From assembly GCA_903870995.1 (NCBI GenBank), contig CAIQFD010000015.1, positions 16,721 through 80,720 on the forward strand: 64,000 nucleotides of DNA, in the 5' to 3' direction. This document shows, piece after piece, positions 1 to 64,000 of this stretch (positions within the stretch are counted from its first letter, which is position 1; each line of letters begins with the position of its first letter). A program made the position numbers and the translations under genes. Below the pieces are notes generated by a model. The model was not told where the DNA came from. It worked only from the letters and a program-made list of their open reading frames with translations, and searched no databases. Source of the stretch: an uncultured Methylophilaceae bacterium (GTDB lineage Bacteria; Pseudomonadota; Gammaproteobacteria; Burkholderiales; Methylophilaceae).

Positions 1-1398
1 GACGTATTGTCCATCAAAGCATGAGCAATCGAACACTTTAATCTTTGGATTGCTTAGTTGAACAGCAGATACTAAAGCGTCCAAGTCTTGGTAGATTAAG
101 GCGTCAGCGCCAATCTCTTTACAAATCTCTTCATCGGTACGTCCAGTCGCAAGCAACTCATTTCGCGTAGGCATGTCGATACCGTATACATTTGGAAAAC
201 GCACAGGTGGCGCAGCTGAGGCAAAATAAACCTTGCTAGCACCGGCGTCGCGAGCCATTTGCACGATTTGTTGCGAAGTCGTTCCACGCACAATCGAGTC
301 ATCGACCAACAACACGTTCTTACCCTTAAACTCCATCCCAATTGGATTGAGTTTTTGACGCACTGATTTTTTTCGGAGCGCTTGGCCAGGCATAATAAAT
401 GTACGGCCAATATAACGATTCTTAATAAAGCCTTCACGATAGGTGACATTGAGTGCATTAGCCAATTGCAATGCACTTGGACGACTAGTATCCGGGATCG
501 GAATCACCACATCAATCTTTAAGTCTTTCCATTCACGTTTAATCTTCTCAGCTAGGCTTTCGCCCATATGCAAGCGTGTTTGATAGACTGACACGCCATC
601 AATTAACGAATCTGGACGTGCGAGGTAAACATATTCGAAAATACATGGGGTCAACGCTGCGTTTTCAGCACATTGACGCGAGTAGAAATTACCATCCATA
701 TCAATAAACACCGCTTCACCAGGCTCAACATCACGTACCAACTTAAAGCCAAGCACATCAAGCGCGACACTTTCAGATGCGACGATATACTCCACGCCCT
801 TTTCAGTTTCTAACTTACCAATCACCAAAGGACGAATACCATGCGGATCACGGAAGGCAAGCAAGCCAAAATTAGCCACCATCGCGACAACCGCGTAAGC
901 GCCTTTAACACGCTTATGAACGCCAGCAACCGCATCAAAGATCATGTCTGAATTCAGAACTGCACTATGTGCAGTTTGTTCAATCTCATGCGCCAAAACG
1001 TTTAACAAGACTTCAGAGTCTGAACTTGTGTTGATATGACGCAAATCTTGACGGAACATCTCTTGTTTTAATTGTGCAGAGTTGGTCAAGTTACCATTGT
1101 GACCAAGCACAATACCAAACGGAGAGTTTACGTAAAAAGGCTGAGCTTCGGCTGCAGATGATGAGCCAGCAGTAGGATAACGCACATGAGCGATACCCGC
1201 ATTGCCTTGGAGGCTGCGCATATGGCGCGTTTGGAACACATCTTGTACAAGGCCATTATTTTTGTGCATATAAAAAGTATTGCGATCGCAGGTGACAATC
1301 CCTGCCGCATCTTGACCTCGATGCTGCAGCACCAACAAACCATCATAAAGTAACTGGTTAACTGGGTTTTTACCGACAATACCGATAATTCCGCACAT
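1..1398 (-). CDS. purF: Amidophosphoribosyltransferase (3' end runs off the window)
   Basis: Minus-strand reading from ATG at 1398 gives [36 protein letters not shown]..., a class II glutamine amidotransferase N-terminus, and ...[14 protein letters not shown]..., the PRPP-binding motif. It is open at the window edge and so absent from the ORF track. Confidence 0.97.
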
Positions 1399-1504
1399 TG
1401 TTTATTTTGCCTTTGTAACTAAAAATTCAATTTTTGACGTACTACTGGGGACACACTTCAAGCGGACATTCTACAATGAGAATCGCTGCTAAATACTACA
1501 TTAT

Positions 1505-1999
1505 TTACGAATCAAATTTCACACGATCAGCGATCGCTTTCGGCATCCAAGGCATCGCACTGAAAACCATCGCTTCCAGCGGCGCACTAAACATCGCGCT
1601 TCTCCATGCAGCGTCTTTAGGCAGGTCGGTCAGGCCACACAAAAAGACAACAACCCCAACAATCATCAAGCCACGCAATGTACCAAATATTGCTCCCAAG
1701 CCACGATCAATCCAGCTCAAGCCCGCTTTTTTAAAAACCTGTGAAAGTGCAATCGCCAGCAAACTACTGATCAACAAGGTCGCTAAGAATAAAATGATAA
1801 AACCAGCCAAATACTGCAAAGTTTCTGTAGGAATCGCTTTTGGCAACAGAGGCGCTAATTCCAGCGTGTATGTTTTTGCGACAAAAAAAGCCGCTACCCA
1901 GCCAATGAGTGCAAGTGCTTCACGCACAAAGCCACGCATCACACTAAAAAAAATGGATAAGCCAACAACCGCTAAGACAATGTAATCAAAACTCGTCAT
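1505..1999 (-). CDS. cvpA: CvpA family membrane protein
   Basis: 164 aa, multi-TM; sits directly upstream of purF, the conserved position. Confidence 0.93.
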   Translation of the reverse strand: MTSFDYIVLAVVGLSIFFSVMRGFVREALALIGWVAAFFVAKTYTLELAPLLPKAIPTETLQYLAGFIILFLATLLISSLLAIALSQVFKKAGLSWIDRGLGAIFGTLRGLMIVGVVVFLCGLTDLPKDAAWRSAMFSAPLEAMVFSAMPWMPKAIADRVKFDS

Positions 2000-2664
2000 T
2001 AATTACCTACCACCACACCGGCTAAATCTAGCGCTTTAACTTTACCCAACGCTGCCTCAGCCTCTTTTTTAGATGAATATGGACCAACCCTTAATCGTGT
2101 TTTCTTGCCTTTGGAAGTGTCAATCAACTCACTTTGCGATTTGAGCCCCTTATCAGACAACTGCCCTTGCATCTTCTTCACATTTTCCGGGTCTGAAAAT
2201 ACGCCAATTTGAACGAAGATACGCGCTGCTTCTGGCTTGGCTTTATCCTCAACTTTAGCAACAGGCTTAAGCTTGGGTTCTTCTTTTTTAGGTGTTTGTA
2301 CCTCAGGCACAACTGGCGCTGGCGGCTCAACAGGCTTAGCTTGACTGACTGGCGCTTGAGTCTCTGGTGCTTTATCCTCAACAGTAGGTGTATTCACGAT
2401 TGGCGCCGGAACAGGATTCGCTTGCACAGGCTCGACTTGTTTAATTGGCTCAGATTCCGGCTTGGCGTCCAGTTGATTGTCTTGACTAGGAATAGAGATC
2501 ACCACATCTTCTTTAGGTGCTTGTCCAACCTTATCTTCCAGCAACATAGGTAACAAGACAATCATGAGCAAAACAAGCGCTACCGCACCAACTAAGCGTC
2601 TTCTAGCACGCTTTTTGAATTGGATTTCCTGCTCGTTTTGAGATTGCAGGTTATCTTGCGCCAT
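1999..2664 (-). CDS. SPOR-domain (DedD-like) membrane-anchored protein
   Basis: Single TM, Pro/Lys/Glu-rich linker, C-terminal SPOR domain (FVQIGVFSDPENVKKMQGQL...). Start chosen at MAQDNLQSQ. Confidence 0.88.
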   Translation of the reverse strand: MAQDNLQSQNEQEIQFKKRARRRLVGAVALVLLMIVLLPMLLEDKVGQAPKEDVVISIPSQDNQLDAKPESEPIKQVEPVQANPVPAPIVNTPTVEDKAPETQAPVSQAKPVEPPAPVVPEVQTPKKEEPKLKPVAKVEDKAKPEAARIFVQIGVFSDPENVKKMQGQLSDKGLKSQSELIDTSKGKKTRLRVGPYSSKKEAEAALGKVKALDLAGVVVGN

Positions 2665-3985
2665 TGTTGATCGTCCTATTGTTGAATGTTGCTGTTTGCA
2701 AAGCACGCATCACTTCAGCTACTGTGAAAAATGATCCTAATATGATAATTCTATCATTTTCATTAGCATCAATACAGGCTTGCGCGTAGGCATTTTCGAC
2801 CCCATTAAATAATCGAATGGCCGCATGAGGCAATTCCGCATGCACTAGCTGCTGAATCATTGTCCCATCAGCGCCGCGAACGTGAGAAATGCCCGACACG
2901 TACCATTCATCCACCTCAGAAGCGATGGCTTGTATTACTCCAGTAATATCTTTATCGGCCAGCATTGCGAATACCGCGATTGTTTTGCCTGTGGTGTCTG
3001 TGTTTTTAAGATTTTCCGCAAGGGATTTAGCTGCGTGTGGATTATGCGCCACATCTAAAATAACATCCGGCTTTGATGATAGGTATTGATAGCGGCCATG
3101 CAAGCAAACCGTCAGCAAGCCATCAGAAATTGCTTCTTTACTCACAGGCAATAATGACTGCAATGATTCAATCGCCGCCATCACACAAGAAGCGTTGTAA
3201 AGCTGAAAATCACCAATCAACGCAGGCATGGGTAACTGATCCAACCTGAATTGATTCCCTGAGTAGTTCCAATCGTCTTGATGGCGCTCAAATTGAAAGT
3301 CGTGTTGAATGCATTTGAGTTCAGCGCCAATCTTTTCGGCATACGCAATTAAAGATTGTGGCGGAGACAAGTCTCCGCAAATCGCAGGGATATTCGCTCT
3401 AAAAATACCAGCCTTTTCAGCACCGATCAGCTCACGCGTGTCGCCTAGAAAATCCATATGGTCTAAATCAACACTGGTCACAATGGTGCAACTGGGTTCA
3501 AACACATTAACCGCATCTAGCCTGCCACCTAAACCCACCTCAAGGATGGCAACATCCACAACAGAAGCACAAAAATGCCACATGGCGGCCAAGGTGCCAT
3601 ATTCAAAATAGGTTAATTGTATTTCTTGACGTGCAGACTCAATCGCTTGAAAAGCGCGTATTAAATCATCGTCACTAATTTCATGACAGGCGACACGGAC
3701 TCGCTCGCTATAACGCAACAAATGGGGAGATGAATAACTTGCAACACGGTAGCCAGCAGCGTGATAAATATGCTCCAACATTGCGCAGGTTGAACCTTTG
3801 CCGTTGGTGCCAGCCACTGTAATGATCGGAAAATTGTATTGAAGATTTAATCGTTGTTTGACTTGATTGACTCGCCCCAACCCCATTTCAATATCTTTAG
3901 GGTGCAAAGCCTCAATATAAGCCAGCCAGTCGTTTAAATCAAAATCAGCATGGATGCTCGCTGACAAATCAGGGTGTTCAGGCAA
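2651..3985 (-). CDS. folC: Bifunctional folylpolyglutamate synthase/dihydrofolate synthase
   Basis: ITVAGTNGKGSTCAMLEHIY P-loop and Mur ligase-like fold; located between accD and the SPOR gene. Confidence 0.96.
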   Translation of the reverse strand: MPEHPDLSASIHADFDLNDWLAYIEALHPKDIEMGLGRVNQVKQRLNLQYNFPIITVAGTNGKGSTCAMLEHIYHAAGYRVASYSSPHLLRYSERVRVACHEISDDDLIRAFQAIESARQEIQLTYFEYGTLAAMWHFCASVVDVAILEVGLGGRLDAVNVFEPSCTIVTSVDLDHMDFLGDTRELIGAEKAGIFRANIPAICGDLSPPQSLIAYAEKIGAELKCIQHDFQFERHQDDWNYSGNQFRLDQLPMPALIGDFQLYNASCVMAAIESLQSLLPVSKEAISDGLLTVCLHGRYQYLSSKPDVILDVAHNPHAAKSLAENLKNTDTTGKTIAVFAMLADKDITGVIQAIASEVDEWYVSGISHVRGADGTMIQQLVHAELPHAAIRLFNGVENAYAQACIDANENDRIIILGSFFTVAEVMRALQTATFNNRTINNGAR

Positions 3986-4023
3986 TTTAGGGTCAGTATC
4001 CGTGAATCGTCGACAACAATTAA

Positions 4024-4890
4024 TTAAGCTGCAACTGGCAACTTCATTAGGTTTGCAATCAACACAGACAACTTATCGCGCATCTCACGACGATCGATAA
4101 TGATATCAACGGCGCCGTGCTCAACTAAAAACTCTGCACGCTGGAAACCATCAGGCAAGGTTTCACGGACTGTTTGCTCAATCACGCGAGGACCTGCAAA
4201 ACCAATAAGCGCTTGTGGCTCAGCCACGATGATATCACCCAACATCGCAAAACTTGCTGAAACACCGCCCATGGTTGGGTCGGTTAATACTGAGATATAA
4301 GGCAAGCCTGCTTGGCTAAGCTTAGTGAGTGCAGCGCTGGTTTTTGCCATTTGCATTAAAGAGAACAAGCCTTCTTGCATACGTGCACCGCCACTAGCAG
4401 ACACACAAATAAATGCAGACTTGCTATCAATCGCCGCTTGAACACCACGCACAAAACGTTCACCCACAACAGAGCCCATAGAGCCACCCATGAATTTGAA
4501 TTCAAATGAGGCTGCAACAACAGGCACTTGCTTAATGCTGCCTTGCATCACGAGCAACGCATCAGTCTCACCTACTTCACTTTGTGAGGCTTTAATACGA
4601 TCTGCATAACGCTTGGTGTCTTTGAATTTTAAAGGATCGATAGGCTGCACTTCTGCACCAATCTCAATACGACCTTCTTCATCGAGCAAGACATTCAATC
4701 TATCTCTTGCAGAGATACGGTTGTGATAATCACACTTAGGGCATACTTCAGCGTTAGCTTCTAAGTCTGTGCGATACAACACTGAATCGCATTTAGGGCA
4801 CTTACTCCAAAGTCCTTCAGGCACATTCTTCTTGCTTGGACCAATCACTCTATTGATTTTTGGTGGGAGTATCTTTTGTAACCAACTCAT
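4024..4890 (-). CDS. accD: Acetyl-CoA carboxylase carboxyltransferase subunit beta
   Basis: N-terminal CPKC..CPKC zinc finger; [22 protein letters not shown]. Confidence 0.98.
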
Positions 4891-4931
4891 CGCTTATTCC
4901 TTTTTCTCGTTAACACGAGTGATTAATATCT

Positions 4932-5729
4932 TTATGCGTCAATCGCGGCACGAAGCTCTGCTGTGAGCGCCATTAAGTTTACAACCACATTGTCCGCTGT
5001 TGATTTTTCAACTTCTTGCACCATACGGCTACCAACTACGATGGCATCTGCAACGCCCGCAACCGCTTTTGCGGTTTCAGCATCACGCACACCAAAACCT
5101 ACACCGATAGGCAAATCTGTTTGCGTACGGATCGCAGCGACGCGATCAGCGACTTCAACAATATCTAGATTCTTTGACCCAGTCACGCCTTTAAGTGAAA
5201 CGTAGTAAATAAAGCCACTTGCTTGATTCACAATGATGTCTACGCGAGATTTGTCTGTCGTTGGTGAGAGCAAGAATACAGGATCGATATCACGTGCCTT
5301 CAACAGGGCATTAAACGCTGTCGATTCTTCAGGCGGATAATCAACTGTCAAAATACCATCAATTCCAGCATCTTTGGCTGCATCTGCAAACATCTCAACG
5401 CCCATGGCCTCAATAGGATTCGCATAGCCCATCAAAACGATAGGTGTTTTATTGTCTTGCTGGCGAAATTCTTTAACCAAAGCCAATACTTTACGCAATC
5501 CTACCTTATGCACTAAAGCACGCTCACTTGCGCGCTGAATCACAGGGCCATCTGCCATTGGGTCTGAAAAAGGCACGCCCAACTCAATCAAGTCAGCACC
5601 GGCTTTCACCAAGCCATGCAACATCGCAACGGTTTGGTCTGGATGCGGGTCACCCGCAGTAATAAATGGAATGAGGGCTTTTTTGCCAGATTGCTTAAGT
5701 GTTGCAAAAGTAGTTTGAATACGTGACAT
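4932..5729 (-). CDS. trpA: Tryptophan synthase alpha chain
   Basis: [28 protein letters not shown]...; start inferred downstream of the track ORF start. Confidence 0.97.
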
Positions 5730-5733
5730 AGGC

Positions 5734-6936
5734 TTAAAGAGTAATTCCGGAAAGTTGAGCAACAGTGTTCATGTCTTTATCACCACGACCTGAAAGGTTA
5801 ACCAAGATAATTTGGTCTGGTGACATGGTCTTAGCCAGTTTTTCAGCATAAGCAAGTGCATGGCTAGATTCTAATGCTGGGATAATCCCTTCAGTACGAC
5901 ACAAACTATGAAATGCCGCCATCGCTTCATCATCAGTAATTGCAACATACTCAGCACGTTTAATGTCTTTCAACCATGCATGCTCTGGACCCACACCTGG
6001 ATAATCCAAACCCGCTGAAATTGAATGCGTTTCAATGATTTGACCATCTTCATCTTGCATTAAATAAGTGCGATTGCCATGCAATACACCAACAGCGCTG
6101 TTAGCGGTTAATGGTGCCGCATGCTTGCCTGTTTCCAGACCATGCCCCGCCGCTTCAACACCAATTAACTTCACACCCGCTTCGTTAATATATGGATAGA
6201 AGATACCCATGGCATTTGAGCCACCACCCACACAGGCAATTACCGCATCTGGCTGACGACCCACGATTTCATTCATTTGAATTTTTGCTTCCACGCCAAT
6301 CACAGCCTGGAAGTCACGCACCATCATTGGGTAAGGATGTGGACCAGCCACAGTACCAATAATGTAAAAAGTATTTTCAATATTAGTCACCCAATCACGC
6401 ATCGCTTCATTCAGCGCATCTTTGAGTGTTTTTGAGCCACTTTCAACCGGCACAACGGTTGCGCCCAATAACTTCATACGATAAACGTTAGGTGCTTGAC
6501 GCTTCACATCTTCTGAGCCCATATAAACAACGCACTCAAGACCTAAACGCGCAGCAATCGTTGCCGTTGCAACACCATGTTGGCCTGCGCCAGTTTCTGC
6601 AATCACACGCGGCTTGCCCATGCGCTTCGCCAACAATGCCTGACCTACCGTGTTATTTACTTTATGCGCCCCAGTGTGGTTTAAGTCTTCACGCTTCAAG
6701 TAAATTTGCGCGCCCCCAACCTTATCTGACCAGCGTTTAGCATGGTAAATAGGACTTGGACGACCCACAAAGTGTTTTAAATCATGTGCAAACTCAGCCA
6801 AGAATTCTGGATCATGACGATACTTCTCGTACATCTGGCGAAGCTCTTCAAGCGCCTCCACCAATGTTTCAGCGACAAAAATTCCGCCGTAAGGGCCAAA
6901 GTGACCGCGTTCATCTGGCATATCATATAGTTGCAT
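5734..6936 (-). CDS. trpB: Tryptophan synthase beta chain
   Basis: [25 protein letters not shown]...; [18 protein letters not shown]-lysine motif. Confidence 0.98.
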
Positions 6937-7546
6937 TACTGACTCCTCGCATGAATGCAGCGATTTTCGCTGCATCCTTAATTCCTTTATTGGCTTCAAC
7001 GCCCCCGCTTACATCGACCGCATATGGTCGCACTTGTTCAATTGCCACACCAACATTTTCAGCATTTAGCCCACCGGCCAATACCACTGGCATAGTCAAA
7101 CTATGTGGAATTAATGACCAATCAAACACCAGGCCTGTACCGCCCGGGATACCTTCAGCAAAGGCATCTAACAATAAGGCTCTTGCATCAGCGTAATCAG
7201 CTGCATATTGTACCAAATTTGTACCATTTTTAACGCGAATTGCCTTCATATAAGGCCGTGAATATTGACGACATGCAGAAGGCGTTTCATCTCCATGAAA
7301 TTGCAGTAAATCCAGCTTCACAGACGAGAGCACTTCTTGAACAAAAGCAGGCTCAGCGTCGACAAAAAGACCCACCACTGTGACAAAGGCAGGCACGTTA
7401 GATACGATTTCAGCAGCTTGCGCTAGGGTGACGTTGCGAGGACTGTTAGCGTAAAACACCAAACCAATCGCATCAGCCCCCTGCCTAACAGCTTCAAGAG
7501 CATCTTCGACGCGAGTAATACCACAAATTTTTACACGAGTTCGCAC
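6923..7546 (-). CDS. trpF: Phosphoribosylanthranilate isomerase
   Basis: [27 protein letters not shown]; trpFBA order. Confidence 0.97.
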
Positions 7547-7606
7547 AGATGAAAGAATTTAATATAAAGACGATAGCGTAACCGAAAGCTGCAAAACTGT
7601 CACAGC

Positions 7607-8401
7607 TTAGTTGGCGCTTGAGGTAAAAAACTGAATGGTTCGACAGGTTGGCGGCAAACCCCAATGCGCTTCATAACCGACACCAGTCAAATACAAGCCA
7701 TCTGGCGAAAAAGTTGGCGGCGACTGAGTGCGGTCACATTGCTGCAATAAGGTTTGAATGTAATGCGGCTCAAAACTACCCTTACCGACATACACCAAGG
7801 CACCCACCATATTACGAACTTGGTGATGCAAAAAAGCATTCCCCGAGAAATTAAATACGATGCAGTCACCATGCTTATTTACTTCTGCTTGATAAAGCGT
7901 TCTGACAGGTGATTTCGCTTGGCATTCAGACGCACGAAAAGCACTGAAATCATGCTCCCCCTCCAAGAATTTCGCACCCTCTGCCATTTTCTCTGCATCA
8001 AGCGGCAAGTGAAACCAGCTAGCCTTATTTGCCATCACCGCTGGCGCCACAGGAGCGTTATATAAAACAAACTGATAATCTCGACGCCTAGCAGAAAAGC
8101 GGGCATGAAAGTCATCAGGCACGACTTGCGCCCAAAGCACTCTCACGTTCACTGGTAAGTTTGCATTAATACCTCGCACCCATGCGCTGATGGGCCGTTC
8201 CGTCTCAGTATCAAAATGTACAACTTGGCACAATGCATGCACACCCGTATCTGTGCGCCCAGCAGCCACAACACCAACTTCATGCCCCGCCATTTCAGAC
8301 AAAGCCAATTCCAGTCGATCTTGAACGCCGCAACCTTCAGGCTGTGTTTGCCAACCACAAAAGTGATTACCGTCGTATTCGATGCCAAGTGCAATTCTCA
8401 T
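7607..8401 (-). CDS. truA: tRNA pseudouridine(38-40) synthase
   Basis: MRIALGIEYDGNHFCGWQTQPEG...AAGRTDTGVHALCQVVHF. Confidence 0.97.
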   Translation of the reverse strand: MRIALGIEYDGNHFCGWQTQPEGCGVQDRLELALSEMAGHEVGVVAAGRTDTGVHALCQVVHFDTETERPISAWVRGINANLPVNVRVLWAQVVPDDFHARFSARRRDYQFVLYNAPVAPAVMANKASWFHLPLDAEKMAEGAKFLEGEHDFSAFRASECQAKSPVRTLYQAEVNKHGDCIVFNFSGNAFLHHQVRNMVGALVYVGKGSFEPHYIQTLLQQCDRTQSPPTFSPDGLYLTGVGYEAHWGLPPTCRTIQFFTSSAN

Positions 8402-9090
8402 CGGTAGATCACCACTAGCGCAAAAAGTATTGCCATCAAAACATAATCAAGAAAGCGCATTCTAGGCAAATCCAAACGAATCTTTTCGTTGATAGCGCTT
8501 GGCTTAGCAGAACCAACATCAAGCGTGAGGATTTGAGCCCATTTGGACGTTGCAGTCACTTGCTTTGCTTGTGTCTTTTGATGGTCGTCAATGTATTGTA
8601 ATGTGAGGTAAAGCCTTGCAGTGAAACGTGCCGGCGATAACCCAATAAAACGTAGCGGCTGAATAAGAAAATAGATACCCGCCATCAATGCCTCTCTGCT
8701 TGATGTGACAATCAACAATTCAATCCCAGCGAGTACGAGCGTCATTCTTGCGATTTGATACAAAGCCCCCTTTAAACCCTCATAAGTGGGTGCAACGTCC
8801 ATGGGCCAATGCGGTATGTATTCGCCAGGGGTTGCGAAGGCATAAATGAGTGTCATTGAGAGAAAGAGCCAGCGCATACGCCATATCATTGAAGCAAATG
8901 TGCGCCCACCAAAATAAATTAAACCACTCAGGAGAATTAAACCTAGGAGTAACAATTGATTAAGCTTGAGCCCTTGAATACAGGCGGCCATTAATACTAA
9001 TGCAAAGATTTTAGTCGCCGGATGCAAACCAATGCGATTTAATAAAAAAGCCGGACTAAACAGCCCGGCCAATTTAAGATTGAATTTCAT
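8398..9090 (-). CDS. CbiQ/EcfT-like transmembrane protein
   Basis: 230 aa, multi-TM; HPATKIFALVLMAACIQ and ...LIVTSSREALMAGIYFLIQPLRFIGLSPARFTARLYLTLQYIDD resemble ECF/CbiQ transporter T components. No cognate A component nearby. Confidence 0.65.
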   Translation of the reverse strand: MKFNLKLAGLFSPAFLLNRIGLHPATKIFALVLMAACIQGLKLNQLLLLGLILLSGLIYFGGRTFASMIWRMRWLFLSMTLIYAFATPGEYIPHWPMDVAPTYEGLKGALYQIARMTLVLAGIELLIVTSSREALMAGIYFLIQPLRFIGLSPARFTARLYLTLQYIDDHQKTQAKQVTATSKWAQILTLDVGSAKPSAINEKIRLDLPRMRFLDYVLMAILFALVVIYR

Positions 9091-11390
9091 TACGCTAGAC
9101 TATCAATCAATGCCTGAGCGCGCTCACGCTGCCCAGTGCTACCATCCTTTAACGCTTCAGCAAGCAACTCCAGCGCCCCCTCTTTATCTGCCATATCGAT
9201 GTAAGCAACGGCTAATTCAAGCTTCGTTGCTACTTCCGCAGAATCCGAACCATTCGATTTTGCTGATTGGCTTTTTGCTGGCTGGCTAGCTTTTGCTTTC
9301 TTTGGTTTTTCAACTTTTAATAAGTTAGAGAAATCACCGTTGAAAGCATCGGGGATAGGTGTTGCAGACACGCTAGGTGTATTGATAGGCTCAATAGAGT
9401 CAAAGTTAAGCGTAATGCCAGACAAGTTTAAGTCGGGCGTTTCATGTGGAAGATCAAAATTAATCTCTTCGACCATTTCATCACCCTGCTCAACATGCGT
9501 TAAAGCACCAGATTCGGCTAGCGTCTGAGCGCTTTCATCCATGACAAAATTCAATGGTTCAGCAATCGGCTTAATGACGTCATCTTCCATCAAGCTTGCA
9601 TCATTAAAATCTGAAACGGCAAGCTTAGTCTCTTCAACGCCTACAACAGGCGAATCTGCATAAGCGACTTGATAAAGCTTATTCTCTGGGTCTATTTTTA
9701 GACCAAGCGTTGTCACGGTTGACCAGATTGGGTCTGAGGAACCAAGCTGAGAAAAAAGCTCACCTGCCAAGACTTCAAATGCCGATATGTTTTTTAATTC
9801 GCTATAAATTTCAAGTAACTTCAAATGCAATTCGTAACGATGAGGGGACTTTTGAATCGCTTCTTTAAGAATATCTACAGCCTGCGCATGACGACCATAA
9901 GCGAGATAAACATCGGCTTCAGCAATCGGATCTACCTCATGCGTATCAATCATGTCACCACTTGAAGCGGAAAAATCACTTAAAAAAGAAGTCACATCAG
10001 CATTATCACTTGCCGCAAATGGACTAAGATGACTTTCCGTCCCATTATCATCAAGATTTAATTTGATTTTATTTTTGCGTCTTACCCACAAACCAAATCC
10101 AGCCAAAGCGGCTAATAAAGCGCCAACAACGGCCAGAACAACAGGGTCAATCACCTCAAATATACTAGGCGCATCAACTTGCTTTTCCTTAGCCTGAACT
10201 GCTTGTTGCTGCGCTTCAGCCATGGCTTTGTTTTTGACTGCCATCAATTTTTTCATATCGGCAATTTGTTTAGCTAACGCCTCAGACTTCTCGTCCGTTT
10301 CTTTAATATCGTTTTGCTTTGCAGCCAAATCATCTTGCAAGGCAATCGCTTTATCAGCCGCTGACTTTTCTGAACTTGCTTGATCCCCGCTAGATTTAGA
10401 TGTTTTATCCGCATCTACTTTCGCCAACTTCACCACATCACGCGCGCCTACTGAAGATGGCGTCGCTTTATCTTCGGTCACAATCTTGCCTTTGGTTTGA
10501 TTGTTTGACGTCGCATCGTTAGCCGGCGCACTCATCGCCGCATCAGCGAGCTTTGCGGTGTATGCCTGCCAATTACCGACTTGCGCGCGCACCTCTGCGC
10601 TCGCTTCTTTCTTATCGATCGCTTGTAAAGTCTCTAGACTTGGGACTTGAATGATTTGTCCAACTTTAAGACGATTAATGTTATCCCCATCAAATGCAGC
10701 TGGATTTGCTTTGTAAAGGCCAACTAAAAGTTGATCTAAGTTAACGTCTTGAATATTGAGGCGCAGCGCAATGGCGCTTAACGAATCACCTTTTACTGTT
10801 GTCACTTCTTGCCCATCTGAAGCCACACTTGGCGTTTTAGCATGTGCGTGATGCGCGCGCTTAGTTTTTGGATTAGAAGTGATTGGTGTCGGCGCTAGTC
10901 GCTGATGAGTCTCATTAGATTGCTCTGTGATTGGCTTTGCAGAATCAATGGTAGGCGCTGCAACGCGCGTCGCTGAATAGTCAGGCGGATCCAGAAGTAA
11001 TGTGTATTCACGAGATAGTTGACCATCAGCCCAAACGACCTGAATCAACATATCCAAAAATGGATCAGTCACTGCTTGACTGGAGCTCAATTGAATCACT
11101 GGGTCGCCATTAGGCTTTTTGACGACACTGATTTTGATGTTGTTTTGAATGGCGGCTTTTTCGACACCTTGTGCAACGTAGAATTCATCTGGTGCAAGAT
11201 TTGCACTCAAGCCTGCCAACTCTTCAGGACTCACTGAAGTAAGCTCAATTTCAGCACTCAGTGGCTCACCCAGCGCAGAAAAGACATTTAACTTACCTAA
11301 TCCAGCAGCACTCACACTGAATGAAAGTAGAGAAAAACACAAAGCTAATGAGATTTGTTTGATTTTTGTATTTTTTACTAATTTAATCAT
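9090..11390 (-). CDS. fimV: FimV-family pilus assembly/motility protein
   Basis: Signal peptide; FSALGEPLSAEIELTSVSPEEL FimV N-terminus; LysM domain; TM segment; acidic C-terminal region with TPR. Confidence 0.93.
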   Translation of the reverse strand: MIKLVKNTKIKQISLALCFSLLSFSVSAAGLGKLNVFSALGEPLSAEIELTSVSPEELAGLSANLAPDEFYVAQGVEKAAIQNNIKISVVKKPNGDPVIQLSSSQAVTDPFLDMLIQVVWADGQLSREYTLLLDPPDYSATRVAAPTIDSAKPITEQSNETHQRLAPTPITSNPKTKRAHHAHAKTPSVASDGQEVTTVKGDSLSAIALRLNIQDVNLDQLLVGLYKANPAAFDGDNINRLKVGQIIQVPSLETLQAIDKKEASAEVRAQVGNWQAYTAKLADAAMSAPANDATSNNQTKGKIVTEDKATPSSVGARDVVKLAKVDADKTSKSSGDQASSEKSAADKAIALQDDLAAKQNDIKETDEKSEALAKQIADMKKLMAVKNKAMAEAQQQAVQAKEKQVDAPSIFEVIDPVVLAVVGALLAALAGFGLWVRRKNKIKLNLDDNGTESHLSPFAASDNADVTSFLSDFSASSGDMIDTHEVDPIAEADVYLAYGRHAQAVDILKEAIQKSPHRYELHLKLLEIYSELKNISAFEVLAGELFSQLGSSDPIWSTVTTLGLKIDPENKLYQVAYADSPVVGVEETKLAVSDFNDASLMEDDVIKPIAEPLNFVMDESAQTLAESGALTHVEQGDEMVEEINFDLPHETPDLNLSGITLNFDSIEPINTPSVSATPIPDAFNGDFSNLLKVEKPKKAKASQPAKSQSAKSNGSDSAEVATKLELAVAYIDMADKEGALELLAEALKDGSTGQRERAQALIDSLA

Positions 11391-11523
11391 ATTAATCTAG
11401 CCTATGCTGACCATCTAACAACAAGAATTTAAAAATCAAAATAACATCGAATTCAATGCCTTGCAAGATACAAGTTAAGCAAATATTGACTTAACTCCTC
11501 ATCTTCAAAAGCCAATGTAAACC

Positions 11524-12636
11524 TTAAGATTTCACCAAAATATCTAACATGCGGCGGAGCGGCTCTGCTGCGCCCCATAAGAGCTGATCGCCCACAGTAA
11601 ATGCTGACAGATACTCTCCACCCATCCCCATTTTACGCAAACGACCAACTGGCGTTTTAAGCGTGCCCGTTACCGCAGCAGGTGTCAGCAATTTCATACT
11701 CGCTTCGCGTTCATTCGGAACAACTTGCGCCCATTGATTGGCTTTAGCGAGCATGTCGTTAATTTCATCCAAAGGCACCTCTTTTTTAAGCTTGATCGTT
11801 AATGCTTGAGAATGGCAACGCATAGCGCCAATACGAACGCACAAGCCATCAATGACAATAGGGTTAGCTTCTAGACCAAGAATTTTGTTAGTCTCGGCGC
11901 CGCCCTTCCACTCTTCTTTGCTTTGACCATTACCTAAATCTTTATCAATCCAAGGAATTAGGCTGCCTGCCAAAGGGACACCAAAGTGTGCGGTTGGGAA
12001 TGCATCATCACGCAGGGCTGCAGCAACAGTTCGATCGATATCCAAAATCGCTGAAGCTGGATCGGCTAATAAGCTTGAAACAGACTGGTTTGCAGCGCCC
12101 ATTTGCTTGAGCAATTCACGCATGTTTTGTGCACCAGCACCTGAAGCGGCTTGATAAGTCATGGACGTTGCCCATTCCACCAAGTTTTCTTTGAAGAGGC
12201 CGTTCAATGCCATCAACATCAATGAAACGGTACAGTTACCACCCACCCAGTTTTTACCACCTTTTTGCATTGCGTCTTTAATTACATGCATATTCACTGG
12301 ATCAAGAATAATCACTGCGTCATCTTCCATGCGCAATGTAGATGCAGCATCAATCCAATGACCAATCCAACCTTCACCCCGTAGTTTTGGAAAGACTTCA
12401 CTGGTGTAATCGCCACCTTGGCAAGAGACAATCACATCCATGTGCTTTAATTCAGCAATATCTTTGGCGTCTTTTAATGCGGGCGTTTCTTTACCAACCT
12501 TCGGCCCAGCACCACCCACTTGTGATGTTGTAAAAAACTGTGGTTCGATGTGAGCAAAGTCGTTTTCTTCCAACATACGTTGCATGAGCACGGAGCCAAC
12601 CATTCCACGCCAACCAATAAAGCCTACTTTTAACAT
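11524..12636 (-). CDS. asd: Aspartate-semialdehyde dehydrogenase
   Basis: [27 protein letters not shown]...[17 protein letters not shown]. Confidence 0.97.
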
Positions 12637-12655
12637 TTTTCTTTTCCTAAATCTC

Positions 12656-13711
12656 TTATAAAGCGGCAACGACAGCGTCGCCCATTTCGCTACATTTCAC
12701 CTTCTTGGTACCATCAGTGTAAATGTCAGCAGTGCGATAACCCTGCGCCAATGCCTTTTTAACTGCATTTTCAATTCTAACTGCGTTCGTTTCATCATTA
12801 AAGCTATAACGAAGCATCATGGCTGCTGAAAGGATGGTGGCCAAAGGGTTGGCAATATCTTGATTAGCGATATCGGGTGCTGAGCCATGGCTAGGCTCGT
12901 ACATGCCTTTATTATTCGCATCTAAAGAAGCTGAAGGCAACATACCGATGGAGCCTGTCAACATTGAAGCCTCATCAGACAAGATGTCACCAAAAATATT
13001 GCCCGTCACCATCACGTCAAATTGCTTAGGTGCGCGAATCAATTGCATCGCAGCGTTATCCACGTACATATGACTAAGCTCAACCTCTGGATACTCTTTA
13101 GAGATTTCAATCATGACCTGACGCCATAATTCAGTGGTTTCAAGCACGTTCGCTTTATCCACTGAACAGACTTTTTTATTACGTTTCATCGCGATACTAA
13201 ATGCCACATGACCGATTCGGCGAATTTCAGACTCTGAGTAACGCATGGTATTAACACCCTCACGCTCACCATTCGGCAAGGTTGAGATGCCGCGTGGCTG
13301 TCCAAAGTAAATATCACCTGTTAACTCACGCACAATCATAATGTCTAACCCCGCCACCACTTCAGGCTTCAAGGTCGATGCTGATGCCAACTCTGGGTAA
13401 AGCAACGCTGGGCGAAGATTGGCAAACAAGTTAAGTTCTTTACGAATGCGGAGCAAACCACGCTCTGGACGCATATCGCGTGGCAATGTGTCGTATTTCC
13501 AATCGCCAACGGCACCAAGGAGAACGGCATCAGACTCTTTCGCCAATTTCAAGGTATCAGCAGGAAGCGGATCACCAGCAGCCTCGTAACCAGCACCACC
13601 AATTGGCGCCTCTTTCATTTCAAGGCCGATGTTTAAGGCATTCAACACCTTCACAGCTTGTGCAACAATCTCTGGGCCGATGCCATCACCTGGCAGAACT
13701 GCAATCTTCAT
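12656..13711 (-). CDS. leuB: 3-isopropylmalate dehydrogenase
   Basis: [23 protein letters not shown]...[33 protein letters not shown]. Confidence 0.98.
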
Positions 13712-13768
13712 CTAAAATCCTAACAAATACAAATATGTGATTGAAAAATATATTTAATTAAACAGTCT

Positions 13769-14407
13769 TTAGTTGAATAACCAAGGCTGTGCAAGCTTAT
13801 GTTTTGCTTCAAACGTTTTAATCGCATCCTGATGCTGCATCGTCAAACCTATGTCATCCAAACCATTCAACAAGCAGTGCTTGCGGAAGGCATCTACATC
13901 AAACTTGAACGTTTTTCCACTTTGCGTAGTGATGGCTTGCGCGCTTAAATCAACATTCAATTGATAACCTTCTGCCGCTTCTGTTTCTTTAAACAACGTA
14001 TCCACATCATCCGCAGATAACACGATAGGCAACATGCCATTCTTAAAGCAGTTATTAAAGAAAATATCGGCAAAGCTAGGCGCGATAATGACACGAAAGC
14101 CATAGTCTTCTAACGCCCAAGGTGCATGCTCACGACTTGAACCACAACCGAAGTTTTCACGCGCCAATAAAATAGAAGCGCCTTGATAGCGTGGCTGATT
14201 AAGAACGAAATCTGGGTTGATTTTGCGATGGCTGTTATCCATGCCAGGCTCACCATGATCCAGGTAACGCCATTCGTCAAAAGCATTGGGGCCAAAACCG
14301 CTACGCTTAATCGACTTTAAAAACTGTTTAGGAATAATGGCATCCGTGTCGACATTTGCTCTATCGAGCGGAACAACCAAACCGTTTAATTGGGTAAATG
14401 CATGCAT
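13769..14407 (-). CDS. leuD: 3-isopropylmalate dehydratase small subunit
   Basis: [48 protein letters not shown]. Confidence 0.98.
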
Positions 14408-14419
14408 CGTATTAATCTC

Positions 14420-15841
14420 TTATTTTGTAGCAAAGGTACGGACATCAACGAAATGTCCAGCAATCGCAGCGGCAGCAGCCATCTCAGGACTGACTAAATG
14501 GGTTCTACCACCCAAGCCTTGACGACCTTCAAAATTACGATTGGAAGTAGAAGCACAGCGCTCACCCGGCTCTAAACGGTCAGCATTCATCGCCAAACAC
14601 ATCGAACAGCCTGGCTCACGCCATTCAAAACCAGCATCCTTAAACACTTGATCTAAACCTTCTGCTTCTGCTTGCGCTTTAACCAAACCTGAACCAGGGA
14701 CGACCAATGCCAACTTCACGTTGGTTGCAATTTTTTTGCCTTTAGCGACGTTTGCAGCCGCACGCAAATCTTCAATCCGTGAATTTGTACAAGAGCCAAT
14801 AAACACCTTATCGATGTTAATTGCACTCATAGGTGTATTCGCTTCCAAACCCATATATTGCAAGGCACGCTCCATGCTACCTTTTTTGGTCGCATCCTCT
14901 TCTTTAGCAGGATCTGGCACAACGCCATTAATCCCCACAACCATTTCAGGTGAAGTACCCCAAGTGACTTGAGGCTGGATATCATCCCCATTCAACACAA
15001 CTGTTGCATCAAACTGAGCATCATCGTCACTCACCAATGTGCGCCAATAACTAACTGCGGCATCCCACTGCTCTGCTTTAGGTGCATAAGGACGGCCTTT
15101 TACGTAGTTAATCGTAGCGTCATCAACTGCCACCATCCCAGCACGCGCGCCCGCTTCAATCGCCATATTGCACAAGGTCATACGACCTTCCATGCTGAAG
15201 GCGCGAATCACACTACCGCCAAATTCAATCGCATACCCTGTGCCGCCGGCAGTACCAATCTTGCCGATAATGGCCAATGCCACATCTTTAGCAGTCACAC
15301 CGCCACCTAACTTACCATCAACACGCACGAGCATCGATTTAGATTTCTTCTGCACCAAGCATTGCGTCGCCATCACATGCTCAACTTCTGACGTGCCAAT
15401 ACCATGCGCCAACGCACCGAATGCGCCGTGTGTACTTGTATGAGAGTCACCACACACCACCGTCATACCTGGCAAGGTAGCGCCCTGCTCTGGTCCCATC
15501 ACGTGAACAATGCCTTGGCCTTTGTCCATAAACGGGAAGTAAGCTTTCGCACCAAACTCTTTAATGTTGCTATCTAAAGTTTCGATTTGAATGCGTGAAA
15601 TAGGATCAGCGATCCCATCAAGGCCTTTTTCCCAGCCATTTGTTGGGGTATTGTGGTCTGCTGTAGCGACAATTGAATCCTTACGCCATGGCTTACGGCC
15701 TGCTAGGCGCAAGCCTTCAAAAGCTTGCGGGCTCGTCACTTCATGTACCAAATGACGGTCAATATAAATCAAGGCAGTGCCGTTTTCTTCAGTCACCACA
15801 TGCGAATCAAACAACTTGTCGTAAAGGGTTTTAGCGCTCAT
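14420..15841 (-). CDS. leuC: 3-isopropylmalate dehydratase large subunit
   Basis: [12 protein letters not shown]...[42 protein letters not shown]; aconitase-type Fe-S cysteines. Confidence 0.98.
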
Positions 15842-15864
15842 TTAACTTCTAACTATATAAAAAA

Positions 15865-16359
15865 TTAATCTCTAAAATTACCAAACTGCAAAGGGAAATC
15901 AGTCACAGACTTTTTAACCTGAGCAATCGTGTCTTGTAGCACGTCACGTTTAGCCCCAACCACTCTGACAGTATCACCCTGAATACTTGCTTGGACCTTA
16001 ACGCCACTATCTTTAATCAGCTTCACGATACGTTTAGCGAGCTCGCTATCAATGCCATCTTTAATTTTCAGCACTTGCTTCACTTTGTTACCAGAAATTT
16101 TCTGAACATCTTGATGATCAAGACGCTTAGCACTGTCGGCTTCTTTCTTTTCCATCGCCGGCAATAAAATGTCTTTGATTTGATCTAACTGAAAATCAGA
16201 ATCACCAAACAAAGTCATCAAACTATCTTTTTCGTTTAGCTCGACGTTAGCGCTTGTGCCCTTAAAGTCGTAACGGTTGGTAATGCTACGGCTAACAACA
16301 TCAATCGCATTTTTCAGCGCGACCATATCAACTTCAGAAGTAATATCAAAAGATGGCAT
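15865..16359 (-). CDS. YajQ family cyclic-di-GMP/nucleotide-binding protein
   Basis: MPSFDITSEVDMVALKNAIDVVSRSITNRYDFKGT. Confidence 0.95.
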   Translation of the reverse strand: MPSFDITSEVDMVALKNAIDVVSRSITNRYDFKGTSANVELNEKDSLMTLFGDSDFQLDQIKDILLPAMEKKEADSAKRLDHQDVQKISGNKVKQVLKIKDGIDSELAKRIVKLIKDSGVKVQASIQGDTVRVVGAKRDVLQDTIAQVKKSVTDFPLQFGNFRD

Positions 16360-16372
16360 ATCGACCTCTTAA

Positions 16373-16684
16373 TTATTCAAAATGACAGACGTAATCGAGT
16401 GTTTCAAGCACTTCAATATCGAATGAAGAGTTACCCGGCACAGTGAATTTTTCGCCTTCACGGTAAGTTTTCCACTCTGTTTCGCCAGCAAGGCGCACTT
16501 TACAAACACCTAGATTGATTTCCATCAACTCTGGCGCGGCAGTATTGAATGTCAACGCGCCTGGGAAAATAACGCCGATCGTGCTTCGTGTGCCATTAGG
16601 GAACAACACGGTGTGACTAACACATTTTCCATCAAAATAGACGTTTGCTTTTTTCTTAACGCTTACATTATCAAATTGAGCCAT
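16373..16684 (-). CDS. ppnP: Pyrimidine/purine nucleoside phosphorylase (PpnP/YaiE, DUF1255)
   Basis: 103 aa cupin: [42 protein letters not shown]. Confidence 0.93.
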
Positions 16685-16701
16685 GATTTTTCCTTTGGAG
16701 A

Positions 16702-17925
16702 TTAATGTTTCTTTTGTTTTAAATTTGCAGCGATACGCAACCTCAATGCATTGAGCTTAATAAAGCCTGCTGCATCTTTTTGGTCATAAGCGCCTTTGTC
16801 ATCTTCAAACGTTGCAATGGTCGGATCAAACAGCGAGTCTGTTTTGGAGTCACGACCAGCAACAATGACGTTACCTTTATAAAGTTTCAAACGCACCCAA
16901 CCATTGACGGTTTTTTGTGTGTGGTCAATGAGGCTTTGAAGCGCCAAACGCTCCGGACTCCACCAGTAACCGTTATAAATCATACTTGCATAACGTGGCA
17001 TCAAGTCATCTTTCAAATGTGCCACTTCGCGATCTAACGTGATTGACTCAATCGCACGGTGCGCTTTAAGCAAAATCGTACCGCCTGGCGTTTCATAACA
17101 ACCGCGTGATTTCATACCCACGTAACGATTTTCAACCAAATCCAAACGACCAATACCGTGTTTACCGCCCACTTTGTTCAAAAACGCTAAGATTTCGTGC
17201 GCTTTCATTTTTTGACCGTTCAAAGCAACTGGGTCGCCATTCACGTACTCAATATCCAAATACTCAGCTTCATCTGGTGCTTTTTCTGGAGAGACTGTCC
17301 AGCGCCACATATCCTCTTCAGCTTCCGCTGCTGGATTTTCCAAATGACGGCCTTCGTAAGAGATATGAAGCAAGTTAGCATCCATGCTGTATGGACTGCC
17401 ACCTTGCTTATGCTTCATTTCAACTGGAATACCGTGCTTTTCAGCATAAGCCAATAGCTTCTCACGAGAGAGCAAATCCCACTCACGCCATGGTGCAATA
17501 ATATGAATATTTGGCTTCAATGCATAAGCACCAAGCTCAAAACGTACCTGGTCGTTACCCTTACCAGTCGCACCATGAGAAATTGCGTCAGCACCTGTCT
17601 CATTAGCAATCTCAATCAAACGTTTAGCAATCAATGGACGCGCAATAGAAGTGCCGAGCAAATACTCGCCTTCATAGACCGTGTTGGCACGGAACATCGG
17701 GAAGACAAAATCACGTACAAACTCTTCGCGCACGTCATCAATATAGATTTCTTTCACACCAGCTGCTTTAGCCTTAGCACGCGCCGGCTCCAGCTCTTCG
17801 CCTTGACCCAAATCAGCAGTAAAAGTCACCACCTCACATTTGTACTCATCTTGAAGCCATTTCAAAATCACCGAAGTATCAAGGCCACCTGAGTAAGCCA
17901 GCACTACTTTTTTAATATCGTTCAT
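16702..17925 (-). CDS. argG: Argininosuccinate synthase
   Basis: [39 protein letters not shown]. Confidence 0.98.
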
Positions 17926-17947
17926 TACCTGTTCCCAATCTCAATAA

Positions 17948-18865
17948 TTACTTAACACGCCCTAACAAAAGATACTCCATGAGTGCCTTTTGAACATGCA
18001 ATCTATTTTCAGCCTCATCCCAAACCACAGAGTGTTTACCATCAATCACATCAGCCGAAACCTCTTCACCGCGGTGTGCTGGCAAGCAATGCATAAACAA
18101 TGCATCTTCTTTTGCCACACGCATCATGTCTGCATCCACTTGCCAATCAGCAAAGTCACGCATACGTTCTTCATTTTCAGCTTCAAAACCCATTGATGTC
18201 CAAACATCGGTCGTCACCAAATCTGCATCACGCGCAGCTTCCATCGGGTCTGCGAACTCTTCGTAATGACTGTCACCATACAAATTAGCACGTTCAGGCT
18301 CAACTTCGTAGCCAGGCGGCGTTGAAACATGGACATTAAAATCTAATACTTCCGCAGCCTGCAACCAAGTGTTGCAAACATTGTTAGAGTCACCAATCCA
18401 AGCCACCGTTTTACCTTTAATTGGTCCACGGTGTTCAATGAAGGTAAAGATATCCGCCAAAATTTGGCAAGGATGATACTCATTCGTTAAACCATTAATC
18501 ACAGGAACGCGAGAGTTAGCAGCAAACCTCTCGATAATGTCTTGTTCAAAAGTACGAATCATCACCAAGTCACTCATGCGAGAGATAACTTGCGCAGCGT
18601 CCTCAACAGGCTCACCGCGACCCAATTGCGAATCACGCGTATTCAAATAAATCGCTGAGCCGCCCAATTGCTGCATACCCGCTTCAAAAGAGAGGCGTGT
18701 ACGTGTACTGGCCTTTTCAAAAATCATCACCAAAGTGCGGTCTGAAAGCGGCCAGTATTGTTGGTAGGCTTTGAATTGCGCCTTAATCCAGCGAGTACGC
18801 TCAAAAATATAATTGAGTTCGTCTGTGGTTAAGTCGTTAAATTGTAAAAAATGTTTGATTGTCAT
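17948..18865 (-). CDS. argF: Ornithine carbamoyltransferase
   Basis: FEKASTRTRLSFEAGMQQLGG; HPCQILADIFTF; FMHCLPAHRGEEV. Confidence 0.97.
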   Translation of the reverse strand: MTIKHFLQFNDLTTDELNYIFERTRWIKAQFKAYQQYWPLSDRTLVMIFEKASTRTRLSFEAGMQQLGGSAIYLNTRDSQLGRGEPVEDAAQVISRMSDLVMIRTFEQDIIERFAANSRVPVINGLTNEYHPCQILADIFTFIEHRGPIKGKTVAWIGDSNNVCNTWLQAAEVLDFNVHVSTPPGYEVEPERANLYGDSHYEEFADPMEAARDADLVTTDVWTSMGFEAENEERMRDFADWQVDADMMRVAKEDALFMHCLPAHRGEEVSADVIDGKHSVVWDEAENRLHVQKALMEYLLLGRVK

Positions 18866-18912
18866 GATGTTGACCAAAAAGTTTGGACGTTTAAACCATT
18901 AATATAAAAATG

Positions 18913-20094
18913 TTATTCAGTGAGGAATTGCTTGATTAGTTTAGCCAATACTGCCACTAATTGTTCAGCCTCGCTTTGTTTAATCACAAGCGGTGGCAAC
19001 AGACGCACCACATTATCTGCAGTGACATTGATCAATAATTTTTCTGCTAGCGCGCGCTTTACTAAATCGCCACATGGACGATTTAACTCAACGCCGATCA
19101 TCAAACCCGCATTTCGGATGACATTGACGCCAGCAACATCTTTAAGCGCAGCACGTAAACCATTGCAAATAACATCGCCCATCTCTTGCGCATGCTTGCG
19201 TAAGTTTTCTTCTTCGATAATTTGCAAGGTAGCCAATCCAGCAGCTGTTGCCAATGGGTTTCCACCAAAAGTTGATCCGTGCTTACCGTAAGTGAATGTT
19301 TCTGCGGCAACACCTCTCGCTACACAAGCGCCAATTGGCACCCCTGAACCTAAGCCTTTAGCTAACGAAATGACATCAGGCACAATATTCGTGTGTTGGA
19401 ATGCAAACCAAGTGCCTGTACGGCCAATGCCTGTTTGCACTTCATCCAGCATGAGCAACCAGCCATTGTCATTACAAATCTGACGTAGTTGTTCTAAATA
19501 GCCAGAAGCATCATGAGGAATATTAATCCCACCCTCACCTTGCACAGGCTCAACCAAAATAGCCACCACGTTTTTATTGTGCGCAGCGACTTGGCGGACC
19601 GCTTCCACATCATCAAATGGCACACGAACAAAACCGCTCACAAGCGGTTCAAAACCAGCCTGCGTTTTACGGTTACCTGTTGCTGAAAGCGTTGCCAAGG
19701 TACGTCCATGAAATGACTTCTCCATGACGATGATTTCAGGATTCTTAATGCCTTTGTTATGCCCATAAAGCCTAGCCAGCTTAATAGACGCTTCATTCGC
19801 TTCACATCCAGAGTTACAGAAGAACACTCTGTCCATACCAGAGATTTCACAAAGCTTGTCAGCAAGACGCTCTTGCTCATTGATGTTATAGACGTTAGAA
19901 ACATGAATTAACTTTGCTGCTTGTTCGCTAATCGCCTTCACAAGCTTAGGATGGGCGTGGCCCAGTCCATTCACCGCTACACCAGCAAGCGCATCTAGAT
20001 AACGATTGCCCTCTGCGTCAAACAGCCAAACGCCCTCACCTTTTACAAAGCTAATGGGTTGGCGCGCATAGGTATTCATCAAATGTTGTGACAT
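18913..20094 (-). CDS. argD: Acetylornithine aminotransferase
   Basis: Class III aminotransferase; LLMLDEVQTGIGRTG; adjacent to argF and argG. Confidence 0.96.
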   Translation of the reverse strand: MSQHLMNTYARQPISFVKGEGVWLFDAEGNRYLDALAGVAVNGLGHAHPKLVKAISEQAAKLIHVSNVYNINEQERLADKLCEISGMDRVFFCNSGCEANEASIKLARLYGHNKGIKNPEIIVMEKSFHGRTLATLSATGNRKTQAGFEPLVSGFVRVPFDDVEAVRQVAAHNKNVVAILVEPVQGEGGINIPHDASGYLEQLRQICNDNGWLLMLDEVQTGIGRTGTWFAFQHTNIVPDVISLAKGLGSGVPIGACVARGVAAETFTYGKHGSTFGGNPLATAAGLATLQIIEEENLRKHAQEMGDVICNGLRAALKDVAGVNVIRNAGLMIGVELNRPCGDLVKRALAEKLLINVTADNVVRLLPPLVIKQSEAEQLVAVLAKLIKQFLTE

Positions 20095-20151
20095 ATCACC
20101 TTACTCAATACTTCAAAAAAAAGAAGCAACTATCGTTGCCGTATAAAAATG

Positions 20152-20172
20152 AAAAAGGCGGCTTAAGCCGCC
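20152..20172 (-). terminator. Intrinsic terminator of the PuuD-like operon
   Basis: Minus strand GGCGGCTTAAGCCGCC followed by TTTTTC, between the puuD-like stop and argD. Confidence 0.8.
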
Positions 20173-20194
20173 GATTCCAGCTTAAATATAAAAT

Positions 20195-20686
20195 TTACAG
20201 ACCGATAAGCGCCTTATGCGACAGACCGTTTGCCATAAAAAATAACATCGGCACTGAGAGCATCATGTTGGTACGTGATGCCAAAAATGCCACGCGACGC
20301 GCCTTGGATTTTTCATCATCAGTCGCAGAAACCATGCCCAAAATCTTTTGTTGATTCGGCCAGATAAGCACCCAAACATTGAATAACATAATCGTGCCTA
20401 ACCAAGCACCAATCCCAATGCCAGTGTAGCCAGCCTGCAAACCAAAAGCAGCGCTAAAACTAGGGCCAAGCAACGCCGCACCCATCAACCAAGTCGCCAC
20501 AGCAGCCCAGCGGAACCAAAGCAAAGCGCGAGGTGCTACGTGTTTAGAAATGCCTGCCGCAGTGCCGTCAGCAGCAGCGTCTTTCATTGCAGGGACTTGT
20601 ACCAAATTAAAATAATAAAGCAGACCAATCCAAGTGATGCCTGCCATGATGTGTAACCAGCGGAAAATGCCCATTGAATATTCCAT
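20195..20686 (-). CDS. PuuD/Urate_ox_N-like integral membrane protein (standalone, no cytochrome c domain)
   Basis: 163 aa; MGIFRWLHIMAGITWIGLLYYFNLVQVPAMKDAAADG resembles the membrane domain of PuuD-type urate hydroxylases. Confidence 0.7.
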   Translation of the reverse strand: MEYSMGIFRWLHIMAGITWIGLLYYFNLVQVPAMKDAAADGTAAGISKHVAPRALLWFRWAAVATWLMGAALLGPSFSAAFGLQAGYTGIGIGAWLGTIMLFNVWVLIWPNQQKILGMVSATDDEKSKARRVAFLASRTNMMLSVPMLFFMANGLSHKALIGL

Positions 20687-20689
20687 GAT

Positions 20690-20794
20690 TTACACCCCCG
20701 CCAATACAAAATGTTTTACAAATGCATACAATACAAACGTCAGAATCAAGCCTGAAATGATGGTACCTAAAACTGAATCCAGTGGATTTTTCAT
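20690..20794 (-). CDS. 34-aa single-pass membrane microprotein
   Basis: Read by hand: MKNPLDSVLGTIISGLILTFVLYAFVKHFVLAGV*. AAGGAGCAGGAGA lies immediately before ATG. The stop is 3 nt before the ATG of the PuuD-like gene. Too short for the ORF track. Confidence 0.7.
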   Translation of the reverse strand: MKNPLDSVLGTIISGLILTFVLYAFVKHFVLAGV

Positions 20795-21097
20795 TCTCCT
20801 GCTCCTTAGCTTTGAAAATTGTTTTACATCTAAGGTATCGAGATTATCTCAAAACAGGCTTTTAGGCAAGAATTGGCGGCGATTTGAACCCGATTATTGC
20901 GTATTGTAAGTGGCTGAAACTTATTCTAAATTCAGCTGACTTAAATCCAATGAGATGAAAGTCATTTGGAAAAAACTTGAAAAAAAATGGGGTTCGGGCA
21001 AAATCGCATCCCTCGGAATAATTAACCGTATTAAAACAAGCTAGTTGACGCTTAGAATCTGGTAAAAATTACCCTTAATCAAACACGAACAAGCAAC

Positions 21098-22207
21098 ATG
21101 ATTTCTCTTGTACCTAGCAATCACATTCAAACAAAAACCACAGCCCAATTGCCTGTGGCATGGTATGCCGATCCTGCAATTTATGCGCTAGAGGCCAAGC
21201 ACTTATTTGTTCAAGCACCACGATACTTTGGTCATGAATTGATGGTGCCCAATCAAGGAGATTTTTATACGCTAGGATGGATGCAAGACGGCAAAGCACT
21301 CGTTCACAATCATCAAGGCATCAGCTTAATGAGCAATGTTTGCAGACATCGCCAAGCACTAATGCTCAATGGTCAAGGCAACACCAAACATATCGTTTGC
21401 CCACTTCACCGGTGGACATACAACCTCAATGGTGAGCTTTTAGGCGCGCCTCATTTCAATGAAAACCCTTGCCTACACTTAGACCACACACCACTCATTA
21501 ATTGGCAAGGGCTGCTTTTCGATAGCAAAAACAACATCGCTGAAGAGTTAAGCGCGCTTGGTTGCAAGCAAGATTTCGACTTCACTCACTACATGCTAGA
21601 TCGAGTCACAGTCGATGAATACAACTTCAACTGGAAAACTTTTATTGAAGTCTACCTAGAAGACTATCACGTAGGTCCATTTCACCCAGGCTTAGATCGT
21701 TTTGTGGATTGCGACGAGCTCCATTGGGAGTTCGGTCAACACTACAGCGTACAAACTGTCGGCTACAAGCCATCCCATGAGAAAGCGGGCTCGCCCGTCT
21801 ATCAACAATGGCAGACAAAGGTGAAGCAATATCAAGGAAAAAAAGGCTTACCTAAGCATGGTGCAATTTGGATGGTATATTACCCATTCCTCATGATTGA
21901 ATGGTATCCAAACGTGCTTGTAGTTTCACACATTATCCCTCGCGGTGTTGACGCTTGTACCAACGTAGTAGAGTTTTACTACCCTGAAGACATCGCCCTG
22001 TTTGAGCGTGAGTACGTTGCAGCACAGCAAGCCGCTTATGAAGAAACAGCCGTAGAAGATAAAGAAATTTGCCAACGCATGCACGATGGCCGTCGCGCCC
22101 TTTTTGCTCAAAGCACTGATGAACGCGGCCCTTATCAACACCCAATGGAAACAGGCCTAGAGCACTTTCATTACTGGTTGCGCACGCAACTAGAGCCGCA
22201 TCTGTGA
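21098..22207 (+). CDS. Rieske (2Fe-2S) aromatic-ring-hydroxylating dioxygenase alpha-subunit-like protein
   Basis: CRHR...CPLHRW Rieske cluster ligands; EDYHVGPFHPGLDRFVD mononuclear iron site. Confidence 0.93.
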   Translation: MISLVPSNHIQTKTTAQLPVAWYADPAIYALEAKHLFVQAPRYFGHELMVPNQGDFYTLGWMQDGKALVHNHQGISLMSNVCRHRQALMLNGQGNTKHIVCPLHRWTYNLNGELLGAPHFNENPCLHLDHTPLINWQGLLFDSKNNIAEELSALGCKQDFDFTHYMLDRVTVDEYNFNWKTFIEVYLEDYHVGPFHPGLDRFVDCDELHWEFGQHYSVQTVGYKPSHEKAGSPVYQQWQTKVKQYQGKKGLPKHGAIWMVYYPFLMIEWYPNVLVVSHIIPRGVDACTNVVEFYYPEDIALFEREYVAAQQAAYEETAVEDKEICQRMHDGRRALFAQSTDERGPYQHPMETGLEHFHYWLRTQLEPHL

Positions 22208-23064
22208 AGCCATTCAAATGGGGTAGTTTATGGATGCTGGTCGCAGCATTCTTTTTCGCCGTGATGGGCGTTCTGGTTAAAATCGCCTCACATAAATTTT
22301 CGAGTGCAGAACTTGTTTTTTACCGCTCATTGGTTGGGTTGATATTTATTTCCAGCTACGTTGTCACCAACCGCCTTTCACTTAAAACCCATCTCATCAA
22401 AAAGCAGATGTCGCGCTCCATCATTGGATTCATCTCCATGGTCATGTTTTTCTATGCCATTAGCGAACTACCTCTTGCCACCGCGATTACGCTTAACTAC
22501 ACATCCCCCCTCGCCATGGCAGCAATATTAACGATTGCCCTTCACGAAAAACCAAAGAAAATTCTGCTTGTTGCTATTGTCACAGGCTTTATGGGTGTCA
22601 CCTTCCTACTAAAACCTAGCATTCACTATGGCGAACTACTGGCTGGGGGCTTAGGCTTACTTTCAGGCTTATTAGCAGGATGGGTTTACGTACATGTAGC
22701 GCAGTTAGGCCGCGCTGGCGAGCCTGACTGGCGAACAGTTTTTTACTTCTCGCTAGTTTGCACAGCAGGCGGCGGGGCATGGATGCTGATTCATCATTTC
22801 AACCCCATCGAATTAAACGATTTGCCAATACTTGCTGGTCTCGGCACCTGTGCCACCATTGCCCAGCTCGCCATGACACGCGCTTATCGAACAGGGAATC
22901 CACTTGTGGTAGGCAGCCTCGCCTACAGCACCGTCGTGCTGGCAAGTCTGTTTGGAATATTACTTTGGAATGAAATGCTCTCGATGGACCGCTGGCTGGC
23001 TATTGCAATTATTATCAGCAGCGGAGTGATGAGCGTTAGCGCCAATGCAAGCGCTAAGAAATAA
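22204..23064 (+). CDS. DMT superfamily transporter (EamA domain)
   Basis: About 10 TM, two EamA repeats; GTG start overlaps the Rieske stop by 4 nt. Confidence 0.92.
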   Translation: MKPFKWGSLWMLVAAFFFAVMGVLVKIASHKFSSAELVFYRSLVGLIFISSYVVTNRLSLKTHLIKKQMSRSIIGFISMVMFFYAISELPLATAITLNYTSPLAMAAILTIALHEKPKKILLVAIVTGFMGVTFLLKPSIHYGELLAGGLGLLSGLLAGWVYVHVAQLGRAGEPDWRTVFYFSLVCTAGGGAWMLIHHFNPIELNDLPILAGLGTCATIAQLAMTRAYRTGNPLVVGSLAYSTVVLASLFGILLWNEMLSMDRWLAIAIIISSGVMSVSANASAKK

Positions 23065-23067
23065 TAC

Positions 23068-23709
23068 TTAAGGGTCAATCAATCCTGATCGCATCGCAAT
23101 TAACGCGATTTCAGCTGAGTTACCAGCATTGAGCTTTTGTTTAATGTTATACAAATGGGTACCCACTGTTCGCGGCGATAAACTCAAAATCTCAGCAATC
23201 TGATTGGTTGTTTCCCCTTTAGCAAGCGCCATAAACACTTCAAACTCACGGTCTGATAGGACATCCACAGGGTTCTTTTCACCGTTCAATTGCTGAATTG
23301 CCATTTGCTGAGCAATACTCGCTTCAAGATACATTTTACGACTGGCGACCATACGAATCGCTTTAATCAACTCTTCCGCCGCACTTCGTTTTGTCAAATA
23401 ACCCATCGCTCCCGCATTAAGCACACGCTTAGGATGCACAGAGTCTTCATGTGCTGAAAGTACAAGAATTCGTGCAGCGTTGTCTTTGGCCATTATGCGA
23501 TCCGTAGCTTCAAGGCCACCAATGCCTGGCATGGTGATATCCATGACCACCACATCTGGCTTGTGTTCCATATACATCTTTACAGCATTTTCACCACTAT
23601 CTGCCTCTGCAATGACCTTGATGTCTGAATCTGACTCCAATAGCATTTTAAAGCCCATGCGAACGACTGCGTGGTCATCCACTAGCAATACATTAATGGG
23701 TGCACTCAT
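23068..23709 (-). CDS. NarL/FixJ-family response regulator
   Basis: VLLVDDHAVVRMGFKMLLE receiver; LSDREFEVFMALAKGETTNQIAEILSLSPRTVGTHLYNIKQKL HTH. Confidence 0.95.
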   Translation of the reverse strand: MSAPINVLLVDDHAVVRMGFKMLLESDSDIKVIAEADSGENAVKMYMEHKPDVVVMDITMPGIGGLEATDRIMAKDNAARILVLSAHEDSVHPKRVLNAGAMGYLTKRSAAEELIKAIRMVASRKMYLEASIAQQMAIQQLNGEKNPVDVLSDREFEVFMALAKGETTNQIAEILSLSPRTVGTHLYNIKQKLNAGNSAEIALIAMRSGLIDP

Positions 23710-25043
23710 GCAAAAGACTCCTTAGGGATATAGATAGAAATAGTCGTGCCCTGCTTGGGCGCAGACTCGATGTTGAATTGACCATGAAAACCCTGTGTTC
23801 GTTCCCGCATACCAAGCAAACCAAAGTGCTGGGTTTGATCAACACTGTTCACATCCATACCGAGGCCATTGTCTTGTATCGTTAACCTTAAATTCCTTTG
23901 GCGATCTTGCTTTAAACTGACCTGAATCATACTGGCTTTTGCATGTTTCACTGCGTTATTTAAGGACTCCTGCACGATACGGTAAAAATTAATATTGAGA
24001 TTTTCACCTAGCGAATCCAAATCGCCTGCCAAATCGAGCTTAAACTCAATATCAGGATGTTGTTTTTGTAAGTGATTGATCGCATCTTTAAGCGTTTCAG
24101 ACAACCCTAAGTTATCAAGCGCACCAGGCCGCAAATGGCGAATAATATTATGCATACCGTCATAGATATGGTTTGCCGCGGCCACAATGGTTTGAGCATT
24201 GGATGAAACATCAGGCATTTTCTCTGTGGTTTTATTCGCGATACCAACTGCAAAGGTTTTAATCGCTGTCACATATTGACCGAGCTCATCGTGCAATTCA
24301 CGCGCAAGACTGCGGCGCTCATCTTCAATATGGGTTTGGATTAAGGCTGTTAACTGACGATTTTCTTCGAGCTGGCGCTCTGCTTCTAACGATTCTGCCA
24401 TACGATTAAGGCTATGCCCAATCGTGTCAAACTCAGGCAATTTAAAAGGCTCAAGGCGCACGGTTAAATCGCCATGCTCCATGCGGTTAATCGCACCAAG
24501 AATATGTCGAACTGGCCTCAATGAATGGCTTAACAGTGCATAGACCATAATATTCAGTAAAAGAAAAAAGCCAAGCCCCATCCACATGAGCTGCTCAACA
24601 CCACGCCATGCCTCACGAATTGAGCCAGCAGCGCTAGAGGTCACCACCAGGGTACCGAAGCGGACTCGACGTTGCACCGCCTCTTTTTTAGGTTCGACCA
24701 TCTTCACAAACCATTCAGGAGGATGCACATCACTTCGGTAAGAAGATTGGGGCGATTCATAAAGCACATTCCCACGATAGTCATACAGTGTGATCCTGCT
24801 ACTACGAACATAGCCAAGCGAGCGCAAAAATACATTAAGCACATCTGTCGTGTCACCCAAACTTGGGTTCATCACCGAAGTCACAATCACGTTATCAAGC
24901 AATTGAACTGTCACTCGAGACGCAGCTTCTACCCGTTCACGAATAGATACCTTTGCATCATTCACAATAGCCCAGCCCGCCGCCAACATAAAAGCTAGCG
25001 ACAAAGCGGTAATTAATAAGTTAAGTCGTAATCGTAAACTCAT
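23706..25043 (-). CDS. Membrane sensor histidine kinase (HAMP, HisKA_3, HATPase_c)
   Basis: DERRSLARELHDELGQYVTAIKTFAVG H-box; NNAVKHAKA N-box; overlaps the response regulator by 4 nt. Confidence 0.94.
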   Translation of the reverse strand: MSLRLRLNLLITALSLAFMLAAGWAIVNDAKVSIRERVEAASRVTVQLLDNVIVTSVMNPSLGDTTDVLNVFLRSLGYVRSSRITLYDYRGNVLYESPQSSYRSDVHPPEWFVKMVEPKKEAVQRRVRFGTLVVTSSAAGSIREAWRGVEQLMWMGLGFFLLLNIMVYALLSHSLRPVRHILGAINRMEHGDLTVRLEPFKLPEFDTIGHSLNRMAESLEAERQLEENRQLTALIQTHIEDERRSLARELHDELGQYVTAIKTFAVGIANKTTEKMPDVSSNAQTIVAAANHIYDGMHNIIRHLRPGALDNLGLSETLKDAINHLQKQHPDIEFKLDLAGDLDSLGENLNINFYRIVQESLNNAVKHAKASMIQVSLKQDRQRNLRLTIQDNGLGMDVNSVDQTQHFGLLGMRERTQGFHGQFNIESAPKQGTTISIYIPKESFA

Positions 25044-25060
25044 GGCAATCGTATGAACGC

Positions 25061-25444
25061 TTATTGTTTTAAAAGTTGCACGGTCATTAAACCAAGCGCG
25101 GTCATGAATAAAGAGCCAAGCACATGGCCGAGCAGATGTAATGATGCCCAGCCATATTCACCCCTTGAGAATAACGTCACAGATTCAGCGGAAAATGTAG
25201 AGAAAGTGGTCAAGCCACCAAGAAAACCGGTCGTGATTAACAGCCTCAATTCAGGACTAAGCAAACCACCCAAGGCGACTAAACCCATACTAATCCCCAT
25301 CAAGTAGCCACCAATCAAGTTAGCCCCCAATGTACCAAGCGGTAATAAAGGGAACATGGCATTAAGCGCCAAGCTTAACCCCCACCTTCCCCACGCTCCG
25401 AGTGCGGCGCCTACACCTACTGCAAAAAAGGCTGTCATGCCCAT
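25061..25444 (-). CDS. crcB: Fluoride efflux transporter CrcB
   Basis: GAALGAWGRWGLSLALN; GTLGANLIGGYLMG; TTGFLGGLTTFSTFSAE. Confidence 0.96.
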   Translation of the reverse strand: MGMTAFFAVGVGAALGAWGRWGLSLALNAMFPLLPLGTLGANLIGGYLMGISMGLVALGGLLSPELRLLITTGFLGGLTTFSTFSAESVTLFSRGEYGWASLHLLGHVLGSLFMTALGLMTVQLLKQ

Positions 25445-25540
25445 GTTTATTTCCCTTCAATCAAACTTTGCGCCTTGATTTGGCATCATACCGTCAGTAT
25501 GATGGACTGCATCAATTGATTCAACCGAGAGCAATACAAA

Positions 25541-27013
25541 TTGCGCATTTTATTCGTCACATCTGAAGCATTCCCACTGATTAAAACTGGCGGCCTCGCC
25601 GATGTAAGCGGTTCACTCCCCGCAGCACTCCAAACCCTTGATGCTGACGTACGCATCTTAATTCCTGGATATCCTGCTGTATTAGAGAAATTGGTGAACC
25701 CTAAATTTCTGACGACAATTTCCAACCTACCCAATATTGGCTCTATCAACCTGATTCAAGGCGAAATGCCAGAGACAAAAGTCCCCGTCATAGCAATTGA
25801 ATCAACGGGCTTATATCAGCGGGATGGCGGACCTTATGTTGATGCAACAGGTAAGGAATGGGAAGACAACCCCACGCGCTTCGGCACCCTTTCCTTGGTT
25901 GCAGCCATATTAAGTAATGAACAAAGTCCTTTAAAAGACTGGATTCCCGAGATCACCCACTGCAATGATTGGCAATCGGGACTCACGCCCGCCTTCATGC
26001 ACTTTATGAGTGCGGCTCGCACCCAAATGAAACAGGCTAAATCGGTATTGAGCATCCACAATCTTGCTTTTCAAGGCTGCTATCACGCAGATTGGGTAGC
26101 GCGCTTAGGCTTACCTGCCGAAAGTTATCAAATGAATGGGCTTGAGTATTACGGCCAGCTTTCATTCTTAAAAGCAGGCGTATTTTATGCAGATGGGCTT
26201 TCAACAGTCAGCCCAACTTACGCCAAAGAAATCCAAACTGAAGCTTACGGATTCGGTATGCAAGGCCTACTAAAAGCACGTGGCAAAGAGATACATGGCA
26301 TATTAAACGGCCTAGACACCAACGAATGGAATCCTGCTACCGACCCTTACCTTGCAGCGCATTACGACGTCAAAAAGATCACAGGCAAACAAGCGGTCAA
26401 GGCTGATTTACAAGCAAAGCTAAAATTAAACATCGATGCGAAAGCGCCATTACTAGGCGTTGTGAGTAGACTTACCCACCAAAAAGGGTTGGACATGCTA
26501 CTCGCATGCGCTGAAACGATCATCAATGGAAACGACTGCCAATTAGCGGTGCTCGGTAGCGGAGAGACTGCGTTTGAAGAGGGATTTTGCGATTTGGCGA
26601 TGCGCTTTCCAGGCAAAGTCAGCGTGACAATTGGCTATAACGAAGCACTATCGCACCAGATTATGGCGGGCTGTGACATTTTCATCATGCCGTCCCGTTT
26701 CGAACCTTGCGGGCTGAACCAGATGTACGGTTTGCGCTATGGCACACCACCTGTTGTGACGAATACTGGCGGGCTTGCCGACTCAGTTCAAGATAGCAAC
26801 GATGAGAGCATTAAAGACAAATCAGCGACTGGCTTTGTCATGCCAAAAGCCACTCCGGAGGAACTGCTAAGCGCCACAGAGCGAGCTTTAAGGTATTACC
26901 GAGATGAAAAAACCTGGGAAGAAATACAGAAAAATGGCATGCGCCAACAACTAGATTGGACAAAAAGCGCCCAGGCCTATATGACAATGTACGAAGGTTT
27001 TTTGAAGAAATAA
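25541..27013 (+). CDS. glgA: Glycogen (starch) synthase
   Basis: TTG start; MRILFVTSEAFPLIKTGGLADVSGSLP; IMPSRFEPCGLNQMYGLRYGT. Confidence 0.97.
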   Translation: MRILFVTSEAFPLIKTGGLADVSGSLPAALQTLDADVRILIPGYPAVLEKLVNPKFLTTISNLPNIGSINLIQGEMPETKVPVIAIESTGLYQRDGGPYVDATGKEWEDNPTRFGTLSLVAAILSNEQSPLKDWIPEITHCNDWQSGLTPAFMHFMSAARTQMKQAKSVLSIHNLAFQGCYHADWVARLGLPAESYQMNGLEYYGQLSFLKAGVFYADGLSTVSPTYAKEIQTEAYGFGMQGLLKARGKEIHGILNGLDTNEWNPATDPYLAAHYDVKKITGKQAVKADLQAKLKLNIDAKAPLLGVVSRLTHQKGLDMLLACAETIINGNDCQLAVLGSGETAFEEGFCDLAMRFPGKVSVTIGYNEALSHQIMAGCDIFIMPSRFEPCGLNQMYGLRYGTPPVVTNTGGLADSVQDSNDESIKDKSATGFVMPKATPEELLSATERALRYYRDEKTWEEIQKNGMRQQLDWTKSAQAYMTMYEGFLKK

Positions 27014-27031
27014 CAAAGGAAGCGAGAAAAT

Positions 27032-27047
27032 TGGCACGTAAACTGCT
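27032..27047 (+). promoter_or_regulatory. Putative sigma-54 (-24/-12) promoter
   Basis: TGGCACGTAAACTGCT against consensus TGGCACG-N4-TTGC-T/A. GG at 27033-27034 and GC at 27045-27046 have the canonical spacing; one T is replaced by C. Confidence 0.65.
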
Positions 27048-27056
27048 TATGTAATA

Positions 27057-27119
27057 GCGAGCTTACTCCTAAGCTGCTTTTCTCCTCCTTTTGGGTGCGC
27101 TAGTCGCACCCACTTTTTT
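27057..27119 (+). ncRNA. Candidate sigma-54-dependent sRNA with anti-Shine-Dalgarno motifs
   Basis: Predicted +1 near 27057. Hairpin GC(G)AGCUU-ACUCCU-AAGCUGC (27057-27077), unpaired UUUUCUCCUCCUUU tract, 8-bp terminator stem plus T6. No ORF. Confidence 0.6.
27092..27119 (+). terminator. Intrinsic terminator
   Basis: TGGGTGCG-CTAGT-CGCACCCA followed by C then TTTTTT (plus strand only). Confidence 0.85.
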
Positions 27120-27129
27120 GCCTATTGCT

Positions 27130-27690
27130 TTAGTCGAGCTTGATAAAGTGCTCGCGGTAATATTTGAGTTCATCGATAGACTCGTAAATATCTGCCAAAG
27201 CCTCGTGCTTGCTTGCCTTTTTAAAACCCGAGTAAATCGTCGGTTTCCAGCGTCGCGCTAACTCTTTAAACGTGCTGACATCCAAATTACGATAATGGAA
27301 ATATTTTTCGAGCTCTGGCATGTAACGCGCCATAAATCGTCTGTCTTGGCAAATAGAGTTACCACACATTGGCGACTTTCCCGCAGGCACATGTTCCTTC
27401 AAAAACGCCAGCATTTGCGCTGTTGCTTGTTCTTCGTTAGTAGTTGATGCCTTCACCTTTTCAATCAAGCCAGAGCGGCCATGCGTGCCTTTATTCCATG
27501 CATCCATGCCATCTAACACTTCGTCTGATTGATGCACCACAATCACAGGAGATTCGGCAATCACATTTAAATCCGCATCGGTCACAACAACAGCCAGCTC
27601 TATAATACGATCGGAATCAGGTAATAAGCCTGTCATCTCCATATCAAGCCAGATTAAATTGTCGTTCGGATTAGCCATCATGATTTCCAT
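27130..27690 (-). CDS. orn: Oligoribonuclease
   Basis: [33 protein letters not shown] DEDDh exonuclease. Confidence 0.97.
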
Positions 27691-27779
27691 TAATTTTGTT
27701 GAATAAATTGCAATTGGTGAACCTTCGGTCGATTGAAGCTTCTATAATGTCGTTAGTTTAACTGAAAAACATAAAAATC

Positions 27780-29042
27780 ATGGCATCTACCCATAGTTAC
27801 ACGCTTAGCATTCTCTTCATTAGTTTAGTGGTATTGACCACGCTTACCCGCATCTGGCTTGGCAATCGGCATATTGGTTTCGTGCAAAAACACCGCAATC
27901 AAGTGCCACCAGCGTTTAGTAAAGATATAAGCCTGGAGTCTCACCAAAAGGCTGCCGACTACACTTCAGCCAAAACAAAACTCGTTATCGCTGAAGGCAT
28001 CGTACAAGCAGCTTTACTTCTTACATTTACACTCGGCACAGGATTACAGTGGATAGACTACGTTTGGCGTGACCTGATGCCAGAGCATGAAATGTTGAGA
28101 GGTGCTTTGGTGATATTAAGTGCACTCATCATTAGCGGCATCATCGATATGCCTTTTGATTACTACAAAACGTTTGTGATCGATGCACACTTTGGCTTTA
28201 ACAAGATGACGCGCAGCATGTTTTTTGGTGACATGGTTAAACAAAGTATTTTAGGCATCGTGCTTGGTGCCCCTATTTTATTTGCCGCATTATGGCTGAT
28301 GGAGGGCGCAGACGAATACTGGTGGCTTTATCTTTGGGCGGTTTGGAGCGTGTTCAACTTATTGGTACTAGCCATCTATCCAACATTCATTGCGCCAATA
28401 TTTAACAAGTTCACCCCTTTGACCGATGAAACATTAAAAACACGGATTGAGGCTTTATTGGCTAAATGTGGCTTCAAATCACAAGGCTTATTCGTGATGG
28501 ATGGCTCTGCACGAAGCAGCCATGGCAATGCATACTTCACAGGTTTTGGCAAAAGTAAACGCGTCGTGTTTTTTGACACTCTTTTAGAACGTTTAAACGC
28601 TGATGAAATCGAAGCAGTTCTTGCACATGAACTTGGTCACTTCAAGCACAAACACGTGATTAAGCGAATCGCCATGATGTTCTTTGTGAGTTTTGTAGGT
28701 CTCGCATTACTAGGTTGGCTTAAAGATCAAAACTGGTTCTTCTTGGGTCTGGGTGTTAACGACATGAGTAGCTACATGGCACTTATTTTATTCTTACTAG
28801 TGAGTCCTGTTTTCTTGTTCGTTCTTCGCCCTATTATGGCCAATTACTCACGTAAAAATGAATTTGAGGCTGATGCCTACGCTGCAACGCACGCAAGCGC
28901 TAACCATTTGGTGAGTTCGTTGGTAAAGCTTTATCGCGATAATGCTTCAACCTTAACGCCAGACCCGTTACACTCAGCATTCTATGACTCACATCCACCG
29001 GCTAGCATTCGCATCGAAAAACTAGCAAAGTTGACTGGATAA
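27780..29042 (+). CDS. M48-family (Ste24-type CAAX prenyl protease) endopeptidase
   Basis: Multi-TM; VLAHELGHFKHKHV HExxH zinc site. Confidence 0.95.
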   Translation: MASTHSYTLSILFISLVVLTTLTRIWLGNRHIGFVQKHRNQVPPAFSKDISLESHQKAADYTSAKTKLVIAEGIVQAALLLTFTLGTGLQWIDYVWRDLMPEHEMLRGALVILSALIISGIIDMPFDYYKTFVIDAHFGFNKMTRSMFFGDMVKQSILGIVLGAPILFAALWLMEGADEYWWLYLWAVWSVFNLLVLAIYPTFIAPIFNKFTPLTDETLKTRIEALLAKCGFKSQGLFVMDGSARSSHGNAYFTGFGKSKRVVFFDTLLERLNADEIEAVLAHELGHFKHKHVIKRIAMMFFVSFVGLALLGWLKDQNWFFLGLGVNDMSSYMALILFLLVSPVFLFVLRPIMANYSRKNEFEADAYAATHASANHLVSSLVKLYRDNASTLTPDPLHSAFYDSHPPASIRIEKLAKLTG

Positions 29043-29044
29043 CT

Positions 29045-29374
29045 GTGTTTAAATTTTTGCGCATCATCTTACTAATATTGCTCGTAAGCGCCAATTTAGC
29101 TTATGCAGATCAATATTCAGCGCTATACCCAGGTGGCGACCCTGTCGCTGGCAAAGTTTTGTTGGAAAAAAATTGTATTCAATGCCATGCTAGTAGCTTT
29201 GGTGGTGATGGCTCAGCAATTTATACGCGTGAAAATCGCTTAGTCAAAACTTCTCGCGGGCTTAAAGCACAGGTCCGAAATTGCAATACCATGCTCGGCT
29301 TAAAGTGGTTTGAAGACGAAGAGTTAAGCGTGACAAGTTACCTTAATCAAACTTATTACCACTTCGAAAAGTAG
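29045..29374 (+). CDS. Small periplasmic c-type cytochrome
   Basis: Signal peptide, NCIQCH heme-binding motif; GTG start. Confidence 0.85.
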   Translation: MFKFLRIILLILLVSANLAYADQYSALYPGGDPVAGKVLLEKNCIQCHASSFGGDGSAIYTRENRLVKTSRGLKAQVRNCNTMLGLKWFEDEELSVTSYLNQTYYHFEK

Positions 29375-29378
29375 TCTT

Positions 29379-30281
29379 TTGACACAGCCAAACTCGCCAC
29401 AAAACAAACTTCAACAGGGTCAGGTCATCGCCTCTTACGGCAAGCGCTACGGCGTCGAGCTTAAAGATGGCAAGCAAATCAGCTGCGTTACACGTGGCAA
29501 AAAAAATGATTTAGCGTGTGGCGATCAAGTAGAAGTCAAAATGACGGACACGCTTGAAGGGGTTGTCGAAAAGCTACATCCCCGGACCAGCCTACTATTT
29601 CGTAGTAATGCTTACAAAACCAAAACATTGGCATCCAATGTCACACAAGTCATTATTGTGTTGGCAACCACCCCCAGCTTTTACGAAGCCCTACTTAACC
29701 GCTGTTTAATCGCCGCCGAAGCCGCCGGCATCAAACCCGTGATCGTACTCAACAAATGTGATTTGGCCGATAACACCGAGGCAATGAAGCTACTCAAGGT
29801 ATACCAAGACTTAGGCTACCAAGTTCAGCCTTTATCAGCAAAACAAGATATCAGCCCCCTTAAACAGTGGCTTTCAGGCCAAGTGAGCGTATTGGTCGGT
29901 CAATCAGGCATGGGGAAATCAACGATTGTAAATGCCCTACTTCCTGAGTCTGCAGTGCGTACACAAGAAGTTTCTGATGTATTGGATAGCGGCAAGCACA
30001 CGACTACCGCGACGCATTTATATCACTTAGATGAAACTAGCGATTTAATTGATTCCCCTGGGCTGCAAGAATTTGGCTTAAACCACCTGAATATAGAGCA
30101 ACTTGAACATGCCTTTATTGAGTTTAGGCCTTACTTAGGGAAGTGCCGATTCAATAATTGCAAGCATACGCATGAGCCAGATTGCGCAATTATTGGCGCA
30201 GTTGAGGACGGAAAAGTCTCTCCAGTCAGGCTAGCTTATTACCAAGGGCTTACCCAAGAAATAGGCAAACCAGATTACTGA
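29379..30281 (+). CDS. rsgA: Ribosome small subunit-dependent GTPase A
   Basis: TTG start; GQSGMGKSTIVNALLP P-loop; circularly permuted GTPase; C-terminal Cys/His zinc motif. Confidence 0.96.
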   Translation: MTQPNSPQNKLQQGQVIASYGKRYGVELKDGKQISCVTRGKKNDLACGDQVEVKMTDTLEGVVEKLHPRTSLLFRSNAYKTKTLASNVTQVIIVLATTPSFYEALLNRCLIAAEAAGIKPVIVLNKCDLADNTEAMKLLKVYQDLGYQVQPLSAKQDISPLKQWLSGQVSVLVGQSGMGKSTIVNALLPESAVRTQEVSDVLDSGKHTTTATHLYHLDETSDLIDSPGLQEFGLNHLNIEQLEHAFIEFRPYLGKCRFNNCKHTHEPDCAIIGAVEDGKVSPVRLAYYQGLTQEIGKPDY

Positions 30282-30294
30282 TATAATCCCGCCT

Positions 30295-30735
30295 ATGCAA
30301 ATTACCACACGACTAGAGTTTGACGCTGGGCACCGCATTCCGTGCCATAAAAGCCAATGTAAAAACCTTCATGGCCACCGCTACGCCATGGAAATTACAC
30401 TATCGGGCGATATCATTCAGCAAGAAAATGCTTCTGATAATGGCATGGTCATGGACTTTTCTGATGTTAAAGCCATTGCCAAAAAATCAGTCGTTGATGT
30501 CTGGGATCATGCCTTTTTGGTTTATAAAGGAGATGCTGAAATCTTAAACTTCTTAAACACCTTACAAAACCACAAAACAGTCGTCATGAACAGCGTGCCA
30601 ACTGCTGAAAATATGGCGGCTGAAGCTTTTCGGATATTGAAAAGCCAATACACAGACGTTTATGGCAACCACTTAAAGTTAGAGCGCGTTCGCCTTTACG
30701 AAACACCAAACAGCTGGGCAGACGCACTTAGTTAA
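30295..30735 (+). CDS. queD: 6-carboxytetrahydropterin synthase (QueD/PTPS family)
   Basis: FDAGHRIPCHKSQCKNLHGHRYAMEITL. Confidence 0.94.
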   Translation: MQITTRLEFDAGHRIPCHKSQCKNLHGHRYAMEITLSGDIIQQENASDNGMVMDFSDVKAIAKKSVVDVWDHAFLVYKGDAEILNFLNTLQNHKTVVMNSVPTAENMAAEAFRILKSQYTDVYGNHLKLERVRLYETPNSWADALS

Positions 30736-30741
30736 AGCTAA

Positions 30742-31449
30742 CTAGTCGCGGCTAGTCTCTTCGACCGCCTTCGCCCAAAGATTTTCACCTTTGTTGAGCG
30801 CCTTAACATAAGCATCATGCTCACTAAGCTCTTCTTCAGAAGCACTTAACACTTTAAGATGAATAGGAACTGCCGCTTCACCATCTTCATGTTGAGCTGA
30901 GACTTCCTCAAGCATGTCCATCATTAGGCTCTCTTGTCCACGCGTCATCGCCATATAAACTTCAGCGAGCAGCTCCGCATCCAGCAAAGCACCGTGCAAG
31001 GTACGTTTCGAATTATCAATGCCAAAATGGCGACACAATGCATCCAAATTATTACGCTGACCTGGCCGCATATCTTTAGCCATTTTGAGTGTGTCGATGA
31101 TATTGCCAGCTGTTTTTTCTAAATTTTCACGGTCTATCTTACCTAGCTCCGAATTCAAAAAGCCCATGTCAAATGGCGCGTTATGAATCACTAACTCAGC
31201 ATCTGCCACAAAATCTAAAAACTCACTGACCACATCTGCGAAACGCGGCTTATCTTGCAAAAATTCCAAGGTAATCCCATGCACCTCTTGTGCCGCTGCA
31301 TCAATCTCTCGATCAGGATTAAGATACACGTGGAAATGGTTGTTGGTAACACGGCGATTAATCGCCTCAACTGCAGCAATTTCAATAATCCGATGCCCCT
31401 GCGCTGGGTATAAGCCTGTCGTTTCAGTATCTAAAAAAACTTGTCTCAT
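30742..31449 (-). CDS. dnaQ: DNA polymerase III subunit epsilon
   Basis: RQVFLDTETTGLYPAQGHRIIEIAAVEAINRR. Confidence 0.96.
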   Translation of the reverse strand: MRQVFLDTETTGLYPAQGHRIIEIAAVEAINRRVTNNHFHVYLNPDREIDAAAQEVHGITLEFLQDKPRFADVVSEFLDFVADAELVIHNAPFDMGFLNSELGKIDRENLEKTAGNIIDTLKMAKDMRPGQRNNLDALCRHFGIDNSKRTLHGALLDAELLAEVYMAMTRGQESLMMDMLEEVSAQHEDGEAAVPIHLKVLSASEEELSEHDAYVKALNKGENLWAKAVEETSRD

Positions 31450-31488
31450 TTGTTTATTCTCAATTAATTTTTTAACTATTATTTTTAC

Positions 31489-31953
31489 TTAGCCATGCAT
31501 GACTTGCGCAACACCCTGATTGGCAAGCGCATCAGCTCTTTCATTGCCAGCGTCTCCAGCATGGCCTTTTACCCAGAGCCATTCGATAGTGTGTTGTTGT
31601 GCGATTGCGTCTAACTCTTGCCACAAATCATCATTCTTCACAGGTTTTTTGTCCGCAGTGCGCCAGCCTCTTTTTTTCCAGCTAGCAATCCATTCGGTCA
31701 TGCCCTTTTGCACATAGACAGAGTCCGTATAAACTTTCACATCACATGCACGCTTAAGTGCCTGCAATGCGCGGATAACCGCCATGAGCTCCATCCTATT
31801 GTTCGTGGTAATTAATTCCCCACCACACAACTCTTTGGAATGGCCACCCATACTAATCCAAGCCCCCCAACCCCCAGGACCAGGATTGCCTTTGCAGGCT
31901 CCATCCGCATAAATAATGACAAATTCTGATTGTTTTTCTGACACACTCAACAC
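31489..31953 (-). CDS. rnhA: Ribonuclease HI
   Basis: [20 protein letters not shown]; next to dnaQ. Confidence 0.97.
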
Positions 31954-31962
31954 TTTCTATTT

Positions 31963-32715
31963 TTATTTATTTTTTGAAGCAGGGCTAGATGCATCATCTT
32001 TTTGAGAAGGTGAAATCGCTAGGCCTCGTTTCAACTTCGCTCGATTCCAATTAGGCTTAATAACACGCATCCCTAACACACGCTTTTTAGCCACAATACA
32101 GTACACGCCACCGAGCATCGGCCAACATCGACTGCCTAACCTATCTAATCCATCAAATCGTTGCATCCATGATGTATTTTGCACTGGAATTTTATAACAA
32201 GCCATTCGCGTGCTAACCACCTCAAACCCCAGTAAATTCAACCAATCTTTAATTCGCAGTGCGGATAAAAAATGAGCATACCAAAGCGCACTTGATGAAG
32301 CACATCGTTTACTCAGAAACCGACGCACTCCCCATGCACTCAATGGGTTAAATCCTGTAATCACAACATGCCCTTCAGGCATTAAAACACGCTCAACCTC
32401 ACGCAAGGTTTGCTGTGGGTTAGCACTAAAATCTAGCGTGTGTGGTAATAAAACCAAGTCCATAGTGTTGCTTGCAATAGGTAGCTGCTGGGTTTCACAA
32501 AAGAAATCCCCTCTTGTTTCGCCAGCCTTAACTGCAAATGGAATCCTTGAGTCACGCAACAAATCTGCTTGAAGAAACCCTAACTGAAGCGCATTAAATC
32601 CGAAGACATCACTGACAACTTCGTCAAAAACTCCTTGCTCCTGCGCCAACAGATACGCACCTATAGGCGTATCAAGCCAATGCTGCAAGTCAGGTTCAAT
32701 GCTGGTTTTACTCAT
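31963..32715 (-). CDS. Class I SAM-dependent methyltransferase (YafS-like)
   Basis: Methyltransf_11-like (MDLVLLPHTLDFSANPQQTLREVERVLMPEGHVVITGFNPLSAWG); divergent from gloB, next to rnhA. Confidence 0.88.
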   Translation of the reverse strand: MSKTSIEPDLQHWLDTPIGAYLLAQEQGVFDEVVSDVFGFNALQLGFLQADLLRDSRIPFAVKAGETRGDFFCETQQLPIASNTMDLVLLPHTLDFSANPQQTLREVERVLMPEGHVVITGFNPLSAWGVRRFLSKRCASSSALWYAHFLSALRIKDWLNLLGFEVVSTRMACYKIPVQNTSWMQRFDGLDRLGSRCWPMLGGVYCIVAKKRVLGMRVIKPNWNRAKLKRGLAISPSQKDDASSPASKNK

Positions 32716-32769
32716 AACGCATATTCACCATCCATTAATCACTCAGAAAATGTTACGCTATTCACTATT

Positions 32770-33522
32770 ATGCTTAACATCATATCTATTCCAGCGTTTC
32801 AAGATAATTACATCTGGCTCATTGATAACGGCAATCACGCCACTGTTATCGATCCAGGCGATTCAGCGCCTGTTATCGCCACTTTAGAAAAACGAAAACT
32901 TAAACTCACCAACATTTTAATTACGCACCATCATGCAGATCATATTGGCGGCGTTGAAACACTTATTCGTGAGTTTTCACCCCAAGTCTATGCCCCGCAA
33001 AAAGAACAATATACTTTCCCGCATATTGCAGTTGTTGATCAACAATCTATCAACATTTCAGATTTAAACCTCTCGCTCAAAGTCATAGATGTGGGCGGCC
33101 ATACTCTTGGGCATGTCGCTTATTATGGCGCAAATTCACTCTTCTGTGGCGACACCCTATTTGGTGGTGGATGTGGCCGGCTATTTGAAGGCACGCCAGA
33201 ACAAATGTTTGCCTCACTCCAAAAGATTGCTCAACTTCCTGCTAAAACAGCTGTTTATTGTGCACATGAATACACTGAGCATAATTTGCAATTTGCAATG
33301 TCAGTAGAACAAAACAATCAGGCCTTAAATGAAAGAGTGAGCACTGCACACACGATGAGAGCTTCTGGATTGCCCACCATCCCTAGCTCAATTGAACTTG
33401 AGCTTAAGACCAACCCTTTTTTAAGATGCGACTCAAAAGAAATCATTCAAACACTAGGCATGCAACACGTTAATCCGATTGAAGTTTTTACCAAACTCCG
33501 TCAAATGCGAAACCTCTTTTAA
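32770..33522 (+). CDS. gloB: Hydroxyacylglutathione hydrolase (glyoxalase II)
   Basis: MLNIISIPAFQDNYIWLIDNG; THHHADHIGGV metallo-beta-lactamase motif; CAHEYTEHNLQFA. Start revised inside the track ORF. Confidence 0.96.
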   Translation: MLNIISIPAFQDNYIWLIDNGNHATVIDPGDSAPVIATLEKRKLKLTNILITHHHADHIGGVETLIREFSPQVYAPQKEQYTFPHIAVVDQQSINISDLNLSLKVIDVGGHTLGHVAYYGANSLFCGDTLFGGGCGRLFEGTPEQMFASLQKIAQLPAKTAVYCAHEYTEHNLQFAMSVEQNNQALNERVSTAHTMRASGLPTIPSSIELELKTNPFLRCDSKEIIQTLGMQHVNPIEVFTKLRQMRNLF

Positions 33523-33559
33523 TGGGATGCTTTACAAAGTAAAGTTGGCTTATTTTTGC

Positions 33560-33589
33560 TTGACTGCTCCCCTGCTGTTTAGCTACTAT
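33560..33589 (+). promoter_or_regulatory. Putative sigma-70 promoter for mltD
   Basis: TTGACT-N18-TACTAT, 44 nt upstream of the start codon. Confidence 0.45.
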
Positions 33590-33633
33590 CACAGGCCGTT
33601 TTAGGTTTATTTTTTGTCATCTAGAAAGCCTTC

Positions 33634-35214
33634 ATGCTCATTAAATCCCCAATCAATATCATGTTGTTTTCGCTACTGCTTTTGGTCACAAATGCAAACG
33701 CCGAAACAAATCTTGAAGGTGATTACATTGTTATCCTAGACAACAACACGCCTAACCGTGAAGCACTAGATCCAAGCTTTAATATCACCCCAAATTCACA
33801 AATAGATCCAGTATTAAGCTACTTGCCTGACTCAGCGAATGACCAGTCCCCAGCAAGCATTGATAAGAACGCTGCAGACCTGCGTCAGCGTATTATTAGT
33901 GGTTATACAATGCCGGACATTAACTCAACATATACTGGGACCCACGAAGCTTGGTACGCATCCCGTCCTGACTACGTAAAGCGCATGATAGGTCGCAGTC
34001 AGCGCTATTTGTACCATATCGTAGTCGAAGTGGAAAAACGAGGAATGCCTAGCGAAATCGCGCTTTTACCGATGGTAGAAAGCGCGTTTAATCCAGTTGC
34101 AACTTCACGAAGCAAAGCGTCTGGCATTTGGCAATTCATGCCTGCCACCGGGAAAAACTTTGGTCTTAAACAGGATTGGTGGGTAGATAATCGCCGAGAT
34201 GTAACCGCCGCGACTAGTGCAGCACTTACCTACTTGCAAAAATTGCATGGCATGTTCGGCAACTGGGATTTAGCGCTTGCGGCCTATAATGCAGGTGAAG
34301 GTACAGTTCAAAGAGCGATTGACCGCAATCGCAAAAAAGGCCTGCCAACGGATTACGCTAGCCTACAACTCCCTGAAGAAACAAAAAATTACGTGCCCAA
34401 GCTACAGGCAATTAAAAACATTATGAAACAACCTGAAAACTATGGGCTTAATATTGAAAAAATTCCGAATCGCCCATACTTTACAAAAATCATCGCACCC
34501 GAGCAGATTGACGCTAAGCTGGCAGCAAGCCTTGCTGAAATATCGTTCGAAGAGTTTATATTACTGAATCCTGAATATAATCGCCCAGTCATTACTGAAA
34601 CAGGAAATGCACATGAGATTTTGTTACCAGTTTCAGCAGCCAATATTTTCAAAGAAAATTTAGCAAACTACACCAAGCCTCTCGTTAGCTGGCAAACCTA
34701 CCATGCCAAACGCGGTGAGCGTATGGATAAAATTGCACAAAGGTTTGGTATCAACGTCAGCCAATTACGTGATGTCAACGATATTCCTAGCGGATCAAAA
34801 CTTAATGGAGCGCAACCTATTCTCGTCCCAAATAGTGGGGGAAATATTGACATGTCGCCTGTAGACACCATCAGCTCACAATCAAACACATTGGCTGACA
34901 AGCCTGCAAGCAATCATGATGACAAAACGCATATAGTCAAAAACAAAGAAACGCTTGCCGCTATTGGCCGTCAATATAATGTCAGCATAAACAAACTGAC
35001 GACTTATAACCATTTGAAAAGCCCTAACGTTAAAGCAGGTCAAATCATCAACATTCCAAATGCTGAGAGTGAAAACAAAACGACTAAAGAGAAACAAAAC
35101 ACGAAAAGTACTGTCACAGACAAAAGCAATAAAAAAGCATCCGATAAAAATATAGATAATGTGACAAAATCGTCTTCCAGCAAAAAAACAAACAAGCATG
35201 GGGCTGGCAAGTAA
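33634..35214 (+). CDS. mltD: Membrane-bound lytic murein transglycosylase D with LysM repeats
   Basis: SLT domain ALLPMVESAFNPVATSRSKASGIWQFMPATGKNFGL; two LysM repeats. Confidence 0.94.
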   Translation: MLIKSPINIMLFSLLLLVTNANAETNLEGDYIVILDNNTPNREALDPSFNITPNSQIDPVLSYLPDSANDQSPASIDKNAADLRQRIISGYTMPDINSTYTGTHEAWYASRPDYVKRMIGRSQRYLYHIVVEVEKRGMPSEIALLPMVESAFNPVATSRSKASGIWQFMPATGKNFGLKQDWWVDNRRDVTAATSAALTYLQKLHGMFGNWDLALAAYNAGEGTVQRAIDRNRKKGLPTDYASLQLPEETKNYVPKLQAIKNIMKQPENYGLNIEKIPNRPYFTKIIAPEQIDAKLAASLAEISFEEFILLNPEYNRPVITETGNAHEILLPVSAANIFKENLANYTKPLVSWQTYHAKRGERMDKIAQRFGINVSQLRDVNDIPSGSKLNGAQPILVPNSGGNIDMSPVDTISSQSNTLADKPASNHDDKTHIVKNKETLAAIGRQYNVSINKLTTYNHLKSPNVKAGQIINIPNAESENKTTKEKQNTKSTVTDKSNKKASDKNIDNVTKSSSSKKTNKHGAGK

Positions 35215-35248
35215 ACTCAACCTTCCTCTTTGAAGGCAACACAAGCGA

Positions 35249-36916
35249 ATGCAAAACAGGCATCAAATTATTAAAAAAATACTACCCTGCCTATTGAGCA
35301 TATTCATCGCAACATCACTCATCAGTTGCAGTGAACAAAAAAATGAAGCCTCTTCAAAACTCAATCAAGAGTACCCTCCTGAATCTGGCGGCACACTAGT
35401 CGATGCCATGTCAGGTGAACCTAGTGGTTTAATCGCCATGATGGCAGGCGAATCTTCAGCATCGGCCATTGCATCCAATATATTCAACAGCCTATTAAAA
35501 TACGACAAAAATCTAGAATTAACAGGCGAACTAGCCAAGTCATGGGATGTGTCGGCCGATCAAAAAACCATCACCTTTCACCTCAAGCCCAATTTAAAAT
35601 GGGCAGATGGCAAGCCACTCACTAGCGCTGACGTTTTATTCACTTGGCAAACTGTCACGAACGACAACACACGCTCACCATATGGTGCAGACTACAAGCT
35701 CGTAAAAAAGGCTGAGGCGCCTGACGCTAATACATTTAAGGTCACCTACGCCCAACCTTATGCACCCGCCTTAGACTCTTGGTCTGGCCTGCATGTCTTG
35801 CCTAAACACTTATTGGAGGACCAAGACATCAACAACACGCCATTTTCGCGTCATCCTGTGGGTAGCCATTACTACCAACTTGATCAGTGGAAAAAAGGAG
35901 AAAGCATCAGTCTCAAGCGCAATCCGAATGCATCCCAAGGCCAAGCAAAGATTGACCGCCTCGTTTCTCGCATCATTCCAGACCGTGCAGCGCAGTTTCT
36001 AGAGCTGATGGCTGACAATATCGACTCGATGAGTCTCAATTCAATTCAATACGCGCGCATTTTTCCGGCTCGCCCAGACTTAACCAACAAAATCGCGCAA
36101 TATAAAGAGCTTGGCAATAGCTACACTTACCTTGGCTTTAACCTCAAACGCAAACCTTTTAATGATGTGCGCGTTAGGCAAGCGATTAACTATGCGATTG
36201 ATAAACAAGAAATTATTGATGGTGTACTACTTGGCTTAGGTCTTCCTGTTGCCTCACCATACAAACCAGGCACAAGATGGAGCAACCCAAAATTACAGCC
36301 CTACCCTTACAATCCACAAAAGGCGATTACCTTACTTAAAGCGGCCGGTTTTGAGGATCACGACCACGATGGGATTTTAGATAGAGATGGCCAACCACTC
36401 AGCTTTGAGATTTTAACCAATCAAAATAAAGAGCGCGAAATGAGCGCGGTATTAGTTCAACGTCGATTGAAAGAGATTGGTATTGATGTGAAGATTCGCG
36501 TCGTAGAATGGGCAACATTCATTAGCCGCTTTATTAAAACCGGTGACTTTAATGTCGTCCTGCTTGGCTGGGGTTTAGGGCTTGAGCCAGACCAATTCAA
36601 CATATGGCATTCATCCCAGCAGGCTCCAGGTCAATTCAACTTCATTGGTTACAACAATCCAAAAGTCGACATGCTGCTGGAAACAGGCCGCACAGAGCTT
36701 AATCCTGATAAACGTATGAAAATTTATCATCAGTTTGCAGAAATACTATTAGAAGATAGCCCCGTTGTTTACTTGTTTGCTGGTTATGGCTTGCCAGCCA
36801 TGCACAAACGCGTCAAAGGGATTGATGATCCTGCGCCGCCTGCCGGTATAGGCCATAACGCTTATGAGTGGTATATCCCAACACCACTTAGACGCAATGA
36901 AATGAGTGCGGAGTAA
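35249..36916 (+). CDS. Peptide ABC transporter substrate-binding protein (SBP_bac_5)
   Basis: Lipobox LISC; LAKSWDVSADQKTITFHLKPNLKWADGKPLTSADVLFTW. Confidence 0.94.
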   Translation: MQNRHQIIKKILPCLLSIFIATSLISCSEQKNEASSKLNQEYPPESGGTLVDAMSGEPSGLIAMMAGESSASAIASNIFNSLLKYDKNLELTGELAKSWDVSADQKTITFHLKPNLKWADGKPLTSADVLFTWQTVTNDNTRSPYGADYKLVKKAEAPDANTFKVTYAQPYAPALDSWSGLHVLPKHLLEDQDINNTPFSRHPVGSHYYQLDQWKKGESISLKRNPNASQGQAKIDRLVSRIIPDRAAQFLELMADNIDSMSLNSIQYARIFPARPDLTNKIAQYKELGNSYTYLGFNLKRKPFNDVRVRQAINYAIDKQEIIDGVLLGLGLPVASPYKPGTRWSNPKLQPYPYNPQKAITLLKAAGFEDHDHDGILDRDGQPLSFEILTNQNKEREMSAVLVQRRLKEIGIDVKIRVVEWATFISRFIKTGDFNVVLLGWGLGLEPDQFNIWHSSQQAPGQFNFIGYNNPKVDMLLETGRTELNPDKRMKIYHQFAEILLEDSPVVYLFAGYGLPAMHKRVKGIDDPAPPAGIGHNAYEWYIPTPLRRNEMSAE

Positions 36917-36918
36917 TC

Positions 36919-37938
36919 ATGCTTAAATACTTATTAAACCGCTTGTTCTGGATGGTGCCACTCCTTGTTGGTATCAGTCTAATCTCGTTTTTGATTATGC
37001 ATCTAGCCCCTGGAGATATCACTTCTACTGAAGCGAGCTTCAACCCTAAAACAAGCGAAGAATCTCGGCAAAAACTCCGCGAACTATACAACTTGGATAA
37101 ACCTGTCATCGTGCAATACGGTCTATGGCTAAAACGTATGTCCACACTTGATTTTGGGCACTCCTTCGCCAGCCACCAAAGCCCAGTTTTTTGGCAAGAA
37201 ACCGACAAGGACGGCAACGTGACCAAAGGAATGATTCAAGAAGCACTGCCGATCACCTTGCTCATTAATGTGCTGAGTCTAATTCTCATTATTGGCATTG
37301 CTCTGCCACTAGGCGTCATTTCTGCGCTCACTCAAAACAAACTCCCCGATCGATCGATTACCATCTTCGTCTTTATCGGATTTGCCATCCCAAGTTTTTG
37401 GTTGGCATTAATGCTGATGTATTGGACTGGCGTTAGTCACAATTGGCTGCCTATTTCAGGGCTTCACAGCTTAGGTGCAGACAAGCTTTCTTGGTTTTCT
37501 CAAGCATTAGACACGCTAAAACACCTCACTTTACCTATTCTAATTTCTGGGCTGACTGGACTTGCTGGCATCTCTCTATTTGTGAGAAATGGCATGTTGG
37601 ATGTACTTCACCAGGACTATATAACCACAGCGCGCGCCAAAGGCTTGCCTGAAAATACAGTGATTTATAAACACGCACTGCGTAATGCCCTACTTCCGCT
37701 CATTACTATTTTTGGACTTTCTATCCCTGGGCTCATTGGCGGCTCAGTGATTGCAGAGTCTATCTTTGCTATTCCTGGCATGGGCAAGCTCTTTTATGAT
37801 GCAGTGTTGATGCGTGATTTTCCGGTCATCATGGGCATTCTTACTATCGGTTCCGCACTCACACTTGTTGGCAACTTATTAGCCGACTTGGCCTACGCTT
37901 GGGCTGACCCTCGCGTGCGTAAAGGAGTGGCGCAATGA
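36919..37938 (+). CDS. Peptide ABC transporter permease (DppB-like)
   Basis: BPD_transp_1: DYITTARAKGLPENTVIYKHALRNALLPLIT. Confidence 0.94.
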   Translation: MLKYLLNRLFWMVPLLVGISLISFLIMHLAPGDITSTEASFNPKTSEESRQKLRELYNLDKPVIVQYGLWLKRMSTLDFGHSFASHQSPVFWQETDKDGNVTKGMIQEALPITLLINVLSLILIIGIALPLGVISALTQNKLPDRSITIFVFIGFAIPSFWLALMLMYWTGVSHNWLPISGLHSLGADKLSWFSQALDTLKHLTLPILISGLTGLAGISLFVRNGMLDVLHQDYITTARAKGLPENTVIYKHALRNALLPLITIFGLSIPGLIGGSVIAESIFAIPGMGKLFYDAVLMRDFPVIMGILTIGSALTLVGNLLADLAYAWADPRVRKGVAQ

Positions 37939-38759
37939 ACGCTATTCTGAAAAATCCGCTAGCACTTGCTGGCCTCATTATTATTGCCATCATCTCCTTT
38001 ATGGCAGTATTTGCGCCACTGATCGCGCCTTTCGACCCCGATGCGATTAACGTCAAAAGCATTTTACTTGCGCCTTCATCATCCCATTGGATGGGGACAG
38101 ACGGTCTGGGCCGCGACGTATACTCACGCATGCTATTTGGTGCTCGCATATCGCTTTTAGTCGGAATCGTAGCTGTTGGTATTGCCACAATTATTGGCAT
38201 TGTCCTAGGGGCCTTAGCAGGCTTCTATCGTGGATGGGCAGACACTGTCATCATGCGATTGGTGGATGTCATGCTTTCCATCCCTACATTCTTCTTAATT
38301 CTCGCCGTGATTGCCTTCCTCACCCCCTCTATATGGAACATTATGATTGTGATTGGCCTCACGTCTTGGATGGGCGTCACGCGCTTAGTGCGCGCAGAGT
38401 TCTTAAGCCTAAGAAATCGTGAGTTCGTCCTTGCATCACAAACATTGGGCGCTCAAGATAGTCGTCTCATTTTCAAACAGCTCTTACCAAATAGCCTAAC
38501 CCCCATCATCGTTAGCTCTGTATTGGGAGTTGCCAGTGCAGTATTGGTTGAATCAGGATTAAGCTTTTTGGGACTAGGGGTACAGGCTCCGCAGGCCTCT
38601 TGGGGCAACATCCTCACCGATGGTAAAGAATATATCGAGTTTGCTTGGTGGCTATCTCTCTTTCCTGGCCTTGCCATATTAATTACCGTGATGGGTTATA
38701 ATTTGCTTGGTGAAGGTTTGCGCGATGCGCTAGACCCAAGAACATCGAATAACAAATAG
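37935..38759 (+). CDS. Peptide ABC transporter permease (DppC-like)
   Basis: HWMGTDGLGRDVYSRMLFGARISLLVG; 4-nt overlap with the upstream permease. Confidence 0.94.
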   Translation: MNAILKNPLALAGLIIIAIISFMAVFAPLIAPFDPDAINVKSILLAPSSSHWMGTDGLGRDVYSRMLFGARISLLVGIVAVGIATIIGIVLGALAGFYRGWADTVIMRLVDVMLSIPTFFLILAVIAFLTPSIWNIMIVIGLTSWMGVTRLVRAEFLSLRNREFVLASQTLGAQDSRLIFKQLLPNSLTPIIVSSVLGVASAVLVESGLSFLGLGVQAPQASWGNILTDGKEYIEFAWWLSLFPGLAILITVMGYNLLGEGLRDALDPRTSNNK

Positions 38760-38787
38760 AAATTTTGACTTTTAAGGAAAGCTACTC

Positions 38788-39573
38788 ATGGGATTCCTCA
38801 CTGGAAAACGTGTATTAATCGTTGGTCTATTAAGTAATCGTTCCATTGCTTACGGCATTGCAGAAGCGATGAAACGCGAAGGTGCAGAACTTGCCTTTAC
38901 CTATCAAATCGATAAATTTGAAGATCGCGTTAAAAAATTAGCTGCGGAATTTGATTCATCTATCGTATTGCCTTGTGACGTTGGTAGCGATGAGCAAATC
39001 GATGCGCTATTCCCAGCATTGGCAAAACATTGGGATGGTATTGACGTGATTGTTCACTCAGTCGCTTTTGTACCTAAAGATGCTTTGGATGGCGATTACT
39101 TAGAAAAAGTAACACGCGAATACTTCCGTATCGCCCATGACATCAGCTCTTACAGCTTCGCAGCGCTTGCAAAAGCAGCGATGCCAATGATGGAAGGCCG
39201 CAATGGTAGCCTGCTCACCATCAGCTATTTAGGTGCAGAACGCACATTACCTAATTACAACGTGATGGGCGTAGCAAAAGCCAGCTTGGAAGCTAATGTG
39301 CGCTACATGGCACAAAGCTTAGGCCCTAAAGGCATTCGCGTAAATGCTGTCTCTGCTGGCCCAATTAAAACACTTGCAGCTTCAGGCATTGCTGATTTCG
39401 ACAAGATGCAAGGCTTTAACGAGAAACATGCGCCGCTACGTCGTAACGTTACCATTGAAGAAGTCGGCAATGTATCAGCCTTCTTATGTAGCGATTTAGC
39501 TTCAGGCGTGACGGGTGAAATTACTTACGTTGATGGCGGTATGAATATTACTGCAGCTGGTATCGTAGACTAA
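38788..39573 (+). CDS. fabI: Enoyl-[acyl-carrier-protein] reductase (NADH)
   Basis: [60 protein letters not shown]. Confidence 0.97.
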
Positions 39574-39595
39574 ATCACATTAGGCAACACAAAAC

Positions 39596-39626
39596 AAAAA
39601 AGCCGTTCATCTGAACGGCTTTTTTG
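39596..39626. terminator. Bidirectional intrinsic terminator between fabI and ppiD
   Basis: AAAAAAGCCGTTCATCTGAACGGCTTTTTT. Confidence 0.92.
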
Positions 39627-39656
39627 TTATTCATCGCATCTATTGATACTAATCAG

Positions 39657-41558
39657 TTATTGACCTTGAGCACTGTCGCTCATCATCAAGCGCGTATTCA
39701 CAAAAACCTTCTTATTCGCTTTAAGAGAGCCGATATAAGCTGACGCGTATTCAGAAGCCACTGCGGTTCTTAAATCAAGCAATGCTGTTTTCTTAGCATC
39801 ATCATCTGCGAGTTTATTTTGAACAGCCGTTACTTTAATCAATAAATACCCTTTTTTACTGTCAGCAATGCCCGCATAAGCTGGAAGGGTTTTTGTATCG
39901 ATCTTAAAGACGTTAGACATCGTCAAGTCGGTTAACCCCTGAGCGTTTTTACGATCCACCAAGACTGGCGCAATCCAATCAAGACCAGCAGCGTCTTTCC
40001 CTGCTTTTAGGCTCGCTAAAGACGTCGTACCTTTATCAATCGCTAATTTAGTTGCCTTTTCAATCTTCAACAAATCTTCAATACCACCCTTAACCTCATC
40101 AAAGCTACGTGGGGCAGACGGCTTGTAATCAACAACACGCGCTGAAACTAAAGTATTGTTAGATACTTCAACCGCTTCAGTATTGCGCTTGTCTTTAAGA
40201 ACCTCATCCGTAAATACAAGTGTCATTAACTTATCATTCTTAAAGAACTTAGCGCCATCAGCGAAACTCAACCACTCAGTTTTTTGAACGGTCAATCCAT
40301 AAGTATCAGCCGCAGGTTGCAAGCTGTTCGACTGTTCATACACTGTCGCGCTAAAAGCTTCTGCTTGTTCAGAGAATTTAGCTAAAGCTTTTTGATACAT
40401 CAACTCTGCACGAATTTGAGGCTTTAAAGCATCAAAACCCTGACCCTGGCCAACAATATTCGTCAGCTTAATAATATGGTACCCAAAGTCAGACTGAACC
40501 AAGCCACTAATATCACCCTGCTTCATTGAGAATGCAGCATCTTCAAAAGGCTTCACCATTGCACCGCGAGCGAATGTACCAAGGTCACCGCCCTTTTCAG
40601 CCGAGCCTGGATCTTGTGAGTATTTTTTAGCAAGTTCAGCAAATTTTGCTGGGTTCTTTTTAACTTCCGCTAACACTTGCTCAGCTTTTTTCTTCGCTTC
40701 AGCTTTTGCTTCTGGCGTAGCCGTTGCAGATACACCGATTAAGATGTGGCTGGCTTGGCGTTGCTCATTCCCTTGGAATTTAGATGCATTTTCATCATAG
40801 AATTTTTTAGCTTCTTCTTCTGTCGTTTGCATCTTAGGAATTAGGGTGTTGGCCGACATCATCACGAACTCAAGCTTCACTTGCTCAGGCACCTTGAATT
40901 TATCTTTATGCTTGTCGTAATAAGCTTGAACTTCTGAAGGCTCAACTTTCACTTGAGAAATAAAATCTGCTGATTTGACTTCAGCAATTGTCACTTCACG
41001 TTGCTGATGTTCAACATTCAATACTGCATTCTCAACAGCCTTCGATGTAAAAGCCAAACCCGGAATACCATCACGAACTTGTTGTAACAACAGTTCATTA
41101 CGCATCTTGCCTTCAAACTGAGATGGCGTCATTTGATTTTGACTTAATAGCTTGTCATACACCTCTTGTGAAAATTTCCCACCTTGCTGGAATTCAGGAA
41201 GCGTCGTAATAAACTGGGCCAACTGTTCGTTTGTCACTTTAAAGTGACTGTGTGCCACCTCGGCATTTAATAACCGTGTATTAATTAAACGATCAAGTAC
41301 AGACTGTTTAACCTCTGGAGAGTCTAAGGCACCAATATCTTTTGGATTTTCTTTCTGCAGACGGTCTCTTAGACTTTGCATGGCATTACGATATTCTTGG
41401 ACAGAAATCGTTGCACCATCAACTTTAGCAACCGAAGCACCAGCGCCAGCGTCTTTTAAATAAGCATCAATACCAAATAAAGCAAATGGCACTGTAATTA
41501 AAGTCAAAATTAGCTTTGCCAACCAACCTTTAGAATGCGCGCGAATAGCTTCCAACAT
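39657..41558 (-). CDS. ppiD: SurA/PpiD-type periplasmic peptidyl-prolyl isomerase chaperone
   Basis: N-terminal TM anchor, SurA_N, parvulin domain [22 protein letters not shown]; located downstream of hupB. Confidence 0.94.
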
Positions 41559-41786
41559 AACGATTACACCTTCGATTTAATAAAGTAAGTACACCATCTT
41601 TAAGTCAATATTGGAACTGGAAAGTTCTCAAAAAAGACTCAAATTTGTATGATGCTAAATTGTAAATAATTGGTAAATATACCACACTAGAGTAAGGCTT
41701 GACAGGCTTAAGCGCATTAAGAAACTCGCGAAAGAAATGACTAAGTTTATAAAAGCATAAGCGAGAGGATTTGAACCGTAGAAAGC

Positions 41787-41818
41787 AAAAAAGCGAATCT
41801 TTCGATTCGCTTTTTTCT
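41787..41818 (-). terminator. Terminator after tRNA-Asp
   Basis: AAAAAAGCGAATCTTTCGATTCGCTTTTTTC hairpin directly after the tRNA 3' end. Confidence 0.9.
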
Positions 41819-41895
41819 TGGCGGAGTGGACGGGACTCGAACCCGCGACCCCCGGCGTGACAGGCCGGTATTCTAACCAACTGAACTACCACTCC
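41819..41895 (-). tRNA. tRNA-Asp(GTC)
   Basis: Reverse complement GGAGTGGTAGTTCAGTTGGTTAGAATACCGGCCTGTCACGCCGGGGGTCGCGGGTTCGAGTCCCGTCCACTCCGCCA; complete cloverleaf, encoded CCA. Confidence 0.98.
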
Positions 41896-41951
41896 AAAAC
41901 TTTGCGCTACACCTCAATAAAAAGGTCTAACGACTTTTTCCGCTGGTTGAA

Positions 41952-42027
41952 TGGTGGGTGATGACGGGGTCGAACCGCCGACATTCGCCTTGTAAGGGCG
42001 ACGCTCTACCAACTGAGCTAATCACCC
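41952..42027 (-). tRNA. tRNA-Val(TAC)
   Basis: Reverse complement GGGTGATTAGCTCAGTTGGTAGAGCGTCGCCCTTACAAGGCGAATGTCGGCGGTTCGACCCCGTCATCACCCACCA. Confidence 0.98.
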
Positions 42028-42049
42028 ATTCGTTAACCAACGAAGACCG

Positions 42050-42322
42050 CTAGTTTACAGCATCTTTAAGTGCTTTACCAGCCCTAAATTTAGGAGAATT
42101 TGCTGCCTTGATAGAAATTGTTGCGCCAGTACGTGGGTTACGGCCGTTACGAGCAGCACGTTTACCTACATAAAATGTACCGAAGCCGATAAGTGTGACT
42201 AAATCACCTTTTTTCAATGCGCCAGTTACTGCTGATGTTGTTGCGTCCAATGCACGACCCGCTGCAGCTTTCGAGATTCCAGCGGCTTTAGCGATTTGGT
42301 CGATTAGCTCTGATTTATTCAC
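42050..42322 (-). CDS. hupB: DNA-binding protein HU-beta
   Basis: [33 protein letters not shown]...[17 protein letters not shown]. Confidence 0.97.
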
Positions 42323-42433
42323 TTGTATCCCCTTTCGGTTTTAATTATAGAACAGGCTAGGTAAAAGCCCTGCTACCTTACTTTATATCAAGTGTCAAAA
42401 GCCTGTGTCAAGCCTTTAACACCAAATATTGCA

Positions 42434-44875
42434 TTAATGTTTGGTTATGGTTGAAACTTCGACCTCTTTTACCTCATTCACAACATCTGCAACAGCCACA
42501 ACCTCTTCTACAACCTCAGGCATACGCTCTAAAGCATATTCCAAGACCTCATCAATCCATTTTACAGGATGGATTTCTAATCCATTTTTTACATTCTCAG
42601 GAATCTCTGTCAAATCTTTCACGTTTTGGTCAGGAATCAAAACAGTCTTGATGCCACCACGATGCGCTGCTAAAAGCTTTTCTTTCAAACCACCAATTGG
42701 TAACACCTCGCCTCGCAAGGTGATTTCACCGGTCATCGCGACATCAGCACGAACTGGAATATTCGTTAGCACTGAAACCAGTGCTGTCGTAATGCCAATA
42801 CCAGCACTTGGGCCATCCTTAGGCGTTGCTCCCTCAGGGAAGTGGATATGAATGTCATTCTTTTCATAAAAGTCCTGAGGAATACCTAGACGTTTAGCAC
42901 GGCTTCGCACGACGCTCATTGCCGCTTGAATCGACTCTTGCATCACGTCGCCAAGCTTGCCCGTAGTGATTGTCTTGCCTTTACCTGGCATCGCCACTGA
43001 CTCAATCGTTAACAAATCACCACCCACTTGTGTCCAAGCTAAGCCTGTTACTTGACCTACTTGATTTTCTTTTGCGGCAAGGCCGTAATCAAAACGCTGA
43101 ACACCAAGGTACTTCTCTACGATTTCCGGCGTCACGACAATCTGCTCAACCTTGCTATCTTTAGCCAAGCTTAATTTTGCCGTTAAAATATCTTTCACAA
43201 CCTTACGACAAATTTTTGAAATTTCCCTATCAAGGCTACGAACACCCGCTTCACGTGTGTAGTAACGAATAATTTCCTGTACAGATGCTTCAGAAATTTC
43301 AATCTCAGTCGCTTTTAAACCATGCGCTTTTAACTGCTTAGGCACCAAGTAACGCATCGCAATATTGAGTTTTTCATCTTCTGTATATCCAGCAAGACGA
43401 ATAATCTCCATACGATCCATCAAGGCCTCTGGAATATTGAGTGAGTTAGACGTTGCCACAAACATCACATCGGACAAATCGTATTCAACTTCAACGTAAT
43501 GATCGACAAAAGTATGGTTTTGTTCTGGATCAAGCACCTCAAGCAATGCAGATGAAGGGTCACCACGCATGTCTTGACCCATCTTATCCACCTCATCCAA
43601 TAGGAATAAAGGATTCTTCACGGATACTTTTGCCATGCTTTGCAAAATCTTACCTGGCATAGAGCCAATGTAAGTGCGACGATGACCACGAATCTCAGAC
43701 TCATCACGCACACCACCTAAAGCAACGCGCACAAATTTACGGTTAATTGCTTTAGCGATGCTTTGACCAAGCGAAGTCTTACCCACGCCAGGAGGACCAA
43801 CCAAACATAAGATTGGCGCTTTTGATTTATCAACGCGTTGTTGAACAGCAAGATACTCAACAATACGCTCTTTCACTTTCTCAAGACCGTAATGGTCTTC
43901 ATCAAGGATACGTTGCGCCTCAACCAAGTCTTTATGGATTTTGGTTTTCTTCTTCCAAGGCAGATTAACCAATGTTTCAATGTAGTTACGTACCACGCTA
44001 GCTTCCGCTGACATCGGCGACATCATTCTTAGCTTCTTCATTTCCGAATTAGCTTTATCCAACGCCTCTTTTGGCATTTTTGCGGCATCAATTTTCTTAG
44101 CTAACTCGTCGATATCCGCATTCTCGTCCTGCTCGCCAAGCTCTTTCTGAATTGCTTTCACTTGCTCATTCAAATAGTACTCACGCTGACTCTTTTCCAT
44201 TTGGCGTTTTACTCGCCCGCGGATGCGTTTCTCTACCTGCAAGATATCAATCTCGCCTTCCATCACGCCAAGTAAATGCTCAAGACGTTGAGAGACGCTA
44301 AACATCTCAAGAATGCTTTGCTTTTCTTCCAACTTCAACGTGAGGTGCGCTGTGATAGTGTCAGCCAAACGACTTGCATCTTCGATCGTTGCAAGTGAAG
44401 TCAAAATCTCAGGTGGGATTTTTTTATTGAGTTTTACGTATTGGTCAAACTGCGTAAAAACAGTGCGCATCAAGGCTTGCACTTCATGATCATCTTCTGG
44501 TGCATCAACAATGACTTCAGCTTTCGCTGTAAAACACTCTTCCGTATCTTGAAACTCAACCAATTTAGCGCGACTAACCCCCTCAACCAACACCTTTACC
44601 GTGCCATCAGGCAACTTAAGCATCTGCAGCACGGTGGCAATCGTGCCGACTTCATAGAGGTCAGATGCGTCAGGTTCGTCTTTATTTGCGGATTTTTGCG
44701 CCACCAAAAAGATTTGCTTGTTACCTTCAGAAGCAATTTCTAGGGCTTTTACTGATTTAGCACGCCCCACAAAAAGTGGAATAACCAGATGCGGGTAAAC
44801 GACCACATCGCGCAATGGCAATAGCGGCAAAAATCCTGCGTCTGGGGTAAAAGTTGGCAATGTTTGTTCTGTCAT
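42434..44875 (-). CDS. lon: ATP-dependent protease La
   Basis: [18 protein letters not shown] Walker [22 protein letters not shown] catalytic Ser site. Confidence 0.98.
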
Positions 44876-44931
44876 GAGAAAGCCTTTAGCGTTAGCTTCG
44901 TTCGGCGATATACCAAACGTGTATGCAATCT

Positions 44932-44959
44932 AGTTGGGGATTAACGCTGGCGCTTCAAG
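44932..44959 (-). promoter_or_regulatory. Putative sigma-32 heat-shock promoter for lon
   Basis: Minus strand CTTGAA (44959-44954) -N14- CCCCAACT (44939-44932); 57-84 nt upstream of lon ATG. Confidence 0.75.
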
Positions 44960-44971
44960 TGCCAGCGTTAA
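44941..44971. repeat. Inverted repeat / strong hairpin between clpX and lon
   Basis: TTAACGCTGGC-GCTTCAAGT-GCCAGCGTTAA: 11-bp perfect arms with further pairing inside. Confidence 0.85.
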
Positions 44972-45021
44972 TTATTTTTAGTATTTAGATTTCGGTTAAA
45001 TTAAATACCAAAAGAACTTAT

Positions 45022-46290
45022 TTAGCTAGCTGATTCGGCCGTGCGCGGCTCTTCTGAGTAAATCAAGATGGGTGGATTATCACCTTTGATCGTGCCCTCA
45101 TCGACCACAACCTTGCTCAGGTTGGTCATGGAAGGCAAATCAAACATGATTTCAAGCAAAGCGTGCTCCATAATAGAGCGCAAGCCACGCGCACCTGTCT
45201 TACGTTCAAGTGCTTTTTTGGAGATCAAGCGAAGTGCATCTTCACGGAACTCCAACTCAACACCTTCCATCTTGAAGAGCTTAGCGAACTGTTTAGTTAG
45301 GGCATTCTTTGGCTCAACCAAAATTGTCATGAGCGCGTTTTCATCTAGCGACTCTAACGTTGCAATCGCAGGCAAACGACCCACGAACTCAGGGATCAAA
45401 CCAAATTTAATTAAGTCCTCTGGCTCAACGTCGCGTAACACTTCACCGATCGCACGCGAGTCTTCTTTGCTCTTTACTTCAGCACCAAAGCCAATACCAC
45501 CTTTTTCGGAACGTCGGCGAATTACCTTATCCAAGCCATCAAATGCACCACCGCAAATGAAAAGAATATTGGTCGTATCTAACTGAACGAACTCTTGGTT
45601 TGGATGCTTACGACCACCTTGAGGCGGCACAGAAGCCACAGTACCCTCGATTAACTTAAGCAAGGCTTGTTGCACGCCCTCTCCAGAAACATCACGAGTA
45701 ATGGATGGATTCTCTGACTTACGTGAAATCTTGTCGATTTCATCGATATAAACAATGCCACGCTGCGCTTTATCAATGTCATAGTCACATTTTTGAAGCA
45801 ACTTTTGCATGATATTTTCAACGTCTTCACCGACATAACCAGCCTCAGTCAATGTGGTTGCATCCGCCATAACGAATGGCACATCTAAAAGACGCGCTAG
45901 CGTTTGTGCAAGCAAGGTCTTACCTGAGCCAGTAGGGCCAATCACTAAAATGTTACTCTTAGCAATTTCCACATCATCTTTTGCAGTTGGTTGATCTAAA
46001 CGCTTGTAATGGTTGTAAACCGCCACAGCCAAGCTTTTCTTAGCTTGCACCTGACCAATGACATACTGATCAAGATTCGCACAGATCTCTTTCGGCGTTG
46101 GAAGCTTTTTGTCGCCAACTTTTTCGCCATCAGCGGTTTGCGCTTCTTCACGAATAATGTCGTTACAAAGGTCAACGCACTCATCACAAATGAATACAGA
46201 TGGGCCAGCAATCAGTTTTTTAACTTCATGCTGACTTTTACCGCAAAACGAACAATAAAGTAGTTTTTCGTCTGATGCGTTTGTAGTCAT
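45022..46290 (-). CDS. clpX: ATP-dependent Clp protease ATP-binding subunit ClpX
   Basis: [30 protein letters not shown] zinc-binding domain; [17 protein letters not shown]. Confidence 0.98.
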
Positions 46291-46345
46291 TAACTATTCC
46301 TAAATATCTCTATATGAATTTGATGCTTATTTGCTGCAAAGCCAC

Positions 46346-46999
46346 TTAAGCAGCTTCAGGACGATTTTCAATCACTTTATCAATCAAGCCATAAGCTACT
46401 GATTGCTCAGCGCTCATGAAATTATCACGCTCTGTATCGCGGTCAATTTCATCAGCTGTACGGCCCGTGTGGTGCGCCAAAATTTCATTGAGCTTCGCAC
46501 GCAAATACAAAATCTCTTTCGCGTGAATCTCAATATCCGTTGACTGACCTTGGAAGCCGCCAGATGGTTGGTGAATCATAATGCGAGAGTTTGGCAAGCT
46601 AAAACGCTTATCTTTAGCACCAGCCGCCAATAAGAAAGCGCCCATGCTCGCCGCTTGACCAATACACAAAGTGCTCACGTCAGGCTTGATGAATTGCATG
46701 GTGTCATAAATAGACATCCCTGCAGTCACTGAGCCTCCAGGTGAATTGATGTAAAGCGAAATATCCTTATCTGGATTTTCGGCTTCCAAAAACAATAGCT
46801 GGGCCACAACTAAGTTGGCCGTCATGTCATTCACTGGACCAACCAAGAAAATCACGCGTTCTTTAAGTAGGCGTGAGTAAATGTCATAAGAGCGCTCACC
46901 ACGGCCGCTTTGTTCAACGACCATAGGGATATAACCAAGACCTTGCGTATCCATGGTATTCATCATGTCCTTCATCTCGTGGCGACTAGGTGTATGCAT
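46346..46999 (-). CDS. clpP: ATP-dependent Clp protease proteolytic subunit ClpP
   Basis: [31 protein letters not shown]. Confidence 0.97.
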
Positions 47000-48303
47000 T
47001 AAGCGTTACCCATTAAATCGTCAAATTTAACTTTTTTGTCTGTTACTTTTGCAGTAGCCAATACCCAGTTCACAACATTTTCTTCAGTTGCCAACGCTGC
47101 TGGCTCATCAAGACGCTTAACGTCATCGTAGTACCAACGCACAACATCTTCAGGACGCTCAAAGCTCACTGAGAATTGATCAACCATCGCACGCACTTGG
47201 TCAGCATTGGCTTGTAATGAGTTCTCATTTACCAAATGCATCAACACTAAGCGCAATGTCGCGCCGCGCCTTGCTTGCTCTTCAAACATTGAAGGCTCAA
47301 GCGTAACGTTAGCCAAATCAACACCACGTTGTTGCAAGTTGTGACGTGACATTTGCATCAAGCGATCGATTTCCATACCAAGCAACGCATTAGGTAAATC
47401 AAATTTAGCATTCGCAACTAGCGCATCAAACACTTGTTCTTTCACATTTTGACGAACGCGCTTAGTCACTTCTTGTGACAAGCTTTCTTTAATTTCAGCT
47501 TTCATTTTTGCAACATCGCCGTCGTCAACGCCCAATGTTTTAGCAAATTCAGCATCAATTTCTGGCAATTTCACTTGTGCAACTTCAACAAAATTTACTT
47601 TGTATGAAACTGTTTTACCAGCCAATTGCTCTGGTTGATGATCCGCTGGATAAGTAATGTCAAAAGTAGCTTCAGCACCCGCTTTAGCACCAACCAAATT
47701 GTCATCAAACTGAGGAACGCGGCCACCTTCACCAATCACCAAATCGATAGTTTGGCTACCAGTGCTTTCCACTTCGTTACCATCAATAGAGGCGCTAAGA
47801 CCAAGCTTCACTTTGTCGCCTTTTTTGGCCGCACGTTTAACTGGTTCAAAGGTAGCGCGTTGTTTAACAAGCACATCCAATGTTCTTTGAACGTCTGCTT
47901 CAGACACTTCTAGCGAAGGACGCTCAACTTTAACTTTACTTAAGTCGCCAATTTCAACTTCTGGGAATACTTCAAAAGTAGCGACATATTCAAACTCTTT
48001 ATCAGCTTCAGCAAATGGCTTGTGCTCAATATTTGGGTATCCAGCAACACGTAGCTTGTTTGATTCAACACCTTCAGAGAATGAGCGCTCAACAGCGTTA
48101 GTCAAAGCCTCATCACGGGCTTGTGCACCGTATTGTTGTTGTACCAATTTTGCTGGCACTTTACCTGGACGGAAACCAGGCAATTTAGCAGTGCGCATCA
48201 ATTGACCGATACGTTGATTAATTTCATCCTCAATTGGTTTCATCGGCACGGTTACCGTCATACGGCGTTCTAGTTTGCTGATGATTTCAACGGTTGCTGA
48301 CAT
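46999..48303 (-). CDS. tig: Trigger factor
   Basis: [19 protein letters not shown]; PPIase domain; upstream of clpP and clpX. Confidence 0.97.
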
Positions 48304-48411
48304 GTGCTGTGTTCCTTAATTCAAGAAGTGGGTATGTAAATTTGAAGCAAACTGTTTGATTCGTTTACGAAACGCTAAAACAGCTGTTTCTCTTAATTAT
48401 TTAAGCGAAAG

Positions 48412-48439
48412 ATTATAACACAGGAGATTTTTTTGATAA
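48412..48439 (-). promoter_or_regulatory. Putative tig promoter
   Basis: Minus strand TTATCA-N16-TATAAT, leaving a ~100-nt 5' UTR. Confidence 0.4.
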
Positions 48440-48467
48440 TCGGCTTTAATAATTGCCGAAAAAAGAC

Positions 48468-51400
48468 TTATGCAAGCAGACTTGAGAGATGCGTCAATAA
48501 AGCATCCTCATGAATTGGCTTACCCATAAACCCATTTACACCGAGGTTTGCAGCTAAGGTTTGATGCTTTTCGGCCGTGCGAGAGCTAATAACAACAATC
48601 GGAATTGTCGCAGTGAGCGCATCATTTCTAAGATGGCGCACTAAGTCAAAGCCGTCCATGTGCGGCATTTCGATATCCGTCAAAATAATATCAGGCCTAA
48701 GCTCCTGAAGTGCCTGCAAAGCATCGATACCGTTAATTGCCGTGACGACACGATAATTTGCTCTCTCCAGCAGCCGGGACATCACTTTACGCATCGTTAA
48801 GGAGTCATCAACCACCAAGACCATAGGCCGACTATCCCGGGATTGTTTATGACTCACACTCACGCCGCCGGCAACCAGTCTTTCCCTGTGTGCAATTTGA
48901 AGCGGATTTAGCACATAAACAATTTGGCCATCTCCCAACACGGAAGCACCAACGACACCAGCCATGCGCGCCAGCTGCGGTCCAAGCGGCTTCATCACCA
49001 ACTCTTGATTACCCACCACCTCATCCACTTGCAATGCGATTAAATGCTGGCCGCTTCTTAACAAAATAATCGGCGTATAAACCTGCGACTCAGCTTCATG
49101 CTCCGCGCCAATCAAACGTCCTAAGTAATGGAGTGGATAAGCGCATGTATTCCAAGCAAAAGCTCCCAATGTTTGAGCTTCAGTCAACGCAGTTAATTTA
49201 ATCTTATGCACCTGTTCAACCATCACCGCAGGCAATGCAATCTTAAGACTTCCAACTCGCACCATGACAACCTGCGCAACAGACAATGTGACAGGCAAGT
49301 AGAGACTAAATGCGGCACCAACCCCTTCATTGTTAGCAACATCAATTCGGCCACCCAAAGCACTGACTTCGCTACGTACTGCGTCCAAACCCACGCCTCG
49401 GCCAGAAATCTGTGACACCGCTGATGCTGTACTAAATCCTGGCTCAAACATCATGGCCAATAAAGCTGGATCGCTGACTTCTTGATCAGGAAGCATTCTT
49501 CCCTGCTCTACCGCTTTATGACGAATTTTATCTAAGCGAACGCCTGCCCCATCATCAGTCACCACAATCGATATCTCATCGTTTTCTCGCTTGACCTTGA
49601 TGGACACATGACCCAGCAAATCTTTGCGTGCCTTAGCCCTACCTTCAGGAACTTCCAATCCATGCGCGACAGCATTACGCAACAAATGCTCTAAGGCTCC
49701 AGCAATATGCTCAAGCATACTTCGATCAATATCCACGTGCTCACCATCAATCACAAGTTGAGCGCGCTTACCAAGTTCACGAGCGGTTTGCCTCACAATA
49801 CGATGCAAGCGCTCAGAAATACTAAAGAACGGCACCATCCGAATGCCAATTAAGGTGTATTGCAATTCGCGGTTCATACGGCTTTGTTGAGACAAAGCAG
49901 ATTCTGTTTCATCAAGGTTTTGGGTGAGCGACTGCTGGACTGTTGCCACGTCATTCACCGTTTCAGCCATCAATCTCGTTAGCTCTTGAAGTCGAGTAAA
50001 TCGATCAAACTCTAAAGGATCAAAGGACTCATGCACCTCTTGCAAATGTGCCATGCGTGACTGCAATGTACTTTCCGCTTCAATTTCCATTTCACGCAAC
50101 TGCGCTTTTAAACGCACCAACGTATCCGTTAAGTCATGTGAATAATGCTTAAAGCTTTGCATTTCCCGTTCCATTCTGGAACGAGCAATACTAATTTCAC
50201 CCGCATCATTAACGAGCCTATCGAGCACATCAGCACGCAGTCGCAGCTGCTGTGCTCCAGCGTCGATGAATGATGTTAACGCCCCATCGACTGAGTCAGT
50301 GTCGTGCTTTGAGATATCCAATGCTGGCTGAGCAACAGTTGCATGTTTGCGCTCAAGCTGATTTGCAATTAAATCTAAATGTTCAAACAACCCATCAAAA
50401 TCAATGCGATCAGGCTCTTCAGTCAATGCAGTCGTTACCACATCTTCTAAGGCATGCACGGCTTCGCCCAACGCCATCTTACCCACCATGCGAGCACTGC
50501 CTTTTAAAGTATGCAATGCACGCTGTAAGTTTTCAGCATGAGACCTAGCGTCAGGCAAGCTGTGCCAAGCTCTCAAACCCTCGCCTGATTGCCTAAGCAA
50601 ATCAATTGACTCTTCAGCAAACATCTCCAACAAGCCATCATCTACAACCTCTTGCTCATTAGTGAAGTCCTCCGCATCAACCACTGTTAAAGCCGTTTGA
50701 CTCACCAATGCAATTGCGTCTTTAATTTCTTTAATTAGCTTGGTTGCTCGTTTCGGCGGAGTTAAAGCCTTCGCTTTTTCCAGCATCCGCCCTATTGCAG
50801 TAACACATTGAGTAAAAAGCTTAACGTCTCGCGCAGACCAATTGATCAGCTCTTCATCCAGCCAATACTCCAAATGCCTAGATAGCGACTCTATTGCTGG
50901 AAATCCAGCAGCACCGGAATTACTTGCCAAAGTATGTGCTGCACGGCGCACAGCGTCTAAAGATGACAGTGTTCCAACTTTACTAAGCGACGTTTGCGCA
51001 ACATTAAGCACGTGCAAATGCTGATGCGCTTCCTCAATAAAAATCTCAAATAATGCCCGACTAATTTTTTGCGTACCACCAATCAGAAGCTGCTCGTTTT
51101 TAGTGTCGACTAGGTTATTGAGCAAACTCAGTTGCAGCTTGTCTGCTTCTTGCCGCCATACGCTTAAATCCAAATGGAATGATTTTTTGGCACTTAACAT
51201 CACTAAAGCATCAGCAACAAACTCCGCCACACGCTCTGCAAAATCAATTAACTCGGACTTTAGCGTGATATTCTGATCAATCACTTGATTAAATAAGCCC
51301 TCTGCCAGCCATGCAAGCTCACCTAGAGAGGTTAGGCCAACCATACGCCCACTCCCTTTCAAGGTATGAAAGCCTCGTCTAAGGGCTATTAAATGCTCAG

Positions 51401-53312
51401 AGTCGATTAGATTTTCCTTTAAAGATTGAATGCTGACTGCAATAGAAGCGATCACCTCTTCTGCCTCTTGCAAAAAGACATCCTGCATTTCGTCATCTTC
51501 AACGACATCCTCTTGAGCCATTTTAATCGCAGCATCCGCCAAATCACTTGGGGATAACAATGGGTCTTCTGAGCTAGTCTGAACCTCCAAACTAAGCCTC
51601 AATGCTGAAAGTGAAAGATCCAGCGCGTTTAAACGGCTAGCATTGATGCGCGGCAAATCCTCTACAAACAACCTGAGCAAACTCAATGCGTCAGCCAAGC
51701 GTTCAAATTGATTAGTTTGCACAGCTTGTAAGCCAAACTGCTGTGTTATCTGCTGACTCACACTAATGACCTGCATTGGTGTTGGCATATTAAGCATATC
51801 GAATGCAGCGAGCAGTTGCTTAAAAGGTTCTTTTAAAGCATTGAGATCATCCGTTTTCTCCGGGCTTCTAAAAACCCCATCCAAAATCTGCTCACAAACA
51901 GACAGCGCATCTTTAATCTGCGTTGCTAATGCATTCAACACATCGTCGGCCAAACCATGCTGTGCGCCGTTTACATTCGCCACATCACCCATGATCAGTT
52001 GAGAGATATTCTGTATGCGCTGCGCCTGAGTCATCAAGTGCGCCAAGTCATCGTGATTAATCTGCGAATAGTGACGCAAAGCATCATCAAGCAACGCTAA
52101 TCCCGCAGCGACCTCAACCAAAGCATCCTCAGTCGGCTTAAGCCCGCTCTCATCCCATACTTGCGCAAAAACATTCATGGACACAAGTAATTTAATCACG
52201 CCTTGCTGACCCCAATCTCCCGAAAGATCTAGCAAAGTTTGCGTTTTATCAACAAAGCTTGCAAAAGCACCTGCCTTATCTTGAGACACATCCATCCAAA
52301 TTGATTTCAAATGCTCAACTTCAATCAGTATCGGCTCAATCATCTCGAGCTCATTCACTACAGGCGCGATTGATTGAGACTCAACCAGCCGTTCTGAACC
52401 ACGCAATGCGACTGCCAAGCGACGTTTTGGATCGGCCTTAGGCATCAAGTCTTCTAATAAAAACAGGGATTTAACTTGGGATATTTTTTCTGCAGTCACT
52501 TCAGCGACGGCGATAAAGTAAAGCATGTCTTTTAACAACAACTGATTGGCGCGGCTATTACCAGACTCCAAAGCGCGTAATTGCTGATCGATGCGTCGTA
52601 ACGTTTTTTTAACATATGGATGCTGAGCAATTGGAGCTTGCGCTAAGGTATGAACAAATGCACTAGCAACCCACCAAAACAATCTTTGACTCGCTTGCTC
52701 TTGCACTAACTGGACTTGCTCTAACACATCAATCATGTCTTGCAAGTTAGCGTCCAATGGGGACTTTAACCACTCAAGCAAGGCGCGCTGAAAGATATTT
52801 CTTTGCGTGTTAAGAAAAGCTGATGAATCTTCAGGCAAAAAGAAAGCTTGTGACTGAATTTCTTGAGGCGGTCTCTGATTAAGTGTGGGAAAAAATAGCA
52901 CAGAAGGCTCAAGCACCTCTCCACGGCAATTGGCCATTTTTTCCAAACCGTCGAACAACTTAAGCGCCTGATCAGGCTCGCCATTCAGTAAAGTTTGAAG
53001 GTAATGCGTGAGCTCAAACAAAGCCTGCTTAATCGTCGCCAAAACATCTTGGGTAGCCGCCAACACTTGTTTTTCAATTACGCTAATCAGCGTTTCAATC
53101 TCAAAACAAAATCGCTTACACCCTTCAAGACCAACCATATCCAGCGCACCTCTCACTTGATTCAAATGCGTTAGTGCGTGTTTTAATGTGGATGTATTTT
53201 CAGGGTGAGTTTCAAAAGCCTCAAGCTGACTAACCACTTGATCAAGCGCCAGTTTGATCTCATCATGCACCCAAGTGAGCGGACCTATATCGAAGGCTTC
53301 TGACACGTTCAA
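48468..53312 (-). CDS. chpA: Pil-Chp hybrid chemotaxis histidine kinase (ChpA/PilL-like: multiple Hpt, HATPase, CheW, REC)
   Basis: 1614 aa; FHTLKGSGRMVGL, AHTLASNSGAAGF and LHTLKGSARMVGK Hpt motifs; HLLRNAVAHGLEVPEGR; GRGVGLDAV; C-terminal MVLVVDDSLTMRKVMSRLL receiver. Confidence 0.95.
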   Translation of the reverse strand: MNVSEAFDIGPLTWVHDEIKLALDQVVSQLEAFETHPENTSTLKHALTHLNQVRGALDMVGLEGCKRFCFEIETLISVIEKQVLAATQDVLATIKQALFELTHYLQTLLNGEPDQALKLFDGLEKMANCRGEVLEPSVLFFPTLNQRPPQEIQSQAFFLPEDSSAFLNTQRNIFQRALLEWLKSPLDANLQDMIDVLEQVQLVQEQASQRLFWWVASAFVHTLAQAPIAQHPYVKKTLRRIDQQLRALESGNSRANQLLLKDMLYFIAVAEVTAEKISQVKSLFLLEDLMPKADPKRRLAVALRGSERLVESQSIAPVVNELEMIEPILIEVEHLKSIWMDVSQDKAGAFASFVDKTQTLLDLSGDWGQQGVIKLLVSMNVFAQVWDESGLKPTEDALVEVAAGLALLDDALRHYSQINHDDLAHLMTQAQRIQNISQLIMGDVANVNGAQHGLADDVLNALATQIKDALSVCEQILDGVFRSPEKTDDLNALKEPFKQLLAAFDMLNMPTPMQVISVSQQITQQFGLQAVQTNQFERLADALSLLRLFVEDLPRINASRLNALDLSLSALRLSLEVQTSSEDPLLSPSDLADAAIKMAQEDVVEDDEMQDVFLQEAEEVIASIAVSIQSLKENLIDSEHLIALRRGFHTLKGSGRMVGLTSLGELAWLAEGLFNQVIDQNITLKSELIDFAERVAEFVADALVMLSAKKSFHLDLSVWRQEADKLQLSLLNNLVDTKNEQLLIGGTQKISRALFEIFIEEAHQHLHVLNVAQTSLSKVGTLSSLDAVRRAAHTLASNSGAAGFPAIESLSRHLEYWLDEELINWSARDVKLFTQCVTAIGRMLEKAKALTPPKRATKLIKEIKDAIALVSQTALTVVDAEDFTNEQEVVDDGLLEMFAEESIDLLRQSGEGLRAWHSLPDARSHAENLQRALHTLKGSARMVGKMALGEAVHALEDVVTTALTEEPDRIDFDGLFEHLDLIANQLERKHATVAQPALDISKHDTDSVDGALTSFIDAGAQQLRLRADVLDRLVNDAGEISIARSRMEREMQSFKHYSHDLTDTLVRLKAQLREMEIEAESTLQSRMAHLQEVHESFDPLEFDRFTRLQELTRLMAETVNDVATVQQSLTQNLDETESALSQQSRMNRELQYTLIGIRMVPFFSISERLHRIVRQTARELGKRAQLVIDGEHVDIDRSMLEHIAGALEHLLRNAVAHGLEVPEGRAKARKDLLGHVSIKVKRENDEISIVVTDDGAGVRLDKIRHKAVEQGRMLPDQEVSDPALLAMMFEPGFSTASAVSQISGRGVGLDAVRSEVSALGGRIDVANNEGVGAAFSLYLPVTLSVAQVVMVRVGSLKIALPAVMVEQVHKIKLTALTEAQTLGAFAWNTCAYPLHYLGRLIGAEHEAESQVYTPIILLRSGQHLIALQVDEVVGNQELVMKPLGPQLARMAGVVGASVLGDGQIVYVLNPLQIAHRERLVAGGVSVSHKQSRDSRPMVLVVDDSLTMRKVMSRLLERANYRVVTAINGIDALQALQELRPDIILTDIEMPHMDGFDLVRHLRNDALTATIPIVVISSRTAEKHQTLAANLGVNGFMGKPIHEDALLTHLSSLLA

Positions 53313-53321
53313 TCCACTCAG

Positions 53322-55058
53322 CTAAGCAAGCTTAAAGCCTGCAACAGACTCACTCAGCTCAACAGCCAAGCCACTCAATTGTCCAACAGACTCTGCAGTC
53401 AGCTTTGTGCCCTCAGTTGTTTGAGAGGTAATATTTTGAATCAACTGCATATTACGAGTGACGGTCGCGGCAGAGTGTGTTTGCGTAGCCGTCGCTTGAG
53501 AAATAGACGCAATCAAACTCGCCAAGCTATTGGTTACCGTTTCAATTTCATTCAACGCCTGTCCTGCAGCATCAGAAAGTCTTGCCCCATCAACCACACC
53601 CTCAGTACTCTTTTCCATTGCAACCACCGCGCTATTGGTATCGGCTTGAATGGTTTTTACAATGACACTAATTTGCTTGGTCGCTTCTGAGGATCGCTCA
53701 GCCAGCCGCTGAACTTCCTCCGCAACCACAGTAAAACCTCGCCCAGCTTCACCGGCTGAAGCTGCCTGAATAGCAGCATTCAATGCCAAAATGTTTGTTT
53801 GCTCAGTAATGTCTGAAATCAGTTCAACAATTTCACTAATCTCTTGGGAGCTCTCACCCAATCGCTTGATACGCTTTGACGTCTCTTGAATTTGCGTGCG
53901 AATTTCATTCATACCAGAAATGGTATTTTGCACAGCCTGTGAGCCTTGTGTAGCCGCTTGCAATGATCGCTTTGCCACTTCCGAAGCTTCGCTAGCGCTG
54001 ACTGATACCTGCGCCATTGAATTTGTCATGTGGTCAACAGCCTGCCCTGTTTCTGCGATCTGCTTGGACTGCTCTTCGGCAGCCAATAAAAGAGATTCAG
54101 AGGTCTGTTGTGCTTGCGCTGTCGCTTGATTAACTTGTGCTGTTGCACGGTTAATTTCTACAACTAAATCTCGTAAACTTTCAATCGTATAGTTTATGGA
54201 ATCTGCAATCGCTCCAGTAATACTTTCCGTCACTTCCGCCTTTACTGTCAAATCGCCGTCTGCCAAGTCTCCCATTTCATCAAGCAATTTAAGGACCGCC
54301 TGTTGATTTTGTTCACTCTCAACTTCTAAGCGCTCAACACCTGAATGGACGTCATTCACCTGGCGCCTACCAAACTCAGCCATAAACACAATCACCACTA
54401 GTGCAAGCAACCCAAGTGCGACCAAAATACTCGAAACCGTTTTTCTTTGCGAAGCCATTAACGCTTGAGTGTTTTTCTCTGATGTGGCTAAGAAACGATT
54501 AACCGAGGATTGATTTAACTCATAACTTGCCATCAGCTCAGGTAAAGCTGTTGCCGCAGATTCAGGACCTACTTTTAGCGCTGGGATATACGTCTTATTT
54601 GCTAGGCTAAAAAAGTTTTCACCAGTCTTAGCAAGGGCATCCAATTCGCCCTGCATATCAGAGTTTTTCAATCGAGCTTGCCAAACACTTATCTGCTTTT
54701 TAAATGCTTGATGATGGACCTCAAATTCTTTAAGCTTTTTAGTCAAAGACGCTTCATCGCCCTTTAATGAAGCAACATACGCTTGATTGAGCAAAGAAAA
54801 GGCCTCTACAGGATAAATGGTTGGCGGCACAACCTCTGCGTGCAAGTCCTGGCGCTCAACTATCGCTTGATAAACCGGCCCATCCACACGAATGTAACTT
54901 ACTGCAGCAAACGTCAGCACAATAAATACTGAAAACGTAAAAATTTGCACGAGCATTTGCTTATGCGCGCCTAAAAAACGATCAACACTAAAACCCTGAC
55001 TATCCATCTTGGATAGCCGACTCAAAAAAGATGTGATTTTATTAAAGTTCATCGCCAT
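53322..55058 (-). CDS. pilJ: PilJ-type methyl-accepting chemotaxis protein
   Basis: Two TM, HAMP-like region, MCP hairpin tip [51 protein letters not shown]. Confidence 0.94.
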
Positions 55059-55076
55059 ATTCTTTCCTTTACCCCT

Positions 55077-55658
55077 TTACCCATGCCCTGCTTGCATAAA
55101 GGCATTCAAATTAACTAAAGCTTGGCAATCTAAAATGCGCCAAGCATTACCGTACTCATCCTCAAACTCATCGCCGGAAAAACATAAAGACTGATGATCT
55201 TCAGCAGACTTTTCGCCTTCTAAGGAACTTGTGTCTATTTTTTTAAAATGCTCTAAACTCCGCAACCCAATCAACCGCTCAATCAACACAGCCGTGTGCG
55301 GCGCTATACTTTTACTGATTAGCAGAATACGAGCGTCACTCTTTTTAGCGCTTACTGCATTTACTCCAGAGGTTCGCTTGATATCTAGCACATCTAAAAA
55401 ACCAGCTAAATTCGTGATTGCATATAAATTGCCGCGCACATTGGCTGTGCCTAAAAACCAAGCTTGCGCATTGGGCACAGGGAAAATTGTAGGCACTGGC
55501 AAAACTTCACTAACCTGCGACATATCCACCAACACATCCAAGCCACCAACACGCATCCCCAAAAAGCTTTTATGTGAGGAAGCATTCGCCTGCAAAGCTG
55601 AGTCAAGCTTAGCGAGAATGCTTTCTTGATACTGTCGTAGATTTAAGCTGCTAGCCAT
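55077..55658 (-). CDS. pilI: PilI/CheW-type coupling protein
   Basis: VGGLDVLVDMSQVSEVLPVPTIFPVPNAQAWFLGTANVRGNLYAITNLAGFL. Confidence 0.92.
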   Translation of the reverse strand: MASSLNLRQYQESILAKLDSALQANASSHKSFLGMRVGGLDVLVDMSQVSEVLPVPTIFPVPNAQAWFLGTANVRGNLYAITNLAGFLDVLDIKRTSGVNAVSAKKSDARILLISKSIAPHTAVLIERLIGLRSLEHFKKIDTSSLEGEKSAEDHQSLCFSGDEFEDEYGNAWRILDCQALVNLNAFMQAGHG

Positions 55659-55666
55659 AAAGGTAT

Positions 55667-56032
55667 TTAACCCAGCAATTCAACTTGCTCAATAAAACTT
55701 GACTGAGCAAGCGGTTTTAACAAGCAGGCTTTAGCACCCATTTTTAAAGCCCACGCCTGATCTGTCGCTTGAGATTTCCCCGTGCAAACAAAGACTGGGA
55801 TATGTGCTGTCAAAGGATTTTTTGTTAATGTTCGCGTTGCCTGAAATCCAGTCATGCCTGGCATCACAACATCCATCAGAATCAAATCTGGCATATCACG
55901 CTCTGCCATCATAATCCCGTCTTCACCACTCTCTGCAGCAATCACTGTATAGCCCATCCCTTCTAGCAGTTCAGTCATTACTAATCGATCGGTTGCCGAA
56001 TCATCCACGATCAAAACTCGATTAATCGTCAT
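55667..56032 (-). CDS. pilH: PilH-type single-domain response regulator
   Basis: RVLIVDDSATDRLVMTELLEGMGY...DLILMDVVMPGMTGFQATR. Confidence 0.92.
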   Translation of the reverse strand: MTINRVLIVDDSATDRLVMTELLEGMGYTVIAAESGEDGIMMAERDMPDLILMDVVMPGMTGFQATRTLTKNPLTAHIPVFVCTGKSQATDQAWALKMGAKACLLKPLAQSSFIEQVELLG

Positions 56033-56041
56033 TCTTATCTC

Positions 56042-56464
56042 CTAAGCCGTAAGCTTTTCAAGCATGTATGCATTTTTTTGATGGATGAGATATGTATCAA
56101 TGGCCTGCATCAACGTATCTCTAGTAAATGGCTTTGTTAGATACTGATCTGAGCCCACCATACGACCACGCGCCCTATCAAACAGGCCATCTTTACTAGA
56201 TAGCATAATGACGGGGGTTGCCTGATAACGGGGATTACGTTTAATGAGAGAACAGGTTTGATAGCCATCAAGTCTTGGCATCATGATGTCAACGAAAATA
56301 AGGTTGGGCTGATAGTCGACAATCTTGGATAAGGCGTCAAAGCCATCTTGCGCCAAAATAACATCGCATCCAGAAGGCTTTAAAAACATCTCAGCACTTC
56401 TTCTTATCGTGTTGCTGTCATCAATCACCATGATTTTAAGTCCCGTCAAATCAATCAGATCCAC
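56042..56464 (-). CDS. pilG: PilG-type single-domain response regulator
   Basis: KIMVIDDSNTIRRSAEMFLKPSGCDV...NLIFVDIMMPRLDGYQTC. Confidence 0.92.
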   Translation of the reverse strand: MDLIDLTGLKIMVIDDSNTIRRSAEMFLKPSGCDVILAQDGFDALSKIVDYQPNLIFVDIMMPRLDGYQTCSLIKRNPRYQATPVIMLSSKDGLFDRARGRMVGSDQYLTKPFTRDTLMQAIDTYLIHQKNAYMLEKLTA

Positions 56465-56570
56465 TTGATAACTCCTTCATCCTAGGTAATTTTCACCAAA
56501 AAACACCATTCTCAAATGGCTTAATTTTTTAAACTTTCTTAGATTTTCTTACCGCATTTCTTTCAAATTA

Positions 56571-56600
56571 TGTCACTATTAGTAAAAATTTGTCACTAGT
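56571..56600 (+). repeat. 20-bp-phased direct repeat upstream of the FIST gene
   Basis: TGTCACTATT (56571-56580) and TGTCACTAGT (56591-56600). Confidence 0.6.
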
Positions 56601-56681
56601 TTTATTATTTATATTCAGCAAGTTGTTAAATAATGTTAATAAAATATTAAACAATCTTAAATACCGGAGCATCATTAAAAA

Positions 56682-57833
56682 ATGATTATCAAACAAGAAG
56701 CCGTTACTCCAAAAATGGGGCTCAAAGATTTACCGGCAAAATCACCCCTGCCAACCGCAAACTTGGTTTTAGCTTTTGGGTCTGTTAAACGATTTTCAGA
56801 TAACAATTTGCAAAAACAACTCAAAGAGCGTTATCCAATTGCGCAAATTGTGGGCTGCACAACGTCGGGTGAAATCAACGCAGAAGGTGTGTTTGATGAC
56901 AGTCTGCAAATCACAGCCATCATGTGGGAAAAGTCTCAACAAAAAGTTTTACATACCAAAATGCATGATATGCAAAGCTCATTTGAAGTGGCTGTTGGTC
57001 TAGCCAAGCAACTCAAAGCGGATAGCTTAAAAACCGTCATTCTTTTTTCGGACGGCCTGCACGTCAATGGCTCTGAATTATTAGATGGCTTTCAAAGCGT
57101 ATTAGGCGACACTCCTGTTGTGGGGGGCATGGCGGGCGATCACGCCGCTTTTGTTAAAACACTACAAATGATTAATGAGACCATTTCAGAGAACTTAGTG
57201 ATTGCCGTTGGAGTTTATGGCAATCATTTGGTCACTGCCAACGGCGCCCTAGGCGGCTGGAAACCTTATGGCCCACCAAGAAAGATTACCAAGTCCATCA
57301 AAAACGTCGTCTATGAGATGGATGGCAAACCCGCCTTATCTTTATACAAGCTATACATCGGTGAAGCCTACGCAAAAGGACTACCGGGAAGTGGATTGAA
57401 ATTCCCGCTCGCGATTATTGAAGATGGTAAACGTGATATAGAAAAAATCCGCACCCTACTTGCTGTAGACAGCACGACAGGCAGCCTCACCTTTGCTGGC
57501 AATGTAGAAGAAGGCGAAACAGTACGTTTATGTCAAACCACCCACGATAGACTAGTAGAAGGCGCCAGTGGCGCGGCGCAATTAGTGACTGGCAATCTGA
57601 CAGAGATGAGCACATCACAAACAGGCCTTGCCTTATGTGTCAGCTGCGTAGGGCGCAAACTAGTGATGGCTGAGAATGTTTCGGATGAAATCAAAGCAGT
57701 TCAAAACATACTCGGCTTGCAAACGACAATCACCGGATTTTATTCATATGGAGAGTTTGCACCACGCCCAAATACCAAAGACAACGTGCTTCACAATCAA
57801 ACCATGACAATCGGTTACTTAACCGAAGTCTAA
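56682..57833 (+). CDS. FIST-domain (FIST_N/FIST_C) sensory protein
   Basis: QIVGCTTSGEINAEGVFDDSLQITAIMW; VVGGMAGDHAAF; ITGFYSYGEFAP at the C-terminus. Confidence 0.93.
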   Translation: MIIKQEAVTPKMGLKDLPAKSPLPTANLVLAFGSVKRFSDNNLQKQLKERYPIAQIVGCTTSGEINAEGVFDDSLQITAIMWEKSQQKVLHTKMHDMQSSFEVAVGLAKQLKADSLKTVILFSDGLHVNGSELLDGFQSVLGDTPVVGGMAGDHAAFVKTLQMINETISENLVIAVGVYGNHLVTANGALGGWKPYGPPRKITKSIKNVVYEMDGKPALSLYKLYIGEAYAKGLPGSGLKFPLAIIEDGKRDIEKIRTLLAVDSTTGSLTFAGNVEEGETVRLCQTTHDRLVEGASGAAQLVTGNLTEMSTSQTGLALCVSCVGRKLVMAENVSDEIKAVQNILGLQTTITGFYSYGEFAPRPNTKDNVLHNQTMTIGYLTEV

Positions 57834-57851
57834 ACTTATACAAACAATGTT

Positions 57852-57876
57852 TTATTGATGCCACAGACATCAATAA
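57852..57876. repeat. Perfect inverted repeat upstream of tpx
   Basis: TTATTGATG-CCACAGA-CATCAATAA, 9-bp perfect arms. Confidence 0.75.
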
Positions 57877-57928
57877 TAGACTAAAATACTCAAGTAAATA
57901 TTTCATAGCTTGAACAAGGAGAACGATC

Positions 57929-58432
57929 ATGACAAACGCAGTCACCCTAAAAGGCAACCCTATCGCTATCGGCGGCAATATTCCAACAGCAGGCCAAACT
58001 GCTCGCGACTTTGAACTTGCGAACGCAAAACGTGAAACTGTCACACTAGAAACATATGCAGGAAAACGTAAAATTTTGAATATTTTCCCAAGTATCGACA
58101 CGCCAACTTGTGCGACTTCAGTACGTGAATTCAACAAAAAAGCAGCAGCGCTTAACAATACCGTTGTGCTTTGTATTTCAGCGGATCTTCCTTTCGCACA
58201 AAGCCGCTTCTGCGGTGCTGAAGGCATTGAAAACGTTGTGACACTTTCCAGTTTCCGCAACAACGCACAATTTGCAACAAACTACGGCGTGGCTATTCTA
58301 GACAGCAGCTTAGCTGGCTTAACAGCACGTGCAGTGATTGTATTAGATGAAAAAAACAAGGTATTACATAGTGAGCTAGTATCAGAAATCGCTAATGAAC
58401 CAAACTATGATGCCGCTTTAGCAGTTCTTTAA
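57929..58432 (+). CDS. tpx: Thiol peroxidase
   Basis: [42 protein letters not shown]. Confidence 0.97.
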
Positions 58433-58448
58433 ACTTCGACGAATCAAA

Positions 58449-58480
58449 TACAAAAGCCCGCAATTGCGGGCTTTTGTATT
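58449..58480. terminator. Bidirectional terminator between tpx and the mazG-like gene
   Basis: ATACAAAAGCCCGCAATTGCGGGCTTTTGTAT, a perfect 32-bp palindrome. Confidence 0.93.
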
Positions 58481-58497
58481 TATCGCTTAAGCGATCA

Positions 58498-58866
58498 TTA
58501 CTTCTCGCTCATTTCCTGGTAAACCGTATATTTAGCGTTACTACCCTTTGCTTTGTCCACTGGATATTTAATCGCATTCAATACAATCTTGTCATTAGCG
58601 GCTTGAATCAAATCAATCCCAGTCACCTCGGCTAGTCGCAGCAAATACACCAAAGTATCTGCTAATTCATGCGCCACTTCTTGACGCTTTTCGGAGCTTA
58701 ACTCGTAACTTTCCGCGATCGTATCCCACTGAAAGTGTTCAACTAGCTCAGCAGCCTCCACAATCATCGCCATTGCCAGGTTTTTAGGAGAGTGGAACTG
58801 TGCCCAATCCCGCTCGTTTACAAAAGCATCAATTTTCTGGCGTAATTCGACTAAGCTATCAGCCAT
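58498..58866 (-). CDS. MazG-like / RS21-C6-type nucleotide pyrophosphohydrolase
   Basis: WAQFHSPKNLAMAMIVEAAELVEHFQW; EVAHELADTLVYLLRLA. Confidence 0.92.
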   Translation of the reverse strand: MADSLVELRQKIDAFVNERDWAQFHSPKNLAMAMIVEAAELVEHFQWDTIAESYELSSEKRQEVAHELADTLVYLLRLAEVTGIDLIQAANDKIVLNAIKYPVDKAKGSNAKYTVYQEMSEK

Positions 58867-60017
58867 TATTTTTCCTTTCGGTTCGATCCTGCCACTAGCT
58901 TAATCTCAAACAAACGGCACTCTAGAGGCCCGTTAAAGAGCGGTGTACGTTTCGTTGGCGCTAGACGCATCATTTTAGGCAGACGCATATCATTGGTGAG
59001 AAAATAAGCATTCCAGCCAGCAAAGTTGCGCTTCAAGGTCTCACCCATTTTCGGGTAAAGCGCAGCTAATTCTTCGTCTTCACCGATACGCACCCCATAA
59101 GGTGGATTCGTCACCAGCACACCCTCTCCTGCTGGCGCTGGCACTTGGGTAAACTCTAACTGCGCAATCTGCACGGCCTCTAACAATCCCGCTTGCTCTA
59201 AATTTTGGTTGGCCACACGCACAGCACGCAAATCCATATCACTACCGTAAATCTTACAGAATTTCACTGGTTTAGCTTTTTTTCTAGCATCCTCACGCAA
59301 GCCATTCCAAAGCTTAGCATCAAAATTCAGGAGCTTTTCAAAGCCAAAACCACGATGACTACCAGGTGCAATATTAAGCGCCATCATCGTCGCCTCTAAC
59401 AAGAACGTACCGCTACCGCACATTGGGTCTAAAAACGGCTGTCCCGGCTTCCAGCCAGAAAGCTTAATAATGCCAGCCGCTAAATTCTCACGCAAAGGCG
59501 CTTCAATGCTAGCGCGACGCAAACCACGCTGATAAAGCGCATTGCCTGATGTATCCAAATAGAATTGATAGCTATCAGCCGCTAAATAAGCATGAATACG
59601 CACATCTGGCTCTTTGGTATCAATATATGGGCGGCTTTTAACAGCCTGACGGAACTTATCACATACCGCGTCCTTAATACGCAGTGTTGCAAACTCTAGG
59701 CTCTTGAGCGGACACTTCACACCCGTTACCTTTACCATAAAGTTATTACTTACCTTAAACCAGCTTGGCCAATCGAGCTTGTAAGCAGCATTAAACAAAT
59801 CATCTTCAGTCGCATATTTACCGCTCGCCACGCGCCACATAATACGTGTCGCAATACGGCTTTCAAGATTAGCTTTGTAGCAAACAGCCAAATCACCGCT
59901 AAAACCCACGCCACCATCTGTGGCTTGAATGGCTTTTGCGCCAACACTGGCGAGCTCATCCGCCAATAAGGCTTCAAGACCGCGGGGGCAAGTGGCGAAA
60001 AAATTGTGCTGACTCAT
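58866..60017 (-). CDS. THUMP-domain class I SAM-dependent RNA methyltransferase (RlmL/YcbY N-terminal-like)
   Basis: FFATCPRGLEALLADELASVGA; FLDPMCGSGTFLLEATMMALNIAPG; VTNPPYGVRIGE. Confidence 0.93.
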   Translation of the reverse strand: MSQHNFFATCPRGLEALLADELASVGAKAIQATDGGVGFSGDLAVCYKANLESRIATRIMWRVASGKYATEDDLFNAAYKLDWPSWFKVSNNFMVKVTGVKCPLKSLEFATLRIKDAVCDKFRQAVKSRPYIDTKEPDVRIHAYLAADSYQFYLDTSGNALYQRGLRRASIEAPLRENLAAGIIKLSGWKPGQPFLDPMCGSGTFLLEATMMALNIAPGSHRGFGFEKLLNFDAKLWNGLREDARKKAKPVKFCKIYGSDMDLRAVRVANQNLEQAGLLEAVQIAQLEFTQVPAPAGEGVLVTNPPYGVRIGEDEELAALYPKMGETLKRNFAGWNAYFLTNDMRLPKMMRLAPTKRTPLFNGPLECRLFEIKLVAGSNRKEK

Positions 60018-60037
60018 GTGTAATACTTTCTTTAAAT

Positions 60038-60841
60038 TTACGCTTCAAATAAGAGGCGATTGCTAGTGCTTAAATTTTCATCTTTGAGTTTCTCAACAAA
60101 CTCAAGAAACTCTATTTTGTGACGTTCTTGGAGGGCTTTTGCACGCACTCTTAATGTTGACCATCTCAAATCACGCGGAGGACGTTTAAAGCCTAATACC
60201 ACAATATTGCCTGGGCGTCCTGTGCGTAAAACCAATACACGGTCATGGAAACTTTGCTCAATGCGTTGCAAATAGATATCGAAATTCTTATCTGAACCCC
60301 ACAGATTAACAGCCATCATGCCATCTAATCGCAAGGACGCTTCACAAGTATCAAAAAAAGCTTGATTGTACATCTCGGGCGGAACCCCTTGGCTGTCAAA
60401 GATATCAAGCAACAGCACATCTGCTGTACCACTGTTTTCTTGGAGATAACCAACACCGTCACCTTCGATTACTTCTAACCTATCGTCATCATCAGGCAAG
60501 TAAAAATGGCTGCGTGCAACTTGAATAATACGCGGATTAATCTCAACAACTCGGGTTTGCATCTCAGGTAAAAAGTGGTGAATGTATTTTGGAATAGAAC
60601 CACCGCCCAAACCGATCATCAACACATCTTTAGTCTGCTTCATGAACAGCAAAAACATCATCATGCCACGTGAGTAAGCAAGCTCTAATTCATAAGGCGC
60701 TTTGACACGCATCGCACTTTGCACAGTTTCTGAACCAAGATATAAAGAGCGCACACCATCCATTTCGCTGACATCAACACTCTCTTCACCTGTCATGCCT
60801 TTATGAACGGCTCTAGAGATTCTTCGCCCGAAACTTCGCAT
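60038..60841 (-). CDS. Spermidine synthase-like protein
   Basis: VLMIGLGGGSIPKYIHHFLPEMQTRVVEINPRIIQVARSHF. Confidence 0.88.
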   Translation of the reverse strand: MRSFGRRISRAVHKGMTGEESVDVSEMDGVRSLYLGSETVQSAMRVKAPYELELAYSRGMMMFLLFMKQTKDVLMIGLGGGSIPKYIHHFLPEMQTRVVEINPRIIQVARSHFYLPDDDDRLEVIEGDGVGYLQENSGTADVLLLDIFDSQGVPPEMYNQAFFDTCEASLRLDGMMAVNLWGSDKNFDIYLQRIEQSFHDRVLVLRTGRPGNIVVLGFKRPPRDLRWSTLRVRAKALQERHKIEFLEFVEKLKDENLSTSNRLLFEA

Positions 60842-62737
60842 TTAAAGTACTTCCTCCACACCCTTGCTGTCATCAATCAGCACATCCGTCAACACGGGCG
60901 CTTCTTCCGCAGCTTTGAAGCGCGTGTCAATTTCCATCATCAATGTATCAATTCGCTTAATTTCTAAATTCACACGGGTACCTACAGGCAACTCAGGCAA
61001 GCTATGCACCTTGGTAATGTAAGGCATATGATCAAAACGCACTAAGTTTTCACGCCAAACCGTGGCTGAAATCTCCTGAACGTTTTCTTGTACCAAATAC
61101 TGCAAGCACCAGAAGCGCTCCATGCGCATTTGGAAGTCACCGTAAGCGTTATAGGTCAAATCAAAATGCCGCATGATCATCGCAAGTTCATCGCTATTTT
61201 TCGGATAGCTTGGGTCATTACCCTGCACGACAGCAATGATTTGGCGCTGATTAACTAAATCCACAGCACGACGCAGTGGAGAAGTACTCCAAGCATATTG
61301 CGCCACACCCAAGCCTTGATGCGGATCAGCTTGCGTCGTCATATAAACCTTGCCGCCATTTTGCGCACGATAAATACCTGGTACTTGATGTTCAGCGAGC
61401 AAGGCGCCCCACTGGCTGTTAGCCTCAATCATGAGCTCAGCAACGAGCTTATCCATAGGCGAGCCACGACGACGACCAACGATGCGCACTTTGCCATCCT
61501 CAACATAAAAGTTGTAATCAATCTGAATTGGGCGGTTTGGATCATGCTTGCCACGGGCTTTTTCAAGTGATTCAGCCAAATTAAATAACAAAGAAAGCTT
61601 AGCCCAGTAAGGATGACCGTTATCTGCAGCTAAAGTATCTTCATTGAAGTAAGGTTCCAAAGTATCATGGCGCAAATTATCCACAACATGAACGAGCTCT
61701 ACTTTGCTATGGCGGTTGCTAATTGTTAAATCCGCGGCCACATCTAAATACATCGAGAGCGCAGGCTTCCACTCCCCCTCGTTTAAACTAAACGGCGTAA
61801 TCGCAAACTCAGGCAACATGGTAATTTTGTTGCCTGGCATATACACAGTAGAAAGTCGATGCAACGTCAACTCATCCAAAGCACTATGTAGCGTAATCCC
61901 AAGTGCCGGAGCGGCAATATGGATACCAACTCGATGCGCGCCATCAGACAAAGACTGAATAGAAAACGCATCATCAATTTCAGTCGTCGTGCTGTCATCA
62001 ATACTGAAGGCCTCAACTTCCGCCCGCGGTAAATCTTGAGGCATGTCTGCCAATGACAAACCATCAGCAAACTGAATGCCTTTAGGAAAGTACTCTCGTA
62101 AAAATGCACCCAGATGATAATCGTGATTCGATGCAATGCCACCAGCATAAGAAATCACTTGGATAGGATTCACATGAAGTTCAGCAGAAGCTTGTTCAAC
62201 AGACTTCCACTCCATGCTGTTTTTGTCTGGCTCGTAAAGAAGCATATCTAGCTTAAGCGCCAACTCTTCTGGCATTTGCTTCGCTTTTAACTGCTCAACG
62301 AATAATTGAATTTTTTCAGCCTGCACGCGCTTTTTCTCAAGCGCAGCCAGAGCAGCTTTCAGCGTATCTGGTGGCGCTGCTTTATATCGTCCCTTACCCT
62401 TGCGGTAAAAATAAACTGGCGCGCTATGCAAACGCATTGCAACGGCAGCCGATTCAGTTGCACTTGGTACCTTACCGTAATATTCTTTAGCGAGCTCTTC
62501 AAAGCCGAACTCAGGCTCGCCGCAACACTCCCATAAGAAAGTCACTTCCAAGCCTTCCGCCTCAGCGTTTGCCGCTTCCATAAAGCTTGCCAACGCGCTT
62601 TCAAATCTCAGGAGCACATTCGCAGCTTTAATTTTAGAACGCTTACCGCTGGCCGATTCCACCTGCAAAGCGCCTGCGGTTTCAGACATCACGGAAGCGA
62701 CTTTAAAGCCACCATCTTCTTCATAAAATACATTCAT
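60842..62737 (-). CDS. RNB-domain exoribonuclease (RNase II/R-like)
   Basis: AEVEAFSIDDSTTTEIDDAFSIQ catalytic aspartates; MYLDVAADLTISNRH; YAWSTSPLRRAVDLVNQRQI. Confidence 0.92.
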   Translation of the reverse strand: MNVFYEEDGGFKVASVMSETAGALQVESASGKRSKIKAANVLLRFESALASFMEAANAEAEGLEVTFLWECCGEPEFGFEELAKEYYGKVPSATESAAVAMRLHSAPVYFYRKGKGRYKAAPPDTLKAALAALEKKRVQAEKIQLFVEQLKAKQMPEELALKLDMLLYEPDKNSMEWKSVEQASAELHVNPIQVISYAGGIASNHDYHLGAFLREYFPKGIQFADGLSLADMPQDLPRAEVEAFSIDDSTTTEIDDAFSIQSLSDGAHRVGIHIAAPALGITLHSALDELTLHRLSTVYMPGNKITMLPEFAITPFSLNEGEWKPALSMYLDVAADLTISNRHSKVELVHVVDNLRHDTLEPYFNEDTLAADNGHPYWAKLSLLFNLAESLEKARGKHDPNRPIQIDYNFYVEDGKVRIVGRRRGSPMDKLVAELMIEANSQWGALLAEHQVPGIYRAQNGGKVYMTTQADPHQGLGVAQYAWSTSPLRRAVDLVNQRQIIAVVQGNDPSYPKNSDELAMIMRHFDLTYNAYGDFQMRMERFWCLQYLVQENVQEISATVWRENLVRFDHMPYITKVHSLPELPVGTRVNLEIKRIDTLMMEIDTRFKAAEEAPVLTDVLIDDSKGVEEVL

Positions 62738-62857
62738 TACTTGGGAGTCACATTGCGATCAAAATTCAATTGCGCACATTTTACCGTGCTTTCAGTTCCG
62801 CGCTTGAGATAACACAGCTAAGATGTCACTTTATTTGCAAAACAACGGCTTTCATCA

Positions 62858-63877
62858 ATGGATAATCGAATACCGATTACGTTATTAACGGGTTTTCTTG
62901 GTTCTGGAAAAACGACACTTTTAAACAAGTTGCTCAACCACCCTGGCATGAAAGATACCGCCGTCATCATTAACGAGCTTGGTGCGACAGGGCTAGATGA
63001 CATTCTTGCTAAAAATTTGGAACGCACCGTTGAAAGCCAACACATTGCCGACAATACAGTTTTATTAGAATCAGGGTGCTTATGTTGTACGCTCACCACC
63101 GAAATGGCAGACACGCTTCGCGATCTATTCTTCAAACGCGCACTTTCAGCCATTCCTGAGTTTAAACGCCTGATTATCGAAACCACAGGCATGGCAGATC
63201 CAGGGCCAATTATGGGTAGCTTACTCAACGAACCCGTGATTAGCTCAACTTACCGATTGGATGCTGCAGTGGTGACAGTAGATGCTATTTATGGGCTAGA
63301 CCAGCTCAAGACACATACTGAGGCGAGAAAACAGGCCGCTGTGGCCGACGTCTTAATCATCACCAAATCTGACTTGGCAAACACCTCGCAAATTGACACG
63401 TTAAAAACTTCGCTTAATGAAATCAACGCCGGCGCCACGCAATACGAGGTCGTACAAGGCCAAATCAACCCAGTTAACATTATTGATATCGGTTTGTTTG
63501 ATAGCAACAGCCAAGAGGCTAGGCCAGAGCGGTGGTTACGCGCACCCAGTAAAAAGAGTACAGGGCTATTTAAAGAGGCGCACGACGATGGCATCATCAA
63601 CTTCACCATTGCGCTCCCCATGCCGCTCAGCTATGACAAACTAGAGCCTAAACTCGAATGGCTATGCAAGACTCACGGCGAACGACTACTTAGACTTAAA
63701 GGCATTATCCATGCTGAAGACCAGCCAGACCCAATTGCTGTCCACGCCGTGCATAAAACACTCTACACACCAACAACGCTTACGGGCTGGAAAGAAGAAA
63801 AGCCGACTTCTCGGCTTGTGTTGATTGGTAAAGGCTTAGATGAAGTTGAGATTAGAAATGAAATGATGCGGATTTAG
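62858..63877 (+). CDS. CobW/G3E-family GTPase (metal chaperone)
   Basis: LLTGFLGSGKTTLLNKLL P-loop; LESGCLCCTL; C-terminal CobW_C domain. Confidence 0.94.
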   Translation: MDNRIPITLLTGFLGSGKTTLLNKLLNHPGMKDTAVIINELGATGLDDILAKNLERTVESQHIADNTVLLESGCLCCTLTTEMADTLRDLFFKRALSAIPEFKRLIIETTGMADPGPIMGSLLNEPVISSTYRLDAAVVTVDAIYGLDQLKTHTEARKQAAVADVLIITKSDLANTSQIDTLKTSLNEINAGATQYEVVQGQINPVNIIDIGLFDSNSQEARPERWLRAPSKKSTGLFKEAHDDGIINFTIALPMPLSYDKLEPKLEWLCKTHGERLLRLKGIIHAEDQPDPIAVHAVHKTLYTPTTLTGWKEEKPTSRLVLIGKGLDEVEIRNEMMRI

Positions 63878-63879
63878 TA

Positions 63880-64000
63880 CTATTTCAAATCATCCCAAAT
63901 CTTATCCAGCCGTTTAGTCGATACAGGAAATGGTGTTTTAAGTTCTTGAGCAAACAAAGACACGCGAAGTTCTTCTATCAACCAACGATAATCTGCTAAC
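63880..64000 (-). CDS. hrpA: ATP-dependent RNA helicase HrpA, C-terminal end (partial)
   Basis: Minus strand reads ...LADYRWLIEELRVSLFAQELKTPFPVSTKRLDKIWDDLK*, matching the HrpA C-terminus (YRWxIEELRVSxFAQxLxTPxPxSxKR). Confidence 0.85.
   Translation of the reverse strand, partial: LADYRWLIEELRVSLFAQELKTPFPVSTKRLDKIWDDLK

Follow-up and report, generated by a model that had tools for sequence, protein, structure and literature searches.

Small RNAs (sRNAs) made from sigma-54 promoters and sRNAs that expose anti-Shine-Dalgarno (anti-SD) motifs are both known kinds. The gammaproteobacterial NrsZ, Qrr1-5 and CrcZ have sigma-54 promoters under an NtrC-type enhancer-binding protein; Qrr acts by pairing with specific mRNAs, CrcZ by titrating Hfq/Crc with its A-rich motifs, and to our knowledge none of these RNAs is built around CUCCUCC. 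Two further sRNAs come from Sinorhizobium meliloti. MmgR, or alpha-r8 (RF00519, 'suhB'), is a 77-nt trans-sRNA that is induced by NtrC on nitrogen limitation, is listed with both RpoD and RpoN promoters and has been linked to storage polymer (PMC7143759, PMC8401924). NfeR1 carries anti-SD motifs (CCUCCUCCC) that pair with translation starts and silence ntrBC, and it acts together with NtrBC in nitrogen control (PMC10746234). The sRNA gene analysed here was found in a 64-kb stretch of DNA (the window) from a member of the Methylophilaceae, and both its family and its combination of promoter and anti-SD motifs appear to be new in the Betaproteobacteria. We read it, with a probability of about 0.7, as an autonomous Methylophilaceae gene for a sigma-54-dependent sRNA of ~62 nt that would block SD sequences in trans, with NtrC as the likeliest activator in this genome.

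The gene sits between the convergent genes glgA (glycogen synthase; 25541..27013, forward strand, stop codon 27011-27013) and orn (oligoribonuclease; 27130..27690, reverse strand, its stop codon beginning at 27130). Its sigma-54 promoter occupies 27032..27048 on the forward strand, and, as a sequence-only reading of the window had proposed, the -24 element TGGCAC (27032-27037) lies 18 nt past the glgA stop, with the correct GG/GC spacing and TGC at 27044-27046 within the -12 element TGCTT (27044-27048). That reading placed +1 at ~27057; counting from C27046, the C of TGC, as -12 moves it to ~27058, and for this reason the AGC at the base of the first hairpin may lie partly outside the transcript. 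With +1 placed from the -12 element and the last base of the T run (27119) taken as the 3' end, the promoter and terminator spacing predicts an sRNA of ~62 nt at 27058..27119, forward strand. Folding gives a 5' hairpin at 27056..27078 (conserved core 27060-27075) that holds CUCC in its loop (27066-27069), and this is followed by an unpaired UUCUCCUCCUU tract at 27080..27090 with the anti-SD motif CUCCUCC at 27082-27088, the arrangement of anti-SD loop and unpaired tract that had been claimed. The intrinsic terminator found by terminator scan (27092..27119, with an 8-bp stem at 27092-27112 and T6 at 27114-27119) also agrees with the earlier description and ends 10 nt short of the orn stop. CTCCTCC occurs only once in the whole window, both strands searched. 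A peptide-coding role was dropped, as the 62 nt contain no ATG.

In its predicted fold (minimum free energy -22 kcal/mol) the RNA forms two hairpins that are separate from each other and leaves the CUCCUCC tract unpaired; this fold beat 200 of 200 shuffles (z = -3.0), and the RNA has a U tail. By ensemble folding, the median unpaired probability of CUCCUCC was 0.997, against 0.54 for the RNA average, and that of the loop CUCC was about 0.99 to 0.9997. The 68 homologues have a median RNA length of 63 nt; all of them contain CUCCUC or CUCCCC, and 60 contain CUCCUCC. Their first hairpin has the consensus AGCUU-N-CUCC-N-AAGCU with minor changes among members, and in 66 distinct sequences 97.8% of the cells in its pairing were paired, far more than in slid controls. 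The recommended check for covariation showed hairpin pairs that co-vary, with two-sided changes at three of the six, and terminator stems that change in compensation, with a T run in 68/68; for hairpin 1 the support from covariation looks modest, because it is mostly invariant. Thus the core of the sequence-only reading, i.e., an autonomous RNA of ~60 nt that exposes two anti-SD motifs and ends in an intrinsic terminator, is kept in relatives.

How far the unit extends among bacteria was followed at several depths. A DNA search of 149 relatives gave clear matches within the Methylophilaceae, in which the conserved block runs from the -24 element, or from just ahead of it, to the terminator. 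A covariance model, R1, covering 60 nt, -24 element to CUCCUCC inclusive, scores the window's own RNA at 83 bits and matches 130 of 187 family genomes, in 21 of 24 genera (E <= 0.01); the weakest of these 130 matches are doubtful, and the 68 members that were extracted pass E <= 1e-6. Among 349 genomes across the order there was no R1 match at 1e-5 outside the Methylophilaceae. Scanning about 85,000 GTDB genomes for the pattern produced 103 stretches, and the named stretches that score with R1 belong to Methylophilus, Methylotenera, Methylobacillus and Methylovorus, alongside Methylophilaceae-like MAGs; pattern matches in unrelated phyla failed R1 (best E = 0.005) and were about as numerous as expected by chance. 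The search of related genomes therefore found a promoter-hairpin-CUCCUCC-terminator unit that is conserved across the Methylophilaceae, and the family is confined to them, with convincing matches nowhere else in these scans. Those streamlined relatives that carry rpoN and ntrC are for the most part without the RNA, which counts against the main reading.

The promoter is conserved along with the RNA. Of the 68 homologues, 66 have TGGCAYN6TGC in the corresponding position, a count to be read with the covariance model in mind, as it includes the promoter and favours members that have one; in the first, BLAST-derived set, the promoter was present in 13/13. In the fetched loci the background of this pattern is ~2.5e-5 per position, and the sigma-54/anti-SD unit at this locus is well above chance. 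Across 67 homologues TGGCA is 100% and TGC 98-100% conserved, and the six intervening bases drift. One RpoN is encoded in the window's genome, and rpoN is present in 176 of 187 family genomes. The claim of a sigma-54 promoter was therefore supported by the -24/-12 elements kept in relatives and by rpoN in the genome, and the label 'sigma-54-dependent anti-SD sRNA' can be considered well supported at the sequence level.

In the mechanism that we propose, sigma-54 RNA polymerase would initiate about 12 nt downstream of the -12 element. The RNA so made, of ~62 nt, would have three modules: first a hairpin with a CUCC loop, next the unpaired tract UUCUCCUCC(C/U)U, and last an intrinsic terminator that ends in a U tail. 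The anti-SD motifs would then pair in trans with the Shine-Dalgarno regions of selected mRNAs, and ribosome entry would be blocked. A sigma-54 promoter depends on an enhancer-binding activator, so the sRNA would be made only under particular stress, and it is probably a starvation-responsive translation repressor. By analogy, the best-supported mechanism would be a block to ribosome entry on selected mRNAs, and it is favoured because conservation among the transcribed letters is highest in the exposed SD complement and because of the precedents of NfeR1 and MmgR. The earlier proposal of a post-transcriptional repressor thus stands as the most likely function; no conserved target was found, and pilH, the best candidate in the window, is not conserved. 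That candidate, the ribosome-binding site of a pilH-like response regulator, gave the best duplex in the window (-27.3 kcal/mol), and it was dropped, as 20 of 21,301 window positions reach this value, including some in the complement of the sRNA itself, and pilG was in none of eight congeners searched. The window has a pilG-pilH-pilI-pilJ-like chemosensory operon (twitching motility) at 53322-56464 on the reverse strand. GGAGGAG adjoining ATG is rare in the window's genome, where GGAGGAGA-ATG had zero matches; in several other genomes its matches came at about control frequency, and some were the reverse complement of such sRNAs. No notable complementarity to the sRNA was seen in ntrB start regions, the target of NfeR1, or in glnA.

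Other accounts of the segment have to be weighed against an autonomous anti-SD sRNA. The RNA could be the glgA 3' UTR and its terminator, possibly a 3'-UTR-derived sRNA, with the sigma-54 match incidental: in the window the promoter begins 18 nt past the glgA stop with no terminator in between, and 64 of the 68 members have glgA at most 1.5 kb from the RNA (61 have orn that close, and in 59 both genes flank it). We regard this as unlikely, as -24/-12 elements that are near-invariant would be unexpected for an incidental match, and about 14 members have an intrinsic terminator between glgA and the promoter. In addition, two genomes of the window's genus (G005 and G008) have lost glgA, and yet have the promoter and RNA intact in the order crcB-[sRNA]-orn, so the RNA is an independent gene, and one RNA of the glgA-orn type with the same hairpin (L064) was found beside gshA, away from glgA. 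That the segment lies between convergent genes and ends in a terminator would also fit a mere bidirectional terminator, a reading we hold to be very improbable, given that the terminator is the least conserved module, with 64 distinct sequences in 68 members, and the promoter, hairpin and CUCCUCC are conserved; the conservation test set out with the sequence-only reading gave the same picture, with the -24/-12 elements and anti-SD loop kept, not the terminator alone. Being short, with pyrimidine tracts exposed and a U tail, the RNA might instead titrate a protein, e.g., Hfq, and not pair with mRNA at all, but its conserved letters are CUCC and CUCCUCC, the complement of the SD sequence, rather than the GGA of CsrA/RsmA ligands or A-rich repeats of the CrcZ type, and titration seems improbable to us.

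The identity of the activator is where an alternative carries more weight. Among the NtrC-type proteins of the window's genome, whose assembly is 93% complete, GAFTGA was found only in NtrC, which is encoded beside NtrB, and the PilR-like and NtrX-like proteins are without it; NtrC was likewise the sole GAFTGA activator found in the complete G005 genome and in G012. As the only intact-GAFTGA activator found, NtrC, and with it nitrogen limitation, would by elimination be the likeliest activator in the window's genome. NtrC boxes (TGCAC-N7-GTGCA) occur at glnA in 10/10 genomes and at the ntrBC promoter of the window's genome, and none was found there upstream of the promoter of the glgA-orn sRNA, where no recognisable enhancer for another activator was seen either. 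Within 300 nt of the glgA-orn promoters, boxes with <= 2 mismatches were present in 9/68, against 5-13 at control spacings, and so were not enriched; the G005 copy does carry one, at -154. The occurrence of TGCACTTTATGAGTGCA in glgA of five congeners was set aside as an NtrC box, being most likely a coding constraint. This lack of a box in most members speaks for a different, genus-specific activator (carbon, phosphate or other) of what would still be an anti-SD repressor, as does the perfect dyad CTGTTA-N8-TAACAG that genus g11 (contigs of Methylobacillus gramineus, caricis and glycogenes; L055, L056, L073, L078, L080) has at -95/-96, a position expected of an enhancer. Several other genera have the element TGTCAC-N10-TANANT, similar to a PhoB-dependent sigma-70 promoter, 33-69 nt upstream of the -24 element (L043, L047, L050, L063, L065, L057, L058, L101, L103, L092 and L048). 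Its spacing is exactly 10 in 12 members, with about 1 at other spacings, and its resemblance to a Pho box plus a sigma-70 -10 element makes a second, phosphate-regulated promoter possible. We treat another activator as a serious possibility, though the less probable one, and from these motifs the activator wiring appears to differ between genera. For the nitrogen or carbon response suggested by the sequence-only reading, NtrC as the only intact-GAFTGA activator found speaks in favour and the lack of an NtrC box at the promoter speaks against; a nitrogen-responsive glgA-orn sRNA is plausible.

Weak second matches of R1 proved to belong to a further sigma-54 unit that has CUCCUCC(UCC) and a terminator and lies directly upstream of gshA. 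This gshA-linked sibling is found in genera g6, g11, g12, g15, g19 and g21 (loci L300-L308 and L107) and was not found at the gshA locus of the window's own genome. It shares with the glgA-orn RNA its promoter type, CUCCUCC(UCC) before the terminator and its bacterial family, and differs from it in a longer, variable 5' domain and in its NtrC boxes: eight of the nine loci with upstream sequence have one (<= 2 mismatches) at -79 to -89, a fixed position counted from the -24 element, and that of the ninth locus is at -184. A similar sigma-54 unit in G010 has a perfect NtrC box at -86. The sibling would thus be a more direct link between sigma-54 anti-SD sRNAs of the family and nitrogen control than the window's copy is, and the presence of a glgA-orn type RNA at the gshA place in L064 suggests duplication. 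Additional sigma-54 units with a CUCCUCC-like tract and a terminator were seen in L146 at 1417 and in L310, L311 and L315 at 1501, the tracts of L310 and L315 being CUCC/CUCCC only. In genome G003, of the window's genus, there is a sigma-54-like unit with CTCCTCTCCTCC and a terminator that is unlinked to gshA (L270 at 1455, reverse strand). Strong sigma-54 promoters also stand right before small, possibly secreted protein genes of Methylophilaceae in L309, L313 and L317 at 1501. The RpoN regulon seems to be undescribed in this family. Tentatively, and with less than even confidence, we suggest that the glgA-orn and gshA types and the others are a set of sibling sigma-54 anti-SD sRNAs that arose by duplication and module exchange and that answer to separate enhancer-binding proteins. 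If that were true, the CUCCUCC module that they share would let methylotrophs integrate limitation of nitrogen, phosphate or carbon in a single translational response, and the set would be the counterpart of MmgR/NfeR1 in the Betaproteobacteria, arrived at by way of sigma-54.

The glgA-orn sRNA appears to be an undescribed regulatory RNA. Open-access full text yielded no Methylophilaceae sRNA, which is weak evidence, subscription literature being outside its scope. Its gene has been kept in most of the genera that make up a major bacterial group living on methanol and methylamine, and its promoter, 5' end and seed motifs offer a precise handle on post-transcriptional control in methylotrophs. 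Together with the gshA sibling, it opens the question of how one anti-SD module connects to different starvation signals, and it also raises that of why streamlined ocean and lake relatives lost the sRNA.

Comparison with the known systems places the glgA-orn sRNA as follows. The Rfam check that had been called for (Rfam 15) gave no family above threshold for the sRNA; the window's RNA had no match to RF00519 at E up to 10, and two of 21 members tested reached it sub-threshold on the sRNA strand (L087 with 29 bits, L083 with 27 bits, cut-off 41). With NrsZ, Qrr1-5 and CrcZ it shares the promoter type, whereas sequence and structure are unrelated. MmgR has the same sequence of parts, i.e., a 5' hairpin, an exposed anti-SD motif and a terminator, but is alphaproteobacterial, has -35/-10 boxes with a dyad between them, and differs in sequence and genomic place. 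NfeR1 (alpha-r14, of the cuckoo RNA family) likewise exposes several anti-SD motifs per RNA; it has three hairpins, each with CCUCCUCCC, and a sigma-70 promoter that is LsrB-activated and NtrC-repressed, in contrast to the single CUCC hairpin, linker CUCCUCC and terminator of the glgA-orn sRNA, with its sigma-54 promoter and no Rfam match. Even with these differences, MmgR and NfeR1 are its closest known analogues.
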